Shown in pieces: positions 1 to 64,000 of a stretch of DNA of 64,000 bases (position 1 is its first letter; every line of letters begins with the position of its first letter). Under the pieces are notes generated by a model, which had not been told where the DNA came from, made no database searches, and saw nothing but the letters and a program-made list of their open reading frames with translations. The position numbers and the translations under genes are program-made. The stretch comes from Uliginosibacterium aquaticum. GTDB taxonomy: Bacteria > Pseudomonadota > Gammaproteobacteria > Burkholderiales > Rhodocyclaceae. Location of the stretch: positions 1 to 64,000 of the forward strand of contig NZ_JABCSC020000003.1 of NCBI RefSeq assembly GCF_012972705.2. Direction: 5' to 3'.

Positions 1-108
1 TTCATATGGACTTCCCCTTTCGCCATTCAGATTGAGTTTCGCAACCCCAATCTTGGCACTTTGATGCCGGCGAGGCTTACGCCTCCGGCGACTGTGGGAA
101 GTCCCTTT
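1..108. other. Tail of an upstream integron cassette, no gene seen
   Basis: No credible coding region was found. The stretch contains a hairpin (arms at 67-75 and 81-89, GCCGGCGAGGC then GCCTCCGGC) and a 9-bp inverted repeat, GGACTTCCC at 8-16 and GGGAAGTCC at 96-104, followed by a T-run at 106-110. It is either the non-coding end of the preceding cassette or an extended arm of the first attC. Confidence 0.35.
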
Positions 109-201
109 TTAGTCCGTCGAGAGGGACCGCCCACAAGCTGCGCTTGTGGGTTCCCTTCGCGGCTTCGCCGCTACGGCGGCCCCTCACGTCAAACGTTAGG
201 T
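109..201 (+). repeat. attC: attC site 1 (integron recombination site)
   Basis: The right simple site GTTAGGT is at 195-201. It is preceded by the central stem GCCCACAAGCTGCGCTTGTG shared almost exactly with the next attC at 891-980, and by the same GTCGAGAGGG left arm. The left R'' box (normally RYYYAAC) is degenerate here, so the left border is approximate. Recombination in the family occurs between G and TT of the right box. Confidence 0.8.
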
Positions 202-230
202 TTTTCGCATCAGTATCCGAAGGAGCACTT

Positions 231-896
231 GTGAACACCGAGCAATACAAAGCGCGATTCTCCGAACCTCCCGTTCAGCGGTCGAAGGACGATCTGAAAG
301 AAGCAGAAACACGAGCAGGTCGAGCGTTGGCGTATGCACTAGACATTCGCAAATTTGAGATTGAACTGTACTGGAAAAGGGCAACCTACTTCTGGGCATT
401 TATTGCAGCCGCATTTGCCGGGTACGGACTGACCTACAAAACGGCGGCCGATCACGAACCATGGCTCTCGTTGCTCTTCTCCTCTCTCGGCCTTGTGTTC
501 TCTTTCACTTGGTATCTTGTTAATCGCGGCAGCAAGTTCTGGCAAAGCAACTGGGAAAGGCATGTGGATTTGCTCGAAGACATTACTCTTGGACCACTGT
601 ACAAAGTGGTTGCGGTTACGGAAGACAACTGTGCAACAAACCCTCTTACCTCACCTGCACAGTTCTCCGTCAGCAAACTCAATCAGATTCTGAGCGTCTT
701 TGTAGCAACCGTTTGGCTTCTTCTTTTTACGAAATCCATTCTTCCCGTATCGTGCTCTCTACCCATAGATATATACAAGCTTGCCATTCTTGTTCTTACG
801 GTTGGCTCCTTGTGGCTTCTCTATTCCCAAGGAAGATCATCAACCCAATTCTCTGAAAAGGGCCTTCACGAGCGGGGAGCAAAGAGTGAAACCTAA
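231..896 (+). CDS. RipA-like octameric membrane protein, cassette-borne
   Basis: 221-residue protein. The GTG at 231 is chosen because AGGAG lies 7 bp upstream (220-224 region), whereas the longer reading from 144 would start inside the attC stem. A soluble N-terminus (about 1-50, with the segment RKFEIELYWKRATYFW) is followed by two hydrophobic segments (about 52-70 and 78-98), a cytoplasmic loop with SNWERHVDLLEDI, and a second hydrophobic pair near the C-terminus (about 160-205). This layout and the YWKRATYFW region resemble the RipA family of octameric membrane proteins, whose biochemical function is poorly defined. The stop codon TAA lies inside the R'' box of the following attC, a compact cassette arrangement. 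The family assignment is from recollection of the motif and is tentative; the membrane nature is clear. Confidence 0.65.
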   Translation: MNTEQYKARFSEPPVQRSKDDLKEAETRAGRALAYALDIRKFEIELYWKRATYFWAFIAAAFAGYGLTYKTAADHEPWLSLLFSSLGLVFSFTWYLVNRGSKFWQSNWERHVDLLEDITLGPLYKVVAVTEDNCATNPLTSPAQFSVSKLNQILSVFVATVWLLLFTKSILPVSCSLPIDIYKLAILVLTVGSLWLLYSQGRSSTQFSEKGLHERGAKSET

Positions 897-980
897 CCCG
901 GCAGTCGAGAGGGGCGCCCACAAGCTGCGCTTGTGGTGCCCTACGCTGCGCTGCGGTCGCCCGTCACTTCTACGTTAGAC
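891..980 (+). repeat. attC: attC site 2
   Basis: Full attC with R'' ACCTAAC (891-897) and R' GTTAGAC (974-980), which can pair imperfectly. The centre CCACAAGCTGCGCTTGTGG (about 918-936) forms a perfect stem. The site is 90 bp long. It closes the cassette carrying the RipA-like gene, whose stop codon it contains. Confidence 0.92.
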
Positions 981-990
981 ATCGCCGACA

Positions 991-1473
991 ATGTGCCTAC
1001 TTTTCCGAATCATTCGAATCGCTCCGGTGCCGCGAGAGTGGAAATCAGAGTGGCATCTTGCCCTCGTTGCAAAGGCATACGCGAAAGATATTGCTGCTGC
1101 AAAGGCTGCAAAGGACAAAGAGAGAGTGCAGTCCCTTGAAGTCGATCACCAGTATGAGATTCAACTGCACGAGGAAGAAGAAGACTTGATCCTTACTCGT
1201 CGGCTTCTTCGCCAGGCGAGGCGCCTCCACGTACCGGCTCCTCGACGAAAGAACCCAGACGGTACAGATTCAGAATTCTGGTACGAGGGGCCACTGAGCT
1301 ATTACCAAATGCTAACCACCACAGGTGTGGCGAAACTCCGTGATGAAATTCGTCGCGAGCGAAAATCTCGTCATGAGGCTAAGTCTGTTTGGATTCCGTG
1401 GCTATCGGCAATAACGGGCGCTATTGGTGCCGCCACTGGTCTAGTAGCCTTGCTGCTCAAGGCGGGGCCCTAG
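991..1473 (+). CDS. Hypothetical cassette protein with C-terminal membrane anchor
   Basis: 160 residues starting at an ATG only 10 bp after the attC right box, which is typical of cassette genes that rely on a distant promoter; no clear Shine-Dalgarno is present. The middle is strongly charged and helix-prone, with an Ala/Lys-rich run (about 28-45), EEEED near 78, and Arg-rich segments. The last 20 or so residues (ITGAIGAATGLVALLLKAG) form a Gly/Ala-rich hydrophobic anchor. I do not recognise a family. The predicted topology is a cytoplasmic helical domain tethered to the inner membrane. The stop codon falls 3 bp before the next attC. Confidence 0.7.
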   Translation: MCLLFRIIRIAPVPREWKSEWHLALVAKAYAKDIAAAKAAKDKERVQSLEVDHQYEIQLHEEEEDLILTRRLLRQARRLHVPAPRRKNPDGTDSEFWYEGPLSYYQMLTTTGVAKLRDEIRRERKSRHEAKSVWIPWLSAITGAIGAATGLVALLLKAGP

Positions 1474-1476
1474 CGA

Positions 1477-1569
1477 TGTCAACCCTACAGTCAAGTGGAC
1501 CGCCACAAGTTGCGCTTGTGGTTCCCTCCGCGCTTCGCGCTCCGGCGTCCGCTTACGTCCACGTTAGGC
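1477..1569 (+). repeat. attC: attC site 3
   Basis: R'' TGTCAAC (1477-1483) and R' GTTAGGC (1563-1569) flank a stem GCCACAAGTTGCGCTTGTGG, one base different from the stems of sites 1 and 2, plus an internal GCGCTTCGCGC hairpin. The length is 93 bp. Confidence 0.9.
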
Positions 1570-1587
1570 AACTCAAAGCCACATCAC

Positions 1588-1698
1588 ATGCTGACCCAAA
1601 AATTATCAAGCCTTTTGATCGTGATGTCTCTAGGAACAATGCAGTCAAAATCCTGCTCAGCGGAGTTGCCTCTCAAGTCAATCCTCGTAACCCTATGA
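1588..1698 (+). CDS. Possible short leader or signal-peptide-like ORF
   Basis: A 36-codon frame from ATG 1588 encodes a basic N-terminus and hydrophobic stretch (KLSSLLIVMSLGTM) ending in KSCSAE, which looks like a signal or lipoprotein peptide cut short at TGA 1696. It fills the otherwise unusually long 200-bp leader between attC 3 and the acetyltransferase gene. It may be a remnant of an earlier cassette gene or noise; there is no Shine-Dalgarno. Confidence 0.2.
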   Translation: MLTQKLSSLLIVMSLGTMQSKSCSAELPLKSILVTL

Positions 1699-1782
1699 TT
1701 CTTAAGGACGGTGAAGATTGACTTCCGATTTGCGGCGCCCTCGGCCGATTACTTCACTAAGCCTCGCAGTTTCAACGTCACC

Positions 1783-2268
1783 ATGACTCCGACAATCACA
1801 GAAGGCTATATCCCCGGATGTATCGGGCGCATTGCTCAACTCCATGCCAACTACTACTCAGTTTCAAATGGTTTCGGCATCGACTTCGAAGCAAAGGTGG
1901 CACGAGAACTCGCTGATTTTTGCCAAAACTACCAGTGCGGACGTGATGGAATTTGGCTCATACAACACAACGGGCAAATTGAAGGATCGGTGATCATCGA
2001 TGGCGCACACGCAGATACGCATGGCGCGCACCTACGGTGGTTCATCACCACAGAAGCAATTAAAGGACAAGGTTTTGGCACGCAACTTTTGGCTAAGGCA
2101 ATTGATTTCGTAGAAGTCTGCGGCTATCGCAAGACCTTCCTTTGGACCTTCTCTGGACTGAATGCTGCAAGACACCTATATGAGTCAAACAAGTTTCGCC
2201 TCGTCCACGAGAGTCCCGGCAGCCAATGGGGGACTTTGGTTACGGAACAACGGTTCGAGCGCGGCTAG
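1783..2268 (+). CDS. GNAT family N-acetyltransferase, cassette-borne
   Basis: 161 residues from ATG 1783; an in-frame GTG at 1711 would add 24 residues that do not resemble the family. The sequence follows the GNAT fold: substrate-side N-terminus (GRIAQLHANYYSVSNGF), beta-4/5 with AHLRWFITTEAIKGQGFGTQ, where the Q/R-x-x-G-x-G/A acetyl-CoA pyrophosphate loop appears as KGQGFG, then LLAKAIDFVEVCGYRKTFLWT and a C-terminal NAARHLYESNKFRLV characteristic of GNATs. It is closest in pattern to the GNAT half of MarR-GNAT fusions. The substrate is unknown. GNATs are frequent integron cargo and can be antibiotic-modifying or self-protective. Confidence 0.85.
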   Translation: MTPTITEGYIPGCIGRIAQLHANYYSVSNGFGIDFEAKVARELADFCQNYQCGRDGIWLIQHNGQIEGSVIIDGAHADTHGAHLRWFITTEAIKGQGFGTQLLAKAIDFVEVCGYRKTFLWTFSGLNAARHLYESNKFRLVHESPGSQWGTLVTEQRFERG

Positions 2269-2320
2269 GCATAGGCTTGTAAGTTGGCGTTCGGGTTCTT
2301 TTATTTTTTAGCCAAGTAGG

Positions 2321-2414
2321 GCGGGTCAATTGACCCGCGCGGAAAAACCTTCCGGACAGACAGGGCACACCTATCCCGCGCGGGTTACGGCCGCCCCTCA
2401 CTTCTACGTTAGAC
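2321..2414 (+). repeat. attC: attC site 4, atypical or rearranged
   Basis: The right end is intact: GTTAGAC at 2408-2414 preceded by the usual CCCCTCACTTCTAC. The left part is unlike the other sites: an 18-bp perfect palindrome GCGGGTCAATTGACCCGC at 2321-2338, and long arms ACCCGCGCGG (2333-2342) and CCGCGCGGGT (2376-2385). No convincing R'' box was found, so this may be a rebuilt or partly replaced attC. Confidence 0.6.
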
Positions 2415-2417
2415 GTC

Positions 2418-2891
2418 ATGAAAAATCTGCTTATCCTCCTTGTGACGGTTGTCCCAGGCCTTGCTCTTGGCATGGATTCAAAGGGCCTTTGCGCTCCAAA
2501 AGAAAGAGTCGTCTTTTCCTGCTCAACGAATGCAGGCAAGCAGATCTCGGTGTGTTCGAAGAGAGAGTCTGTGCAGTACCGCTTTGGACGCCCGGGCAAA
2601 GTGGAGCTTGAATACCCAAGGAATGGAGACTTCACACCATCATCCTTCGACTACTTTCACTACTTCCGGCCCGACGAAAATCGAACTTCGCTTCACTTCG
2701 ATACGGGTGACGCCGAATACACCATCTTCAGTGAGTCCGAGGGAGCGAAGAGATCGGCCGGAATCACCGTCAAGGTAAAAGCGAATGGACGGCTTCAGTC
2801 ACTACGCTGCGCCGGGGCCGCACAAGCGAACTGGTACGAGATTGAGGGGAAGGTCGAGTGCGCAGACGAGCCAATGAATACTTGCCAGTAG
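2418..2891 (+). CDS. Secreted hypothetical protein, Cys-rich, cassette-borne
   Basis: 157 residues starting 3 bp after the attC right box. The N-terminus MKNLLILLVTVVPGLALG is a clear Sec signal peptide with likely cleavage around residue 18-19. The mature part holds six or more cysteines (in CAPKERVVFSC, CSKRES, RCAG, ECADEPMNTC), suggesting disulfide bonds in the periplasm. The segments VFSCSTNAGKQISVCSK and VQYRFGRPGKVELEYP resemble a family of small periplasmic proteins common in integron arrays. No catalytic motif is visible and the function is unknown. Confidence 0.75.
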   Translation: MKNLLILLVTVVPGLALGMDSKGLCAPKERVVFSCSTNAGKQISVCSKRESVQYRFGRPGKVELEYPRNGDFTPSSFDYFHYFRPDENRTSLHFDTGDAEYTIFSESEGAKRSAGITVKVKANGRLQSLRCAGAAQANWYEIEGKVECADEPMNTCQ

Positions 2892-2905
2892 GCGTGTGAG
2901 ATGCC

Positions 2906-2960
2906 GTCTAACCCTTCCACCGAGAAGGACGTCCAGGGGCTCGCGCCGTCCGCACGACAT
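2906..2960 (+). repeat. attC: Truncated attC (left half only)
   Basis: GTCTAAC (2906-2912), followed by CCTTCCACCGAGAAGGACGT and GGGGCTCGCGCC, looks like the left arm and central stem of an attC, but no GTTRRRY box follows before the next reading frame. The right half seems deleted, which would fix the preceding and following cassettes together. Confidence 0.6.
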
Positions 2961-2974
2961 GGAGCAAATCGAGA

Positions 2975-3181
2975 GTGAGCGGATTTGTGGAAGTCATCGG
3001 CTATTTCGCGTTCTTCTGGCTGTTCGTTTTCAACACCAGGTTTCGGTGCGCTCAGATTCAGGAATGGGCGACCGGTGGTTTCATCGAGCGCACAGGACTG
3101 GTTCTCGAAGGGACCTTTTCCTTTCTGGTCGGAGTTGTAGCGCCGTTGATTCTGCTCGCCTCTTTCGTGACCTGGCCATGA
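2975..3181 (+). CDS. Small two-helix membrane protein, cassette-borne
   Basis: 68 residues from GTG 2975 with a weak GAGAG upstream. Two hydrophobic helices (about 3-20, FVEVIGYFAFFWLFVFN, and 43-66, LEGTFSFLVGVVAPLILLAS) flank a short polar loop with one Cys. No family is recognised. Because the attC in front of it has lost its right half, the true 5' end of the gene may also be lost, and the start is uncertain. Confidence 0.5.
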   Translation: MSGFVEVIGYFAFFWLFVFNTRFRCAQIQEWATGGFIERTGLVLEGTFSFLVGVVAPLILLASFVTWP

Positions 3182-3206
3182 TGAGCCGGCCCCACGGTTT
3201 TTTGGC

Positions 3207-3263
3207 CTTTAACCTGCCGTTGGAGCGGACCGCCGCCGGCGTCTGCTCACTTTCACGTTCGGC
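3207..3263 (+). repeat. attC: Short attC-like site 5
   Basis: R'' CTTTAAC (3207-3213) and R' GTTCGGC (3257-3263, one mismatch to GTTRRRY) bracket GCGGACCGCCGCCGGCGTCTGC, the short 57-bp attC type. It precedes the VOC gene by 19 bp. Confidence 0.65.
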
Positions 3264-3282
3264 GTCGTAGCGAGAAGCATCC

Positions 3283-3651
3283 ATGTCAAATCTCAAAATC
3301 ACAGAAATCAAGGCATTTGTTCCGTCGAAAGACTTCGAGCTTTCCAAGCAGTTCTACAAGGACCTTGGTTTTACGATGGCCTCTGAAGGCGGCGGTATCG
3401 CTTACTTCCACTTCGGACACGTCAGCTTTCTACTCCAGGATTTCTGTGCTGAAGCGTTTGCTGAGAATTTCATGATGCACATCCTGGTAGAAGACGTGAA
3501 TGCATGGTGGCAGCAGGTCCACGAAAGTGGTGTGCTCGAAAAATACGGGGTGAAGGTTACCGCGCTGGAAGATCAAGCTTGGCGGATGCGTGATTTCTGT
3601 CTCTACGATCCATCAGGTGTTCTTTGGCGCATTGGCCAGAACATCGACTGA
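3283..3651 (+). CDS. VOC family protein (glyoxalase/bleomycin resistance-like)
   Basis: 122 residues with GAGAAG 8 bp before the ATG. The sequence fits the paired beta-alpha-beta-beta-beta VOC fold: ITEIKAFVPSKDFELSKQFYKDLGF in the first module and MHILVEDVNAWWQQV plus MRDFCLYDPSGVLWRIGQ in the second. Metal-ligand positions are only partly kept (Glu in the second module is replaced), so it may be a binding protein rather than an enzyme, like many cassette-borne VOC proteins that sequester small cationic compounds. It is the last recognisable cassette: no attC follows, so it can no longer be excised on its own. Confidence 0.85.
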   Translation: MSNLKITEIKAFVPSKDFELSKQFYKDLGFTMASEGGGIAYFHFGHVSFLLQDFCAEAFAENFMMHILVEDVNAWWQQVHESGVLEKYGVKVTALEDQAWRMRDFCLYDPSGVLWRIGQNID

Positions 3652-4000
3652 AACCCAAGGGTCAGCCATCCGGCTGAAATCAACGCCGAGCCCTTCATTC
3701 CGCCGGACCTGTCGCACCGTGTACGGCGCAGTTGTAGGGTGCGGTGCCAACCGCGCCGGATTTCCTGTGCGCTACTGCGTGCGTTGTTCCGGATGCAGGC
3801 AAAGCCGGAATCCGGGGCTTTTCCTCGCCGCAAAGAATGATTCCCGGACTTCGCTACGCTGCATCCGGGCTAGGTTCCTGCGATGCGCGTTCGATGCCTT
3901 GCTGGCGGCGCATGACCAGGCGCACGTTTCACACTCAGAGACGCCCACTGACCGGCCTGCTCTCCAGAGCGGCAAGCGCCCAAGCCCATTCCTTATTTTT
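3652..4000. repeat. Gene-free spacer with REP-like inverted repeat
   Basis: No coding region is supported. A 10-bp perfect inverted repeat, CCGGATGCAG (3789-3798) and CTGCATCCGG (3859-3868), and a nested hairpin CCCGGA (3843-3848)/TCCGGG (3864-3869) resemble the common proteobacterial intergenic repeat with a CCCGGAT...ATCCGGG core. It begins near GTAGGGTGCGGTG at 3735. It probably marks the boundary between the cassette array and the backbone. Confidence 0.5.
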
Positions 4001-4016
4001 CTGACCAAACGATCCA
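4001..4016. promoter_or_regulatory. RutR-like operator, upstream copy
   Basis: CTGACCAAACGATCCA matches the RutR consensus TTGACCANNTGGTCAA at 10 of 14 specified positions. It shares ACCAAACG with the downstream copy at 4158-4173. It lies about 150 bp before the pyrimidine operon start point. Confidence 0.45.
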
Positions 4017-4075
4017 CTTTGATGCGGGGCACAGCATTTTTCGCCCCAGCGCAGTGCAGATCCGATTGCCCGCTT

Positions 4076-4089
4076 CGTTTGCGCAAACG
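4076..4089. promoter_or_regulatory. 14-bp perfect palindrome, possible activator site
   Basis: CGTTTGCGCAAACG is perfectly symmetrical and ends about 35 bp before the -24 element of the sigma-54 promoter. Position and symmetry suit a dimeric regulator; the sequence does not match the NtrC consensus. Confidence 0.35.
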
Positions 4090-4123
4090 GGCGTTCTGCG
4101 CCACACCGGCCTTTGAGGGTAAG

Positions 4124-4139
4124 TGGCACGGAAATGGCT
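4124..4139 (+). promoter_or_regulatory. Sigma-54 (-24/-12) promoter for the pyrimidine operon
   Basis: TGGCACGGAAATGGCT carries the invariant GG (4125-4126) and GC (4137-4138) with exactly 10 bp between them, and matches the consensus TGGCACGRNNNTTGCW with one mismatch. Predicted transcription starts near 4150, 76 bp before the first gene. Nitrogen-regulated (NtrC/sigma-54) expression is the rule for the analogous E. coli rut operon, so the match makes biological sense. Confidence 0.75.
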
Positions 4140-4157
4140 AAGAACAGCTTCTGAAAA

Positions 4158-4173
4158 TTAACCAAACGGTCAG
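4158..4173. promoter_or_regulatory. RutR-like operator, promoter-proximal copy
   Basis: TTAACCAAACGGTCAG matches the RutR palindrome TTGACCANNTGGTCAA at 11 of 14 specified bases. It would lie about +8 to +23 relative to the predicted start, where a TetR-type repressor could block clearance. RutR responds to uracil and thymine in E. coli. No tetR-type gene is present in this window. Confidence 0.65.
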
Positions 4174-4225
4174 GTTATGCAGCGCACAGCGCGCCGCCTG
4201 CCTGCCGTGTTCAGGAGCACTGTCG

Positions 4226-5584
<1,359 letters not shown>

Positions 5585-5633
5585 CCTCCCCCAACTTCCG
5601 CACGCACCGCCTCAATACGCACGGAGAGACTGC

Positions 5634-6998
5634 ATGAACCGCCCCATTGAAAAACCTGGCGCACTGGATCTGCCCGGCATTGCCGCAGGCCGCCTCGCGC
5701 CCGAAAGCTGCGCCCTCAATTTCACGGACGCGCATCCGCCCCTTAACCCGCTGCAGGCCCTGCTCGAAGCCGAGCGCTGCTACTACTGCTACAACGCGCC
5801 CTGCATCGAAGCCTGCCCCACCGGCATCGATATCCCGCACTTCATCCAGCGCATCGCTCAGGACAATGTACTGGGCGCAGCCGAGACGATTCTCGACGCC
5901 AATGTGCTGGGCGGCATGTGCGCGCGCGTGTGCCCCACCGAGAACCTGTGCGAAGGATCCTGTGTGCGCCAGACCAATGAGAGCAAGCCCGTCGAGATCG
6001 GCCTGCTGCAACGCTTTGCGACCGACGCCTACTTCGCCGCACCGAGCAAACCGATCTTCACCCGCGCCGCCCCGAGCGGGCGCCGCATTGCCGTGGTCGG
6101 GGCCGGGCCGGCTGGCCTCTCAGCCGCGCATCGCCTGGCCGCACTGGGTCACGATGTGGTCGTCTTCGAGGCGCACAGCAAGCCCGGTGGCCTCAACGAA
6201 TATGGTCTGGCCCGCTACAAGACGCCCGATGGCTTCGCCCAGCGCGAAATCGAGTGGCTGCTCTCCATCGGCGGCATCGAAATTCAATGCGGCAAACAGC
6301 TGGGCCGCGACATCACCCTGAGTGGCCTGGTTGAGCAATACGACGCAGTGTTCCTCGGCATGGGTCTCGCCGGTGTCAATTCGCTGGGAATTGCCGAGCA
6401 ACAGCTCGTCGGCTTGCAGGCTGCGGTGGATTTCATCGCCGAGCTGCGTCAGGCCAAGGATCTCTCGGCCGTGCCAGTGGGCCGCCGCGTGGTGGTGATC
6501 GGCGGCGGCATGACGGCCGTGGATGCCGCAGTGCAGGCCAAGAAGCTCGGCGCGCGTGAAGTCACCATGGTCTATCGCCGCGGTGCGGAGGCCATGAGTG
6601 CGTCGGCTTATGAGCAGCAATGGGCACAGATCAATGGCGTGACGATCCGCCACTGGGCCGCACCGCGCGAAATCCTCGGCAGCGACGGCTTCGTGACCGG
6701 CGCAGTTTTTGCCGTCACCCGCGACGAGAACGGCAAGCTGGTCGAAACCGGCGAGACCTTCACCCTCGAAGCCGACATGGTGCTCAAGGCCATCGGCCAG
6801 AGCTTCGTGGCCGAGCCGCTGGATCTCAGCCTCGCGCTGGAGAAGGGCCGCATCGCGACCGACCCCTCGGGCCAGACCTCGCATCAGAAGATCTGGGCGG
6901 GTGGGGACTGCCGGGCCGGTGGCCTGGACCTGACGGTGGAAGCCGTCGAGCACGGCAAACAGGCCGCGATTGCAATCGACGCCGCCTTGCGCGCCTGA
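5634..6998 (+). CDS. preT: NAD-dependent dihydropyrimidine dehydrogenase, PreT subunit
   Basis: 454 residues from ATG 5634 (CGGAGAG upstream; a longer reading from 5454 overlaps the aminotransferase and is not protein-like). The N-terminal Fe-S domain has C49-x2-C52-x4-C57-x3-C61 and a second set in CARVCPTENLCEGSC. It is followed by the GltB-small-subunit-like flavoprotein fold with FAD motif VVGAGPAGLSAAHRLA, NAD motif VVIGGGMTAVDAAVQAK and the C-terminal IWAGGDCRAGGLDLTVEAV. With PreA it reduces uracil and thymine to the 5,6-dihydro forms using NADH. The gene order preT-preA is the conserved one (pydX-pydA in pseudomonads). Confidence 0.95.
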   Translation: MNRPIEKPGALDLPGIAAGRLAPESCALNFTDAHPPLNPLQALLEAERCYYCYNAPCIEACPTGIDIPHFIQRIAQDNVLGAAETILDANVLGGMCARVCPTENLCEGSCVRQTNESKPVEIGLLQRFATDAYFAAPSKPIFTRAAPSGRRIAVVGAGPAGLSAAHRLAALGHDVVVFEAHSKPGGLNEYGLARYKTPDGFAQREIEWLLSIGGIEIQCGKQLGRDITLSGLVEQYDAVFLGMGLAGVNSLGIAEQQLVGLQAAVDFIAELRQAKDLSAVPVGRRVVVIGGGMTAVDAAVQAKKLGAREVTMVYRRGAEAMSASAYEQQWAQINGVTIRHWAAPREILGSDGFVTGAVFAVTRDENGKLVETGETFTLEADMVLKAIGQSFVAEPLDLSLALEKGRIATDPSGQTSHQKIWAGGDCRAGGLDLTVEAVEHGKQAAIAIDAALRA

Positions 6999-7025
6999 CC
7001 CCGACACACTTTAGGAGATTGAGCG

Positions 7026-8333
7026 ATGGCTGATCTGAGCAGCAACTTTCTGGGCATCAAAAGCCCGAACCCCTTCTGGCTGGCCTCGGCGCCGCCGACC
7101 GACAAGGAATACAACGTGGTGCGCGCCTTCGAGGCGGGCTGGGGCGGCGTGGTGTGGAAGACGCTGGGCGAAGACCCGCATGTGGTGAACGTGAGTGGCC
7201 CGCGTTACGCCACCTTGATGGGGCCGGATCGCCGCGTGCAGGGCTTGAACAACATCGAGCTGATCACCGACCGCTCGCTGGCGATCAACCTCGAAGAGAT
7301 CGCCCGCGTGAAGCGCAACTGGCCGGATCGCGCGGTGGTGGTCTCGCTGATGGTGCCCTGCCAGGAAGAATCCTGGAAACGCATCCTGCCGATGGTGGAA
7401 GACACCGGGGCCGATGGCATCGAGCTGAACTTCGGCTGCCCGCACGGCATGAGCGAGCGCGGCATGGGCGCGGCGGTAGGCCAGGTGCCGGAATACATCG
7501 AGATGGTCACGCGCTGGTGCAAGCAGTATTCGAAGATGCCGGTGATCGTGAAGCTCACCCCCAACATCACCGACATCCGCTTCCCGGCCCGCGCTGCGAA
7601 GGCCGGCGGGGCGGATGCGGTATCGCTGATCAACACCATCAACTCGATCATGGGCGTGGATCTGGACACCATGATCATGAGCCCCAGCACCGGCGGCAAG
7701 GGCTCGCATGGTGGCTACTGCGGCCCGGCGGTGAAGCCGATCGCGCTCAACATGGTGGCCGAGATCGCCCGCGATCCGCAAACCGCCGGCCTGCCGATCT
7801 CCGGCATCGGCGGCATCTCCACCTGGCGCGATGCGGCTGAATACATTGCGCTGGGCTGCGGCACGGTGCAGGTGTGTACCGCCGCGATGGTCTACGGCTT
7901 CCGCATCGTGGAGGACATGATTTCGGGCCTCTCGAATTTCATGGACCAGAAGGGCTACGCCTCGATTGCCGACTTCCAGGGCAGCGCCGTGCCGACCGTG
8001 TCGGACTGGCGTTACCTGAACCTCAAGCACATCGACAAGGCCGTCATCAATCAGGATCTGTGCATCCAGTGCGGCCGCTGCCATGTGGCCTGCGAAGACA
8101 CCTCCCACCAGGCGATCACCGCCTTCAAGGATGGCCAGCGCCATTACGAGGTGAAGGAAGAAGAGTGCGTCGGCTGCAACCTGTGCGTGTCGATCTGCCC
8201 GGTGCCCAGCTGCATCACGATGAAGAGCCTCAAGCCGGGTGAAGTCGATACCCGCACCGGTGAAACCGTGACCGGCGAATACCAGAACTGGACCACCCAC
8301 CCGAACAACCCGATGCGCGAAGTCACCGCGTGA
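7026..8333 (+). CDS. preA: NAD-dependent dihydropyrimidine dehydrogenase, PreA subunit
   Basis: 435 residues with TAGGAG 8-10 bp upstream. A dihydroorotate-dehydrogenase-like FMN barrel ([61 protein letters not shown]) is followed by a C-terminal ferredoxin domain with two 4Fe-4S motifs, [11 protein letters not shown] and [12 protein letters not shown]. The pyrimidine is reduced at FMN, with electrons arriving from PreT through the clusters. Length and domain order agree with E. coli PreA and the C-terminal half of eukaryotic DPD. The stop codon overlaps a possible GTG start of the next gene. Confidence 0.96.
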
Positions 8334-8344
8334 AAGCCAAGCCC

Positions 8345-9850
8345 ATGAGCGATCTCTACGAAGTCAGTCACTGGATCAACGGCGCCGCCCAGCGCGGCAC
8401 GCCAGTCGCCACGCAGGATATTTTCAACCCCGCCACCGGCGCGGTGCAGGGCAAGCTGCTGCTGGGCAGCAGCGCCGATCTGGAGGCTGCCGTGGCGGCG
8501 GCCGCCGCAGCCTTCCCGGCCTGGGCCGCGAAGTCTGCGCTGGCCCGCGCCCGGGTGTTCTACAAGTTCCTCGCCATCGTGCAGGAGCGCTCGGCGGTGC
8601 TGGCCGATTGCCTGGTGCGCGAACATGGCAAGACCTTCCCGGATGCGATGGGCGAAGTTGCGCGCGGCATCGAGAACATCGAGTTTGCCACCGGCATTCC
8701 GCAACTGCTCAAGGGCGATTTCAGCGACCAGATCGCCACCGGCATCGATGCCTGGACCCTGCGCCAGCCGCTCGGCGTGGTCGCCGGCATCACGCCCTTC
8801 AACTTCCCGGCGATGGTGCCGCTGTGGATGTTCCCGCTGGCGATTGCCTGCGGCAACACCTTCGTGCTGAAACCCTCCGAGCGCGACCCGGCGGCCAGCC
8901 TGCTGATGGCGGAATGGCTCAAGGAAGCCGGTCTGCCGGATGGCGTGTTCAACGTGGTGCAGGGCGACCGAGCTATCGTTGAAGCCATCCTGGCCCATCC
9001 GCAGATCGAGGCGGTGAGCTTCGTGGGCTCCACGCCGGTGGCCGAATCCATCTACCGTGCCGGCACGGCAGCCGGCAAGCGCGTGCAGGCCCTGGGCGGC
9101 GCCAAGAACCACCTGGTGGTAATGCCGGATGCGGATATCGCGATGGCCGCCGATGCGTTGATTGGTGCGGCGTTTGGCGCGGCGGGCGAGCGCTGCATGG
9201 CGATCTCGGTGGCGGTGGTGGTGGGCGATGTGGGCCCGGCCCTGATCGAGGCCCTGAAGAGCCGTATCGCCGCGCTGAAGGTCGGCGAAGGCCATCAGGA
9301 CAAGGTCGACATGGGCCCGGTGATCACCGCCGAAGCCTGTGCCCGCATCAAGCGCCTGATCGGCGAGGGCGTAGCGGCCGGGGCCGAGGCGGTGGTCGAT
9401 GGCCGCGCGATCGCGGTGCCGGGCTTCGAAGCCGGTTATTTCGTCGGCCCGACCCTGCTCGATGGCGTGACGCCGGACATGATCGTCTATCGCGAAGAGA
9501 TCTTCGGCCCGGTGCTGTGCATCGTGCGAATGCCGGATCTGCCCTCTGCCGTGAAGCTCATCAACGATCACGAATTCGGCAATGGCGTGGCGATCTACAC
9601 CCGCGATGGTGGTGTGGCGCGTGAATTCGTGCGGCATATTCGTGTCGGCATGGTCGGCGTGAATGTGCCGCTGCCGGTGCCGATGGCCTTCTCCAGCTTC
9701 GGTGGCTGGAAGCGCAGCCTGTTCGGCGATCACCACGCTTACGGCCCGGAAGGCGTGCGCTTCTACACCCGGCAGAAAGCGGTGATGCAGCGCTGGCCGG
9801 ACAGCCAGTCGGCCAAGGGCCCGGAGTTTGCATTCCCGCAGATGGGCTGA
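8345..9850 (+). CDS. mmsA: CoA-acylating malonate/methylmalonate-semialdehyde dehydrogenase
   Basis: 501 residues from ATG 8345, the family length; a GTG at 8330 that overlaps the preA stop would add five residues. It is an aldehyde dehydrogenase fold with the NAD-binding [18 protein letters not shown], the catalytic Cys in [10 protein letters not shown] and [10 protein letters not shown]. The [14 protein letters not shown] and [14 protein letters not shown] segments are typical of MMSDH. In this operon it would convert malonate semialdehyde from beta-alanine to acetyl-CoA (or methylmalonate semialdehyde to propionyl-CoA) with CO2 release, closing the pathway to central metabolism. Valine catabolism is an alternative role, but no other valine genes are nearby. 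Confidence 0.9.
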
Positions 9851-11329
<1,479 letters not shown>

Positions 11330-11348
11330 ACAGGATCAGGAGCCCATC

Positions 11349-12611
11349 ATGGACATGAAGACAAGCACAAATATCGACGCGCTGCGCATCAACGGCGAGC
11401 GTCTGTGGGATTCGCTGATGACGCTGGCGCAGATCGGTGCCACCGAGAAGGGCGGCGTGTGCCGGCTCGCCCTGACCGATCTCGACCGCCAGGGGCGCGA
11501 TCTGGTTGTGGGCTGGGCGAAGGAAGCCGGCATGAGCGTGACGGTCGACAAGATCGGCAACGTGTTCATGCGCCGCGAAGGCCGCAATCCGGCGCTGCCA
11601 CCGGTGATGACCGGCAGCCATATCGACACCCAGCCCACCGGTGGCAAGTTCGATGGCAACTACGGCGTGCTCGCCGGGCTGGAAGTGATCCGCACCCTCA
11701 ACGATCTCGGCATCGAAACCGAAGCGCCGCTGGAAGTGGCGTTCTGGACCAATGAGGAAGGCTCGCGCTTCGTGCCGGTAATGATGGGCTCGGGTGTGTT
11801 CGCCAAGGCCTTCACGCTGGAGCATGCCTACGCCGCGACCGACACCGAGGGCAAGAAGGTCGGCGAGGAGCTCGCCCGCATCGGCTACATCGGTGAAGAG
11901 GAGCCGGGTGATCACCCGATTGGCAGCTACTTCGAGACCCACATCGAGCAGGGCCCGGTGCTGGAAGATCATGACAAGGTGATCGGCGTGGTGCAGGCCG
12001 TGCTGGGCATCCGCTGGTATGACTGCACCGTGACCGGCATGGAGGCGCACGCCGGCCCCACGCCGATGCCGCTGCGCCGAGATGCCTTGCAGGTCGCCAC
12101 CCGCCTGATGCAGGAAGTGGTGGCGCTGGCCAATCGCCATGCGCCGCACGGCCGTGGCACGGTGGGCATGGTCCATGTGCATCCGAACAGCCGCAACGTG
12201 ATTCCGGGCCGGGTGAAGTTCTCCATCGACCTGCGCAACGAGAGCGATGCGGCGGTCGACGCGATGGATGCCGAGATCCGCGCCTATGCCGCCGCGCTGG
12301 CCGCCGAAACCGGGCTGGGCATCCAGATCGAGCTGGTCTCGCAATACCCGGCCCAGCCCTTCGAGCCGGGCTGTATCGCGGCGGTGGCGAAGGCGGCGGA
12401 GAAGCTGGGTTACTCGGCGATGCCGGCGGTTTCGGGTGCCGGCCATGACGCGGTCTACATGGCCCGCCTCGCGCCGGCCGGGATGATCTTCATCCCTTGC
12501 AAGGACGGCATCAGCCACAACGAGATCGAGGACGCCAAGCCCGAGCACATCACCGCCGGCTGCAACGTGCTGCTGCACGCGATGCTGGAGCGCGCCGGCG
12601 TCTTGACCTGA
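11349..12611 (+). CDS. Zn-dependent beta-ureidopropionase / N-carbamoyl amino acid hydrolase
   Basis: 420 residues from ATG 11349, with CAGGAG upstream; an upstream in-frame start at 11199 lies inside hydA and is discarded. M20-family amidase/hydantoinase fold: metal motifs TGSHIDTQPTGGKFDGNYG, FWTNEEGSRF with the catalytic Glu, and the lid-domain dimer with EAHAGPTPMPLRRDA and PNSRNVIPG; the last His ligand is in GISHNEIED. It releases ammonia, CO2 and beta-alanine from N-carbamoyl-beta-alanine, the third step of the reductive pathway (the role of PydB in pseudomonads). It is convergent with the next gene, with only 4 bp between the stop codons. Confidence 0.93.
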   Translation: MDMKTSTNIDALRINGERLWDSLMTLAQIGATEKGGVCRLALTDLDRQGRDLVVGWAKEAGMSVTVDKIGNVFMRREGRNPALPPVMTGSHIDTQPTGGKFDGNYGVLAGLEVIRTLNDLGIETEAPLEVAFWTNEEGSRFVPVMMGSGVFAKAFTLEHAYAATDTEGKKVGEELARIGYIGEEEPGDHPIGSYFETHIEQGPVLEDHDKVIGVVQAVLGIRWYDCTVTGMEAHAGPTPMPLRRDALQVATRLMQEVVALANRHAPHGRGTVGMVHVHPNSRNVIPGRVKFSIDLRNESDAAVDAMDAEIRAYAAALAAETGLGIQIELVSQYPAQPFEPGCIAAVAKAAEKLGYSAMPAVSGAGHDAVYMARLAPAGMIFIPCKDGISHNEIEDAKPEHITAGCNVLLHAMLERAGVLT

Positions 12612-12615
12612 GCAC

Positions 12616-13665
12616 CTACCAGCCGCTGAAGCGTAAGCTGCGGATCGTGACCGGCAGCTGATGGATGCGCGCCTCGGCGGGCAGGGCATCGGTCTCGATC
12701 AGCACCTGCAGACGCTGATTGCGCGGATCGAGCGTGCCGGCCAGCTCTTCCGGCAGGCGGCGGGTGGAGGGCGCCGGGCCGAGGATGCGCCCCTGCAGCG
12801 TGACACGGTTGGGCAGCACGATGCGCACCGTCTCGCCGCTATGGGTCAGCCCCAATTCGCGGCCCTGCATGAAGGCCACCACATGCGGGCGGCCATGGCG
12901 CAGCACCAGCATCGGCTCGCCCTGGGAAACGCGCTGGCCGCGGGTGAGCATCAGGTTGTCCGCCGTGCCCGCCACCGGCGCCCGCACCGTCAGCTCTCCC
13001 ATCCGCGCCTCGAGGCTGGCCAGGCGCGCGCGCTGCTCGGCGGAGAAAGAGGCGCTGACCACTGGCAAGGGTGAAGGCGTGCTGCGCAGGATGCTCTCCT
13101 GCTGGGCCTGGATGCTGCCGAGCAGGGCCAACTCCTCGCCTTCCGCTGCCAGCACTTCGCCGCGCGTGGCGGCATCCCGGGCAGCCAGATCGCGCAGCAC
13201 CAGCACACGCTGATGCAGCGCCGCCTGGCGTTGCTGCAGGGCCTTCAGGGTCTGCCGCTGGGACTGCAGCTGAGCCTGATGGATGGCCACAGCCTCCTTG
13301 GCGCTCGCCGCCACATTGGCTGCACGCAGGACTTCGTATTCCGCCCGCAGCGCGGGGTTGTCCAGACGCAGCAGCACGCTGCCCTGCGTGACCTGGCTAC
13401 CGCTGCTGAGGTTCAGCTCGGTCACGGTAGCGTCCTGCGGTGCCTGCAGGCTGAGCTCTTCGAACATCACGAAGCCACGCGCCTCCACCCACAGCCACTC
13501 GCGGATGAAGTGGACGGCGACCCAGATCGCCGGGCTCAGGGCCAGCAGGGTGATCAGCAACCAGCGCAGACGCGGCGGCACACGCTTTGACTCCTGCGGT
13601 GGGAGGCTCAACCCCCCTTCGCGGCGCGGATCAGCGGCTTCCGGAATGCGGAATCGGATTTTCAT
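12616..13665 (-). CDS. HlyD-like periplasmic adaptor of the polysaccharide cluster
   Basis: 349 residues; the ATG overlaps the stop of the upstream gene (ATGA), so the longer frame from 13833 is not used. A basic cytoplasmic N-terminus is followed by one transmembrane helix (about 33-53, WLLITLLALSPAIWVAVHF), then a half lipoyl domain (EELSLQAPQDATVTELNLSSG), a long alpha hairpin rich in Gln/Ala/Leu (about 110-210) and the second half (MGELTVRAPVAGTADNLML, QPMLVL-like and beta-barrel). This is the membrane-fusion architecture of HlyD and of Alg44/BgsB-type adaptors, but without a PilZ domain. It is inferred to bridge the inner-membrane synthase to the TolC-like partner encoded next to it. No ABC or RND transporter gene is adjacent. 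Confidence 0.85.
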   Translation of the reverse strand: MKIRFRIPEAADPRREGGLSLPPQESKRVPPRLRWLLITLLALSPAIWVAVHFIREWLWVEARGFVMFEELSLQAPQDATVTELNLSSGSQVTQGSVLLRLDNPALRAEYEVLRAANVAASAKEAVAIHQAQLQSQRQTLKALQQRQAALHQRVLVLRDLAARDAATRGEVLAAEGEELALLGSIQAQQESILRSTPSPLPVVSASFSAEQRARLASLEARMGELTVRAPVAGTADNLMLTRGQRVSQGEPMLVLRHGRPHVVAFMQGRELGLTHSGETVRIVLPNRVTLQGRILGPAPSTRRLPEELAGTLDPRNQRLQVLIETDALPAEARIHQLPVTIRSLRFSGW

Positions 13666-15740
13666 GGACTGGCTTTCAGATAGGTTTCCAGGCTCTGCAC
13701 GGCGAAACCCGCCACCACGCCCTGCTCCGCCAGACTCTGGAGACCTTCCAGGTGCTCGCGCAAGGCGCTTTGGCCGGCGCGGAAATGGCTCTCGTCTGGC
13801 GCCAGCTCGGGTTCGATGCTCTGCGCCAGCCACAGCGCCTTGCCGGGCAGATTGGCGGCGATGCGCTGGATGCGCTCACGGGCCGAGGCGGCTGAAGTGG
13901 AATACAGCATGACCACCACGTCGTCAGCGCTGGCGGCTGCGCGGCAGGCCGCACACAGCCCGCCGGCATCGGCCACGAGGGCACGCCAGTGGATACTGAG
14001 GCCGATCGGCAGCGGGCTGATCGCCCGCAGTTCGGCCACCCGCCGGGCCAGTTCGCGCCAGGCCTGCGCCTCGCCCGACCCACTGCGCTCAGCGGCACTC
14101 AGCTGGTCCGGTTCGAGATCGAGCTGCAGGCCGTCGAAAGGCAGCTCGGCCAGGTTCCGCACGATGACCAGCAGGGTTTCGCCGCGCCCCGCGCGCAGCC
14201 AGTCCGGGTCACCCAGCAGCAGGCTGACGCGGCGGCCGGCACGCTGCTGCGCACGGATCTGCGCGGCCAGGCGCTGACGAGGGCCGGCCGCAGTGAGCTG
14301 CTGCAGATCGGCCGGGCTGAAGGACAGCCACACCTCGCTGACCAGCAGTTCGCCCAGCGCCCGCCGCACGGCCTCACCCTCCAGCGCCTGCAAACCGCCC
14401 CAGGCATACACGGCGCGACGCGCGGGCTGCACCGCCAGCAGGTTCGGACAAGCTTCGGCCGGCGGCTGGCGCAGCGCCTCCCAGCTGAGCCAGGCGGCGG
14501 CCGGTAGCAGGCAGCCCTGCGCGGTAAGCGGGCTGTCGTCACCGGCCGCCCAGGCACGCGCCTGAGCCGCAATCAAGGCGATGAGTGCAGTGAAGTGGGC
14601 GCTGCGCGCTGCGACCCAGCGCTCGATCGGGTCACCCGCCACGCCGGCCTTAAGCTGGGCGCGCTGGCCGGTTTCGCGTACGCGGCTGCCGCTGGCCGCT
14701 GCGGCAGCGGTGGCCAGGCGCAGTTCGGCCTGCGCATCGGCCTGTTCGTTGAGCATGGCCTCACGCCAGCGCGCCGCCTCGTCACGCTGCTGCTGCAGGA
14801 GCAGGCGGGCGCGCTCTACCCGGGCGGCGGACTCACGCCGCGTGCTGCGGGCAACGCCGGCCGCATCCAGCGGCAGTTCGAAGCTGATGCCGGCATTGAT
14901 GCTGGAGGCACGGCCGAGGTCGTCATCACGGCGTAGGTTGCCGGCTACATAGGCGTTAGCACGCAGCGGACTGCTGCTGGCACGGGCCAGCTCGTCCTGC
15001 AGGGTCTGCAAGGCCAGCAGGGCCTGATCGCTGGTCTGCTCCGCCGGCAAATCCAGCCCGCCGCCGGGGCCGGCCACGAGCTGGCCTGCAAAATCCGCGC
15101 GCCAGCGCCGCAGTTCACGCCCGAAGCGCAGCAGCTCGGCTGCGGCACTGGCTTGCTGGCGCTCGGCCTGGTTCAGGCTCAGGGCCAGCTCGCGCACCTC
15201 GCCCTCAAGCAGCAGGCCGGCCTGCTGGCGCTGTGCCAGTGCCGCACGGATCTGCGGTGCGGCAGCGAGGAAGTGGCGCGCCAGGGCCTGCTGCGCCTCG
15301 GCCCGGGCATAGCCGTAGTAACTGCTGCGCAAATCCTGCAGCAGGCGCTGGCGCAGGGCTTCGCGCTGGACCCGGCTGAGCAGTGCGTCGATGCCAGCAT
15401 AGCCGACGCGCAGACGCTGTTCGCCAGCCGTGCCGAGCAGCGGATAGCGCAGCCCCAGGCTGCCGAGCAGGCTGTGGTAATCGCGCGTGCCACCGCCGAA
15501 CTGCGGTTCATAGACGTTGGCCGCGCCGGCATCACCATACAGGCGCAGGCCGCCACTGGCCCGCTCTCGTTCGAGCTGCGACTCGGCCAGCTCGCGCTCG
15601 GCACCTGCCAGGGCGTAGTCCGGGTGGCTCTCCAGCGCGTCGGCGAAATCCTGCAGGCGGAATGCCGGCGCAGCCTGCACCGCGCCACCGCAAAGCAGCA
15701 GCAGGCAAGCGGCCAGACGGAGGAGGAAGGTGGCTGCCAT
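13662..15740 (-). CDS. TolC-like outer membrane protein fused to a GH18-like TIM barrel
   Basis: 692 residues from the ATG one base after the GT2 stop (TGACATG). A signal peptide (MAATFLLRLAACLLLLCGGAVQA) is followed by a TolC/OEP-type region to about 440: repeated coiled-coil segments such as ADALESHPDYALAGAERELA, Ala/Gln/Arg-rich helices and two similar halves. The remaining 250 residues form an alpha/beta domain with strands VSLLLGDPDWL, FDGLQLDLEP (536-543 reads DGLQLDLE, matching the GH18 pattern DGxxxDxE with the acid Glu), IGLSIHWR, DVVVMLYS and KALWLAQSIEP. The fusion suggests a secretion channel carrying its own glycosidase or glycan-binding barrel. I know of no characterised protein with this architecture. 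Overlaps the adaptor start by 4 bp. Confidence 0.8.
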   Translation of the reverse strand: MAATFLLRLAACLLLLCGGAVQAAPAFRLQDFADALESHPDYALAGAERELAESQLERERASGGLRLYGDAGAANVYEPQFGGGTRDYHSLLGSLGLRYPLLGTAGEQRLRVGYAGIDALLSRVQREALRQRLLQDLRSSYYGYARAEAQQALARHFLAAAPQIRAALAQRQQAGLLLEGEVRELALSLNQAERQQASAAAELLRFGRELRRWRADFAGQLVAGPGGGLDLPAEQTSDQALLALQTLQDELARASSSPLRANAYVAGNLRRDDDLGRASSINAGISFELPLDAAGVARSTRRESAARVERARLLLQQQRDEAARWREAMLNEQADAQAELRLATAAAAASGSRVRETGQRAQLKAGVAGDPIERWVAARSAHFTALIALIAAQARAWAAGDDSPLTAQGCLLPAAAWLSWEALRQPPAEACPNLLAVQPARRAVYAWGGLQALEGEAVRRALGELLVSEVWLSFSPADLQQLTAAGPRQRLAAQIRAQQRAGRRVSLLLGDPDWLRAGRGETLLVIVRNLAELPFDGLQLDLEPDQLSAAERSGSGEAQAWRELARRVAELRAISPLPIGLSIHWRALVADAGGLCAACRAAASADDVVVMLYSTSAASARERIQRIAANLPGKALWLAQSIEPELAPDESHFRAGQSALREHLEGLQSLAEQGVVAGFAVQSLETYLKASP

Positions 15741-15741
15741 G

Positions 15742-17025
15742 TCAGTAACGGGTCTTGCGCAGCACCCACCAGGGCGCCATGGAGGAATCGAGATGCTGGC
15801 GGGTGACCAGCTCGGCCAGGGTGGCAAAGGCATTCCACACGCGCGAGGCGAAGGTGAAGAAAGGGAACAGGGGCACGAAGGCGAGGTAAGGCCAATCCTG
15901 GCGGCGGCGCTCGGAGAGCAGCAGCAGGTAGCTCAGGAACAGGGCGCCGGTGAGCAGGGTGTAGAACACATAGGTGAGCCCCAGCACCGCCAGCAGCACC
16001 GGCCAGGGCAGGGACCAGACCAACCACAGGGTGGCGCCGACGATGATGAAGGGCATCACGAGCTGGAAGTAGACCCCGGTCCACATCAGCATGATGAAAT
16101 TGCGCCAGCCCAGCAGGCCCGGCCGCAGGCTGTGCCAGTGCTTGCGCACATAGAGGTAGAACAGGTCGCCATCCCAGCGCAGGCGCTGCTTGAAAAACAC
16201 CTTCCACTCGGTGGGCGCATCGGTGTGCCCCATGGCCAGCGGCTGGTGCTCGATGCGGTAGCGCTCGCGCGTGCCGAAGCGCTTCTTGATGCGCAGGGTG
16301 AGGTCCAGATCCTCGGCGGTGCCGGCATCCCAACCGCCGAGACTGTCGAGCAGGCTGGCCCGGAAGGCCCCGAAGGCCCCCGAGATGTTGTTGACCGTGT
16401 TGAAGGCGGTGAGCCCGGTGCGGGCGAGCTGGATGGTCAGCATGTATTCCAGCGCCTGCAGGCGGGCGACCAGACTGGCCGAGGCGTTGCGCACCCGCAA
16501 TGCACCGGAGACGCCGGCGACCTGCGGATCGGCGAAGGGGCGGGTGATGTGCCAGACCATGTCGTTGTCGAACGAGGTGTCGCCATCGAGCGCCAGCACC
16601 ACTTCGCCGGTCGCGAAATGGCGGCCGGCATTGAGGCTGGAGACCCGCCCGCCACGGGTGCGCTTGGGCAGGATCTTGAGGATGCGACTCGGATGACGGC
16701 GGGCGCTTTCCTGCCATTCGCGCGCAGCCAGATAGGTGGCGCGGTTCTGCACGGCACCATCGACCATGATCAGGATCTCGATGACGCCTGGGTAGGTCTG
16801 CTCGATAAGGGTTTCGACCGTCTTGCCCACGTCGCGGCCTTCCGAGTAGCAGGTGACGACGCAGCTCACGCGCGGCCGGAAGGCATCCAGCTGCGGGCGC
16901 GCCTTGCGCCGCAGCGCGTAGCTGATCACGCCCAGCCAGCACAAAAGGTAGGCCGGCAGCTCGAACAGCAGCACCAGCGGGAATACGGTCAGCAGGATCT
17001 CGGCCAGGCCGCGCGACTCGAACAT
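15742..17025 (-). CDS. Processive family-2 glycosyltransferase (polysaccharide synthase)
   Basis: 427 residues. An N-terminal membrane segment (about 8-36) precedes a GT-A domain with the processive-synthase signatures: Asp89 in MVDGA, D147-G-D149 in LALDGDTS, the catalytic-base acid in TAEDLDL (E238-D239) and Q280-RLRW. Three or four C-terminal transmembrane segments (about 305-385) follow. This is the cellulose/hyaluronan/mixed-linkage glucan synthase layout, shorter than BcsA and without PilZ. The sugar cannot be told from sequence. Spacing to the preceding regulator gene is 3 bp and to the next gene 1 bp, so it is one operon. The pairing of GT2 with an HlyD-like protein is known from BgsA/BgsB of Ensifer meliloti. 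Confidence 0.9.
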   Translation of the reverse strand: MFESRGLAEILLTVFPLVLLFELPAYLLCWLGVISYALRRKARPQLDAFRPRVSCVVTCYSEGRDVGKTVETLIEQTYPGVIEILIMVDGAVQNRATYLAAREWQESARRHPSRILKILPKRTRGGRVSSLNAGRHFATGEVVLALDGDTSFDNDMVWHITRPFADPQVAGVSGALRVRNASASLVARLQALEYMLTIQLARTGLTAFNTVNNISGAFGAFRASLLDSLGGWDAGTAEDLDLTLRIKKRFGTRERYRIEHQPLAMGHTDAPTEWKVFFKQRLRWDGDLFYLYVRKHWHSLRPGLLGWRNFIMLMWTGVYFQLVMPFIIVGATLWLVWSLPWPVLLAVLGLTYVFYTLLTGALFLSYLLLLSERRRQDWPYLAFVPLFPFFTFASRVWNAFATLAELVTRQHLDSSMAPWWVLRKTRY

Positions 17026-17028
17026 GGT

Positions 17029-18420
17029 TCAGGTCTCGATCTCGGTTTCCAGCCGCGAAGCCATCAGGCCCATCAGTTGATTGGCTTCGAGCGGCAGCCC
17101 GTCCGCTCCGGGCATGCTGACCACCGCGGTGGACAGCGCCAGCATCGCGGCGTTGGCCTGGCGCGAGGCCTGCCCCAGCTCGCGCATGCGTGACACCAGC
17201 AGACGCGCGCCGGCTTCGTCGGTATGCGGGGTGAGCAGCCAGATGTGGTCATCGTCACCACGGGTGGTGAGATCGGTGGTGCGCAAGGTCGCGCGCAGAC
17301 GCTCGGCGAATCCATCGATCAGGGTCGCGGTGACCGAGCGGCCCAGCGTACTTACCAGTTCCTCCAGGTTGCGCACACGCAGGCCGATCACGCTGAAGAA
17401 GTGGCTCTCGGGATAGCGCCGGGCCAGGGCAATCTGCCAGTCCAGCAGGCGTTCGAACAGCGCCGGCACGATGAAGTTGACCGTATCCAGCCCCGACAGC
17501 ACCGGCGACAGATTGCCCTGGCGCGCCAGCAACAGCCCGGCACCGCCCAGGCGATAGACCGCGATCGGACGTACCGGCAGACGCTCGGGCGAGCTGCTCG
17601 CGCCACAGGCCATGCACTGGCTGCGCACGTCGGCATCGACGAACAGATTTTTGCACTGGCGGCACTGCAGCTGCTCCAGCGGCCGGTCGTAATCCACCCC
17701 AATATGGCGCAGGGCGACCGAGCACTTGGGGCATTCGAGACGGTGCTGGCGCTGGAAGCTCTCCTGCTGATCGACATGGCCGCAAGTAAAGCAATGCAGC
17801 AGGCGGGTGCTGGTGATATCGATGCTGGCGCAGGACGGGCAGACGTCCACATGGTTCATGTGCGCGCTGCTGCACTGGTCGCACAGGCGCAGGCGATCGA
17901 CGACCACCTCGGTATCGAGGATGCGCCGACGGCTCCAGCGCTCGAGCCAGACGTAGGGATCTTCCCCCTCGGTGAGCAGGGTTTCGACCAGCGGATAGCG
18001 GTAATAAGCTGGCGCGGTCCAGTCCTTCACCGGATGCAGTCGTTGCGCCGGCCGGCACGCCAGGTACTGCGCCAGCGCCTCGCCGGGCGTGGCAGCCACA
18101 TGCGTCAGGCGCGCAGCCTGGGCCATGATCTCGTGGGCCTGTGCGTCCCGCCCGGCGGCGTCCACCGCAATACCATCAAGCAGGCTGGCGAGGCCTGGCG
18201 GCTCCGCACCGTCAGGCCGGGTCGCCAGGAACAGGGGCAGATGACTCAGGGCTGGCTGGGCCCGGATGGCGCGTACCCAGGCCGCCGCCTGCGGCCACGC
18301 AGAGGTCTCAAGCAGCACCGGAGCACGCAGCTCACCGACCAGCAAGGCTGCCAGCTCGACGCGCGGCATGCCTGCGACCAACACCGATGCTGGCTGCTCA
18401 CTGAGACCTATCCATTGCAT
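17029..18420 (-). CDS. TackOD1 zinc-ribbon protein with degenerate GGDEF, likely c-di-GMP effector
   Basis: 463 residues; the ATG has AAGGAAG upstream. Residues 1-105 resemble a receiver-like alpha/beta domain without obvious phosphoacceptor residues. About 140-275 is a TackOD1-type metal-binding domain with six CxxC pairs (Cys 180/183, 194/197, 210/213, 230/233, 253/256, 269/272) and the segment LRHIGVDYDRPL. About 285-463 is a GGDEF fold whose active site is RGDDD (387-391) instead of GGDEF, while the inhibitory-site motif R380-T-T-D383 is intact. Loss of catalysis with a kept I-site is the pattern of c-di-GMP receptors such as PelD. It heads the operon with the GT2, channel and adaptor genes and is presumably the switch for polymer synthesis. 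Confidence 0.85.
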   Translation of the reverse strand: MQWIGLSEQPASVLVAGMPRVELAALLVGELRAPVLLETSAWPQAAAWVRAIRAQPALSHLPLFLATRPDGAEPPGLASLLDGIAVDAAGRDAQAHEIMAQAARLTHVAATPGEALAQYLACRPAQRLHPVKDWTAPAYYRYPLVETLLTEGEDPYVWLERWSRRRILDTEVVVDRLRLCDQCSSAHMNHVDVCPSCASIDITSTRLLHCFTCGHVDQQESFQRQHRLECPKCSVALRHIGVDYDRPLEQLQCRQCKNLFVDADVRSQCMACGASSSPERLPVRPIAVYRLGGAGLLLARQGNLSPVLSGLDTVNFIVPALFERLLDWQIALARRYPESHFFSVIGLRVRNLEELVSTLGRSVTATLIDGFAERLRATLRTTDLTTRGDDDHIWLLTPHTDEAGARLLVSRMRELGQASRQANAAMLALSTAVVSMPGADGLPLEANQLMGLMASRLETEIET

Positions 18421-18727
18421 GTTGGGGACTTCCTTTTACGGCAGCTACAGATGTGCGCTGCCAGCGGCCAGATCCTCACTTGCCTGATCCAGGATCAATG
18501 CGGGCCGGGCTGGCGGCCGGGAGGCTGCGCCCGGTACGGCGGCGGATTATAACTTGGCCGGACAAACGCCCACCCCAGGCGAAAACGCAAGATCCGTCAA
18601 ATCCAACAACATTGTGCGAATCCGCCCCAGAGATGGTTATGAGGGCCAGAACGGCAATTTTGTTCAATACCTGAGTGGCCATACCGGGCAGTCTGGGCCA
18701 CTTCGATCTCGGCGGCGCAAAGACACC
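18421..18727. other. Divergent intergenic region
   Basis: About 300 bp separating the minus-strand polysaccharide operon from the plus-strand lysE-type gene. It must hold both promoters, but I see no element good enough to call; a GC-rich inverted stretch lies around 18505-18545 (GGGCCGGGCTGGCGGCC). No coding region is supported. Confidence 0.5.
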
Positions 18728-19315
18728 ATGACTTCCCTGTTCCCGATGTTCCTGTTTGCCCTGGCGGCTTCGCTTTCTCCGGGTCCGGTGAATCTGGTCG
18801 GGCTGGGCACCGGGGCACGGCGAGGTTTTCTGCCCGGGATGATCCATGTGGCCGGCGCCACCTGTGGTTTCACCGTGCTGCTGGTGCTGATCGGTTTCGG
18901 CCTGCAGGCCCTCTTGCTGCAATGGCCCTGGCTGCTGGCACTGATACGCTGGGCGGGGGCGGCCTTCTTCGTTTACATGGCCTGGAAGCTGTGGCGCGAC
19001 GAGGGTCAGCTGGAAGCCGGCGAAGCGCGCCCCGGCTCGCTGTTCCTGCAAGGCGCACTAATGCAGTGGCTCAATCCCAAGGCCTGGCTGGCCTCGGCGG
19101 CCGGCATGGGGGCTTTTGCTGCGGATGGCGAGGCGGGCCGGATCGGCCTGTTTGGGGCGCTGTACTTCGTGGTGTGCTTTGCCTCGCTGGCCTGCTGGGT
19201 CTGGGCCGGTTGCCATCTGCGCGGCTGGTTGCAGCAGCCGCAACGGGTACGCCTGCTCAATGGCGGGCTGGCCGTGATGCTGCTGCTGTGCGCCCCCGGC
19301 ATGCTGCTGGGTTAG
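18728..19315 (+). CDS. LysE family amino acid exporter
   Basis: 195 residues from ATG 18728; the in-frame extension upstream lacks hydrophobicity. The opening FLFALAASLSPGPVNLVGLGTGARRG is the LysE/RhtB signature (SPGP motif). About six hydrophobic segments are seen, with LMQWLNPKAWL (the conserved N-P-K in the middle helix) and a final GGLAVMLLLCAPGMLLG. It exports amino acids or related metabolites across the inner membrane. The substrate is unknown. It is convergent with the AraC-type gene, with a 4-bp overlap of the ends. Confidence 0.88.
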   Translation: MTSLFPMFLFALAASLSPGPVNLVGLGTGARRGFLPGMIHVAGATCGFTVLLVLIGFGLQALLLQWPWLLALIRWAGAAFFVYMAWKLWRDEGQLEAGEARPGSLFLQGALMQWLNPKAWLASAAGMGAFAADGEAGRIGLFGALYFVVCFASLACWVWAGCHLRGWLQQPQRVRLLNGGLAVMLLLCAPGMLLG

Positions 19316-20139
19316 TTGCGGTATTCACCTGGCGTGGCGGCCACATAGCGCTTGAAGGCGCGCTGGAAATGGGCCTGATCGGCAAAGCCGGTCTCCACCG
19401 CCACCTGTGCCAGCGGCTCGCCCCGGCGCAGGCGCTGGCGGCATTGCTGGATGCGGCAATGGGTCAGGTAATCATGCGGGGTCATGGCGTAATGCGCCTT
19501 GAAGGCGCGAATCAGGCGCGAGGCGGAGAGCCCGGCGACGCGGCAGATGTCTTCCAGACGCAAGGCCGTGGCACTGCTGCTGCGGATGAAATCCGCCGCC
19601 CGCACGAGACGCGGATCCAGCGGCCCCGCTGACACCTGTAGCGCAGCGGGGGCGTGCTGGCACAGCGCACCAAAGAACTCATGCAGGGCGACTTCGCGGC
19701 CGATCAGATCGGCGGCAGGTGCCAGCAAGGTGGTGTGCAGCTGACTCAGCCGGCGGTAGAGCCCGGGATCCCGGCTCAGGCGCGCTTCCAGCGGCACGAA
19801 TTGACCGCCCGCAGCCACGCCATGTTCTTCCTGCAACGCCGACAGCCAGGCGAGGTCCACATACAGCATCAGGTAGGACCAGGTGCCGGCCAGCGGGCTG
19901 CAGGCATGCACCTCGCCCGGGTTCATCAGCACCACCGTACCGGTATCGACCCGCTCGCGCAGGCGGCCATTCAGGTAGGTGCTGCAACCGCCGGTGATGG
20001 CACCGATCGAGAAGCTGTCATGGGCATGGCGGTCGTAGCAGACGCTGCGCCCATCCTCGACGGTGCGCACTTCGATGAAGGGCAGCGCCGGATCGCGCCA
20101 GAACGCCTGTCGCGCGGGAATCTGACCCCTTGCAGACAT
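19312..20139 (-). CDS. AraC family transcriptional regulator
   Basis: 275 residues. The N-terminal cupin-like sensor (about 20-110, RHAHDSFSIGAITGG, VVLMNPGEVHACSP) and two C-terminal helix-turn-helix motifs (LRLEDICRVAGLSASRLIRAFK and EPLAQVAVETGFADQAHFQRAF, ending in YVAATPGEYR) are clear. This cupin type commonly accompanies LysE exporters, so control of the convergent lysE-like gene is likely. It lies 18 bp downstream of tyrS on the same strand. Confidence 0.9.
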   Translation of the reverse strand: MSARGQIPARQAFWRDPALPFIEVRTVEDGRSVCYDRHAHDSFSIGAITGGCSTYLNGRLRERVDTGTVVLMNPGEVHACSPLAGTWSYLMLYVDLAWLSALQEEHGVAAGGQFVPLEARLSRDPGLYRRLSQLHTTLLAPAADLIGREVALHEFFGALCQHAPAALQVSAGPLDPRLVRAADFIRSSSATALRLEDICRVAGLSASRLIRAFKAHYAMTPHDYLTHCRIQQCRQRLRRGEPLAQVAVETGFADQAHFQRAFKRYVAATPGEYRN

Positions 20140-20157
20140 GGCGTACGGCGCTCGCGC

Positions 20158-21432
<1,275 letters not shown>

Positions 21433-21587
21433 CACGGTTTCTCCACGGACAAGGCTGGGCGGACGCGCCAGCCACGAATACAAGCTGAGCATTTTAACGG
21501 CTGGGCGCAGGCAAGGCGAATTTGCGCGCCGCTGCTGTGTAGCCGACGCAGGCATGCGAACATGCGCCGAACGATCAGGAGACAGAC

Positions 21588-21983
21588 ATGAGGAAATGGA
21601 TAGCGCTGCTGGCCCTCGCCTGCCTGCTTGGCGCCTGCACCCCGCCGGTGAATCCGGACGAAGCGGAACACGCCGTGCCGGCTTTCCATCTGGCCATGAT
21701 CGAGGGGGATTTCGCCGGTATTTACCAGCGCGCCGCGCCTGCCCTGCGCGAAGCCCAGGCGCAGGCCGAATTCGTCGCCGGCCTGCAGAAGATCCGTGCC
21801 CGGCTCGGCGAAGTGCGCGGTGCCGAGCGCATGACCACGACGGTGGACGGCCGCCAGGCCACCCTCACCTACACCACGGCCTATGCCAATGGCGCGGCGC
21901 GCGAGGAATTCGTGATCGTGCAGGAGGAGGGGCAGGCACCACAGTTGCTGCGCTATCGCTTGCTGGAGCCGCAGATTCCGTAG
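21588..21983 (+). CDS. Putative lipoprotein (DUF3887/DUF4019-like)
   Basis: 131 residues; AGGAG lies before the ATG. The signal peptide [17 protein letters not shown] ends in a lipobox (LLGAC) with Cys17 as lipidation site. The mature part [25 protein letters not shown] and the C-terminal beta strands ([23 protein letters not shown]) fit an NTF2-like small lipoprotein of the DUF3887/DUF4019 kind. No catalytic residues are apparent; the function is unknown. Confidence 0.75.
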
Positions 21984-22009
21984 TTGCGGCTGAGTGCCAC
22001 GTCTGTAGC

Positions 22010-22025
22010 TGCGACTTCAGTCGCA
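22010..22025. repeat. Small intergenic palindrome
   Basis: TGCGACTTCAGTCGCA, with 7-bp arms, belongs to the widespread GTAGCTGCGACTTCAGTCGC type of intergenic repeat. It sits just after the lipoprotein gene. Confidence 0.5.
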
Positions 22026-22054
22026 CAACAGCGGCCTCACGTTCGACAAGACAA

Positions 22055-22076
22055 GGAGCGGCCCTCTGGCCGCTCC
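22055..22076. terminator. Bidirectional terminator-like hairpin
   Basis: GGAGCGGCC (22055-22063) and GGCCGCTCC (22068-22076) form a perfect 9-bp stem with a 4-base loop between the convergent lipoprotein and phnA/yjdM genes. No long T-run follows, so it may equally be a REP element; a related GGAGCGGCC arm recurs near 23711. Confidence 0.55.
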
Positions 22077-22081
22077 TGCAG

Positions 22082-22420
22082 TCAAACCTTCTTGAGGAAG
22101 CAGGCCTTGAGCATGAACTTGCCTTCGTCGAGCTTGCAGTCAACTTCGTGATCGCCGTCGCCGACGAGGCGGATGCTTTTCACCTTGCTGCCCTGCTTCA
22201 GGGTGATCGAGGAACCCTTGACCTTCAGGTCCTTAATCAGCACCACGGCATCGCCATCCTGCAGCACGGTGCCATTGGAGTCGCGCACGATGCGGCTGTC
22301 TTCCTCGCTGCTGGCCGCAACTTGCGGAAATTCGTGGCCGCAATCCGCGCAGACGTAGTTGTCGCCGTCCGGGTAGGTGTTTTCCATCGAACAGACGGGG
22401 CAGGAGGGAATGGCGGACAT
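22082..22420 (-). CDS. yjdM: PhnA/YjdM family zinc-ribbon protein
   Basis: 112 residues, the full family length. A zinc ribbon with CPVCSMENTYPDGDNYVCADCGHEF is followed by the SH3-like PhnA domain (DSNGTVLQDGDAVVLIKDLKV, TLKQGSKVKSIRLVGDGDHEVDCK). Despite the historical name there is no established role in phosphonate use, and it is not next to the transporter genes at 33.7-36.9 kb. Confidence 0.93.
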   Translation of the reverse strand: MSAIPSCPVCSMENTYPDGDNYVCADCGHEFPQVAASSEEDSRIVRDSNGTVLQDGDAVVLIKDLKVKGSSITLKQGSKVKSIRLVGDGDHEVDCKLDEGKFMLKACFLKKV

Positions 22421-22479
22421 GATGCGTTCTCGTAAAGCTTGAAAGGCCGCGCAGTATACCCGCCCCGCTGCCGGGGTCT

Positions 22480-23694
22480 TCAGGAGTAAAGCAGGAAAGC
22501 CTCACGCTCCGCGCGCCAGCTCGCTTCATCCGCCAGCGTGATCGCCTCCAGATCATCCGGCGTGGCGGCCGCATCATCCACCCATTCGCGCAGGAGCGGT
22601 GAGCCGTTGATGAGGTCGATGGCCAGACGCTCATGTTCGTACTCGTAACCGAAGTCGCGCCACAAGGGGTAGGCCGGATACAGCAGGCGGATGGCCTTGA
22701 AGGCCAGTGCCTGGAGGCGCCAGGGGCGGAACGCAGCGTGATCGTAGTGCGCCGTTTCGACATGGATCTGCACGCCGGCGCAGAGCTTGCCAACATGCTT
22801 GTGAAAGGTCGGCTCAAACCAGATTTCGCGCAGCACGCAGCCTTGCAGCCAGTGCGGGGCGAGTGCGCGCATCTTCGCGATCACCGCGCGGGCCTCGATA
22901 TCCGGCGCACCGAAGAGCTCCAGCGGGCGGGTGGTGCCGCGTCCTTCGGAGAGTGTGCAGCCCTCCAGCATCACGGTACCGGCGTAGGCGCGCGCCATCG
23001 AGAGATTCGCTGCATTGGGGCTGGGATTGATCCAGGCGCGCTCCTCGGGCCAGCCGTAGCCGGGCGCGGCCTCGGGCTGCCAGCCCTGCATTTGGATCAC
23101 GCGGTATTCCAGTTGCAGGCCCAGCGTGGCGATGAACCAGTGGCCCAGCTCGCCCATGGTGAGGCCATGGCGCATCGGCAGGCTGCCGGCGCCGACGAAG
23201 CTCTCCCAGCCCTCGCGCAGCCTCAGGCCTTCGACCGGCCGGCCGGCGGGGTTCGGGCGGTCCAGCACCCACACCGCCTTGCCATGTTTTGCGGCGGCTT
23301 CCAGCACGTACCTCAATGTAGTGATGAAGGTGTAGATGCGGCAGCCCAGATCCTGCAGGTCGACCAGCAGCACGTCGAAGCTCGCCATCATCGCTTCGGT
23401 AGGGCGGCGCACCTCGCCGTAGAGGCTGAAGACCGGGATGCCCAGCTGCGGGTCGAGATAGTCGGGCGACTCGACCATATTGTCCTGCTTGTCGCCGCGC
23501 AGGCCGTGCTGCGGGCCGAAGGCGGCGCTGAGCGTGATCTCGGGGTAGGCGGCCAGCGCATCGAGGGCGTGATCGAGATTCCGGGTGACCGAGGCGGGGT
23601 GAGCGAGCAGCGCCACCCGGCGGCCCGCGAGCGGAGCGCGCAGGGCGGGGTCGGTGAGCAGGCGGTCGAGGCCGAAGAGGACAGGTGAAGTCAT
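22480..23694 (-). CDS. DUF1343 protein, NamZ-like exo-beta-N-acetylmuramidase
   Basis: 404 residues. The sequence shows the DUF1343 hallmarks: GRRVALLAHPASVT, AFGPQHGLRGDKQDNM, PVFSLYGE, FDVLLVDLQDLGCRIYTF, WVLDRPNPAGRPVEG, ACKLCAG-type FHKHVGKLCAGVQIHV and the EGCTLSEGRGTTRPLELFG motif. NamZ of Bacillus in this family cleaves terminal MurNAc in cell-wall recycling. No signal peptide is seen here, so a cytoplasmic recycling role is more likely. The neighbour on the same strand is a DOMON-like gene. Confidence 0.88.
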   Translation of the reverse strand: MTSPVLFGLDRLLTDPALRAPLAGRRVALLAHPASVTRNLDHALDALAAYPEITLSAAFGPQHGLRGDKQDNMVESPDYLDPQLGIPVFSLYGEVRRPTEAMMASFDVLLVDLQDLGCRIYTFITTLRYVLEAAAKHGKAVWVLDRPNPAGRPVEGLRLREGWESFVGAGSLPMRHGLTMGELGHWFIATLGLQLEYRVIQMQGWQPEAAPGYGWPEERAWINPSPNAANLSMARAYAGTVMLEGCTLSEGRGTTRPLELFGAPDIEARAVIAKMRALAPHWLQGCVLREIWFEPTFHKHVGKLCAGVQIHVETAHYDHAAFRPWRLQALAFKAIRLLYPAYPLWRDFGYEYEHERLAIDLINGSPLLREWVDDAAATPDDLEAITLADEASWRAEREAFLLYS

Positions 23695-23788
23695 GGCAGG
23701 CGTTTTCTGTAGGAGCGGCCACTGACCGCAAATGGCAGATGAGGGACGAGGCAGGATTCGTGGGCGCTGGCCGCTGCCGCCAATGTGT
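23695..23788. other. Short spacer with REP-like arm
   Basis: Contains TGTAGGAGCGGCCACTGACCG near 23709, related to the hairpin at 22055-22076. No gene is seen. Confidence 0.4.
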
Positions 23789-24313
23789 TCATGGCAAGGA
23801 CAGCACGAAGGATTCGCGCCGATGAAAGTCCGGCCGCTCGCCGGCGTGCTGCAGAGCCCAGTAACTCAGCTCGGCCGTGGTGGTTTCGATCACGGCCGTG
23901 GCGCCAAGCTGCAAAGGTCGGGCGGGTGGCAGCAGCGCAGCGGGCAGGTCGACCTGCAATTCGAATGCGCTCGGGCTGTGGCTCACACGGATGAGTGGCT
24001 GCGCATCCGGAACCCAGCCACGCCGCACGCGGTAGTCGCTGAAGGCATAGGCCGCCCAGTTGCCCGAGGGCGCAAAGTTGAATTCCCGATAGCCCCGCTC
24101 CCCCTCGGCCACGAAAAGCTCGCAGCAGCTGTGCTGCCAGAGCCCGTCGGCAAAGCCGGGCGCAGGGCTGAGGGGCGGAAGGCGCAGGGCGGAAATGTCG
24201 CCCATCAGGCGATAGCACAGCTGCAGCGCGCCATCCTCCTGCCAGGCCAGCGACAGACTGCAGGCGCTGAGGGGCGGAAGAGGGCTGGCGCGGTGACAAA
24301 GCAGGGCGGGCAT
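23789..24313 (-). CDS. DOMON-like domain protein
   Basis: 174 residues forming a beta-rich sequence typical of the DOMON-like family often found beside DUF1343 or murein recycling genes: RLMGDISALRLPP, DGLWQHSCCELFVAEG, YREFNFAPSGNWAAYAFSDYR, and the C-terminal LGATAVIETTTAELSYWALQH and RPDFHRRESFVL. DOMON folds bind haem or sugars; here a sugar ligand is plausible. No signal peptide. No enzyme activity is known for the family. Confidence 0.8.
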   Translation of the reverse strand: MPALLCHRASPLPPLSACSLSLAWQEDGALQLCYRLMGDISALRLPPLSPAPGFADGLWQHSCCELFVAEGERGYREFNFAPSGNWAAYAFSDYRVRRGWVPDAQPLIRVSHSPSAFELQVDLPAALLPPARPLQLGATAVIETTTAELSYWALQHAGERPDFHRRESFVLSLP

Positions 24314-24409
24314 CGCTATGGCGGGTGAGGAGACGGCCCGCTACTTTACCGGAGCCGCTCACAGGCGAGGGAGACACCGCTGGTCGGCCCCTGATGCAAA
24401 CAAATGTGC

Positions 24410-24440
24410 TTTTGCAAGCCTTGAGGTCGTTTTGCAGGCC
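24410..24440 (+). promoter_or_regulatory. Paired 11-bp direct repeat upstream of the pilus operon
   Basis: TTTTGCAAGCC (24410-24420) and TTTTGCAGGCC (24430-24440) are exactly 20 bp, about two helical turns, apart and 46 bp before pilE. This spacing suits cooperative binding of a regulator. The cognate protein is unknown and no clear -35/-10 pair was found. Confidence 0.35.
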
Positions 24441-24485
24441 CCCGTGGATGATGTCCAGCAGTAAAGAACCCACGGTAATCAAGGC

Positions 24486-24965
24486 ATGAATACCCCGCAG
24501 CAACACCCGGCCAACAGCCATGGCAGCAAGAACACCAGCGCCGGCTTCACGCTGATCGAATTGATGATCACGGTGGCCATCATCGCCATCCTGGCCGCTG
24601 TCGCCCTGCCGGCCTACAGCGATTACGTGACCCGCGGCCGCCTGGTTGACGCCACCAACGCATTGGCCACGACACGCGCAAAAATGGAGCAGCACTATCA
24701 GGACAACCGAACCTACGCCAGCGTGACCGGCTACACCGCGCCCTGCGCCACAGCCCAGACCGCAGGCACTTTCAGCGTTCAATGCGCAGGCTCGGCGCTG
24801 TCGGCCACGGCCTACACGATCACCGCCACCGGTAGTGGCAGTACCAGTGGCTTCGTCTATACGATTGACCAGGACGGCACCCAGAAAACCACCAGCCTGC
24901 CCGCCGGCTGGGGCACGTATCCGCAAACCGGCTGCTGGGTGCAGCGCAAGGGGCAGACGTGCTGA
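24486..24965 (+). CDS. pilE: Type IV minor pilin PilE
   Basis: 159 residues. The prepilin leader ends at SAG, followed by FTLIELMITVAIIAILAAVA, which carries the Glu5 of mature type IV pilins; cleavage by PilD would fall after the Gly. The globular part has YSDYVTRGRLVDATNALATTR and a C-terminal disulfide candidate (CW...C in the last 15 residues), typical of PilE. It is the first gene of the minor pilin operon here, whereas in Pseudomonas pilE is last. The leader is unusually long (about 20 residues). Its end overlaps the next start by 7 bp. Confidence 0.9.
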   Translation: MNTPQQHPANSHGSKNTSAGFTLIELMITVAIIAILAAVALPAYSDYVTRGRLVDATNALATTRAKMEQHYQDNRTYASVTGYTAPCATAQTAGTFSVQCAGSALSATAYTITATGSGSTSGFVYTIDQDGTQKTTSLPAGWGTYPQTGCWVQRKGQTC

Positions 24966-25561
24966 GGCCGCATTGCGCATCCCGGCGCGGCTTCTCGCTG
25001 ATCGAGCTGATGGTGATCATCGCGGTGATGAGCATCCTGACCCTCGTGGCGGTTCCGAACCTGTCCACCTGGCTGGCCAACAACCGGGTGCGCACCGTCG
25101 CCGAAGCGCTGCAGAACGCGCTGCGCCAGGCCCAGGTGGAGGCCATCAAGCGCAGCCGCCAGACCAGCTTCGTGCTCACCGCCGCCAGCCCGGCCCTGTC
25201 GGCCACGCCCAGCAGCAGCGGCCCGAACTGGTACATCCAGAGCCTGCCGCTGACCGGCAGTTCGGAGGCCGCCAGCAGCACGGATTTCGTGCGCGGCGAA
25301 ACCCTCGCCCGCCAGTATTCGGTAAGCATCAGCGGCGGCAATGCCGCACTGTGCTTCAACTCGGCCGGCCGCCTCGTCAGCAATACCGCCACCGGCCTCG
25401 GGGCAAGCTGCACGGCACCTGCGGACAGCGTGACCTACACCCTCACCACGACGGGCGCGGATCGCAAGCTCGCGGTGCAGGTGTACGCGGGCGGCAAGGT
25501 GCGCATGTGCGATCCGCAGAAAACCCTGTCAGTCAGCAATCCGGATGGGTGCACGACATGA
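24959..25561 (+). CDS. fimT: GspH/FimT family minor pseudopilin
   Basis: 200 residues from GTG 24959, overlapping the end of pilE. The prepilin motif is RRGFSLIELMVIIAVMSIL. The segment NLSTWLANNRVRTVAEALQNALRQAQVEAIKRS is diagnostic of the GspH/FimT family. Cysteines near the C-terminus (ASC, MCD, DGC) may pair. FimT-type minor pilins take part in pilus priming and, in some species, bind DNA at the pilus tip during natural uptake. The stop overlaps the ATG of pilV (ATGA). Confidence 0.9.
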   Translation: MLRPHCASRRGFSLIELMVIIAVMSILTLVAVPNLSTWLANNRVRTVAEALQNALRQAQVEAIKRSRQTSFVLTAASPALSATPSSSGPNWYIQSLPLTGSSEAASSTDFVRGETLARQYSVSISGGNAALCFNSAGRLVSNTATGLGASCTAPADSVTYTLTTTGADRKLAVQVYAGGKVRMCDPQKTLSVSNPDGCTT

Positions 25562-25956
25562 AACACACCACTCCCGCCCGCCGCCAGCACGGCGCCGCCC
25601 TGCTCGAAGCCCTGATCTCGATCCTGCTATTCTCGCTGGGCGTGCTGGGCATCGTCGCCCTGCAGGCCAAGGCTTCGCAATTCTCGGTGGATTCGGAAGA
25701 CCGCACCCGCGCCGCCCTGCTCGCCAACCAGATCGTCAGCCAGATGTGGGCCCAGCAGAGCACCACGCTGGATGCCGCCACACTCAGCAGCTGGCAGGCC
25801 CAGGTCAGCGCCACCGGTAGCGGCCTGCCTGCGGCGAGCGGCAGTGTAAGTGTGGACAGCGCCGCCCTGGCCACCGTGACGATCAGCTGGAAGGCCCCCT
25901 GGCGCAAGAGCGCGGAGCAGGCCAACAGCTATGTGACCAAGGTGATGATTCCATGA
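25558..25956 (+). CDS. pilV: Type IV minor pilin PilV
   Basis: 132 residues from ATG 25558. The prepilin motif RQHGAALLEALISILLFSLG, with LLEAL replacing TLIEL, is typical of PilV. The short globular part (QIVSQMWAQQSTTLDAATLSSW, TVTISWKAP) is family-like. It is needed to build the tip-priming complex with PilW, PilX, PilE, FimU/FimT and PilY1. Both ends overlap neighbours by 4 bp. Confidence 0.9.
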   Translation: MKHTTPARRQHGAALLEALISILLFSLGVLGIVALQAKASQFSVDSEDRTRAALLANQIVSQMWAQQSTTLDAATLSSWQAQVSATGSGLPAASGSVSVDSAALATVTISWKAPWRKSAEQANSYVTKVMIP

Positions 25957-27116
25957 GCCGCGCGCCCAGCCTCCACCAGCGTGGCCTGACCCTGATCGAA
26001 TTGATGGTGGCGATCGTCATCGCATCCCTGCTGGTACTCGCCGTGAGCTCGGTGATGATCGGTTTCGAGGCGCGCAAGCGCAGCGCCACCTCGGTCAATG
26101 ACATCAACCAGGCCGGCAACTACGCCGCCTATGTGCTTGATCACTGGCTGCGCAGCGCCGGCTCGGGATTTTCGCAATCAGCCGAATACGCCTTCGGCTG
26201 CACCCTGCAGGCCAGCAATGGCAGCCAGAACCTGCCGCGCACGGCGGCGCTGCCGGCGCCTTTCGCCAGCCTCGGCACGACTTTTCGCCTCGCCCCGCTG
26301 CTGATCCTTGCAGACGGCAGCACACCCGCCACCAGCGGCAGCAGCTCGGATGTGCTGCTGGTGATGAGCGGTGCCGCCGGCCGCAGCGAAGCCCCGGCCT
26401 ACCTGACCGATTACCCTTCCAGCAGCAGCCTCACGCTCAAGAACACCCTCGCCTTCGCCGCCAGCGATCTGCTGCTGCTGACCGACCAGGAAGCCAAGAA
26501 TGGCGGCATCGCACCCTGCCTTGTGAGCCAGGTCAGCAGCAGCTTCAGCGAGAGCGGTGCAGGCAGCCTGGCGCTGGCCGGCACTTACTACGCCGCCGAG
26601 ATCAATTCGGTCAGCGTGGCCGGTTTCACAAAAAATGCGGTGGCCTTCAACCTGGGCAATGTGGCGTCCTCCAACCCGCCGGCCTTCCAGGTGCTGGGCG
26701 TGGGTGACAACAACACCCTGTATGCCTACGACCTGTTGCAAACCTCGGCGAACCCCTTGCAGGCGGTTGCCAATGGCCTGTTCGAGCTGCATGCGCTGTA
26801 CGGCCTCGATAGCAATGCCGATGGCAAGGTGGATAGCTGGGTCAAACCCAGCGGCAGCTACGCCTTCAGCGCACTGAGCGACGGCAGCAGCACCGCCAAC
26901 GGCCTGCTCAGCACGATCAAGGCAATCCGCGTCGGCCTGATCCTGCGCACCGATGTGGCCGAGAAAACCGCTGTGAGCACCAGCAGCCTGACGCTGTTCA
27001 GTGATCTCGGCAGCAGTCTGCAATTCACCCGCAGCCTCACGGCCAGCGAACAGAAATACCGCTACCGCACGCTGGAAATCAGCGTGCCGCTGCGTAACGC
27101 GATGATGCTGGAGTAA
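25953..27116 (+). CDS. pilW: Type IV minor pilin PilW
   Basis: 387 residues, the long PilW type. The prepilin motif QRGLTLIELMVAIVIASLLV lies near residue 10. A large globular domain follows with NYAAYVLDHWLRSAGSGF and a Ca-like loop LDSNADGKVDSW (D-x-N-x-D-G-x-x-D) near residue 290. The C-terminal LGSSLQFTRSLTASEQKYRYRTLEISVPLRNAM is conserved in PilW. It belongs to the tip complex with PilX and PilY1. Confidence 0.92.
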   Translation: MSRAPSLHQRGLTLIELMVAIVIASLLVLAVSSVMIGFEARKRSATSVNDINQAGNYAAYVLDHWLRSAGSGFSQSAEYAFGCTLQASNGSQNLPRTAALPAPFASLGTTFRLAPLLILADGSTPATSGSSSDVLLVMSGAAGRSEAPAYLTDYPSSSSLTLKNTLAFAASDLLLLTDQEAKNGGIAPCLVSQVSSSFSESGAGSLALAGTYYAAEINSVSVAGFTKNAVAFNLGNVASSNPPAFQVLGVGDNNTLYAYDLLQTSANPLQAVANGLFELHALYGLDSNADGKVDSWVKPSGSYAFSALSDGSSTANGLLSTIKAIRVGLILRTDVAEKTAVSTSSLTLFSDLGSSLQFTRSLTASEQKYRYRTLEISVPLRNAMMLE

Positions 27117-27119
27117 GCG

Positions 27120-27719
27120 ATGCGCAACATTTACCGCCCCCGGGCTAGAGCGCACTCTCAACAAGGCCTGATCCTGCTGGTGACCCTGCTGGCGATGGTG
27201 ATCCTGCTGATCTCGGCGGTCGCCCTGCTGCGTTCGCTGGATACCTCAGTGCTGCTTTCCGGCAACCTCGCTTTCAAGCGTGATCTGGTCAATGAAGGCG
27301 AGCGTGGCATGGCTGCGGCCATCACCCTCTTCAAGAGCGGTGCGCTCGCCAGCGACAGCAGCCGCACGGCGGATCTGGCCAGCGGCAATTATTCCGCCAC
27401 GATCCTGCCCTCCAATGCGCGTGGCATTCCCCTGGTGCTGGTCAATGACTCGACCTTCAGCAGCAAGGGCATGAGCGGCAGCGACATCACGGACAGCAGC
27501 ACGGGCGTGACGATCCGCACCGTGATCGATCGCCAATGTTCAAGCGCCGGCAGCTTCGATGCCAGCACCTGCGTCTACATCCCGGGCGCCTCCGACGTGG
27601 GCGGCACCAACTGGCTGAAAAAAGCCGGTGCCGAATACGTGCCGGTCTACCGCATCAGCGTGCGGGTCAGCGGCCCGCGCAATACCCAGGTTTTCCTCCA
27701 GACCACGCTGTCCCGCTGA
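27120..27719 (+). CDS. pilX: Type IV minor pilin PilX
   Basis: 199 residues, three bases after pilW. The N-terminus SQQGLILLVTLLAMVILLISAVALLRS has the PilX form, lacking the usual Glu5 of major pilins. NLAFKRDLVNEGERGMAAA and the C-terminal YVPVYRISVRVSGPRNTQVFLQTTLSR match PilX proteins. It has two cysteines (CSSAGSF, CVYIPG) likely bridged. It works with PilY1 as part of the pilus tip. Confidence 0.88.
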   Translation: MRNIYRPRARAHSQQGLILLVTLLAMVILLISAVALLRSLDTSVLLSGNLAFKRDLVNEGERGMAAAITLFKSGALASDSSRTADLASGNYSATILPSNARGIPLVLVNDSTFSSKGMSGSDITDSSTGVTIRTVIDRQCSSAGSFDASTCVYIPGASDVGGTNWLKKAGAEYVPVYRISVRVSGPRNTQVFLQTTLSR

Positions 27720-27750
27720 GGCACGGCCCGCCCTTCCGCGAGAGATTGCC

Positions 27751-30700
27751 ATGAACCTACTGAACCGTTTTCATCGCCCGCTGGGCTCCCTGCTGAGTGC
27801 AGCCGCACTGGCCAGCCTGCCCGCCCACGCCGCCAGTATCGATCTGGCGGATGCGCCGCTGTTTTCGTCCGTCTCGGTGCCGGGCAATCTGGCACTGGCA
27901 CTGTCCGTGGAATATCCAACGGCCATCAGCCCGGCCTATCCCGGCACGACGGACTACGTCGCGAGCTCTACCTACTATGGCTATTTCGATCCGGCCAAGT
28001 GCTATCTGTACAAGTACAACAGCACCACGCCAGCCGAGAGCTATTTCACGCCCTACAGCAAGACGAGTACGCACACCTGCAGCAGCACGGCGAGCGTACC
28101 GCTATGGAGCGGCAACTATCTCAACTGGTCATCGATGATGTCGCTCGATGGCTTCCGCTGGGTACTCACCGGTGGGACCCGTGGCACGGCCAGCAACGAT
28201 GACACCGCGACCAGCACCATCCTCGAGAAAACCTATGTCTCGAGCCAGGGCACGCATACCACCAACACCCCGGAGAAGACGCTTTCATCGACCTATGCAG
28301 CCGGAGCCACTCCCTTCAACTGGAGTACAGGTGTCGTGTCGCGGAACTGGGGGGGCGGCATCACCATGTGGGTAACCGGCAGCGGCACCCTGAGCAACTC
28401 GTCGGTGACGTCCACCGACTATGTGGCGCAATACGCCCTGAGCAGCAGTTCAAGCTCCTCCTCGACATGCAGCGGCCGGAACTGCACTTCGTCGAGCTCA
28501 AGCTCCTCGGCAGGCGCCAGCACCATTTACAAGCTCTACATCCGCGTGAAGGTGTGTGACAGCACGGTGGGCCTGGAGAGCAACTGCGTGGCCTATGGCA
28601 GCAACTACAAGCCAGAAGGCCTGTTGCAGAGCTATTCGAGCAAGCTGAGGTATGCCGCCCTTGGCTACATCAATACCTGGACGACGAGCAAGGATGGCGG
28701 CGCACTGCGCGCGCCGATGAAATTTGTCGGGCCGGAGCAGCCCGTGCCCGGCTCCACAGCCATTACCAATACGGCAGCGGAATGGAGCTCGTCGACCGGG
28801 GTGATGGTGCAGAACCCGGACAGCTCGGCCGCCTCCACCACCGCCACAGCCGCCGGCGTCACCATCGCCAACAGCGGCGTGCTGAACTACCTGAACAAGT
28901 TCGGCAAGGTCATCACGAGCAAGGGCTACAAGAAGTACGACCCGGTCAGCGAACTGTATTACGCGGCCACGCGCTACTTCCGCAATCTCGGCAATGTGAG
29001 TGCCTATTCTTCCTGGGCGACCTCCGACGGCGACTCCAACGACAGCATCGCCACCCGGCTGGACGGCTTTCCGGTGATCACCACCTGGAGCGATCCGATC
29101 GCCTACAGCTGCCAGAAGAACTTCATCCTCGGTATCGGGGACGTGAATGCCAACTACGACGGCGATCTGAACGGCACCTCGCTCGCGCAGGGCGGAACCA
29201 TTCCATCAGATGACACGACGGTGAACGTGACGACCGCCACCAACATGGTCGGCCAGCTCGAAGGGCTCGGCGCGCTGGGAACGAAGAAGAATTCCTCCAC
29301 CGGCGGCAGTTCGCTCAGCGCCTATGGCGGTAACGCCACCAACTACATCGCCGGTCTGGCCTATGACGCCCATGTGAAGGACATTCGCAGCGATCTGACC
29401 GGCACTCAGACCATCAACACCTACTGGATGGACGTCGTCGAGTACCAGTACTTCATCCCGAAAAACCAGTACTGGCTCGCCGCCAAGTATGGCGGCTTCG
29501 AAGTGCCGGACGGCTTCGAACCCTACGCAACGAGCAATGGCACCAGCACGCTCGCAAGCAGCAGCTGGTACACCAACGCCGAGACCATCACCAACACCAA
29601 GGATTCAAGCAAGACCGCTTCCCGGCCAGACAACTACTTCACCGGCAATAATCCGGAAGCCATGCGCAGCGGGCTGACTACAGCCTTCGCCAAGATCAGC
29701 TCCGAAGCCGCCGCCGCCACCGCCACCGCGCTGGCCTCCCCCTCGCCGCGCCAGACCACCAGCGGCAATGCCAACTATGTGGCGAGCTACGACCCCTCGA
29801 CCTGGACCGGCAGCCTCAAGGGTCAGACAGCCAGCTACGACAGCAGCGGCAGCCCGACCTATACCGATGTGTGGAGCGCCGCCGGCCTGATCAGCAGCCT
29901 CGGCCAGGCCAACCGCAAGGTCGTCACCTGGTGCGGCAGCGGCGCCGTTCCTTTCCAGACCAGCCTCAGCTGCAGCGGCTCCTTCAACTACGTGACCGGG
30001 GTCAGCAGCCAGTCCGCCAGCGACTACATCCTGTACCTGCGCGGTGACCGCACAAAGGAAATCGCCAACGGCGGCAAATACCGCACCCGTACCAGCCTGC
30101 TGGGCGATATCGTCGGCTCCAAGGTCACTGCCGTTGCCGGCCCGGATGCCGAGCTGACTGACCTCTACAACCCCGGCTACAGCAGCTTCCGGCGCACTTA
30201 CGCCAGCCGCAAGACGGTGGTCTATGTCGGTGCCAATGACGGCATGCTGCACGCCTTCGACGGCTCGGTCACCACCAGCACCGGCGGGGCTGAACTCTTC
30301 GCCTACATCCCGAGCCTGGTGTATAGCGACAGCAGCCTCGATACCGCCGATGGCGGCCTCTCCTCGCTCGGCAGCCCCAGCTTCAGCCATCACTATCTGG
30401 TGGATGCCACCCCCAATGTGTTCGACGTCGATTTTTACAAGACACCTTCGCCGACGGCCACCACCAACGACTGGCACAGCCTGCTGATCGGCGGCCTTGG
30501 CAAGGGCGGCAAGGGCTATTACGCCATCGACGTGACCGACCCTTCGGCCTGGACCAGCGAAAGTGCCGTAGCTGGCAAGGTGCTGTGGGAATTCACCGAC
30601 TCGCGCATGGGCTACAGCTACGGCGACGCGCAAGTCGTGAAGACCGCCAAGTACGGCTGGGTGGTGGTGCTCACCTCCGGCTACAACAACAGCGATGGCA

Positions 30701-31596
30701 AGGGCTACTTCTTCTTCGTCCACCCGCGCACCGGCGCCCTGCTCGAAACCGTGGAACTCAAAGACGCCAGCAACCTCGCCCACGCCTCGGCCTTCGTGCC
30801 GAACTACAAGGACGGCACCGCCGACACCCTGTATGCCGGCGATCTGCAGGGCAATGTGTGGCGCCTCGATCTCACGCCGACTTCGGGCAGCTACGCTACA
30901 CCGACGCGCATCGCGATCCTCAAGGATGCGGCCGGCACGGTGCAGCCCGTTACCACCAAACCGCTGATCGAGATCGAGCCGGATTCGCTCAAGCGCTACG
31001 TGCTGATCGGCACTGGGCGCCTGCTGGCCGACAGCGACATCGCCAGCACCCAGATCCAGAGCTTCTACGCCCTCATCGACGGCATGGGCACGAGCGGCGC
31101 CTTCTACGGCGGCAGCACCAGCCTGCCCGATGGCGTGAGCTTCCCGATCACCCGGGCAGCGCTTGAGGAGAACAGCAATCTGCTCAGCGGCATCGGCAGC
31201 AACCCGGCCAAGGTCATGGGTTGGTACTTCGATCTGTCTGCCGCTTCGAGCGGCGTGGCCGAGCGCATCAATGTGACGCCTACCGCCAACAATGGCGTGG
31301 TGGCCTTCGCTGCCAACCTGCCCAACGGCGAGGTGTGCTCCCCGGCCGGCACTTCGCGCGCCTTCGCGGTGAGCCTCGCTACCGGCAAGAGCCTGCTCAG
31401 CGACAGCAGCGGCAACTCGGTCGCCTCCCTGTCACTGAGTTCGGTCACCACCGAGATCGGTTTCGTGAACATCGCCGGCAAGACGCGGCTGCTCGCTGGC
31501 ACCTCCGCCGGTACAGTGGTGAACCTGCCCGGCAGCTTCTCCAGCAGCGGTTCGGTCAAGCGCCTGAACTGGCGCGTGGTTCCGACGGCAGATTGA
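27751..31596 (+). CDS. pilY1: PilY1 type IV pilus tip adhesin
   Basis: 1281 residues from ATG 27751 (GAGAG upstream). A signal peptide ending in PAHA is followed by a variable N-terminal adhesin half with SLDGFRWVLTGGTRG and YWMDVVEYQY, and a C-terminal Neisseria-PilC-type beta-propeller (VVYVGANDGMLHAFDGS, LLIGGLGKGGKGYYAIDVTDP, WEFTDSRMGYSYGDAQ, YAGDLQGNVWRLDLT). PilY1 caps the pilus, promotes extension and acts in surface sensing. Odd feature: a serine-rich insert at residues 231-254 (8 Ser, TCSGRNCT, 7 Ser; 28441-28512) that could form a small disulfide-closed flexible loop. The serine codons alternate AGC/TCC/TCG, so it is not a simple DNA repeat. Confidence 0.93.
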   Translation: MNLLNRFHRPLGSLLSAAALASLPAHAASIDLADAPLFSSVSVPGNLALALSVEYPTAISPAYPGTTDYVASSTYYGYFDPAKCYLYKYNSTTPAESYFTPYSKTSTHTCSSTASVPLWSGNYLNWSSMMSLDGFRWVLTGGTRGTASNDDTATSTILEKTYVSSQGTHTTNTPEKTLSSTYAAGATPFNWSTGVVSRNWGGGITMWVTGSGTLSNSSVTSTDYVAQYALSSSSSSSSTCSGRNCTSSSSSSSAGASTIYKLYIRVKVCDSTVGLESNCVAYGSNYKPEGLLQSYSSKLRYAALGYINTWTTSKDGGALRAPMKFVGPEQPVPGSTAITNTAAEWSSSTGVMVQNPDSSAASTTATAAGVTIANSGVLNYLNKFGKVITSKGYKKYDPVSELYYAATRYFRNLGNVSAYSSWATSDGDSNDSIATRLDGFPVITTWSDPIAYSCQKNFILGIGDVNANYDGDLNGTSLAQGGTIPSDDTTVNVTTATNMVGQLEGLGALGTKKNSSTGGSSLSAYGGNATNYIAGLAYDAHVKDIRSDLTGTQTINTYWMDVVEYQYFIPKNQYWLAAKYGGFEVPDGFEPYATSNGTSTLASSSWYTNAETITNTKDSSKTASRPDNYFTGNNPEAMRSGLTTAFAKISSEAAAATATALASPSPRQTTSGNANYVASYDPSTWTGSLKGQTASYDSSGSPTYTDVWSAAGLISSLGQANRKVVTWCGSGAVPFQTSLSCSGSFNYVTGVSSQSASDYILYLRGDRTKEIANGGKYRTRTSLLGDIVGSKVTAVAGPDAELTDLYNPGYSSFRRTYASRKTVVYVGANDGMLHAFDGSVTTSTGGAELFAYIPSLVYSDSSLDTADGGLSSLGSPSFSHHYLVDATPNVFDVDFYKTPSPTATTNDWHSLLIGGLGKGGKGYYAIDVTDPSAWTSESAVAGKVLWEFTDSRMGYSYGDAQVVKTAKYGWVVVLTSGYNNSDGKGYFFFVHPRTGALLETVELKDASNLAHASAFVPNYKDGTADTLYAGDLQGNVWRLDLTPTSGSYATPTRIAILKDAAGTVQPVTTKPLIEIEPDSLKRYVLIGTGRLLADSDIASTQIQSFYALIDGMGTSGAFYGGSTSLPDGVSFPITRAALEENSNLLSGIGSNPAKVMGWYFDLSAASSGVAERINVTPTANNGVVAFAANLPNGEVCSPAGTSRAFAVSLATGKSLLSDSSGNSVASLSLSSVTTEIGFVNIAGKTRLLAGTSAGTVVNLPGSFSSSGSVKRLNWRVVPTAD

Positions 31597-31601
31597 GCGC
31601 C

Positions 31602-32120
31602 ATGCCGGCCAAACCTGCCCTCGTCGCCCTCGCCCTGTCCGCCCTGCTGCACGCAGGCGGCCTGTGGGGCTGGCGAGCCAGTAGCCCGCAAACTGGGCCG
31701 GCAGCCGCTACGCCCCCCACGCAGCCGTTGCTGGGCCGCTTCGTCGCTACCACGCCCCCGCCCTCTACCGCGCCGGCGGCGCAGCCGGCGGGCGCCTCAT
31801 CCACCTCGTCCACATCGGCAGACCCCGCTTATTGGCCCGCCGAAGCCCTGCAGCAACTGCCGCTGCCGGTCTCCGCGCCGGATGTTGCGCTGCTGGAGGG
31901 CAGCGAGCTCAGCGCTGAGCGCCTGCGCCTGCGGCTCTACATCAGCGCCACAGGGGCCGTCGATGAAGTGGAAGTCCTTGGCGCTGAAGCCGGAGACGTG
32001 CAGCCCCTGCGCCGGATGTTCCAGCACACCCGCTTCCTGCCCGCGCGCCGGGCCGGCCGCGAAGTGGCCAGCCAGATGGACATCGAGATCGAGCTCAGCG
32101 AACTGCTGCGGGTGATCTGA
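31602..32120 (+). CDS. TonB C-terminal-like protein, last gene of the pilus operon
   Basis: 172 residues, 5 bp after pilY1. A hydrophobic N-terminal segment (ALVALALSALLHAGGLWGW) is followed by a Pro/Ala/Thr-rich linker (about 27-68) and a C-terminal beta-alpha-beta domain (LRLRLYISATGAVDEVEVLGAE, FQHTRFLPARRAGREVASQMDIEIEL), the pattern of TonB-type energy transducers. It is shorter than classical TonB and no ExbB/ExbD genes are near. Its place after pilY1 may be chance, or it may link pilus assembly to the cell envelope. Confidence 0.7.
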   Translation: MPAKPALVALALSALLHAGGLWGWRASSPQTGPAAATPPTQPLLGRFVATTPPPSTAPAAQPAGASSTSSTSADPAYWPAEALQQLPLPVSAPDVALLEGSELSAERLRLRLYISATGAVDEVEVLGAEAGDVQPLRRMFQHTRFLPARRAGREVASQMDIEIELSELLRVI

Positions 32121-32141
32121 TCAGACCTATGCGGGCCGGCC

Positions 32142-33146
32142 TCAGCCCGCCAGATCCTCTTCCGCCGCCCGTGCCCCCACCAGCGCCCAGGCCTCGCGGA
32201 TCAGCTCGGGCTGCGCGTCGCGCAGCGCATTCGGGTCCGACAGCAGGCGGCGGAAACTCCGCGCCCCGGGCAGATGGTTGGCGAAGCCGAGGATGTGACG
32301 CACGATGGCGCGCAGCGGTGTGCCGTGTTCGCGCGCTTCCTGCGCAGCGTACTCGACCATGCCTTCGATGATGGCATCGCGGCTCGGCGCCCAAGCCGGG
32401 TCACAGAAGCTGCGCTCCCACTCGGCCAGCAGCCAGGGATTGTTATAGGCCTCGCGGCCGATCATCACGCCATCCACGTGCTGGAGCTGCTCGGCGATGG
32501 CGGCAGTGGTCGCCAGTCCGCCATTGAGCAGGATCTCGAGCTGCGGAAAATCGCGCTTGAGCTGGTGCGCCACTTCGTAACGCAGCGGCGGAATCTCGCG
32601 GTTTTCCTTCGGCGAGAGGCCCTTCAGCCAGGCATTGCGGGCATGCACGATGAAGGTGGAACAGCCGGCGCGGGACACGGTATCGACGAAGCCATGCACG
32701 AAATCGTAATGCTCGATCTGATCGATGCCGATGCGATGCTTCACGGTCACTGGCAGCTTGGTGGCTTCGCACATCGCCACCACACACTCGGCCACCAGCT
32801 GCGGCTCGTTCATCAGGCAGGCCCCGAATGCGCCGCGCTGCACGCGCTCCGACGGGCAGCCGCAGTTGAGATTTACCTCGTCGTAACCCCACTCCTCAGC
32901 CATCTGCGCGCAGCGCGCCAGATCTGCCGGCTCGCTGCCGCCCAGCTGCAGGGCAACCGGATGTTCGGAGGGATTGAAGCGCAGATGGCGCGCCACATCG
33001 CCGAAGAGCAGGGCACCGGTGGTCACCATCTCGGTGTACAGCCAGGCATGCGGCGCCAGCAGGCGGTGAAAATGGCGGCAGTGACGATCGGTCCAGTCCA
33101 GCATGGGGGCGATCGTGATGCGGCGCGAGTGCATTGAACTATTCAT
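32142..33146 (-). CDS. dusA: tRNA-dihydrouridine(20/20a) synthase DusA
   Basis: 334 residues, family length. FMN barrel with TIAPMLDWTDRHCRHFHRLL, GYDEVNLNCGCPSERVQRGAFGACLM (catalytic Cys in the GxCL segment), TVKHRIGID and LLNGGLATTAAIAEQLQHVDGVMIGREAYNNPWLL. RNA-binding C-terminal helices follow (HILGFANHLPGARSFRRLLSD). It reduces U20/U20a in the D-loop of tRNAs. The first or fifth codon Met could start. It is convergent with the pilus operon, with a GCGGGC/GCCCGC stem spanning 32131-32150. Confidence 0.96.
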   Translation of the reverse strand: MNSSMHSRRITIAPMLDWTDRHCRHFHRLLAPHAWLYTEMVTTGALLFGDVARHLRFNPSEHPVALQLGGSEPADLARCAQMAEEWGYDEVNLNCGCPSERVQRGAFGACLMNEPQLVAECVVAMCEATKLPVTVKHRIGIDQIEHYDFVHGFVDTVSRAGCSTFIVHARNAWLKGLSPKENREIPPLRYEVAHQLKRDFPQLEILLNGGLATTAAIAEQLQHVDGVMIGREAYNNPWLLAEWERSFCDPAWAPSRDAIIEGMVEYAAQEAREHGTPLRAIVRHILGFANHLPGARSFRRLLSDPNALRDAQPELIREAWALVGARAAEEDLAG

Positions 33147-33245
33147 GCGCCGATTTTACCGGAGTGCAGCGCCAGCCTGCCGGATCGAACTGGTAGCATG
33201 CTCGCTTTGCGCCATCCATGCGGTGGCCATGATGAGGAATCTGGA

Positions 33246-33719
33246 ATGAAAAGCTGGAACTGGCTCGCTGCCTTGCTGCTCCTCTCGGCCTGTGCCTCGG
33301 CCAACCTCGAAGGCATCAAGCCCGGCAGCATCACCCTCGAACAGATGCGGGCGCGCGAAAAACCCACCGCCGAGTGGCCCAACCAGGACGGCACGGTCAC
33401 CCTCGAATACGCTGACCGGCCCGGCACCCAGCAGAACGTGATGATGGATTTCAACAGCAAGGGCCTGCTGACCGATTCCTATATCGTCATCACGCAAGAG
33501 AATCTGGTGCGAATCCGCATCGGCATGACCCGCCAGGAAGTGAAGCGCATCCTCGGCACCCCCAACAAGATCTGGCGCAATCAACCCAGCGTCGGCGAAG
33601 TGTGGGAATGGCCGCTGGACTCCAAGAACCAGGGCGATCCCCAATCGGTGATCCTGGTCATCTTCCATCCCTCGGTTGATGCCGTGACCCGCGTGGCGCG
33701 CGACAACCGCTTCCCCTGA
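33246..33719 (+). CDS. SmpA/OmlA-like outer membrane lipoprotein
   Basis: 157 residues from ATG 33246 (GAGGAAT upstream). The signal peptide ends in LLLLSACASA with lipobox Cys. The segment VRIRIGMTRQEVKRILGTPNKI is the SmpA/OmlA (BamE-like) helix signature, here in the C-terminal half, preceded by an unusual 70-residue N-terminal beta-rich part. It may act as an envelope-integrity lipoprotein. A second protein with the same signature lies between dnaN and gyrB (56791-57183). Confidence 0.78.
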   Translation: MKSWNWLAALLLLSACASANLEGIKPGSITLEQMRAREKPTAEWPNQDGTVTLEYADRPGTQQNVMMDFNSKGLLTDSYIVITQENLVRIRIGMTRQEVKRILGTPNKIWRNQPSVGEVWEWPLDSKNQGDPQSVILVIFHPSVDAVTRVARDNRFP

Positions 33720-33725
33720 TCTGCT

Positions 33726-35342
33726 TCAGCGTGCGCCGCAGCGGCCACGCAGCCAGGCGCTGAGGCCATCCACCAGCCAGGCCAGCAGCAGCATGGCGAG
33801 AATGGCGGTGCAGGCATTGGCCAGACGGAACAGGGACAGCTCCACGTACAGCAGCTGCCCCAGCCCGCCAGCGCCCACGAAGCCCATCACCGCCGCCATG
33901 CGGATGTTGATTTCCCAGCGGTACAGGCCGTAAGCCAGCCATTGCGGCGCGGCCAGCGGCAGGCAGCCATAGAGGAAGGCGGCAACGCGCCCGGCGCCGG
34001 CTTCACGCAAGGCCCGCTCCGGCCCGCCCGGGGCATTTTCCAGCGCTTCGGCATACAGCCTGCCCAGCACCCCGGTGGTGTGAAAGGCCAGTGCCAGCAC
34101 CCCGGCGAACGGGCCCAGCCCGGCGGCCAGCACGGTGAGCGTGGCCCACACCAGTTCCGGCACCGAGCGCAGCAGGTTCAGCAGCGCCCGCAAGGCCAGG
34201 CGGATGGCCGGCCCGCAACGCCCTGCCGCCGGCAAGGCCAGCAAGGCTGCGGCCAGCGCCGCGAGCAGGCTGCCCGCCAGCGACAGGGCGAAGGTTTCGA
34301 GCAAACCGCTGGCCACCTTGGCGAGCAGAGCCGGCTTGAGGCTGGGCGGCAGGAATTCGCCGGCGAAATGCGCAAGGCTCACCAGCGTCTGGCCATCGGC
34401 GAGCTGGGTGAGATCCATCCCGAGCAGGCGCCAGGCCAGCGTGAGCGCCGCCGCCAGCGCCAGCACACTGCCCCAGCCGAGCAGCAGGCGGCGCGTCAGG
34501 CTAGCCGCTGGCGGGGCTTCGAAGCAGCGCCGCAGGGCCCACGAAAGGCCATCGGCCAGCGCCGTGAGGAACAGGAAAGCCAGCAGGATGCTCAGCACCT
34601 CGCCGCCGGCAAAAGCCTTCATGGATTGATCGAGCAGCTGGCCGAGCCCGCCCGCGCCGACGAGGCCCATCACCACCGCCGCGCGCAGCGCGCATTCCCA
34701 GCGATAGACGAGGTAGGACAGCAGCTCGCCGCCTGCCATCGGCAAGAGGCCATAGGCCAGCGCCGCGAGGCGCCCGCCGCCCGCCGCGAGAATCGCCCGG
34801 GCCGGGCCGCGTTCGGTCGAATCGAGAATTTCGGCGAAGACCTTGGCCAGCATGCCGCCGTAGGTCAGCGCCAGTGCCAGCACGGCCGCCGCTGGCCCGA
34901 GGCCGAAGGCGCGCACGAAGAGCAGTGCCCACACCACCTCGGGCACGCCACGCAGGAACAGGGTCAGCAGGCGACTGGCGCTGCGCAGCGCAGGCCGCCA
35001 GCGCTGCAGCGGTGCCGGGCCCAGCGCGCTCAGCGACAGGGCTTCGCAGCCCAGCAGGGCCAGCGGCACGGCCAGCCCGAGCGCCAGCAGCAGGCCCACG
35101 CTGGCGATCGCCAGCGTCTGCAGCAAGGCCTCGCCGAGCAGGCGCAGGAAAGCCACATCGTGCGCGGGTGGCCAGAAACCGGCGAGGAAATTGCCGAGCA
35201 CCTGCAGGTTGTCCGCCTGCAGCAGCAGGCCCGGTTCGACGCCCGCCCAGTGGCCCAGCGGCCAGAGCAGGAGCAGGCCGATCAGGCCGGTGGCAAGGCG
35301 CCCCGGCGCGGCGGGGTCACGCAGGCTGGCGTTCGGCAGCAT
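33726..35342 (-). CDS. PhnE-type ABC permease, tandem-fused (putative selenate/phosphonate uptake)
   Basis: 538 residues from the ATG at 35342, overlapping the ATPase end by 26 bp; longer starts lie in antisense-like sequence. Two consecutive permease modules are fused: each has about six hydrophobic segments and an EAA loop, [20 protein letters not shown] with [19 protein letters not shown], and [20 protein letters not shown] with [19 protein letters not shown]. Each ends in [14 protein letters not shown]. Normal PhnE has one module, so this gene encodes a complete heterodimer-equivalent channel in one chain. Its partners are the adjacent ATPase and binding protein. Confidence 0.85.
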
Positions 35343-36069
35343 AGAGCTCGGCCAGATCCTGGGCGCTGACCTCGGCGGCCGGCTTGTCGAAGAGCACCCG
35401 GCCCTCGCGCAGGCCCACGATGCGCGGGAAGCAGGCCAGCGCCAGCTCCACGGCATGCAGGCTGACCAGCAAGGTGGCACCACGGCTGCGCGCCTCGGCG
35501 CAGAGAGTTTCCAGCACATGCCGGGCCAGCGCCGGATCGAGTGCGGAGACCGGCTCGTCGGCGAGCAGCAGGTCGGCCTGCTGGCACAGCACGCGGGCGA
35601 TGCCCACGCGCTGCAGCTGGCCACCGGAGAGCTGGTCGCAGCGCGCGAAGAGCTTGTCCGCCACTTCCATGCGCGCCAGTGCGGCCTGCGCGACCGGCAA
35701 GTCCTGCGGCCACAGCAGCGACAGCAGCGCGCGCCACAAGGGCCAGCGCCCCAGCCGCCCGGCCAGCACGGCAGTGACCACGCGCTGGCGCGGCGGCAGC
35801 GGCGGCGCCTGATGGATCAGGCCGATGCGGCTGCGCAGATGCTGGCGCGCACCTTCGCCGAGCGCCCAGGGCTCCATCGCATCCAGCCGCAGCTGCCCGG
35901 CCGTGGGGCGCAAGGCCGTACCGGCGCAGCGCAGCAGGCTGGTCTTGCCGGCGCCGGAGGGGCCGATCAGGGCAAGCTGTTCACCGGCCGCAACGGACAG
36001 GTCGATACCGTGCAGCGCGGCCCCGCCGCCCGCGAAAGCCAGCTGCAGGTTTTCAAGCGCGAGTTCCAT
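35317..36069 (-). CDS. PhnC-type ABC transporter ATPase
   Basis: 250 residues. Walker [12 protein letters not shown] near residue 38, Q-loop [10 protein letters not shown], signature [15 protein letters not shown], Walker [16 protein letters not shown] and the H-loop SLHAVELAL are all present. The pattern matches the phosphonate/phosphite/selenate importer ATPases. It energises the fused permease, and starts 9 bp after the binding-protein gene. Confidence 0.9.
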
Positions 36070-36078
36070 CCGCCGGGA

Positions 36079-36945
36079 TCAGTCCAACAGGCCGGCAGCC
36101 TTGCCGGCGGCTTCGATGCCGGCGTAATTCGAGGCCTGGGTCGGGATGAACTTCGAAGCGCGCTGCAGATCGAGGATCTCCTTGTGCGCCGGCTTGGCCG
36201 GGTCGAGCTTCAGGAAGGCTTCACGCAGCTTCTTGACGAGTGCCGGGTCGAGATCGCCGCGCACCGTCCAGTTGTAGTCGAAGTAGGGCGGCGTCACGTA
36301 GAACACGCGCACCTTGGCGGGATCAACCTTGCCGCTCTCGACCAGCTTGTCCCACACCGAGGCGTTGAGCACGCCGGCATCCGCGCGGCCGCTCTGCACG
36401 AAGGCCACGGTGGCGTCGTGTGCGCCGGAGAAAGCCACGGTCTTGAAGTCCTTGTCCGGATTCAGGCCGGCCTGCATCACGAAGTGGCGCGGCATCAGGT
36501 GGCCGGAGGTGGAGGACGGCGAGCCGAAGGCGAAGCGCTTGCCGCGCAGGTCGGCGAGGCTCTTGATGGCCGGGTCGGCGGTGATGAAGCGGCTGGTGAA
36601 CTTCTCGTCTTCAGCGCGCTGCACCAGCGGAATGGCTGTGCCGCCGGTGCGCTGTTTGGCCTGCACGAAGGTGAAGCCGCCCAGCCAGACCAGATCCAGA
36701 CGCTTGGCCGCAAGGGACTCGACGACACCAGCATAGTCGCTCACCGCCACGAAGCTTACCGGCATGCCCAGCTCGGCTTCGAGATATTTGCCCAGCGGCG
36801 CGAACTTGCGCTGCAGCTCGGTGGGCGCTTCGTCGGGAATGGCCGAAACGCGCAGGGTGGTCTGGGCGAAAGCGGAGAGGGCGGCGCAGCCAAAGGCGAA
36901 CGCCATCAGGCCACGCAGCGCGTGGCGACGGAAGAAGACGGCCAT
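36079..36945 (-). CDS. PhnD-type periplasmic binding protein, putative selenate ABC transporter
   Basis: 288 residues from the ATG at 36945 (AAGGAG upstream). Signal peptide MAVFFRRHALRGLMAFAFGCAALSAFA. The mature chain opens with LRVSAIPDEAPTELQRKFAPL and contains DLVWLGGFTFVQAKQRTGG, FTSRFITADPAI, FGSPSSTSGHLMPRHFV and ADAGVLNASVWDKL, the hallmarks of the PhnD-like group annotated as putative selenate-binding proteins rather than classical PhnD. The substrate is therefore an oxyanion, with selenate or phosphonate the main candidates. No phosphonate lyase or selenoprotein gene lies in the window to settle this. Confidence 0.8.
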   Translation of the reverse strand: MAVFFRRHALRGLMAFAFGCAALSAFAQTTLRVSAIPDEAPTELQRKFAPLGKYLEAELGMPVSFVAVSDYAGVVESLAAKRLDLVWLGGFTFVQAKQRTGGTAIPLVQRAEDEKFTSRFITADPAIKSLADLRGKRFAFGSPSSTSGHLMPRHFVMQAGLNPDKDFKTVAFSGAHDATVAFVQSGRADAGVLNASVWDKLVESGKVDPAKVRVFYVTPPYFDYNWTVRGDLDPALVKKLREAFLKLDPAKPAHKEILDLQRASKFIPTQASNYAGIEAAGKAAGLLD

Positions 36946-37116
36946 GAAAACTCCTTGTGCCCGGCACAGCAGGCTGACTGCCGGGTGAATCAATGCTTGC
37001 AAAGGGCCGTGGCCCGCGCAGGGCGGGCAAGCACGACGAGGGCGGATTATCGCGGAAAGGAGGCGGGCCGCGAAATGTTCACTCCTCTCACCGCCCCATC
37101 TGCGCGCTACGCCGCT
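36946..37116. other. Upstream region of the ABC transporter operon
   Basis: Contains the ribosome binding site of the binding protein and its presumed promoter. No confident promoter or operator was seen. Confidence 0.4.
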
Positions 37117-37160
37117 TTGCTCCCCTCGCCCGCTTGCGGGAGAGGGGCTGGGGGAGAGGG
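37117..37160 (+). repeat. REP-like hairpin, copy A
   Basis: A stem CCCCTCGCCCGC/GCGGGAGAGGGG is followed by GCTGGGGGAGAGGG. Its first 32 bp (37117-37148) are repeated exactly at 37637-37668. It ends 2 bp before the stop codon of the minus-strand DUF559 gene and faces an inverted copy at 37504-37542. Confidence 0.8.
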
Positions 37161-37162
37161 CA

Positions 37163-37495
37163 TCATGCCTCGACTGTCAGGCGGATCTTTTCCAGCACGG
37201 CGGCCAGTTCCTGCGTCACTTCATGATTCCAGAAGCGCAGCACCCGATACCCTTGCGCTGCCAGCCATGCATCACGCGCGGCATCGCAGGCCTGTGCGTC
37301 CGCATGCTGCCCGCCATCCAGCTCGATCACCAGCCGCCGCTCGATGCACACGAAATCCACGATGTAAGGCCCCATCGGTTTCTGTCGCCTGAATTTCAGG
37401 CCCTGGAAGCGGTGACCGCGCAGGTAATACCACAAGCGCTGCTCCGCATCGGTCATATGCGTGCGCAAGGCTTTGGCATTTTCCAGCAGCGTCAT
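37163..37495 (-). CDS. DUF559 domain endonuclease-like protein (Vsr fold)
   Basis: 110 residues, the family length. The sequence has AKALRTHMTDAEQRLWYYLR, FQGLKFRRQKPMGPYIVDFVCIERRLVIELDGGQH with the PD-(D/E)XK-like acids (D in VDFVC, E-L-D in IELDG) and YRVLRFWNHEV. DUF559 proteins share the Vsr mismatch endonuclease fold; no function is established. The gene is tightly bracketed by inverted REP-like hairpins: the 3' copy ends 2 bp after the stop and the 5' copy, whose purine-rich GGGAGAGGGG acts as ribosome binding site, begins 8 bp before the ATG. This suggests that gene and repeats form one unit. Confidence 0.88.
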   Translation of the reverse strand: MTLLENAKALRTHMTDAEQRLWYYLRGHRFQGLKFRRQKPMGPYIVDFVCIERRLVIELDGGQHADAQACDAARDAWLAAQGYRVLRFWNHEVTQELAAVLEKIRLTVEA

Positions 37496-37503
37496 TGGTG
37501 AAG

Positions 37504-37542
37504 CCCCTCTCCCTGACCCTCTCCCCGCGTGCGGGGAGAGGG
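37504..37542 (-). repeat. REP-like hairpin, inverted copy B
   Basis: Read on the minus strand it is CCCTCTCCCCGC/GCGGGGAGAGGG plus a GGGAGAGGGG tail, in opposite orientation to copies A and C. It supplies the ribosome binding site of the DUF559 gene. Confidence 0.8.
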
Positions 37543-37636
37543 AAATCCTGTGGGCTGATTCTGCACATCCACCCGATACGTCTCCCGGACATGCCCACCC
37601 AGACATCCCGTGCCGCTGAAGTCGCGTGGTCTGGTC

Positions 37637-37680
37637 TTGCTCCCCTCGCCCGCTTGCGGGAGAGGGGCGGGGGAGAGCGG
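37637..37680 (+). repeat. REP-like hairpin, copy C
   Basis: Its first 32 bp (37637-37668) are identical to 37117-37148 (copy A), in the same orientation, followed by GGGGGAGAG. It ends 13 bp before the MATE gene stop, so it may also serve as a terminator for that gene. Confidence 0.8.
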
Positions 37681-37692
37681 TGTCCAGCTCGC

Positions 37693-39084
37693 CTACGCCG
37701 CCAGCCGCTGCCGCGCCAGTGCCCGGCGCCGGGCGAGGCGGGCATGCGGCGTCCACCAGCGCCACTGCCAGCGGGCCAGCACCACCAGCCCGCGCAGGCA
37801 TTCGTCGGCCATGTAACCGAGCCAGATGCCGGGCAGACCCAGGCCGAAGTGGATGCCCAGCAGCCAGGCCAGCACGGTACCAGCCAGCACATTGATGTAG
37901 ATGCTGGTCTTGGCGGTGAAGAGCACATCGCCCGCGGCACGCAGGCCGCCGGTCACCAGCACATTGAGCGCCCGGCCCTGCCCCGCCAGCAGCTCGATGG
38001 CGAGGATGCTGGCGAGCAGCAGCGGCACTTCGGGATTATCGGAAAACAGCGCGATAGCCTGCGGCATGAGCAGCCACATCAGCAGGCTGCCCAGCCCACT
38101 GGCGAGCAGGCAGATGCGCAACGCCCGCCGCATCAGCGCGTTCGCCTCGCGCAGGCGGCCGCCACCAACCAGATGGCCTGTGATGATCTCGACCCCGCTG
38201 GCCACCGCATTGACCACCATGTTTACGATGCCGTTGATCTGCATGGCGTAGGCATGCACCGCCAGGGCGGCCGTGCCAAGGCTGCCGGCCATCGCCACGG
38301 TGGCCATGAAGCACACCCGGAAGCCGATCTTCTCGCCGGCGCTGGGCAAGCCAATGCGCAGGATGGCGCGCAGCGGCTCGCGCGGCACCCGCACCAGATC
38401 CCGCAGCCGCAGCCGCACGCCCAGATGGCGCGCCCACATCCACACCAGCAGGCCGCACACCAGCGCGCGCGAGGCCAGCTGACCCCAGGCCAGACCCATC
38501 ACCCCGAGCGCCGGCAAGCCGGCCCAGCCGAAGACCAGCGGCGCGCTGACCAGCACATGCAGCACATTCATCGCCAGCACCATGCGCATCGACACCTTGG
38601 TGAAGGTGAAGGCGCGCAGCACGGCGAACATGGTGATGTTCACCGCTTCGATGGCGAGTGCCACCGCGATCACGCGCATGAAGGGCACGGCGCTGGCCAT
38701 CAGCTCGGCCGGAAGATGCAGCACGCGCAGCAGCCATTCCGGCACGGCACCGACCAGCAGCGCGGCGCAAAGGCCCAGCCACAACGAAGTCGAGAAGCCG
38801 GCGCGAGCCAGCGCCTGTGCTCCGGCGGCGTCGCCCGCGCCACGGCTCTGCGTCACCACCACGCTGCTGCCCATGCTGACCACACGGAAGATGCGGTCGA
38901 ACACGGTGCGCAGCTGGTTCGCCATGCCGAACACGGCCACGGCGGCGGCCGACACCTGGCCGGCCATCCACAGGCCCAGGGTGCCGATGAGCATGAACAG
39001 CGCCATCTCGACGAAGATGGGCCAGGACAATTCATAGAGCCCCAGCCCGTTGTGCGATGAGCTGGCGGATGCTTTCTGCGACAT
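37693..39084 (-). CDS. MATE family multidrug efflux transporter
   Basis: 463 residues from the ATG at 39084 (GAGGAAAGG upstream), with about twelve hydrophobic segments in two similar halves. MATE features: ELSWPIFVEMALFMLIGTLGLWMAGQVSAAAVAVFGMANQL at the N-terminus, VVTQSRGAGD, PSAGEKIGFRVCFMATVAMAG at the start of the second half, and the GLRAAGDVLFTAKTSIYINVLAG region. It exports cationic drugs or metabolites in exchange for Na+ or H+. The C-terminus is Arg-rich. A neighbouring AraC/GyrI regulator is encoded just upstream on the same strand. Confidence 0.92.
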   Translation of the reverse strand: MSQKASASSSHNGLGLYELSWPIFVEMALFMLIGTLGLWMAGQVSAAAVAVFGMANQLRTVFDRIFRVVSMGSSVVVTQSRGAGDAAGAQALARAGFSTSLWLGLCAALLVGAVPEWLLRVLHLPAELMASAVPFMRVIAVALAIEAVNITMFAVLRAFTFTKVSMRMVLAMNVLHVLVSAPLVFGWAGLPALGVMGLAWGQLASRALVCGLLVWMWARHLGVRLRLRDLVRVPREPLRAILRIGLPSAGEKIGFRVCFMATVAMAGSLGTAALAVHAYAMQINGIVNMVVNAVASGVEIITGHLVGGGRLREANALMRRALRICLLASGLGSLLMWLLMPQAIALFSDNPEVPLLLASILAIELLAGQGRALNVLVTGGLRAAGDVLFTAKTSIYINVLAGTVLAWLLGIHFGLGLPGIWLGYMADECLRGLVVLARWQWRWWTPHARLARRRALARQRLAA

Positions 39085-39174
39085 ATGCCTTTCCTCTCTG
39101 CTGGGCGACTGTCTCGAAGCGGACAGCTCCTGCGCCTGCGCCCACTCTGCCGCTTTCAACCCGAGAGGTTTTGA

Positions 39175-40056
39175 TCAGAATTTGCGTCTGCCCATCGCCT
39201 CGGCTTCCTGGCAAAGCTGGCGGCCATGCTTGTCGATCGGCTCGACCGGCAGATACATCACCACCCGGCGCTCCTGCGGCACGCGCCAGCAACGCTCGGC
39301 GGGCTCACGTTCGAGGCTGGGGCGATCAATCAGCTTGCAACCCAGTTCGTCGCGGATCCGGTCTTCCAGCGCGCGTACGAAACCGGTGCGTTCATTGAAG
39401 ACGGTCTCCGTGACGACGTAGTGCCCGCCGGGCAGCACCGCCAGATCGGCCTCAAGCGGCGAGGCTAGCTCCTGTACCGGCAGGAAGTGGGTGAGTTTCA
39501 CCCGGTTCGAGCCCTTCTCGGAAAAGGGGTGGTCGCGGTCATTGATGCGCCAGGTGAAGAGATCATCCCGCCCGGCCAGCGTGCATTGCCAGACCAGATT
39601 GGCCTTGTACCAGCCATTCTGGGCATACAGCCCCTCGTACTCGGTCTGCCAGACCTTCCTCTCGGGCAGGTATTCAAGGTGCAGCGGTACGGGCGTGGGT
39701 GCTGGCCGGATGATCGAAGGTACATCACTGGGCGCCATGCCGAACTGCTTGCGGAAAGCATGCGTGAAGGCTGCGCTGGAGCCATAGCCGGCCGCAAAGC
39801 CGATGGCCGTGAAGCGGCCGTAAGGCCCCTTGCCGATCAGATCGAAAGCGCGCTGCAAGCGCAGGCGGCGCAAGGTCTGCATCGGCGATTCGCCACACAG
39901 GCGGCTGTACTGCCGCACCATGTGGGCCGGCGAGAGATTGGTCGCCGCCGCCAGATCTTCCAGCGTGACGTCCTCGTCCAGACTCGCCGCGATCTTGTTG
40001 GTCACGCGGCGCATGTTGCCGTTCTGGCGGCGATAGGCGAACAGGCTCAGGGGCAT
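39175..40056 (-). CDS. AraC family regulator with GyrI-like effector domain
   Basis: 293 residues from the ATG at 40056; a longer frame is proline/alanine-rich nonsense. The two AraC helix-turn-helix motifs are N-terminal (about 25-110: VTLEDLAAATNLSPAHMVRQYSR and FTAIGFAAGYGSSAAFTHAFRKQFGMAPSD). The C-terminal half is a GyrI-like small-molecule binding domain (LHLEYLPERKVWQTEYEGLY, LAVLPGGHYVVTETVF, ERRVVMYLPVEP). This is the Rob/SoxS-like multidrug-sensing layout, and the MATE gene 90 bp downstream on the same strand is the obvious target. Confidence 0.88.
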   Translation of the reverse strand: MPLSLFAYRRQNGNMRRVTNKIAASLDEDVTLEDLAAATNLSPAHMVRQYSRLCGESPMQTLRRLRLQRAFDLIGKGPYGRFTAIGFAAGYGSSAAFTHAFRKQFGMAPSDVPSIIRPAPTPVPLHLEYLPERKVWQTEYEGLYAQNGWYKANLVWQCTLAGRDDLFTWRINDRDHPFSEKGSNRVKLTHFLPVQELASPLEADLAVLPGGHYVVTETVFNERTGFVRALEDRIRDELGCKLIDRPSLEREPAERCWRVPQERRVVMYLPVEPIDKHGRQLCQEAEAMGRRKF

Positions 40057-40165
40057 GGCGGCAGATGCTTGGAAGTCGATGCCGGCATGGCAACGGCATG
40101 GATGGCAAAACCGCATTATGGCCGCAGGCTTCGCCAGCGGTACAGCGCCCGCCGCACCCACAGCT

Positions 40166-41065
40166 TCAGCCAAACAGGCGGGCAGCCAGCAGCACCGTAG
40201 CGGCGTGAATGTCGACGATGTCCTCGATGTTGTCGGCATAGCCGCCAGCCATGGTAATCGCCACCGGCACGCCGGCATCGCGACAGCGGGTGAGCACGCG
40301 GCGGTCGCGTTCAAGCAGGCCGGCCTTGGACAAGGCCAGGCGGCCGAGCCGGTCGCCCGCGAAGGGATCAGCCCCGGCCAGATAGATCACGCATTCGGGC
40401 CGCACAGCGAAGACCTGCTCCAGCGCACCATCCAGCGCTGCGAGATAGGCCGCGTCGTCGCAATCGTCCGGCAGGCCGATATCCAGATCACTGCGTTGCT
40501 TACGGGCCGGGAAGTTCTTCTCGCCGTGGATGCTGAAGGTGAAGACAGACGCGTCGCCTGCCAGGATGGCCGCCGTGCCATCGCCCTGATGCACATCGCA
40601 ATCGATCACCGCGATCTGACCGAGGCCGTCTTCCACTTGCAACGCGCGGGCGGTGACGGCGGCATCGTTGAAAACGCAAAAACCGCTGCCCTTGTCGTAG
40701 CCCGCGTGATGCGTGCCGCCCGCGAGATTCACCGCACAGCCGCTACCGGCCAGGGCTGCCCGGGCGGCGGCGAGCGTGGCGCCGGAGGAGCGCCGCGAGC
40801 GCTCGACCATCTCGGGGGTCCACGGAAAGCCGATCTCGCGTAGCTCGCTGCTGCTCAGTGCGCCGCTGGCGACCCGCAGCACATAGTCCGGCGCATGGGC
40901 GCGGCACAGTTGCGCATCGGTCGCTGCGGGCGGAATCAGGAATTCCCCGGCATGAAAACGGCCGCTGGCGAGCAGACGCTCGCGCAGCAGCCGGTATTTG
41001 CTCATCGGGAAGCGGTGTCCCTCAGGCAGGGGCAATACGAAGTGATCGGTGTAGAAAAGCTCCAT
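40166..41065 (-). CDS. Histone deacetylase/AcuC family deacetylase
   Basis: 299 residues from the ATG at 41065 (an in-frame ATG six codons upstream is possible). The arginase-deacetylase fold motifs are complete: GGTHHAGYDKGSGFCVFNDAA with the catalytic His pair, VIDCDVHQGDGTA with zinc ligands Asp and His, YLAGADPFAGDRLGRL with the third zinc Asp, and ITMAGGYADN. Bacterial members remove acetyl groups from protein lysines or small amines. No acs or acuA gene is adjacent. The closest subgroup by pattern is the short class with YTDHFVLPLPEGHRFPM at the N-terminus. Confidence 0.9.
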   Translation of the reverse strand: MELFYTDHFVLPLPEGHRFPMSKYRLLRERLLASGRFHAGEFLIPPAATDAQLCRAHAPDYVLRVASGALSSSELREIGFPWTPEMVERSRRSSGATLAAARAALAGSGCAVNLAGGTHHAGYDKGSGFCVFNDAAVTARALQVEDGLGQIAVIDCDVHQGDGTAAILAGDASVFTFSIHGEKNFPARKQRSDLDIGLPDDCDDAAYLAALDGALEQVFAVRPECVIYLAGADPFAGDRLGRLALSKAGLLERDRRVLTRCRDAGVPVAITMAGGYADNIEDIVDIHAATVLLAARLFG

Positions 41066-41094
41066 GCCTGAAGCTTGCCACACCCATCACAGGC

Positions 41095-42291
41095 TTACGC
41101 CATCAGCTTGGCAAAGGCCTCAGCCACCCGGCCGACGTTGCCATCGTTGAGCCCGGCCACGCAGATGCGGCCGCTGCGGATCAGGTAGATGCCGGACTCC
41201 TCGCGCAGGCGATCCACCTGGGCGGCGGAAAGGCCGGTGTAGCTGAACATGCCGCGCTGCTCGACGAGGTAGTCGAAATTGCGTCCGGGCAGGCTGCTGG
41301 CCAGCGCCTTGCGCAAGGTTTCACGCATCGCCAGGATGCGCGTGCGCATGCCTTCCACCTCGGCAAGCCAGCTTGCCTTGAGCCCGGCATCACCCAGCAC
41401 CGTGGCGACCAGTTCGGCGCCGAGCATCGGCGGGCTGGAGTAGTTGCGGCGCACTGTGGCCTTGAGCTGGCCCAGCACGCGGGCCGCGGCGTCCTCACTC
41501 TCGCACACCACCGACAGGCCGCCGACGCGCTCGCCATACAGCGAGAAGATCTTGGAGAAGGAGTTGGCGACCAGGAAGGGCAGGCCTGCCGCGGCCAGCG
41601 CGCGGATCGCGTAGGCATCCGCTTCCATGCCCAGCCCGAAGCCCTGATAGGCGATGTCGAGGAAGGGGATCAGCTCGCGGGCGCGCAGCACTTCAATCAC
41701 GCGGTCCCACTGTGCCGGCGTGAGATCCGAGCCGGTCGGGTTGTGGCAGCAGGGGTGCAGCAGCACGATGCTCTGCGCGGGCAGCGCGGCGAGTGTGGCG
41801 AGCATGGCGTCGAAGGCCACGCCGAGGGTCTGCGGGTCGAAGTAGGGATAGGTGTGCACCTTGAAGCCCGCACCTTCGAAGATCGCCACATGGTTGTCCC
41901 AAGTCGGGTCCGACACCCACACTTCGGACTGCGGGAAGTAGCGCTTGAGGAAGTCCGAGCCCACCTTCAGCGCGCCGGAGCCGCCCAGGGTCTGAATCGT
42001 GGCCACGCGGCCGGCGGCCACCACCGGGTTGTCCGCGCCGAAGAGCAGACCCTGGATCGCCTCGCGATAGGGCTTCATGCCCTCCATCGGCAGATACAGG
42101 CTGGGCACCGCACGGCGCCCGTCGATGCGACCATAGGCCTGCTGCACGGCGTCGAGCTGGGGAATCACGCCCTTGGCATCGTAGTAGAGGCCGATGGAGA
42201 GATTGACCTTGTCCGCGCGCGGATCGGTCTTGAAGGTTTCCATCAGCGACAGGATGGGGTCGCCGGCGTAGGCGTCGATATGCTGGAACAT
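41095..42291 (-). CDS. tyrB: Aromatic amino acid aminotransferase
   Basis: 398 residues, the class I fold-type aminotransferase length. [39 protein letters not shown] is the start typical of AspC/TyrB. PLP site: [15 protein letters not shown] with the Schiff-base Lys, [13 protein letters not shown] and [14 protein letters not shown]. The C-terminal Arg for the alpha-carboxylate is in [11 protein letters not shown]. It transaminates aromatic amino acids and aspartate with 2-oxoglutarate. It fits with the nearby Lrp regulator and the aromatic-type permease. Confidence 0.93.
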
Positions 42292-42316
42292 GGCTTGATC
42301 CGGTTGTGGCGAAATT

Positions 42317-42931
42317 TCAGGCGAGATAACGATTCGGGCGGTGATTCATGGCGATGATCAGGTTCAGGATCACGGCGCCGCACACCGAAGCGGCCAGCAG
42401 GGGCAGGCTGACAAGGAACAGGGAAGTCAGCACGATGATCAGATCCACTCCCATCATCACTTTGCCGGCGCGGATGTTGTAGCGATCCTGCAGATACAGC
42501 GCAAGGATGTTAACGCCGCCGAGGCTGGCCTTGTGCCGGAACAACACGATGAAGCCCAGGCCCATCACCGTGTTGGCGAAGATCGCGGCGTAGAAGGGAT
42601 TCAGGTGGGAGATATCGATGAAGCGCGGGTGCAGTTCGGTGAACACCGAAACCAGCGCGATCGCACAGAAGGTTTTCACCACGAAGGCCTTGCCCATGCG
42701 ATGGAAGGCCAGCCAGTAGAAGGGCAGGTTGAGCAGGAAGAAGGCCACGCCGAACTTCACGCCAGTGGCGTAGTGGATCAGGAAGGCCAAACCGGCCATG
42801 CCGCCGGTGAGTGCACCGGCCTGTTTGAGCAGGCTGGCACCAAAGGAAACAACGAGGGTTCCGAGCAGCAGGGCGATGATGTCTTCAATCGCCGTATGTG
42901 GAACGCGTTCAGGCAGGCTTGCGCTAGTCAT
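42317..42931 (-). CDS. YitT family membrane protein
   Basis: 204 residues with five or six hydrophobic segments. The motif [37 protein letters not shown] is the YitT (DUF161) signature, and [35 protein letters not shown] the second. The DUF2179 cytoplasmic domain found in Bacillus YitT is absent, giving the short proteobacterial form. No transport substrate is established. It lies between tyrB and lrp and is probably co-transcribed with tyrB (25 bp). Confidence 0.85.
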
Positions 42932-43021
42932 GGAAAGCACGAAAAGAATTTAATCGTGCAATTTTAAGATACTAAACGCACAAAGTATGCATTTAACTCA
43001 AATATAGAGCTGATGCGTGCT

Positions 43022-43498
43022 TTACGATACCCGGCTCGCGATCACCACGCCAGATTCCTTGAGCCGCTCCAGCACCACAGAGGTCCGCAAGTGGCTGACG
43101 CTGTTGCGCAGCCCGGCCAGTTGCTGGATCAGGCGGCTCAGCTCAGCCAGATCTGCCACCGCCACCTTGAGCAGGTAGTCGTAATCCCCGGTGAGCTTGA
43201 ACACATCACGGATCGAGTCGGCCTGGCGCACGAAGGCATGGAACAGCTCGGTCGACTCCGGCGTATGGTTCAGCAGGCGCACTTCCACCACCCCCATCAC
43301 CGGCGTGCCATCGGCCTCCGGCGAGAGCTGGGCGTGGTAGCCGAGGATCAGCCCGGCCTGCTCCAGCGCGATCCGCTTGCGTGAGCATTGGGAGGCGGAG
43401 AGCCCGATCAGGTCGGCCAGCTCCTGATTGGTGAGGCGGCCGTTCTGACGCAGCAGATCCAGCATCTTGCGGTCATTGTCGTCGATGGAATCCGTCAT
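43022..43498 (-). CDS. Lrp/AsnC family transcriptional regulator
   Basis: 158 residues, full family length. The N-terminal winged helix-turn-helix (LDLLRQNGRLTNQELADLIGLSASQCSRKRIALEQAGLI) and C-terminal RAM effector domain (VMGVVEVRLLNH, VFKLTGDYDYLLKVAVADL, VSHLRTSVVLERLKESG) are both clear. It is expected to sense an amino acid and control the adjacent tyrB/yitT or peptidase/permease genes. The initial MTDSIDDNDRKML is typical. Confidence 0.93.
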   Translation of the reverse strand: MTDSIDDNDRKMLDLLRQNGRLTNQELADLIGLSASQCSRKRIALEQAGLILGYHAQLSPEADGTPVMGVVEVRLLNHTPESTELFHAFVRQADSIRDVFKLTGDYDYLLKVAVADLAELSRLIQQLAGLRNSVSHLRTSVVLERLKESGVVIASRVS

Positions 43499-43599
43499 GC
43501 TCGTGGGTGCTCCGGTAGATGAATGGCGTAGGTTCCGGATGATCTGCTGCAGACGGCCTTCCGCGCAAGCCGGGCAACGTGCCGCCCGGCTTGTGATGC

Positions 43600-45144
43600 T
43601 CAGAAGGAAGGCGTGGTCAGCATGGACGCAATGCTGCGGATACCTTCCAGATAATTGCCCAGGCGCAGGTTCTCATCGAAGCTGTGCTGGTTGTTGTCGG
43701 CATTGACCAGCGGCACCACCACATAGGACATCTTCAGCACATCGACTGCGCCGCTCATGGGCAGAGTCGAACCGCCCATGCGGATCTTCTCCGGCTCCTG
43801 CTTGCGCGGCGCTGCTACCCCGGCGAGCACCCACTTTGCCAGGGGTGAATCCATGGCCACCCGCGCGGCACTGGCAGTGCTCGGATAAGCCACCAGGCTC
43901 AGGCGGGCCAGGCGCTCATGGCGTGCGCGCTCTTCGGCTGTCGGCACCTCCCCCTCAATGAGGTGGAAACCCTGCGCTTCGATGTATTGGCGAACCAGGC
44001 CGAACATGTCTTTCGGCGCGATCTCCGGCACGGTACGGATATTCAGGCTCGCCATCGCCTGCGACGGGATCGCGTTGGCAGCACGCGAACCGACGCGGGC
44101 AGCCTCGAGCCCGAGGATGTCCAGCGACGGATATTGCACCGCCTCAACCGGATTGGTGGCTGCCGCCAGCCCATCAAGCTTTGCCACCCCGAAACGCTTT
44201 TCGAGTGTGCCGGCGGGGGGCGCAATCACTGCCATGCCCTGGCGGTCTTCGGCGCTGATTTTCACGCCATCGTAGAAACCCGCGATACGCACCTTGCCCT
44301 CGGCATCCTTCATGCTCGCCAGCAGGGTGGCCAGCCGCAAGGCCGGATTCGGGATCACGTTGCCATAGGTACCGCTGTGCGGCGCCGAACTGGCACCGAA
44401 AACGGTGAGATCAAGCTGGATCGAGCCACGGTTGCCGAAGTTGACGCCCGGCTGATTGCTCGATGGCATTGCACCGTCATAAACGATGAGGCCATCACTC
44501 TTGAGCAGTGCCTCGTTCTCCTGCATCACGATGTGCAGACGCGGCGAGCCCTTCTCTTCCTGCGAATCGAGAATCACCTTGATGTTCACGGCCGGCTTCT
44601 GTTTCACGGCCCGCAGCCCGTCCATGGCGGCAAGGAACATCATGATCGGGCCCTTGTCGTCCGCCGCAGCGCGTGCAAACACCCGCCATTCCGGATCAAT
44701 GCGGCCTTGCTGCAAACGCTCGCCGGGCAATTCCTGCCAGGCGCCGGCAGCATCCCTGGCCTTCAGAACGGGCTTCCAAGGATCACTCTTCCATTCGGCA
44801 GGCGTAACCGGCTGGGCATCGAAGTGCATGTAGAAGAGGATCGTCTTGCGGCCCTTCACCGGCTTGCCATACTCGGCAAACACCAGCGGCCGGCCCTCAT
44901 TGGCGAGCTGCCGGGTGACAAAGCCGCGTTTCTGGAAAGCCTGCTCCAGCCAGCCTGCGTTGCGCTGGATGTCTTCGGGCTTTACAGCGTCCGCAGGCAG
45001 GGACAGGAACTCGAAGTACTCCGGCATGCTCTGGCGCGCGAGCTGCTCGGCGTCCAGCGATGAAATCAGGTGCTGGGCCTGAACTGGCGCAGCAATCAGC
45101 AGCAGGGCCGGTACAAGCGCAAACGTGCGGATGGCAGACAACAT
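43600..45144 (-). CDS. Exported M20 family dipeptidase/metallopeptidase
   Basis: 514 residues. A signal peptide (MLSAIRTFALVPALLLIAAPVQAQ) indicates a periplasmic enzyme. Zinc-site motifs: FYMHFDAQPVTP (His and downstream Asp), ARAAADDKGPIMMFL (bridging Asp), LDSQEEKGSP (catalytic Glu pair) and NADNNQHSFDENLRLGNY (last His). The dimerisation insert (about 210-375) is present. It probably releases amino acids from dipeptides for uptake by the permease encoded 34 bp downstream, the two genes being co-oriented. Confidence 0.9.
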   Translation of the reverse strand: MLSAIRTFALVPALLLIAAPVQAQHLISSLDAEQLARQSMPEYFEFLSLPADAVKPEDIQRNAGWLEQAFQKRGFVTRQLANEGRPLVFAEYGKPVKGRKTILFYMHFDAQPVTPAEWKSDPWKPVLKARDAAGAWQELPGERLQQGRIDPEWRVFARAAADDKGPIMMFLAAMDGLRAVKQKPAVNIKVILDSQEEKGSPRLHIVMQENEALLKSDGLIVYDGAMPSSNQPGVNFGNRGSIQLDLTVFGASSAPHSGTYGNVIPNPALRLATLLASMKDAEGKVRIAGFYDGVKISAEDRQGMAVIAPPAGTLEKRFGVAKLDGLAAATNPVEAVQYPSLDILGLEAARVGSRAANAIPSQAMASLNIRTVPEIAPKDMFGLVRQYIEAQGFHLIEGEVPTAEERARHERLARLSLVAYPSTASAARVAMDSPLAKWVLAGVAAPRKQEPEKIRMGGSTLPMSGAVDVLKMSYVVVPLVNADNNQHSFDENLRLGNYLEGIRSIASMLTTPSF

Positions 45145-45178
45145 GGCAACTCCGTCTGGATGATCGAGAGACAGGGGC

Positions 45179-46570
45179 TCACTGGCGAGCTTCAGCCGCC
45201 GTCACCGCGGCAAGCGGCTCGGGCAACCTGCGACGCAAGGCGTAGAAGCACCACAACACCAAGAGCCAGACAGGAATCAGCGATACGGAAATGCGCGTAT
45301 CCGGCGTCAGCCACATCACGATCAGGATGCCGACCATGAAGGCCAGGCACAGGTAGTTCGTCAGCGGCGCCGCCCAGCTGCGGTAACGCGGCGTCACGCC
45401 ATGCCGGGCCATCGCCTGACGGAACTTGAGATGGGTAATACTGATCATCGCCCAGTTGATGATCAGGGCCGCCACCACCAATGCCATCAGCAGACCGAAA
45501 GCCTGCCCGGGCAACAGATAGTTGAGCAGCACGCAACCTGCCGTGGCCAACGCCGACACGCCCAATGCCGCCACCGGAATACCGCGCGCATTGACGCGGC
45601 CAAACGCCGCCGGCGCATTGCCCTGCACGGCCAAGCCCAGCAGCATCCGGCTGTTGCAATACACGCAGCTGTTATAGACCGACAGTGCCGCCGTCAACAC
45701 CACCACGTTCAGCACAGTTGCCACCAGATCCGAATCCAGCGCATGGAAGATCATCACGAAGGGGCTGCCGCCTTCCTGCACCTTGTCCCACGGGAACAGG
45801 GACAGCAGCACCGCTAACGCACCGACGTAGAAGAGCAGGATCCGGTAGATGACCTGATTGGTGGCTTTCGGGATGCTGTGCGCCGGGTCATCCGCCTCGG
45901 CCGCCGTGATGCCTACCAGCTCCAGCCCGCCGAAGGAAAACATGATGATTGCCATGGCCATCACCAGCCCGCCGATGCCGTGCGGGAAGAAACCGCCAAG
46001 CTGCCACAGATTGCTTACGCTGGCCTGAGCGCCGCCCTGACCGCTCACCAGCAGATAGCCGCCGAAGGCGATCATGCCAAGGATGGCCAGCACCTTGATG
46101 ATCGAGAACCAGAACTCCATCTCGCCAAAGAGCTTCACGTGCAGCAGATTGATCGCATTGATCAGCACGAAGAAAAACAGCGCCGAGATCCAGGTCGGAA
46201 TGCCGGGCCACCAGTACTGCACGTAAATACCCACGGCCGTCAGCTCGGCCATGCTCACCAGCACATAGAGTACCCAGTAGTTCCAGCCGGACATGAAACC
46301 CGCCAGGCCCCCCCAGTAGCGATTGGCAAAGTGACTGAAGGAACCGGCCACCGGCTCCTCAACCACCATCTCGCCCAACTGGCGCATGATGAAAAACGCG
46401 ATCAGGCCGGCAATCGCATAGCCCAGCAACACGGCGGGACCAGCCAGCTTGATGGTCTGTGCGATGCCGAGGAAAAGCCCGGTACCGATGGCCCCCCCCA
46501 GCGCGATCAGCTGGATGTGGCGGTTCTTGAGGCCTCTCTTCAAGGCCGGATTTTTCTCGTGTGCAGACAT
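45179..46570 (-). CDS. AroP/PheP-type amino acid permease
   Basis: 463 residues from the ATG at 46570, with twelve hydrophobic segments. The APC-family opening LKRGLKNRHIQLIALGGAIGTGLFLGIAQTIKLAGPAV is intact, along with YWVLYVLVSMAELTAVGIYVQYW, FSFGGLELVGITAAEADDP and SVYNSCVYCNSRML. These are the marks of the aromatic or general amino acid:H+ symporters (AroP, PheP, CycA). Downstream neighbours on the same side are the peptidase, lrp and tyrB, consistent with uptake of aromatic amino acids. Confidence 0.92.
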   Translation of the reverse strand: MSAHEKNPALKRGLKNRHIQLIALGGAIGTGLFLGIAQTIKLAGPAVLLGYAIAGLIAFFIMRQLGEMVVEEPVAGSFSHFANRYWGGLAGFMSGWNYWVLYVLVSMAELTAVGIYVQYWWPGIPTWISALFFFVLINAINLLHVKLFGEMEFWFSIIKVLAILGMIAFGGYLLVSGQGGAQASVSNLWQLGGFFPHGIGGLVMAMAIIMFSFGGLELVGITAAEADDPAHSIPKATNQVIYRILLFYVGALAVLLSLFPWDKVQEGGSPFVMIFHALDSDLVATVLNVVVLTAALSVYNSCVYCNSRMLLGLAVQGNAPAAFGRVNARGIPVAALGVSALATAGCVLLNYLLPGQAFGLLMALVVAALIINWAMISITHLKFRQAMARHGVTPRYRSWAAPLTNYLCLAFMVGILIVMWLTPDTRISVSLIPVWLLVLWCFYALRRRLPEPLAAVTAAEARQ

Positions 46571-46713
46571 GGATCTCGATACCGGGAGCAAATGAACGCG
46601 CGCGCAAAACGCCGCACAAACCATCCTCAAGGATCCGAAACCTTACACGATTCGTGCATCAAGGTCTGCTCATCCAATCCTGCTGGATTGCCCCGGCTCA
46701 AATGTAGGCGTGC

Positions 46714-47289
46714 TCAGTTTTCCTGATACGCCCGCTCGATCAGGGCTTTGGCTTTCTCGAAGTCGGCGGGCGTACGCAGGGTCAGCTCCAGATCGCCGGT
46801 TCCCCAATGGCCAATCTTGCTCACATCGCGCGAGAAGCCTTGTTCCAGCGCCAGGCTTGCCGGATCAAGCTTGAGGATCAGGAACACATGCGGATCGACC
46901 TTCGAGATCAGAGACATACACACGAAGTTCTTCAGCCTGCGGAACGCCACGTAGAGCTTCAGCGGCTTCTCGATGATGTCATCGCCCTGCACGAGAATGA
47001 AGCTGCGCGTCTGCTCGAACAGCGCTAGCAGCTCGGGCGAAGCCGTCGCAATCTGGTCGGCGTGCGTCTTAATGGCCAACGTGGAGGCTGCCGGCGTCTT
47101 GGTCTGCTTCTCCACAGGCAGCTCATCGGCTTCCGCGACAGATTGCGTACTCGCCGCACTCGCGCCATTCACCAGTTCGAGCAGCAGCAGATCATAGCCA
47201 AAGAGCTTGTAGTGGATCAGCTCGATGTTGCGGTTTATCTGCGCAACGGCAACCGCTACGAAATCAGCTACGTGGCATGCTCTCCTGAT
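46714..47289 (-). pseudogene. 5'-truncated DUF5655 family gene at the edge of the defence island
   Basis: The minus-strand frame encodes HVADFVAVAVAQINRNIELI, then HYKLFGYDLLLLELVN, then a Ser/Ala/Glu linker and a complete DUF5655 C-terminal domain (LYVAFRRLKNFVCMSLISKV, SKIGHWGTGDLELTLRT, IERAYQEN). Family members are about 300 residues with an N-terminal nuclease-like part and a normal start. Here the first recognisable residues come directly after the stop codon of the DUF4420 gene, in the same frame. The first usable ATG (47172) lies after the conserved helix and has no ribosome binding site. The gene therefore lost its 5' half when the island arrived. Production of the 152-residue tail cannot be excluded. 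Confidence 0.75.
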
Positions 47290-48243
47290 TCAAGCTACCG
47301 AAAGAAACTCTTGAACCGTTGAGACGTCGAGCGACGGAAGGCTTCCGACATTGATGTTGTACTTGATGCCTGTCACACCGAGCGGTGGAACATAGTCATC
47401 GGGGAGTCGGGGGAAAGTGCCGGTTACCTCAAAGACATGCACATCTCGGAATGTGAATCTCAGCAACGTGCCGGTCTGTCGCAGACCTTCATGCCATCCT
47501 AGCTGTGCCAAGCGTGAATCGAAGACATCGAGCGCATGCCCATCCGATCCGAGCTTCTCACGAATTTCATCAACGCGGTCAGCCAGGGTTTCGTCACCGC
47601 CCAGGCTTCTCTCCAGCATGACGCTGACGAACAGAAGTCGTTTGTTGTTGGGCGGCCTTAGCTGATCTATGCGGGAAATCTCATGTCGCGGCTCAGACCG
47701 CGTGGTGGTTTTGACCTCGACATGAACTTCCTGTCCGACGAAATCGTGGCGTTCGCTGTCCGGGCCGCTCCACAGGTGGCATACCCGCGGGCCGATGGTC
47801 GGGAATAGCACATTCGACAGCACCCAGAGTTCTCCGAACAGGCCGATCTGCTCCGCCGAGCTGAGGTCGGGTGCGAGTGGGCGCAGTGCAGCGCGCACGT
47901 CGTCGATGATCCGCTCGACTGAGACAGCAGGGTCGCGGCCTTCGATCTGAATGGCATGGAGAACTTTGTTGGCGACGAGCGTCAGAAGCTCTTCGTGATG
48001 GCTGCGGGCGGAGACATCGAGCCATATCTGTCCGCCCTCCAGGATGCGTACCTGAAGGCTCTGCAGATCCGGAGGCAGATTTTGCGGAGCGACATCGATG
48101 GTCAACAGCAGGTGCAATCGTCCGTCGTTTGAAACGCCGATCAGTGCAGTTTCGAGGCCTTCGGTTGCTTGTTCGTAGATGTCTTCGTATGGAAGCCGCT
48201 GCTCACGCAGAATTGCCCAGCGCTGTTGTGAGATCTCACCCAT
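47290..48243 (-). CDS. DUF4420 PD-(D/E)XK motif protein of the MORC-type defence system
   Basis: 317 residues from the ATG at 48243 (an alternative ATG at 48255); both overlap the end of the Z1 gene. The central part has the PD-(D/E)XK-like block: GLFGELWVLSNVLFP, WSGPDSERHDFVGQEVHVEVKTTTR, with D in RHDF and E-V-K in VEVKT as the nuclease acids and Lys, followed by RHEISRIDQLRPP. This matches the DUF4420 family found with Z1 and MORC ATPases in restriction-like islands, where it is the presumed DNA-cleaving component. The stop codon is in frame with the truncated DUF5655 gene beyond it. Confidence 0.88.
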   Translation of the reverse strand: MGEISQQRWAILREQRLPYEDIYEQATEGLETALIGVSNDGRLHLLLTIDVAPQNLPPDLQSLQVRILEGGQIWLDVSARSHHEELLTLVANKVLHAIQIEGRDPAVSVERIIDDVRAALRPLAPDLSSAEQIGLFGELWVLSNVLFPTIGPRVCHLWSGPDSERHDFVGQEVHVEVKTTTRSEPRHEISRIDQLRPPNNKRLLFVSVMLERSLGGDETLADRVDEIREKLGSDGHALDVFDSRLAQLGWHEGLRQTGTLLRFTFRDVHVFEVTGTFPRLPDDYVPPLGVTGIKYNINVGSLPSLDVSTVQEFLSVA

Positions 48244-50554
48244 GGCGAACCCCATGGTTCACGACAAACCGTTGGTCGCCATCCGTGGTCCGGGGTAGAG
48301 ACAGTGCGAGGCCCAGCACGGCCTGGGTCGGTGCTCGCAGCGGTTCGGGATCGAGAAGGTAGAGCAGCAGCAGCCCTTGCTGTGCAGGACGTTCTGCGCG
48401 CATTGCTCGAGCATTGAAACCAGACGCGGTGCGGTAGTTGTCGGGTCCGCCGTACAGATCGACACCTTCGTGGCGGGGGTCGATTAGGATGCCGATCGAT
48501 TCGTTGGCTTGCAAAGAACGTCGCACGAGGCCGAATGGCCTTCCGCCCAGGAGGACCTGCCGTTCCCACCGAGGGTTGGCCACGAACACCGTCCAATTCG
48601 TCAGCTCTCCCGCTTCGGCGCGCTCCAGTATCCAGTCGGCAATCTCGGCGCCCTGAAAAGCAATACTGTTTGGGTGTCCTTCGTAACGCCGAAGGAACAG
48701 TGTGATGTCTTCTGCCGGGACATCGTGCGCAATAGCGCCACCATGCGCATCCTGTGTTGGCTGATGCTGTCGCAGCAGCGTCGATGCCAAGTCAACGTTC
48801 CGCTCCAGCAGTTCCCTATCCTGCAGTGGAAACAGGATGGTCTGCGGGTTCTCACCAGACCATGACCGCGCGTCATCCGTCTGCATTTTGCTCTTGTTCT
48901 TGCTGGTAAGCAGAAGCTTCGAATGAGCGCGCATCCGGATGGCCATCTGGTCAGGCCGGCGGCCGGCGTTGTTTAGTGCTGTGATCGAGTTACGCAGAGA
49001 CTCTTCAACCAGTGCCAGTTCCACAAACCACTGTGCGATGCCTTCAGTTGTCCAGATGCGGATCAGGTCTTCGTATCCTGCACGGAAGCCGTACCAGCGA
49101 GCCATCTGTAGCAAGGCGTCAGCCAGCGACGTCGTACGCAGGAAGTAGGCTATCGTCAGACCCTCAAGCGTCAAGCCACGTGAGAGCCGATTGCCGCCGA
49201 CTGCGACAATCTGCCGGCCCGGCTTGGCGTCGTACTCGAGTTCGTCGCCCGTCGTGCTGTTGAGCACTACGACAACCAGACGAGCCAAGTTCGTCACTGC
49301 CTCTTCGAGGAGAATCTCTTCGCTGCAGGGCAGATCGACCGGTCCCAGTCCTGCGAGTGTTGACCGGAACATCTTTCTGAGCACGCCTGGTTCAGCGCTC
49401 TCGTGATGAAACCAGTTGCGGATCTGGTCTTCTATCGCTTCGCCGATGCGTAGCTGGTCCTGCTGGAGTTGTGATACGTGCACCAGCATCGTGTTCGGCT
49501 TGCCCAACTGTCCGCGCAGCAACCTGATAGCGCCGGCCAGCGCAAACGTCAGAAGGGCATCGGCAAGCGACTTGGGCAGATCCAGCGGCCCCCTGACGAC
49601 GATAGCCTCGCTCCTTTTGCGCTGCTTCGGCTTCAGAGCCTTCACATCTGCCGGGTCGACCGGACGCAGAACATCGCGGCCTTGGGCACTGGTGCCAAAC
49701 AGCTCCTCGGTCCCTGTGTAGCCGTCCGGCCGCGGAAGCTGGACGACGAAGTCCTTTGGGAACAGGTCATCGCCGACTTGGTTATCGCTGGCGTCGGGGT
49801 CGATGAGGATGTTGGCGAATGGCGTTGCCGTGTAGGCGATGTATGTGGCCCGCGGAATCTTCCTGAGAATGTCGCGGATCAGTGCGTTGGTCAGTGATGG
49901 GGCCGACTCATCATCCGGTGCAGTGTCCGCGTCGATACTTGGGTCACTTCGATTGCCCCGTGTATTAATGGATGCTTGATCCGCTTCGTCATCGATCAGA
50001 AGAACCGGTACATCAGCGAGCCGGCCTTCGAGTTTGTTGAACCACTCATTGAGCCGCTTCAGAATCGGCGTAATCTTCTTGGCGACGATCAGGACGGTAC
50101 CGGACGATGCAAATCCGTCGGCAACCTCCGGCTCGCGAAAGTCGGTGGCCTCGTCAGTCAGCCTGATCCAGTCCACGCCTGTCCCGGCTAGCTCCAGGTC
50201 CAGCCGCTTCTGCGTCTGGTTCCGCAGTGAATCGTGAATTCCGGATAGAACGATGATCAGGCGGTAGCCTACATCGGCTGCGCGTGCCGCAACAGCCGTG
50301 AAGTTAGCTGTCTTGCCGGACTGAACATAGCCGACGACCAGACCGCGGCACTGAAACTCCGGGCGACCTATGGGTGTGGTCTTCGAGATGATTCGCAGCG
50401 ATTCCTCGGCAACTGATGCAATCTGATGCGGCTTCCACTTGGGCTGGGAGCGGAGATACGCCTCGTGCCGGGACCAGTTGGTCCAAGCGGTCCCATCTGT
50501 CCAGAGGGCCAGCCTGGGCTTTAGAGTGAGGGGCTGCGGAAGTCGGACCTGCAT
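48236..50554 (-). CDS. Z1 domain ATPase/helicase-like protein
   Basis: 772 residues. Walker A is VVGYVQSGKTANFTAVAARA (near residue 75), Walker B VPVLLIDDEADQ, with YIAYTATPFANILIDPD resembling helicase motif III, and a Z1-specific block QIVAVGGNRLSRGLTLEGLT followed by RTTSLADALLQMARWYGFR, which corresponds to helicase motif VI. Z1 proteins are superfamily-II-like ATPases described with MORC/MutL-like ATPases and DUF4420 nucleases in predicted restriction systems. It probably translocates along DNA. Its ATG overlaps the MORC stop (TGATG), so translation is coupled. Confidence 0.92.
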   Translation of the reverse strand: MQVRLPQPLTLKPRLALWTDGTAWTNWSRHEAYLRSQPKWKPHQIASVAEESLRIISKTTPIGRPEFQCRGLVVGYVQSGKTANFTAVAARAADVGYRLIIVLSGIHDSLRNQTQKRLDLELAGTGVDWIRLTDEATDFREPEVADGFASSGTVLIVAKKITPILKRLNEWFNKLEGRLADVPVLLIDDEADQASINTRGNRSDPSIDADTAPDDESAPSLTNALIRDILRKIPRATYIAYTATPFANILIDPDASDNQVGDDLFPKDFVVQLPRPDGYTGTEELFGTSAQGRDVLRPVDPADVKALKPKQRKRSEAIVVRGPLDLPKSLADALLTFALAGAIRLLRGQLGKPNTMLVHVSQLQQDQLRIGEAIEDQIRNWFHHESAEPGVLRKMFRSTLAGLGPVDLPCSEEILLEEAVTNLARLVVVVLNSTTGDELEYDAKPGRQIVAVGGNRLSRGLTLEGLTIAYFLRTTSLADALLQMARWYGFRAGYEDLIRIWTTEGIAQWFVELALVEESLRNSITALNNAGRRPDQMAIRMRAHSKLLLTSKNKSKMQTDDARSWSGENPQTILFPLQDRELLERNVDLASTLLRQHQPTQDAHGGAIAHDVPAEDITLFLRRYEGHPNSIAFQGAEIADWILERAEAGELTNWTVFVANPRWERQVLLGGRPFGLVRRSLQANESIGILIDPRHEGVDLYGGPDNYRTASGFNARAMRAERPAQQGLLLLYLLDPEPLRAPTQAVLGLALSLPRTTDGDQRFVVNHGVRHG

Positions 50555-52572
50555 CAGGCCTTGTCCGTCAGTTGGTCCGGAACACCAGCCCTCTCTAGCG
50601 CGCGAAGGAATTCAGAGAGAGCGGCTTTGGCCTCGGCATCCTTGTCGATGAGCTGTACGAGCGTCACCAGCGTTGGCATTAGCGGGGTGACTTCGACTTC
50701 CTCTCCTTTGAATCCGGTTTTGCGCTGCCATGGCTTGTCGCCACTGCTGACAAGGCGGATCGAGGTTTTTTCCTTCTTCACTGCGGGTGATGGAACAGGC
50801 GGCGCCACCGTCGTGCCTCCTGCTGCTGTCGTTGGAGGCACAAAGCCATTAGGCGCTGGCGTGCCTGTAGGCGGAACATTCTTGCCGCCACCTGTCGGTA
50901 CCGGCGCAGGCTTATCCTTCTTGTTGTACCGGACACGAGCTGCCGCGCGAGGGGCCTTCAGTAAGGCTTCCAGGGGCTTGGTGATCGCAAACGGCAGGCG
51001 AACGAGTTGCTTGCTGATATCCACCTGTAGTTTCTCATCTGCGAGCCTGTCGAAGTCGATGGCAACACGAAGCAGCTTGGTGTGCTCATCTTTGACGAAG
51101 AGATCCTCCCAGCCGCCCCATTTAATGAGGCGATCAAGGCGGTAGAAGTACAGCCCTTGGGCATCATTGGCACGGCCGTTCAAGGTGTGTCGCTCCCGCT
51201 CGACACGCTGCTCAAGTGGAGGTAGCAGCTTGATATATTCATCGAACTCCGCCTCGTTTGGTGTGACATACGCGCGGACATAGAGGGCCGGGGTCTTGTC
51301 CGGCGTGGGGCCCGGAAGCTCGATGCGGTGCTGGTCGTACTCCTTGGTCAGCGGATGCCCCATGGGATTGTTGGCGCGCAGGATCTCATCGTTCAGCTTG
51401 ATGACAACCTTCTCACGCCCGCGTGCCTTGCCTTCGAGGTACCGGTGGAAGACAAGTTCTAGATGCGACTTGATTGCAGCCAGCTCCTGTGCATAAGGAG
51501 AATCTGTCCTCCCCCTCACAGGCTCCATCGAGGGACGCATCTGCGTGAGTAGCACGGCTGTGCCCGAGTCTCCGATGTGCACTGCAGAGGCATGCTCTTG
51601 CGCCACCGGGTCGTTCAGCAGCTCCCAGCGGCGCGTTTTAGCGAGGTGATCCTTATCCCAGGTGAGGGTCGTGCTCTGGTTTCCGGCAGCCTTCGACACT
51701 ACCGTTAGGCGATCAGCCTGGGACCAAGCTGCCCCCTTCAGTCCATAGCCGAACTTGCCCAGGTCGCCGTCCTCGTATTCACGCTGGTGTCCGATCTTCA
51801 TTGCGTTGCGCAAACCTAATGGAGTCATGCCCGTGCCATCGTCGCGGATGCACATCCACCGGCCGCCCGCATTGGGATTCGGGAACGTGATATCGATCTC
51901 TCTAGCTCCATGCGACAGGCTGTTGTCCACGAGATCGGCCACAGCGCTGGGCAGACTGTGGCCGGCACGTGCCAGGATCTTGAAAAGGCCAAGCGGGTCC
52001 GGCGCGGCGTCATCGTCGTTGCGCTTGTTGTCGTTTTCCTTTTGTGACATCACCGACACTGTTTCTGCCTCCTTAAAGAGCTGCGGGAAGTGATCCGAGA
52101 GCACTGCTTGGCAGTGCCGGCCTTCATCCCCGTATAACGCCACCATTGCGGACTTGCCAAGGCGTGCGCTCTCTCCATGGCCGAGGATCGAAGAGCTGGC
52201 GGGGTGCTCTGCGGGGATGACAACCCACGAGGCCTTTGCCGGAGTTGTCGAAGCGTCAACGACCATTGCAAATAGCACACCGGGATCGACGAAGCTGTAG
52301 AAGGGGCTTGTCGGGCAGTCGCCCTCAAACCTCCAGTTTTTGTGCTGCCGCTTGAGCCATGATGAAACGTCCACCACAGTGTGCTCGTCTTCCAGACGCT
52401 GGCAGTTGATGGCAATGGTGTCCCGATCTTCTGCAGAAGGGAAAACCGTGTCTACAACGTCCCAGTCAAAATTGATGGAGCGCTGCTTTGCGCGTTCCTT
52501 CCCCTGACGGCGGTACTCATGAAACATTCCGAGTTCGGAATGAGTCAGCAGTCGGAGAATCGTGAACTTCAC
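50554..52572 (-). CDS. MORC-like GHKL ATPase with extra N-terminal domain
   Basis: 672 residues from a GTG that overlaps the methylase stop (GTGA) and has GAGGGAA upstream. Residues 1-170 are an unassigned domain (FHEYRRQGKERAKQRSINFD, VLFAMVVDASTT, LSDHFPQLFKEAE). From about 195 comes a GHKL ATPase: N-box VADLVDNSLSHG (Asn217), DDGTGM (244-249), GKFGYGLKG (272-280) and GTAVLLTQ. A transducer-like region and a Pro-rich linker (about 575-615, ending near VKKEKTSIRL) precede the C-terminus. MORC/MutL-like ATPases in restriction islands are thought to remodel or sense DNA. A strong AAGGAGG with GTG (52059) lies exactly at the domain border, so a shorter second product is possible. Confidence 0.9.
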   Translation of the reverse strand: MKFTILRLLTHSELGMFHEYRRQGKERAKQRSINFDWDVVDTVFPSAEDRDTIAINCQRLEDEHTVVDVSSWLKRQHKNWRFEGDCPTSPFYSFVDPGVLFAMVVDASTTPAKASWVVIPAEHPASSSILGHGESARLGKSAMVALYGDEGRHCQAVLSDHFPQLFKEAETVSVMSQKENDNKRNDDDAAPDPLGLFKILARAGHSLPSAVADLVDNSLSHGAREIDITFPNPNAGGRWMCIRDDGTGMTPLGLRNAMKIGHQREYEDGDLGKFGYGLKGAAWSQADRLTVVSKAAGNQSTTLTWDKDHLAKTRRWELLNDPVAQEHASAVHIGDSGTAVLLTQMRPSMEPVRGRTDSPYAQELAAIKSHLELVFHRYLEGKARGREKVVIKLNDEILRANNPMGHPLTKEYDQHRIELPGPTPDKTPALYVRAYVTPNEAEFDEYIKLLPPLEQRVERERHTLNGRANDAQGLYFYRLDRLIKWGGWEDLFVKDEHTKLLRVAIDFDRLADEKLQVDISKQLVRLPFAITKPLEALLKAPRAAARVRYNKKDKPAPVPTGGGKNVPPTGTPAPNGFVPPTTAAGGTTVAPPVPSPAVKKEKTSIRLVSSGDKPWQRKTGFKGEEVEVTPLMPTLVTLVQLIDKDAEAKAALSEFLRALERAGVPDQLTDKA
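52057..52074 (-). promoter_or_regulatory. Internal ribosome binding site and GTG inside the MORC gene
   Basis: On the minus strand AAGGAGG (52074-52068) is followed after 8 bases by GTG (52059-52057, codon 172) and later by ATG (52050, codon 175). It is the strongest Shine-Dalgarno in the island and falls between the N-terminal domain and the Asp/Asn-rich linker before the ATPase domain. Confidence 0.5.
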
Positions 52573-54233
52573 TTCGTTCCCTCTGTTGTTTTGATCTGTG
52601 AAGGATTCAAGTCGAACAGCGTTACACGCATGTCCGTCGTTTCCGGTGCCCCCAGGCACTCTCTGATCCCGCGCGCGATGGCGTAGGCGAAAAGTGGGGG
52701 TACGGCGTTGCCGATCTGCTTGAATGCCGGGTTCATCGAGCCCTTGAAGACGAAGCCGTCGGGAAAGGACTGAAGCCGCGCAGCCTCGCGGACGGTGATG
52801 GTGCGTGCCTGTTCCGAATCGAAGTGGATGTGGGAATAAGAGTCCTTGCCGAGGTGCGCCATCAGTGTACGGACGGGGGCGTCAGGACGGAGCTTCCACC
52901 ATTTATTGGGGAATTTTCCCGGGTCATAAGGAATGCGCCAGTCCGCAATATACGAAATGACGTCCGGATTTCTCGGGTCTGTGGACAAACCGCGCTTCTT
53001 GCGGTTGGCAAGCCAAGTCGCAATCTTATGCTCGACATAGGCATGGACTTGCGGGTACTCCCAGCCGGGCTGGATCTCGGCAAAGATTTTGTAATCCCGA
53101 GGCAGGTATCGAAAGATATGGCCGGTCGTGGATTTGGTCGCAAAACCGTTCCACTCGCGCATGAGGCGGGAATAGGCTGTCGTAGGCTTCGCCGTGATGT
53201 ATTCGACAGCTTCCGACGGATCCTTTGCCCCGCGCCGAATCCCGCCAGTACGCAGGAGGTCCCTTGCGAACCGCGGTGGGAGATCCGCAAGGGCATCGGA
53301 CGCGGTGGTGGCGGCGGGAGAATCGGGCGCGGGATCCGGAACCCAACGATGGTGTGCTGAACCTTCTGCTTTCAGTACGCGGCGGGCGGCATTCTTGGAG
53401 CTGATGTAGCCAGACGGAAGAACAAGGTGGTGCGTTGGCACCGGAAACCGCGGCTTGACGCCAGCAGCCCGATGGATGCCGACAAGGATCATCCGCTCCC
53501 GCATCTGCGGAACTCCGTACCAAGCGGAATTCAGCAGCGTATAGGCAACGTCATAGCCTTCTTCCGCAAGACTCTTTGAGACGAGCTCGGCAACGTTGGT
53601 ACCGCCATGGTTGAGAATGTCTGGCACGTTCTCCATCAGGAGCGCAACGGGCTTTGTCGCCCGGATGAACGCGACGTACCGTTCCCACAGACTCACACGA
53701 CCGTCTACGAGGAACGCCTGGTCCGCCGTTACCTCTTCACGCAGACGTGCTTGTTCGCGGAGTTTGGCCCGGCCAACACGGGCGAACGCCTGACAGGGCG
53801 GTCCGCCGACTAGGACGTCGATCTGGTGGTCTGTGGCACCCAGCAATCCGAGATCGCCGAATACGGAGTCTGCGGTTTCGGTCACCGCATCTCGCGGGGA
53901 GTGGTGCGCTTCCTTGTCACCGCCGACAGAACGCGAGCCGAAGTTCGCTCCGTGTGACTTTGCAGCCCATGGGTCCATTTCAATGGATGCCACCGGCGTG
54001 AATCCAGCAGTGAGGAAGCCCAGGGAGATGCCGCCACACCCTGCGAACATGTCCATGTAGCGAATCTCGCCGCCATTCTGAATGCGCTGCAACTTGCTGC
54101 GGATCAGCGTTTCATCGGTAGTCGAGGCGCGGAGTGTATTACCGAGCGAAGGGGGCAGGTCGGCGGCGGTGGTGCTGGGCGTTTCAACGGGTTTGCTGGA
54201 TTGCGACTTGCGCGGAACGGTTTGGACGGACAT
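52569..54233 (-). CDS. dcm: C5 DNA cytosine methyltransferase
   Basis: 554 residues. All key C5-methylase motifs are present: I MDMFAGCGGISLGF, IV VLVGGPPCQAFARVGR with the catalytic Cys, VI LLMENVPDIL, VIII QMRERMILVG, IX REAARLQSFPDGF and X QIGNAVPPLFAYAIA. A 50-residue Ser/Thr-rich N-terminal extension precedes motif I, and the target recognition region is long (about 260-480). It methylates host DNA to protect it from the associated MORC/Z1/DUF4420 machinery. The target sequence is not predictable. It starts 36 bp after the gyrB stop on the same strand, without a clear promoter. Confidence 0.95.
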   Translation of the reverse strand: MSVQTVPRKSQSSKPVETPSTTAADLPPSLGNTLRASTTDETLIRSKLQRIQNGGEIRYMDMFAGCGGISLGFLTAGFTPVASIEMDPWAAKSHGANFGSRSVGGDKEAHHSPRDAVTETADSVFGDLGLLGATDHQIDVLVGGPPCQAFARVGRAKLREQARLREEVTADQAFLVDGRVSLWERYVAFIRATKPVALLMENVPDILNHGGTNVAELVSKSLAEEGYDVAYTLLNSAWYGVPQMRERMILVGIHRAAGVKPRFPVPTHHLVLPSGYISSKNAARRVLKAEGSAHHRWVPDPAPDSPAATTASDALADLPPRFARDLLRTGGIRRGAKDPSEAVEYITAKPTTAYSRLMREWNGFATKSTTGHIFRYLPRDYKIFAEIQPGWEYPQVHAYVEHKIATWLANRKKRGLSTDPRNPDVISYIADWRIPYDPGKFPNKWWKLRPDAPVRTLMAHLGKDSYSHIHFDSEQARTITVREAARLQSFPDGFVFKGSMNPAFKQIGNAVPPLFAYAIARGIRECLGAPETTDMRVTLFDLNPSQIKTTEGTK

Positions 54234-54269
54234 CCGGTATCTCTCATAGGGCGCATGTCACCCGACAGC

Positions 54270-56759
<2,490 letters not shown>

Positions 56760-56790
56760 TCAGGGATATTCGATGGGCAGGATCAGGCGC

Positions 56791-57183
56791 TTACTTGCGC
56801 GCCTCTTCGCTGGCGTCGATGAGGATCAGGCGGCTGTCGGCGTTGAATACCAGCCGGCCCTCACCCTTGTAGTAGCTTTCGGTACTCCAGGCATCCGAGC
56901 CGAAGTAGTAGGGCAACCAGCCCACGCCACCGGACTGGGCATCCACGGCAGCAGGCCTGCCGATCAGCTGCTCGACTTCGCTGCGGCTCATGCCGATCTC
57001 GAGGCGGACAAAACGCCCGCCAGCAAGTGGCTGACCCACGATACGACCGGCCAGCTGCTCACGTCCGCTGATCTCGCGTACCTGCTCCCGGGCTGCGTGA
57101 GGCGGCAAGGGAGCAGGCGCAGAGCAAGCCGTGAGAATGGCCGCGCACAGGATCAGGAGCCAACGAAGCAAGGCTGCATTCAT
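56791..57183 (-). CDS. SmpA/OmlA-like lipoprotein between dnaN and gyrB
   Basis: 130 residues. The signal peptide RWLLILCAAILTACSAP carries a lipobox (LTAC). The mature part has VRLEIGMSRSEVEQLIGRP, the BamE/SmpA helix signature, and GWLPYYFGSDAWSTESYYKGEGRLVFNADSRLILI. It starts 2 bp after the dnaN stop, so it is cotranscribed with dnaN and gyrB, an unusual place for an envelope protein. It may be an insertion specific to this lineage. The function is unknown. Confidence 0.75.
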   Translation of the reverse strand: MNAALLRWLLILCAAILTACSAPAPLPPHAAREQVREISGREQLAGRIVGQPLAGGRFVRLEIGMSRSEVEQLIGRPAAVDAQSGGVGWLPYYFGSDAWSTESYYKGEGRLVFNADSRLILIDASEEARK

Positions 57184-57185
57184 GC

Positions 57186-58289
57186 TCAGATTCGCATCGG
57201 CATCACGACAGCCTTGAACTGCTCATTGCCAGGCAGGGTGAACAGTGCGGAGGACATCGGCTCGTTGAGGTGGATCTCGACGGTATCGGTAACCACGTTG
57301 TTGAGCACATCGAGCAGGTAGGTCACGTTGAAACCCAGCTCCAAGCTGTCGCCCGAGTAGGAGATTTCAAGTTCTTCCTGAGCCTCTTCCTGCTCGGCGT
57401 TGGAACTGATGATACGCAGCAGGCCAGCTTCGAGCACCACACGCAGGCCACGGAACTTTTCGTTGGTGAGGATCGCTGCTCGCTGCAAGGCAGAGAGCAG
57501 GCTGGCACGATGCACCGTGACCAGCTTCGGATTGCCTTGCGGGATCACCCGTTCGTAATCCGGGAACTTGCCGTCGATGAGCTTGGTGATCAACTCGATC
57601 GGACCGAAGCGGAAGCAGGCTTGGTTGCCGGTGATCACGATCTCGACCGGATCATCGCTGTCGGCCAGCTGGCGGGTGAGTTCCAGCACTGTCTTGCGCG
57701 GCAGGATCACCTCGGTTTTCTGGAATTCCTCTTCGAGTGTGTTGGACGACAGGGCCAGGCGGTGGCCATCCGTGGCCACCAGACGCAATTCGGTGCCCAT
57801 CACCTGCATCAGCAGGCCGTTCAGGTAGTAGCGGATATCTTGAGCGGCCATAGCATAGGCTACTTGGGCCAACTGGCGGCGGAAATCTTTCTGCGGCAGA
57901 CGCAGGGTGAGGCTTTCACCCGTGTTGAGCTGCATGCGTGGGTAATCGGCGGCAGGCAGGGTCTGCAGGTTGTAGCGGCTCTTACCGGCCTTCAGCGTAA
58001 GGCGCTTATCGTCCAGCAGCAGGCTCACTTCGCCATCAGGCAGGGCGCGCAGGATGTCCTGCAGTTTGCGTGCGCCCACAGTGATCGACGCATCCTCACC
58101 ACCACCCTGAGAAATCTGGTGGGTGGTGATCTGGATCTCGATGTCTGTAGCCAGCAGGGTGAGCGTGTCACCCAGCTTCTCGATCAGCACATTCGACAGG
58201 ATCGGCAGGGTATGGCGTTTTTCAACGATGCCTGAAACCGACTGCAAAGGCGCCAGCAAGGCATCACGACTGCTTGTTAACAAGAGCAT
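57186..58289 (-). CDS. dnaN: DNA polymerase III beta sliding clamp
   Basis: 367 residues, the canonical length, with three clamp domains: MLLLTSSRDALLAPLQSVSGIVEKRHTLPILSNVLIE at the start, the middle YYLNGLLMQVMGTELRLVATDGHRLAL and the C-terminal FNVTYLLDVLNNVVTDTVEIHLNEPMSSALF, ending VMPMRI. The ribosome binding site AGGAGG sits 9 bp upstream, inside an AT-rich segment that is part of the origin-like repeat. It encircles DNA as the processivity factor. Confidence 0.97.
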   Translation of the reverse strand: MLLLTSSRDALLAPLQSVSGIVEKRHTLPILSNVLIEKLGDTLTLLATDIEIQITTHQISQGGGEDASITVGARKLQDILRALPDGEVSLLLDDKRLTLKAGKSRYNLQTLPAADYPRMQLNTGESLTLRLPQKDFRRQLAQVAYAMAAQDIRYYLNGLLMQVMGTELRLVATDGHRLALSSNTLEEEFQKTEVILPRKTVLELTRQLADSDDPVEIVITGNQACFRFGPIELITKLIDGKFPDYERVIPQGNPKLVTVHRASLLSALQRAAILTNEKFRGLRVVLEAGLLRIISSNAEQEEAQEELEISYSGDSLELGFNVTYLLDVLNNVVTDTVEIHLNEPMSSALFTLPGNEQFKAVVMPMRI

Positions 58290-58390
58290 TTATATAAACC
58301 TCCTATTATTTATATATCGCGCCATTTTCTGTGGATAAGCACAAAAAAAGCAATTAATTCAAAAGCTTGACCGTGTTCATGAAGCTGTTG
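58273..58390 (-). repeat. Origin module copy 1 (overlaps dnaN start)
   Basis: On the minus strand it reads DnaA box TTATCCACA (58338-58330), GC patch, an AT-rich tract with TAAATAATAGGAGG (58312-58299), then TTTATATAAATG leading into dnaN codons 1-6. A second copy lies exactly 418 bp away (58691-58808). GTTAACAAGAG (58276-58286), TATATAAACCT and TTTTCTGTGGATAAGC are shared, and similarity continues to the TGTTCAT near 58375. Confidence 0.8.
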
Positions 58391-58930
58391 GAAAGGGTAG
58401 GGACAAGTGTGTGTGCAAATGTGGAGCGTTTTTGCCTGACTAGCTTGAAACCTACTTGTTCACAATTCCTTCCCAGGGCTTGCCTGCTCTTGTCCACATT
58501 CCTGCCGCGTTCCGGAGCTTGTTCATGATCTTACTGCGAGGTAGCGATCGGGAGTTCCGGGCCGTTCTTCATTGCGCTGAAGATTTCTTGCGATAGATCG
58601 TCAGCAGTCTTTCAGGAATTTTCAGTTTGCCAATCCACTCACCTAGCTTCTATCTGGATGGAGCCTGCAGGCTTTGCAGCTGACTGTTCTGTTGTTAACA
58701 AGAGTTCTTATATAAACCTATTACTACTAATATATCAGCCACTTTTCTGTGGATAAGCCTTTAAATCCTTTTTTATTCAATAGCTTAACCCTGTTCATTA
58801 GCCTGTGTGCAGGAGTACTTGAAGCTTGTGGGGGAGTGGGGATGATTTCTGGCACAAGCGGCAAACCCGTTCTTGTCCACATTTGCTCCGCTGCCATTCC
58901 CATGCTTGTACACAGGCTGTTTGTCGCTTT
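58290..58930. other. oriC: Probable replication origin oriC (dnaA-dnaN intergenic region)
   Basis: 640 bp without genes between dnaN and dnaA. DnaA boxes: TGTGGATAA at 58330-58338 and 58748-58756 (perfect, on the minus strand TTATCCACA), TTGTCCACA at 58490-58498 and 58873-58881, TTGTTCACA at 58456-58464 and TTGTACACA at 58906-58914. Two AT-rich tracts (58287-58318 and 58706-58736) are candidate unwinding elements. Transcription diverges from this neighbourhood (dnaA-gyrB minus, rpmH-mnmE plus), as around bacterial origins. Confidence 0.8.
58691..58808 (-). repeat. Origin module copy 2 (BUS-like: DnaA box, trios, AT tract)
   Basis: On the minus strand: DnaA box TTATCCACA (58756-58748), GAAAAGTGGC, then TTAGTAGTAATAGG (58730-58717), which reads as consecutive DnaA-trio units (TAG TAG TAA TAG), followed by TTTATATAAG. 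The dnaN-like CTCTTGTTAACAA is present but the ATG is replaced. This order, box then GC patch then trios then AT tract, is that of a basal unwinding element. Confidence 0.7.
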
Positions 58931-60355
58931 TTATCCCCTCAAGGTCTGGGTCAGGACGTGCAAATCATGGTTGAGTTGCTGGTCGCCGAGGCGTAGTTCA
59001 GTCACCGTGCGGCAGGCATGCAGCACCGTTGTATGGTCACGCCCGCCAAAAGCGTCACCAATGGCCGGCAGTGAAGCCGGGGTGAGCTCCTTGGCAAGGT
59101 ACATGGCGATCTGGCGCGGACGGGCGATGTTGCGCGTACGTTTCTTGGAGAGCAGCTCGGCAAGCTTGATCTTGTAGAAGTCCGCCACGGTCTTCTGGAT
59201 CAGTTCAAAGGTGATCTGACGGTTATGGGCTGCGAGCAGGTCGCGCAGTGCTTCACGGGCCAGCTCCAGGCTGATTTCGCGGCCATGGAAGCGGGCGTAA
59301 GCTACGACCTTCTTAAGCGCACCTTCGAGTTCGCGCACGTTGGAGCGCAGGTTCTTGGCGATCAGGAAGGCCACGTCATCCGGTAACGGCACGTTGTCGA
59401 ACTCAGCCTTCTTCTTGAGGATGGCAATGCGCATCTCGAGCTCAGGCGGCTCGATCTGCACCGTAAGGCCCCAGTCGAAGCGGGAGATCAGGCGGTCTTC
59501 CAGACCCTGGATATCCTTCGGATAGGTATCACAGGTGATCACGATCTGCTTCTTGGCTTCAGTCAGCGCATTGAAGGCGTGGAAGAATTCTTCACGCGTA
59601 CGATCCTTGTTGCCGACGCCGAGGAACTGGATGTCGTCGATCATCAGCAGATCCAGCGAACGGTAGTAGCGCTGGAATGCGTCGAAGTTCTTTTGTTGAT
59701 AGGCACGCAGCACGTCGGAGAAATAGTCCTCCACATGTACATAGCGCACCACGGCCTTCGGATTGTGGCGCAGCACTTCGTTGCCGATGGCGTGGATCAA
59801 GTGCGTCTTGCCCAGCCCAACACCGCCATATACGAAGAGCGGGTTGTAACTGCTGCCAGGGTTGTTGGCGACCGAAATGGCGGCTGCGCGGGCCAGATCG
59901 TTGGCGCGGCCGGTCACCAGGGTGTCGAAGGTGAAGGCCGGGTTGAGGCGGGTCTTCTCGTAGGCAGTACTGCCACCGGTATGAATTGCCGGTGCTTCGA
60001 TCACATTGCCTGAAGCCTGGCTTGCAGTCTTGGGCAGGCTGTTGGAAATGGACTGTGGAGAACTTGGTGCCGCAGCCGGGCGGGCTGGTGTTGCGGTTGG
60101 CTTCTTGCCGGGAGTACCAAGTTCCAGACTAAGTACGGTGGGGGCGCCGAAAAATTCAGCTGCCAGTTCTTCAAGGCGGCGCTGATAGCGCTCACGCACC
60201 CATTGGAGGACGAAACGGTTGGGCGCGCAGAGTTTGATACCGCCCGCTTCTCCAGCTTCGGCTACCTCGAGCGCACGGATCCAGGTGTTGAACTGCTGTG
60301 CGGGCAGTTCATTCTCCAGGCGGGCCAGACAGGCATTCCAGAAAGCTTGACTCAC
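58931..60355 (-). CDS. dnaA: Chromosomal replication initiator DnaA
   Basis: 474 residues from the GTG at 60355, whose product begins [21 protein letters not shown] like other DnaA proteins; an in-frame TTG at 60424 would add 23 unconserved residues. Domain I (1-90), a Pro/Ser-rich linker, domain III AAA+ with Walker [17 protein letters not shown], Walker [12 protein letters not shown], sensor [21 protein letters not shown], and domain IV with the DnaA-box binding [16 protein letters not shown]. The single DnaA box upstream (60523-60531) suggests autoregulation. Confidence 0.96.
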
Positions 60356-60522
60356 GGTTTGTTCGGATCTTGTTCTTGTGTCCAGCGCTGCTGCGGCTGG
60401 AGGGGGCTGCCCCGGGTTGATCAATCCAGCCCTGCCGTGTGCGGCAAGGGCTGCAGGCTGCGTCTTCCGGCGTGGCGGAAGATTGGTGCCAAGAGGGAGA
60501 ATTCTACAGTTTTACCCCAGAT

Positions 60523-60531
60523 TTATCCACA
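60523..60531. promoter_or_regulatory. DnaA box between dnaA and rpmH
   Basis: Perfect consensus TTATCCACA located 168 bp before the dnaA start codon and just upstream of the rpmH -35, so DnaA could regulate both divergent units. The rest of the 60356-60627 spacer shows no gene. Confidence 0.85.
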
Positions 60532-60561
60532 GGCAGGCTACGCCGCTGAAGGAAGTCTCTA

Positions 60562-60590
60562 TTGACAAACAGCTTGAGAAAATATCTAAT
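60562..60590 (+). promoter_or_regulatory. Strong sigma-70 promoter of rpmH
   Basis: TTGACA (60562-60567), a 17-bp spacer and TCTAAT (60585-60590). The -35 is perfect. It drives rpmH-rnpA-yidD-yidC, with an initiation region about 30 bp before the rpmH start and AGGGAAAG as ribosome binding site. Confidence 0.85.
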
Positions 60591-60627
60591 CGCGAGTTCG
60601 CCGCATCAGTTCGATTAGGGAAAGATC

Positions 60628-60762
60628 ATGAAACGCACGTATCAACCTTCTGTGGTTCGTCGCAAGCGCACCCACGGTTTTCTGGTTCGCATGGCCACCA
60701 AGGGTGGTCGCAAGGTGATTGCTGCTCGTCGCGCCAAGGGCCGTCATCGCCTGGCAGTCTGA
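60628..60762 (+). CDS. rpmH: 50S ribosomal protein L34
   Basis: 44 residues, the standard L34 length, starting [20 protein letters not shown] and ending [11 protein letters not shown]. Very basic; it binds 23S rRNA in the large subunit. The ribosome binding site AGGGAAAG lies 6-13 bp before the ATG. It is followed two bases later by a GTG start for rnpA, the conserved arrangement. Confidence 0.98.
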
Positions 60763-60764
60763 GC

Positions 60765-61166
60765 GTGCTCGTCGCGGGTTCGGAGCTGCACTTGGCACCG
60801 GCCGGTTCAGTCCAACCGCAGACAGGGGCACGGTCTTTCAGACCTGCCTATCGCTTGTGCAAAACGGATGAGTATTCATCCGTTTTTGCTTTCAGGAAGG
60901 CGGTGCGTGGGCGCTACTTTGTGCTCCACTACCGTCCTTCTGAAAGCCCCACTGCCCGTCTCGGTGTCGTCGTGGCCAAGAAACTGGCCCGTCGCGCCGT
61001 GCTGCGCAATCTGATCAAACGCATGGCCCGTGAATGGTTTCGCCATACGCGTGAAACCTTGCCGCACCATGATCTGATCCTGCGTCTGAATGCTCCGGCC
61101 AAAGACGTGACGCGCGCCGATCTGCGTCAGGATCTGGCTGCTCTCTTCAAGCGTCTGCCGAAGTGA
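60765..61166 (+). CDS. rnpA: Ribonuclease P protein component
   Basis: 133 residues from GTG 60765, just after the rpmH stop; family proteins begin conserved sequence at [17 protein letters not shown], so a later start is possible. The RNR motif region [30 protein letters not shown] is intact, as are YFVLHYRPS and [14 protein letters not shown]. It assists the RnpB RNA in 5' maturation of tRNA precursors. The stop overlaps the yidD start (GTGA). Confidence 0.95.
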
Positions 61167-61372
61167 AAACACTCCTGCTTGCGCTCATCAAGATCTATCA
61201 ATATCTCGTCAGTCCATGGCTGGGCAGTCGCTGTCGTTTTTACCCCAGTTGTTCGGCCTATGCGGCCGAAGCCTTGCAGCGGCACGGCTTGCTGAAAGGC
61301 CTTAAACTGGCGGTCTTTCGTCTGGCCCGTTGTCACCCTTGGTGCGATGGCGGCCACGATCCGGTTCCCTGA
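61163..61372 (+). CDS. yidD: Membrane protein insertion efficiency factor YidD
   Basis: 69 residues with start GTG 61163 overlapping rnpA. The family signature [26 protein letters not shown] and the C-terminal [17 protein letters not shown] carry the conserved cysteines. An amphipathic N-terminal helix ([13 protein letters not shown]) associates with the inner membrane, where it aids YidC-dependent insertion. Confidence 0.96.
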
Positions 61373-61408
61373 ATCAGGTTTCAAACATCCCTCACCCGAG
61401 TCTTCATC

Positions 61409-63142
61409 ATGCAGATGGATTTCAAGCGTCTTATCCTGATGGCAATCTTTGCCTTCTCCCTGGTCATGCTGTGGGAGCGTTGGCAGGTCTACAAGAATCC
61501 GCCGGAAGTTCCAGTAGCTGCCCAGTCTGCTGTGCAGGATGGGTCTATTCCGGCACCGATGGCATCGGCTACGGCTGCTAATGCTCCAGCTACCGGTGCA
61601 GTACCCGGTGCGACCGACAGCAAGATTGGCGTCTATGCCAGTGCTGCGAAGGCGGTGGTGAAGACCGACACGATGATCGCGACGGTTTCCGCTCAAGGTG
61701 GTGACATCATTCGCGTCGAGCTGACTCAGCACAAGACCAACGAAGACCACCGCAGCTGGCTGAATCTGGCCAAATCGATCTTTGGTCAGGGTTCTCAGGA
61801 AGAGGATGGCCGCAAGAATTTTGTGGTGCTGCAGGAAGAGGGCGCACATTTCTATGTCGCCAATACGGGTTTGATTGGCGAAGGTTTGCCGACCCACAAG
61901 ACCCTGTTTGATCTCAAATCGGGTGAATACACGCTGCAGGATGGCAAGGATGAAGTGCAGCTGCGCATGAGCGCGCCAGCCGTCAATGGCGTGGCTGTAA
62001 CCAAGGTGCTGACTTTCAAGCGCGGTTCTTACCTGATCGATGTGAGCTACGAAGTAAACAACGCTTCAGCCAATCCGCTTGCCACGACGGCCTACTTCCA
62101 GCTGGCGCGCGATGACAAGGCGACCGAGCAAACAGGTGGCATGTTCGGTGGTATTGGTACTTTTACTGGCCCCGCCGTATTCACTCAGGAAGGCAAGTTC
62201 CAGAAGATCGATTTCAAGAAGATCGCCAAGGATGAAGCCAAATATGTGAAGAGCGCCAAGGATGGCTGGATGGCCATGGTGCAGCACTATTTCGTGAGCG
62301 CTTATCTGCCGGCTGAGGGCCTGCAACGCGATTTCTATACCCACAAGATTTCCGAGGGTGTATTTGGTGCCGGCATCAAGCTGCCGCTGACTGCTGCAGC
62401 TGGTCAGACCGCTAAGCTGTCGGTACCGCTGTATGTGGGCCCGCAAGAGCAGGACAAACTCAAGGCACTCGCCCCCGGCTTCAATCTGGTGGTGGATTAT
62501 GGCTGGGTGACGGTGATTGCCGAGCCGCTGTTCTGGGTGCTGTCCGTGATCCACAAGCTGGTCGGCAACTGGGGCTGGGCCATCATCATCGTGACCCTGT
62601 TGCTCAAAGCGGCCTTCTATCCGCTGTCTGCTTCCAGCTACAAGTCCATGGCCAAGATGAAGAACGTGATGCCGCGCATGAAGGCGCTGCAGGAGCGTTA
62701 CAAGGACGACAAGATGAAGCTCAATCAGGCCATGATGGAGCTCTACAAGACCGAGAAGGTCAATCCGATGGGTGGTTGTCTGCCGATTCTGGTGCAGATG
62801 CCGGTGTTCATCGCGCTGTACTGGGTGCTGCTGGGTGTGGTCGAGATGCGTCAGGCGCCCTGGGAATTCTGGATTACTGACTTGTCGGTGAAGGATCCCT
62901 ACTTCGTGCTGCCGATCATCATGGGCGTGACGATGCTGATTCAGACCAAGCTCAACCCGACGCCGCCGGATCCGGTTCAGGCCAAGGTGATGATGCTGAT
63001 GCCGATCATGTTTACCTTCATGTTCCTGTGGTTCCCGTCCGGTCTGGTGCTGTACTGGGTGCTCAACAACGTGCTGTCGATTGCGCAGCAGTGGTACATC
63101 ACACGGTCCATCGAGAATGCAGGTGCCAAGCCAGCAAAGTGA
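61409..63142 (+). CDS. yidC: Membrane protein insertase YidC
   Basis: 577 residues (or from the Met two codons later). One N-terminal transmembrane helix ([18 protein letters not shown]), a large periplasmic beta-domain (about 90-370) and five C-terminal helices. The conserved cytoplasmic loop [18 protein letters not shown] and helices [49 protein letters not shown] are typical. It inserts and folds inner membrane proteins alone or with SecYEG. It overlaps the mnmE start by 26 bp. Confidence 0.97.
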
Positions 63143-64000
63143 TGTAATTGCCGCCATCGCGACCGCTCCCGGTCGCGGTGGGATCGGCGTGGTCCGGGTG
63201 TCAGGCCCGGATCTCGCCGGCTTTGCACAGACCCTCACCGGGCGTTCTCCCAAGCCTCGCCACGCTTCGCTGGCCAATTTCCTTGATGCGCATACGCAAG
63301 CCATCGATCAGGGCTTGCTGCTGTATTTTCCTGCGCCGCATTCCTATACCGGTGAAGACGTGATTGAGCTGCAAGGTCACGGAGGTCCGGTCGTCATGCA
63401 GATGCTGCTCGCACGCTGTGTGGAACTAGGGGCGCGAATCGCCGAGCCTGGGGAATTCACCCGCCGAGCCTTTCTGAACGAACGCCTCGATCTGGCTCAG
63501 GCTGAGGGTGTAGCAGATCTGATCGATGCGACGACCAGCGCGGCTGCGCGTTCAGCCGTGCGCTCTCTGTCTGGCCGTTTCTCTGGCGAAATCCATACCT
63601 GGCGCGACAAGCTGGTCGATCTGCGCATGCTGGTTGAAGCCACGCTGGACTTTCCCGAAGAGGAAGTCGACTTCCTCGAAGCTGCGCGAGCGATTCCACG
63701 TCTTGAAGCGCTGGGTGTCGAGCTGCAATCGATCCTGGTTCGGGCCAAACAAGGGAGCTTGCTGCGCCGGGGACTGCAGGTGGTGCTGGCGGGTCAGCCC
63801 AATGTGGGCAAGTCCAGCCTGCTCAATCAGCTTTCGGGTGAGGATCGAGCCATTGTTACAGACGTGGCCGGCACGACTCGTGATGTGTTGCGTGAAGCTA
63901 TCCAGATCGAGGGTATTCCGCTCCACATCATTGATACGGCGGGTTTGCGTACAACCGAGGATGTGGTCGAGAAGATCGGTATCGAACGTTCATGGCAAGA
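63117..64000 (+). CDS. mnmE: tRNA uridine-5-carboxymethylaminomethyl modification GTPase MnmE (5' part)
   Basis: Open at the window end; 294 codons are visible from ATG 63117, whose start overlaps the end of yidC. The N-terminal folate-binding domain ([59 protein letters not shown]) is followed by the start of the G domain with G1 [17 protein letters not shown]2 TDVAGTTRD and G3 DTAGLR. With MnmG it modifies the wobble uridine of several tRNAs. The C-terminal helical part and the final Cys motif lie outside. Confidence 0.97.

Follow-up and report, generated by a model that had tools for sequence, protein, structure and literature searches.

A conserved TackOD1-GGDEF, glycosyltransferase and HlyD gene set, in many loci with a TolC-type channel bearing a glycosidase-like barrel, a probable c-di-GMP-gated route for exopolysaccharide export

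The window, the whole stretch of DNA that we analysed, comprises 64,000 nucleotides of the Uliginosibacterium aquaticum genome. Four genes follow one another on its minus strand. The TackOD1 gene (17029..18420) encodes a 463-aa protein in which a TackOD1 domain (Pfam, 3.5e-61) precedes a degenerate GGDEF domain (3.4e-8). Next comes a processive family 2 glycosyltransferase, or GT2 (15742..17025; 427 aa), identified by Pfam Glyco_tranf_2_3 (1.3e-21), catalytic motifs, transmembrane segments and its position in a tree. The third gene (13662..15740) encodes a TolC-family channel (Pfam OEP, 4.5e-12) that, according to its predicted structure, is fused to a GH18-like barrel (‘TolC-GH’), and the fourth (12616..13665) a 349-aa periplasmic adaptor of the HlyD/EmrA type (Pfam HlyD_3, 5.6e-9). 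The starts of the last two genes were refined from homologue alignments—the mechanical open reading frames begin at 15833 and 13833—and with these starts the junctions read TGA-ACC-ATG (3 bp), TGA-C-ATG (1 bp) and a 4-bp ATGA overlap, just as an earlier note on this DNA had described them. A promoter scan of the operon found none, and a single terminator-like site falls within chance. GC content in 1-kb steps is 0.65–0.73 in the operon versus 0.63–0.68 around it, equal or slightly higher, and so gives no clear signal of foreign origin. The operon shows no TPR gene and no porin gene, whether by gene list or by Pfam.

No transmembrane helix is predicted in the TackOD1-GGDEF protein. Its structural model has a pLDDT of 89, and the Foldseek matches listed are GGDEF proteins. 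The predicted c-di-GMP inhibitory site (I-site), RxxD, is R380-T-T-D383 (codons at 17272..17283, minus strand), which aligns with RDTD, RQSD and RKSD of GGDEF chains in the PDB. Among 97 homologues the Arg is present in 93 and the Asp in all; Arg, Asp and Arg411 occur together in 78. GGDEF domains often have the Asp of RxxD, partly for structural reasons, so that this residue taken alone is weak evidence. The GG[DE]EF motif is found in 0/97, and on this sequence evidence we reject an active diguanylate cyclase. The earlier note's proposal of a c-di-GMP receptor draws support from the same alignment: the protein looks like the receptor, and presumed activator, of the GT2. One public record names its homologue ‘diguanylate cyclase’. 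In Thermodesulfobacteriota, two TackOD1-GGDEF genes stand as orphans in genomes where the GT2 profile has no match at 1e-20.

The GT2 motifs are where the earlier note placed them (D89, DGD 147–149, ED 238–239 and QRLRW 280–284), and they are invariant in a six-member alignment. With at least four hydrophobic segments (10–28, 311–329, 332–350 and 353–371), the protein has the combination of D, DxD, ED, QxxRW and transmembrane helices that marks processive inner-membrane glycosyltransferases. Pfam finds no PilZ domain in it. The closest curated family is PgaC/IcaA, but the PgaC_IcaA score, 126 bits, is so far under the cut-off of 422.3 that the substrate is a guess, and on this score a PNAG locus is rejected. 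Among the best 80 of 170 GT2 relatives on genome contigs, 13 have a gene of the sugar epimerase/dehydratase family on the operon's strand and 3' of it. At locus L163 such a gene lies inside the operon. The product is perhaps a HexNAc polymer. In a quick tree search of 50 rows, including 30 of these 80 loci, BgsA groups with BcsA, and a different branch (SH-aLRT 91) has all 44 TackOD1-linked GT2s together on one side. Long branches make the exact placement of NodC and PgaC unsure, and XcsA was left out. The TackOD1-linked enzymes thus stand outside the BgsA clade, and a BgsBA or cellulose locus is rejected because BgsA and BcsA lie apart from them.

Beside the same best 80 GT2 relatives, the TackOD1 gene is present in 79, the channel/GH gene in 80 and the HlyD gene in 78, and all three missing genes are at contig ends. 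Starting from TackOD1 gives a similar picture: in 398 Pseudomonadota genomes all 16 TackOD1 genes, that of the window included, adjoin a GT2 and an HlyD gene, one of the latter cut by a contig end. Of the 398, 13 have a GT2 match at 1e-50, and every one of these also belongs to the 15 TackOD1-bearing genomes (hypergeometric P ~1e-22, uncorrected for ancestry). A TolC-GH query made 5 matches besides the window in 300 genomes of the order, four of them in one genus, and all 5 have the four genes in the same gene order. In Thermodesulfobacteriota, 6/8 TackOD1 genes are GT2-linked, or 5/7 without the genome on which the sample was centred. The genes are rarely apart, then, and the unit withstands the search for its neighbourhood in other genomes. 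Chance adjacency is rejected, since linkage emerges from three separate query proteins (TolC-GH, GT2 and TackOD1) and across phyla. What does not survive of the earlier note's four-gene unit is its fixity: the set is conserved, but only TackOD1-GT2-HlyD is the constant core, and the TolC part, often absent or deleted, is a frequent, replaceable module.

This module is the most changeable part of the system. In the window, the TolC-GH protein has a signal-peptide-like start, a TolC fold at ~25–401 and a GH18-like TIM barrel at ~438–692. That such a barrel is joined to a TolC-type channel, as the earlier note suggested, rests on the predicted structure (AF2 models, all of single chains), conserved residues and one weak GH18 match (4.5e-4, under the Pfam cut-off) in the distant homologue L158. 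Pfam gives the window barrel no family name and, at 0.01, finds GH18 in 0/53 members. GH18 enzymes carry DxxDxDxE on strand 4 and MxY on strand 6; here, at positions after strands 4 and 6 in the model, D + E occur in 81/82 aligned members and D + E + Y in 80/82. The first Asp of the motif is absent in most members (D in 34/86 rows, with 4 gaps), and the earlier Asp positions are variable.

OEP and GH share one open reading frame in 54 of the 80 GT2 loci. GH stands alone in 18, all Pseudomonas, where the TolC part is missing; the one such protein inspected (L064) retains the signal-peptide-like start. A single locus clear of contig ends, L022, has OEP but no GH. In 8 of 15 TackOD1 loci of Pseudomonadota, the window excluded, no gene matching the TolC-GH profile lies beside the core, and the channel would there be supplied in trans or be dispensable. 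The GT2-linked loci of Thermodesulfobacteriota all keep a matching gene (6/6, L046 included). The third gene of locus L127 matches the profile, with Pfam OEP absent from it. At L130 and L133, the proteins upstream of HlyD (726 and 936 aa) have, respectively, no Pfam match above cut-off and AMIN, and a small TPR protein lies beside each.

The gene set moves horizontally as a unit: a mobilizable Aeromonas plasmid carries all of it, in a copy that shares 94.3% identity with a Stutzerimonas locus across 6390 bp. Nearer to home the operon is patchy, for the GT2 has no match at 1e-50 in 149 other genomes of the family. In a comparison meant to find an empty site, the three listed congeners were without the GT2; of two flanking genes, only one is matched there, at 47% identity in a single congener.

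The HlyD protein has one N-terminal transmembrane segment and begins MKIRF, invariant in six members. Its best solved relatives are EmrA, the best in the PDB (9.4e-13), and HlyD. Both parts that tripartite HlyD-TolC systems place beyond the inner-membrane motor—an HlyD/EmrA adaptor and a TolC-family channel—are thus present in the operon, and the motor itself, whether ABC, MFS or RND, is not, in agreement with the earlier note. Nor is a pump gene found within the core in relatives, a linkage by which that note had said its proposal could fail. Estimated junction medians at the GT2-relative loci are 9, 5 and 3 bp in the main gene order; in the other order, the HlyD-TackOD1 gap has an estimated median of 81 bp. 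Packing this tight leaves no room for a pump gene between core genes, apart from one larger insert, an extra 1.2 kb in L034, which holds a transposase-like ORF. The HlyD gene stays beside the GT2 even in loci with no visible TolC-GH gene.

A synthase-dependent exopolysaccharide machine, gated by c-di-GMP and exporting through HlyD and TolC, is in our view the probable product of the locus. Cytoplasmic c-di-GMP would bind the degenerate GGDEF domain at its I-site, and the TackOD1 protein, so loaded, would activate the membrane GT2. The latter would polymerize a nucleotide sugar, for which UDP-GlcNAc and its 4-epimer are the likeliest candidates, and thread the growing chain across the inner membrane, whereupon the HlyD-like protein would take it through the periplasm to the channel of the TolC family. 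As the periplasmic C-terminus of this channel, the GH18-like barrel might trim or clear polymer at its mouth. The polymer, the binding, the hydrolase activity, the complex and the TolC route are the inferred elements of this scheme.

Other readings deserve weighing. TackOD1, GT2 and HlyD alone might constitute the machine, with TolC-GH chiefly a periplasmic or outer-membrane glycosidase, its channel half being optional or serving as an anchor, and with the polymer using another porin or staying in the periplasm. The GH-only proteins that replace the fusion in those 18 loci speak for this, as do the 8 TackOD1 loci with neither TolC nor GH part and the precedent of BgsA, which forms a two-gene operon with its HlyD-like partner (PMC9495663). 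We nevertheless regard it as unlikely: the 54 intact fusions lie beside HlyD, TolC's classical partner, L022 keeps the channel without the GH part, and all six GT2-linked Thermodesulfobacteriota loci retain a gene of the TolC-GH profile. Less probable again is that the GT2 product is non-secreted or lipid-linked, or that the barrel lyses peptidoglycan, opening the wall to let the channel through.

Least credible, and already disfavoured, is a separate EmrAB-like exporter of small molecules or proteins, made up of HlyD and TolC-GH and merely sharing an operon with the GT2. The kinship of the adaptor with EmrA and HlyD would fit it, and so would certain neighbours, their ORFs named from sequence: at L068, a set of RND type that includes an HlyD-profile match of its own on the opposite strand; at L158, an ABC ATPase-like ORF on the strand of the TolC-GH gene and ~250 bp from it; MFS-like ORFs 3.7–9.6 kb upstream in a 19-locus cluster; and ABC-type ATPase ORFs, mostly ~10 kb off, in a 22-locus cluster. 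Against it stand the small core gaps, the transposase-like content of the sole larger insert, and the loyalty of HlyD to the GT2 where TolC-GH is not seen.

In 2018 the function of TackOD1 was described as obscure (PMC5847659, as far as its available text goes). If polysaccharide export is the right reading, the bacterial proteins now have a specific candidate role, and the open question of whether polysaccharides exit via HlyD and TolC has an operon-encoded case. A matrix polymer of this kind is possible in Pseudomonas, Stutzerimonas, Nitrosomonas, Comamonadaceae, Synergistota and sulfate reducers. A 2020 operon survey was devoted to five polymers already known; HlyD and TolC are missing from its main text, in the portion available (PMC7112194). 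In the open-access literature, the scope of our search, we found no description of a TackOD1-GT2-HlyD operon, nor experimental work on one of its members; subscription papers and preprints lay outside it. Whether the system represents an undescribed and widespread class—c-di-GMP-gated export from HlyD to a glycosidase-bearing TolC channel, with TackOD1-GGDEF receptors, a fixed TackOD1-GT2-HlyD core and an exchangeable exit module—is in our judgement evenly balanced.

The route itself, which the earlier note took to be new, has a precedent. XcsA-XcsB-TolC, a GT2 synthase with HlyD-like and TolC-like partners as here, was proposed by Maeda et al. in 2018 as a tripartite cellulose exporter of cyanobacteria, according to the available part of the review PMC12430437. 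There the genes in T. vulcanus are scattered, which clouds the case, and the model is termed unvalidated. XcsA has a PilZ domain, whereas the window system has a PgaC-like GT2 that is not a BcsA-type synthase with PilZ, and a separate TackOD1-GGDEF protein, all in one operon. The same text mentions an endoglucanase, XcsC, and, as far as it is available, neither TackOD1 nor a GH-fused channel. BgsB-BgsA of Sinorhizobium/Rhizobium, which makes a mixed-linkage beta-glucan under post-translational activation by c-di-GMP, also pairs a GT2 with an HlyD-like partner; its c-di-GMP site, however, lies within BgsA itself (PMC9495663, in part), and not in a separate TackOD1-GGDEF protein.

Other likenesses are more partial. 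Alg8-Alg44 also has a c-di-GMP receptor and combines a GT2 with an inner-membrane partner that bears a membrane-fusion domain, but its receptor, a PilZ domain, forms part of the membrane-fusion protein, and the alginate scaffold includes AlgK and AlgE, not TolC. PelD and BcsE resemble the candidate receptor in being exopolysaccharide-linked, degenerate GGDEF proteins with a c-di-GMP-binding I-site (RXXD in PelD); PelD has transmembrane helices and GAF, whereas the window protein has Cys-rich TackOD1 before GGDEF and no such helices (both comparisons from the available part of PMC8461298). The same Cys-rich Pfam domain occurs in response regulators of archaea, where TackOD1 and REC-TackOD1 proteins belong to thaumarchaeal type IV pilus loci, and also in some bacteria (PMC5847659, in part); in the window it is joined to GGDEF and tied to a GT2. 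Compared with the E. coli pga operon (PgaABCD), the window operon has no PgaD, deacetylase (PgaB) or TPR-porin gene. In place of the TPR scaffold and beta-barrel porin of synthase-dependent systems, its third gene is of the TolC type. The earlier note saw here a distinct class of export; the GT2-HlyD-TolC concept had already been proposed, and we describe the locus as a variant of the synthase-dependent systems.

Four minus-strand genes lie almost gapless in the window, by domain search and ORF calls: they encode a TackOD1-GGDEF protein (17029–18420; 463 aa; TackOD1 3.5e-61, GGDEF 3.4e-8), a GT2 enzyme (15742–17025; 427 aa), a protein with an OEP (TolC-type) domain (13662–15740; 692 aa) and an HlyD-type protein (12616–13665; 349 aa). 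The mechanical ORFs of genes three and four begin too far upstream. Alignment with relatives places the start of the third at 15740, where the protein opens like a signal peptide, and that of the fourth at 13665, with MKIRF, invariant in six members; the junctions are therefore 3 bp, 1 bp and a 4-bp ATGA overlap, just as the earlier note had them. In a simple scan, GT2 has four hydrophobic segments, HlyD one, the TolC protein an N-terminal one only, and the TackOD1 protein none. The single match to GT2 in the genome at E <= 1e-5 is the GT2 gene itself. A perfect inverted repeat, TGATCC-T-GGATCA (minus strand, 18485–18497), sits some 65 bp upstream of the operon's first gene and is possibly a regulator site. 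Plus-strand genes at 8330–12611 converge on the operon—aldehyde dehydrogenase-like, dihydropyrimidinase-like hydrolase and M20 peptidase-family amidohydrolase-like, the last alone scanned against domains and the others named by reading—and are perhaps a pyrimidine-degradation cluster.

The set is conserved. The third protein, a TolC-type channel fused to a GH18-like barrel (TolC-GH), matched six of 300 genomes of the order: the window's own and five others, four of them from one genus. All five share the window's four genes and their order, with GT2s 46–57% identical. A profile built from those GT2s and run on GTDB representative contigs found 170 relatives. In the best 80, which were kept, the GT2 is accompanied by TackOD1 in 79, by the third gene (channel and/or GH part) in 80 and by HlyD in 78, the three missing genes being at contig ends; the neighbourhood described in the earlier note recurs in other genomes. 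The order is TackOD1-GT2-TolC/GH-HlyD in 70 of these loci and TolC/GH-HlyD-TackOD1-GT2 in seven; three are cut short. Core gaps have estimated medians of 9, 5 and 3 bp in the main order, and the HlyD-to-TackOD1 gap in the other an estimated 81 bp. The largest core gap is a 1.2 kb insert between the GT2 and TolC-GH genes of Melaminivora alkalimesophila (L034:11261–12488). The insert is missing from the otherwise 99.5% identical locus L033; its opposite strand carries a transposase-like ORF of 335 aa (named by reading), and the flanking matches overlap by 4 bp, as expected of a target-site duplication.

Searches with TackOD1 lead to the same place. Among 398 Pseudomonadota genomes there are 16 TackOD1 genes in 15 genomes, and GT2 and HlyD adjoin TackOD1 in all 15 loci besides the window's, one HlyD being cut by a contig end. 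The GT2 profile (E <= 1e-50) matches 13 of the 398, all within those 15 (P ~1e-22 on the assumption, not true here, that genomes are independent). TackOD1 occurs in eight of 247 Thermodesulfobacteriota genomes, including the one at the centre of the sample; six are GT2-linked and two are orphans, with no match to the GT2 profile at 1e-20 in either orphan genome. The orphan genes (L161:8832–10256; L164:6474–7913) have similar neighbourhoods, with Sir2-like and CYTH-like ORFs (named by reading). Twenty genomes reached from the loci have one TackOD1 match apiece.

By record label, 30 loci placed in a tree span Pseudomonadota, Myxococcota, Planctomycetota, Synergistota, Thermodesulfobacteriota and Campylobacterota, though many records are MAGs and some labels may be wrong. 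One labelled as archaeal (L047, Methanomethylovorans) has the gene order of Synergistaceae loci, and its label is probably a binning error. The window's nearest relative in the tree, labelled Anaeromyxobacter (L018; GT2 71%), has its TolC-GH gene split into two ORFs. In the window's own family, a search at 1e-50 finds the GT2 in none of the other 149 genomes, among them three listed congeners. The four-gene set moves as a unit: a mobilizable 29-kb Aeromonas caviae plasmid, pKAM329_3, carries all four genes (L143:6438–12811), annotated as diguanylate cyclase, glycosyltransferase, TolC family protein and HlyD family adaptor. Over 6390 bp this stretch shares 94.3% identity with one in Stutzerimonas degradans (L048:8438–14814), and the match runs past the genes by about 0.1 kb in front and 0.4 kb behind.

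The third gene is the variable one. Among the best 80 of 170 loci, OEP and GH share one ORF in 54; 18, all Pseudomonas, have GH only (L051, L062, L064, L065, L069, L070, L072, L075, L081, L082, L084, L085, L086, L090, L092–L095); three have OEP only, two of them at contig ends; three have the parts in two ORFs; and two are cut. In L064 the GH-only protein begins much as the full fusion of L068 does, with a signal-peptide-like start, which looks like a clean deletion of the TolC half. Among the 15 further TackOD1 loci, four have a TolC-GH-profile gene beside the core (L127, L134, L135, L139), that of L127 without a Pfam OEP match; two (L130, L133) have a small TPR protein and a large uncharacterised protein in its place; eight have none; and one is cut. 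Because the TolC/GH part varies or is missing, only TackOD1-GT2-HlyD counts as the fixed core, with a modular channel. The chief correction to the earlier note is therefore that three members of its four-gene unit are constant, but the TolC part is replaceable.

How might the core be controlled? Of 97 TackOD1 proteins in the alignment, 93 retain the Arg of the I-site and all 97 its Asp, a residue that is common across GGDEF domains. A further Arg (R411 in the window protein) is present in 78, with Lys there in nine; the three residues occur together in 78, and GG[DE]EF in none. Most TackOD1 cysteines are nearly invariant. HMMER aligns the I-site with RDTD, RQSD and RKSD in GGDEF chains of known structure, of which two come from complexes with c-di-GMP (3ign, 6zxm), and all 50 Foldseek matches listed are GGDEF proteins. 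The TackOD1-GGDEF protein is a receptor candidate, with c-di-GMP binding inferred.

The nearest curated family to the GT2 is PgaC/IcaA, at 126 bits far below its cut-off of 422.3, with NodC next; PDB relatives include hyaluronan synthases. A quick tree, in which NodC and PgaC have long branches, separates the 44 TackOD1-linked GT2s from PgaC/IcaA, NodC and BcsA/BgsA by a branch with SH-aLRT 91. In 13 of the best 80 of 170 loci (11 Pseudomonas) the operon is followed immediately, on its own strand, by a sugar epimerase/dehydratase-family gene, and in L163 such a gene lies between TackOD1 and GT2. Of three such genes scanned with NCBIfam, that of L024 is GalE (420 bits, cut-off 262); those of L064 (Pseudomonas) and L163 fall below every cut-off. 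Together with the GH18-like barrel, this suggests that the product may be an N-acetylhexosamine polymer. At another locus (L128:7142–14567), a TackOD1-GT2-HlyD set has as its immediate same-strand neighbours a BgsA-like GT2 with PilZ and the HlyD-like partner of that GT2; the two sets may stand for separate polymers or for a single hybrid machine.

Most likely, c-di-GMP would act on the TackOD1-GGDEF protein and this on the GT2, whose product would pass through HlyD to TolC-GH; the barrel would trim the polymer or clear it. BcsZ, AlgL and PgaB have comparable roles. The main rival is that GT2 and HlyD suffice, perhaps as in BgsA-BgsB, and that the third gene chiefly encodes a glycosidase. A separate efflux role for HlyD and TolC-GH might be read from transporter-like ORFs near some loci; it is disfavoured, because the unit has no pump gene and HlyD stays with GT2 where no TolC-GH gene is seen.

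Parts of the proposed c-di-GMP-to-TolC-GH route have precedents in print. The GT2 and HlyD pairing is shared with BgsBA (PMC9495663); GT2, a membrane-fusion partner and c-di-GMP with Alg8-Alg44 (PMC8461298); GT2, HlyD and TolC with XcsAB-TolC, there a proposal (PMC12430437); and the candidate receptor is of the degenerate-GGDEF type of the known c-di-GMP receptors PelD and BcsE (PMC8461298). As far as searches of an open-access library show, the novelty lies in the operon, its candidate TackOD1-GGDEF receptor, the fusion of TolC with GH and how widely these occur.
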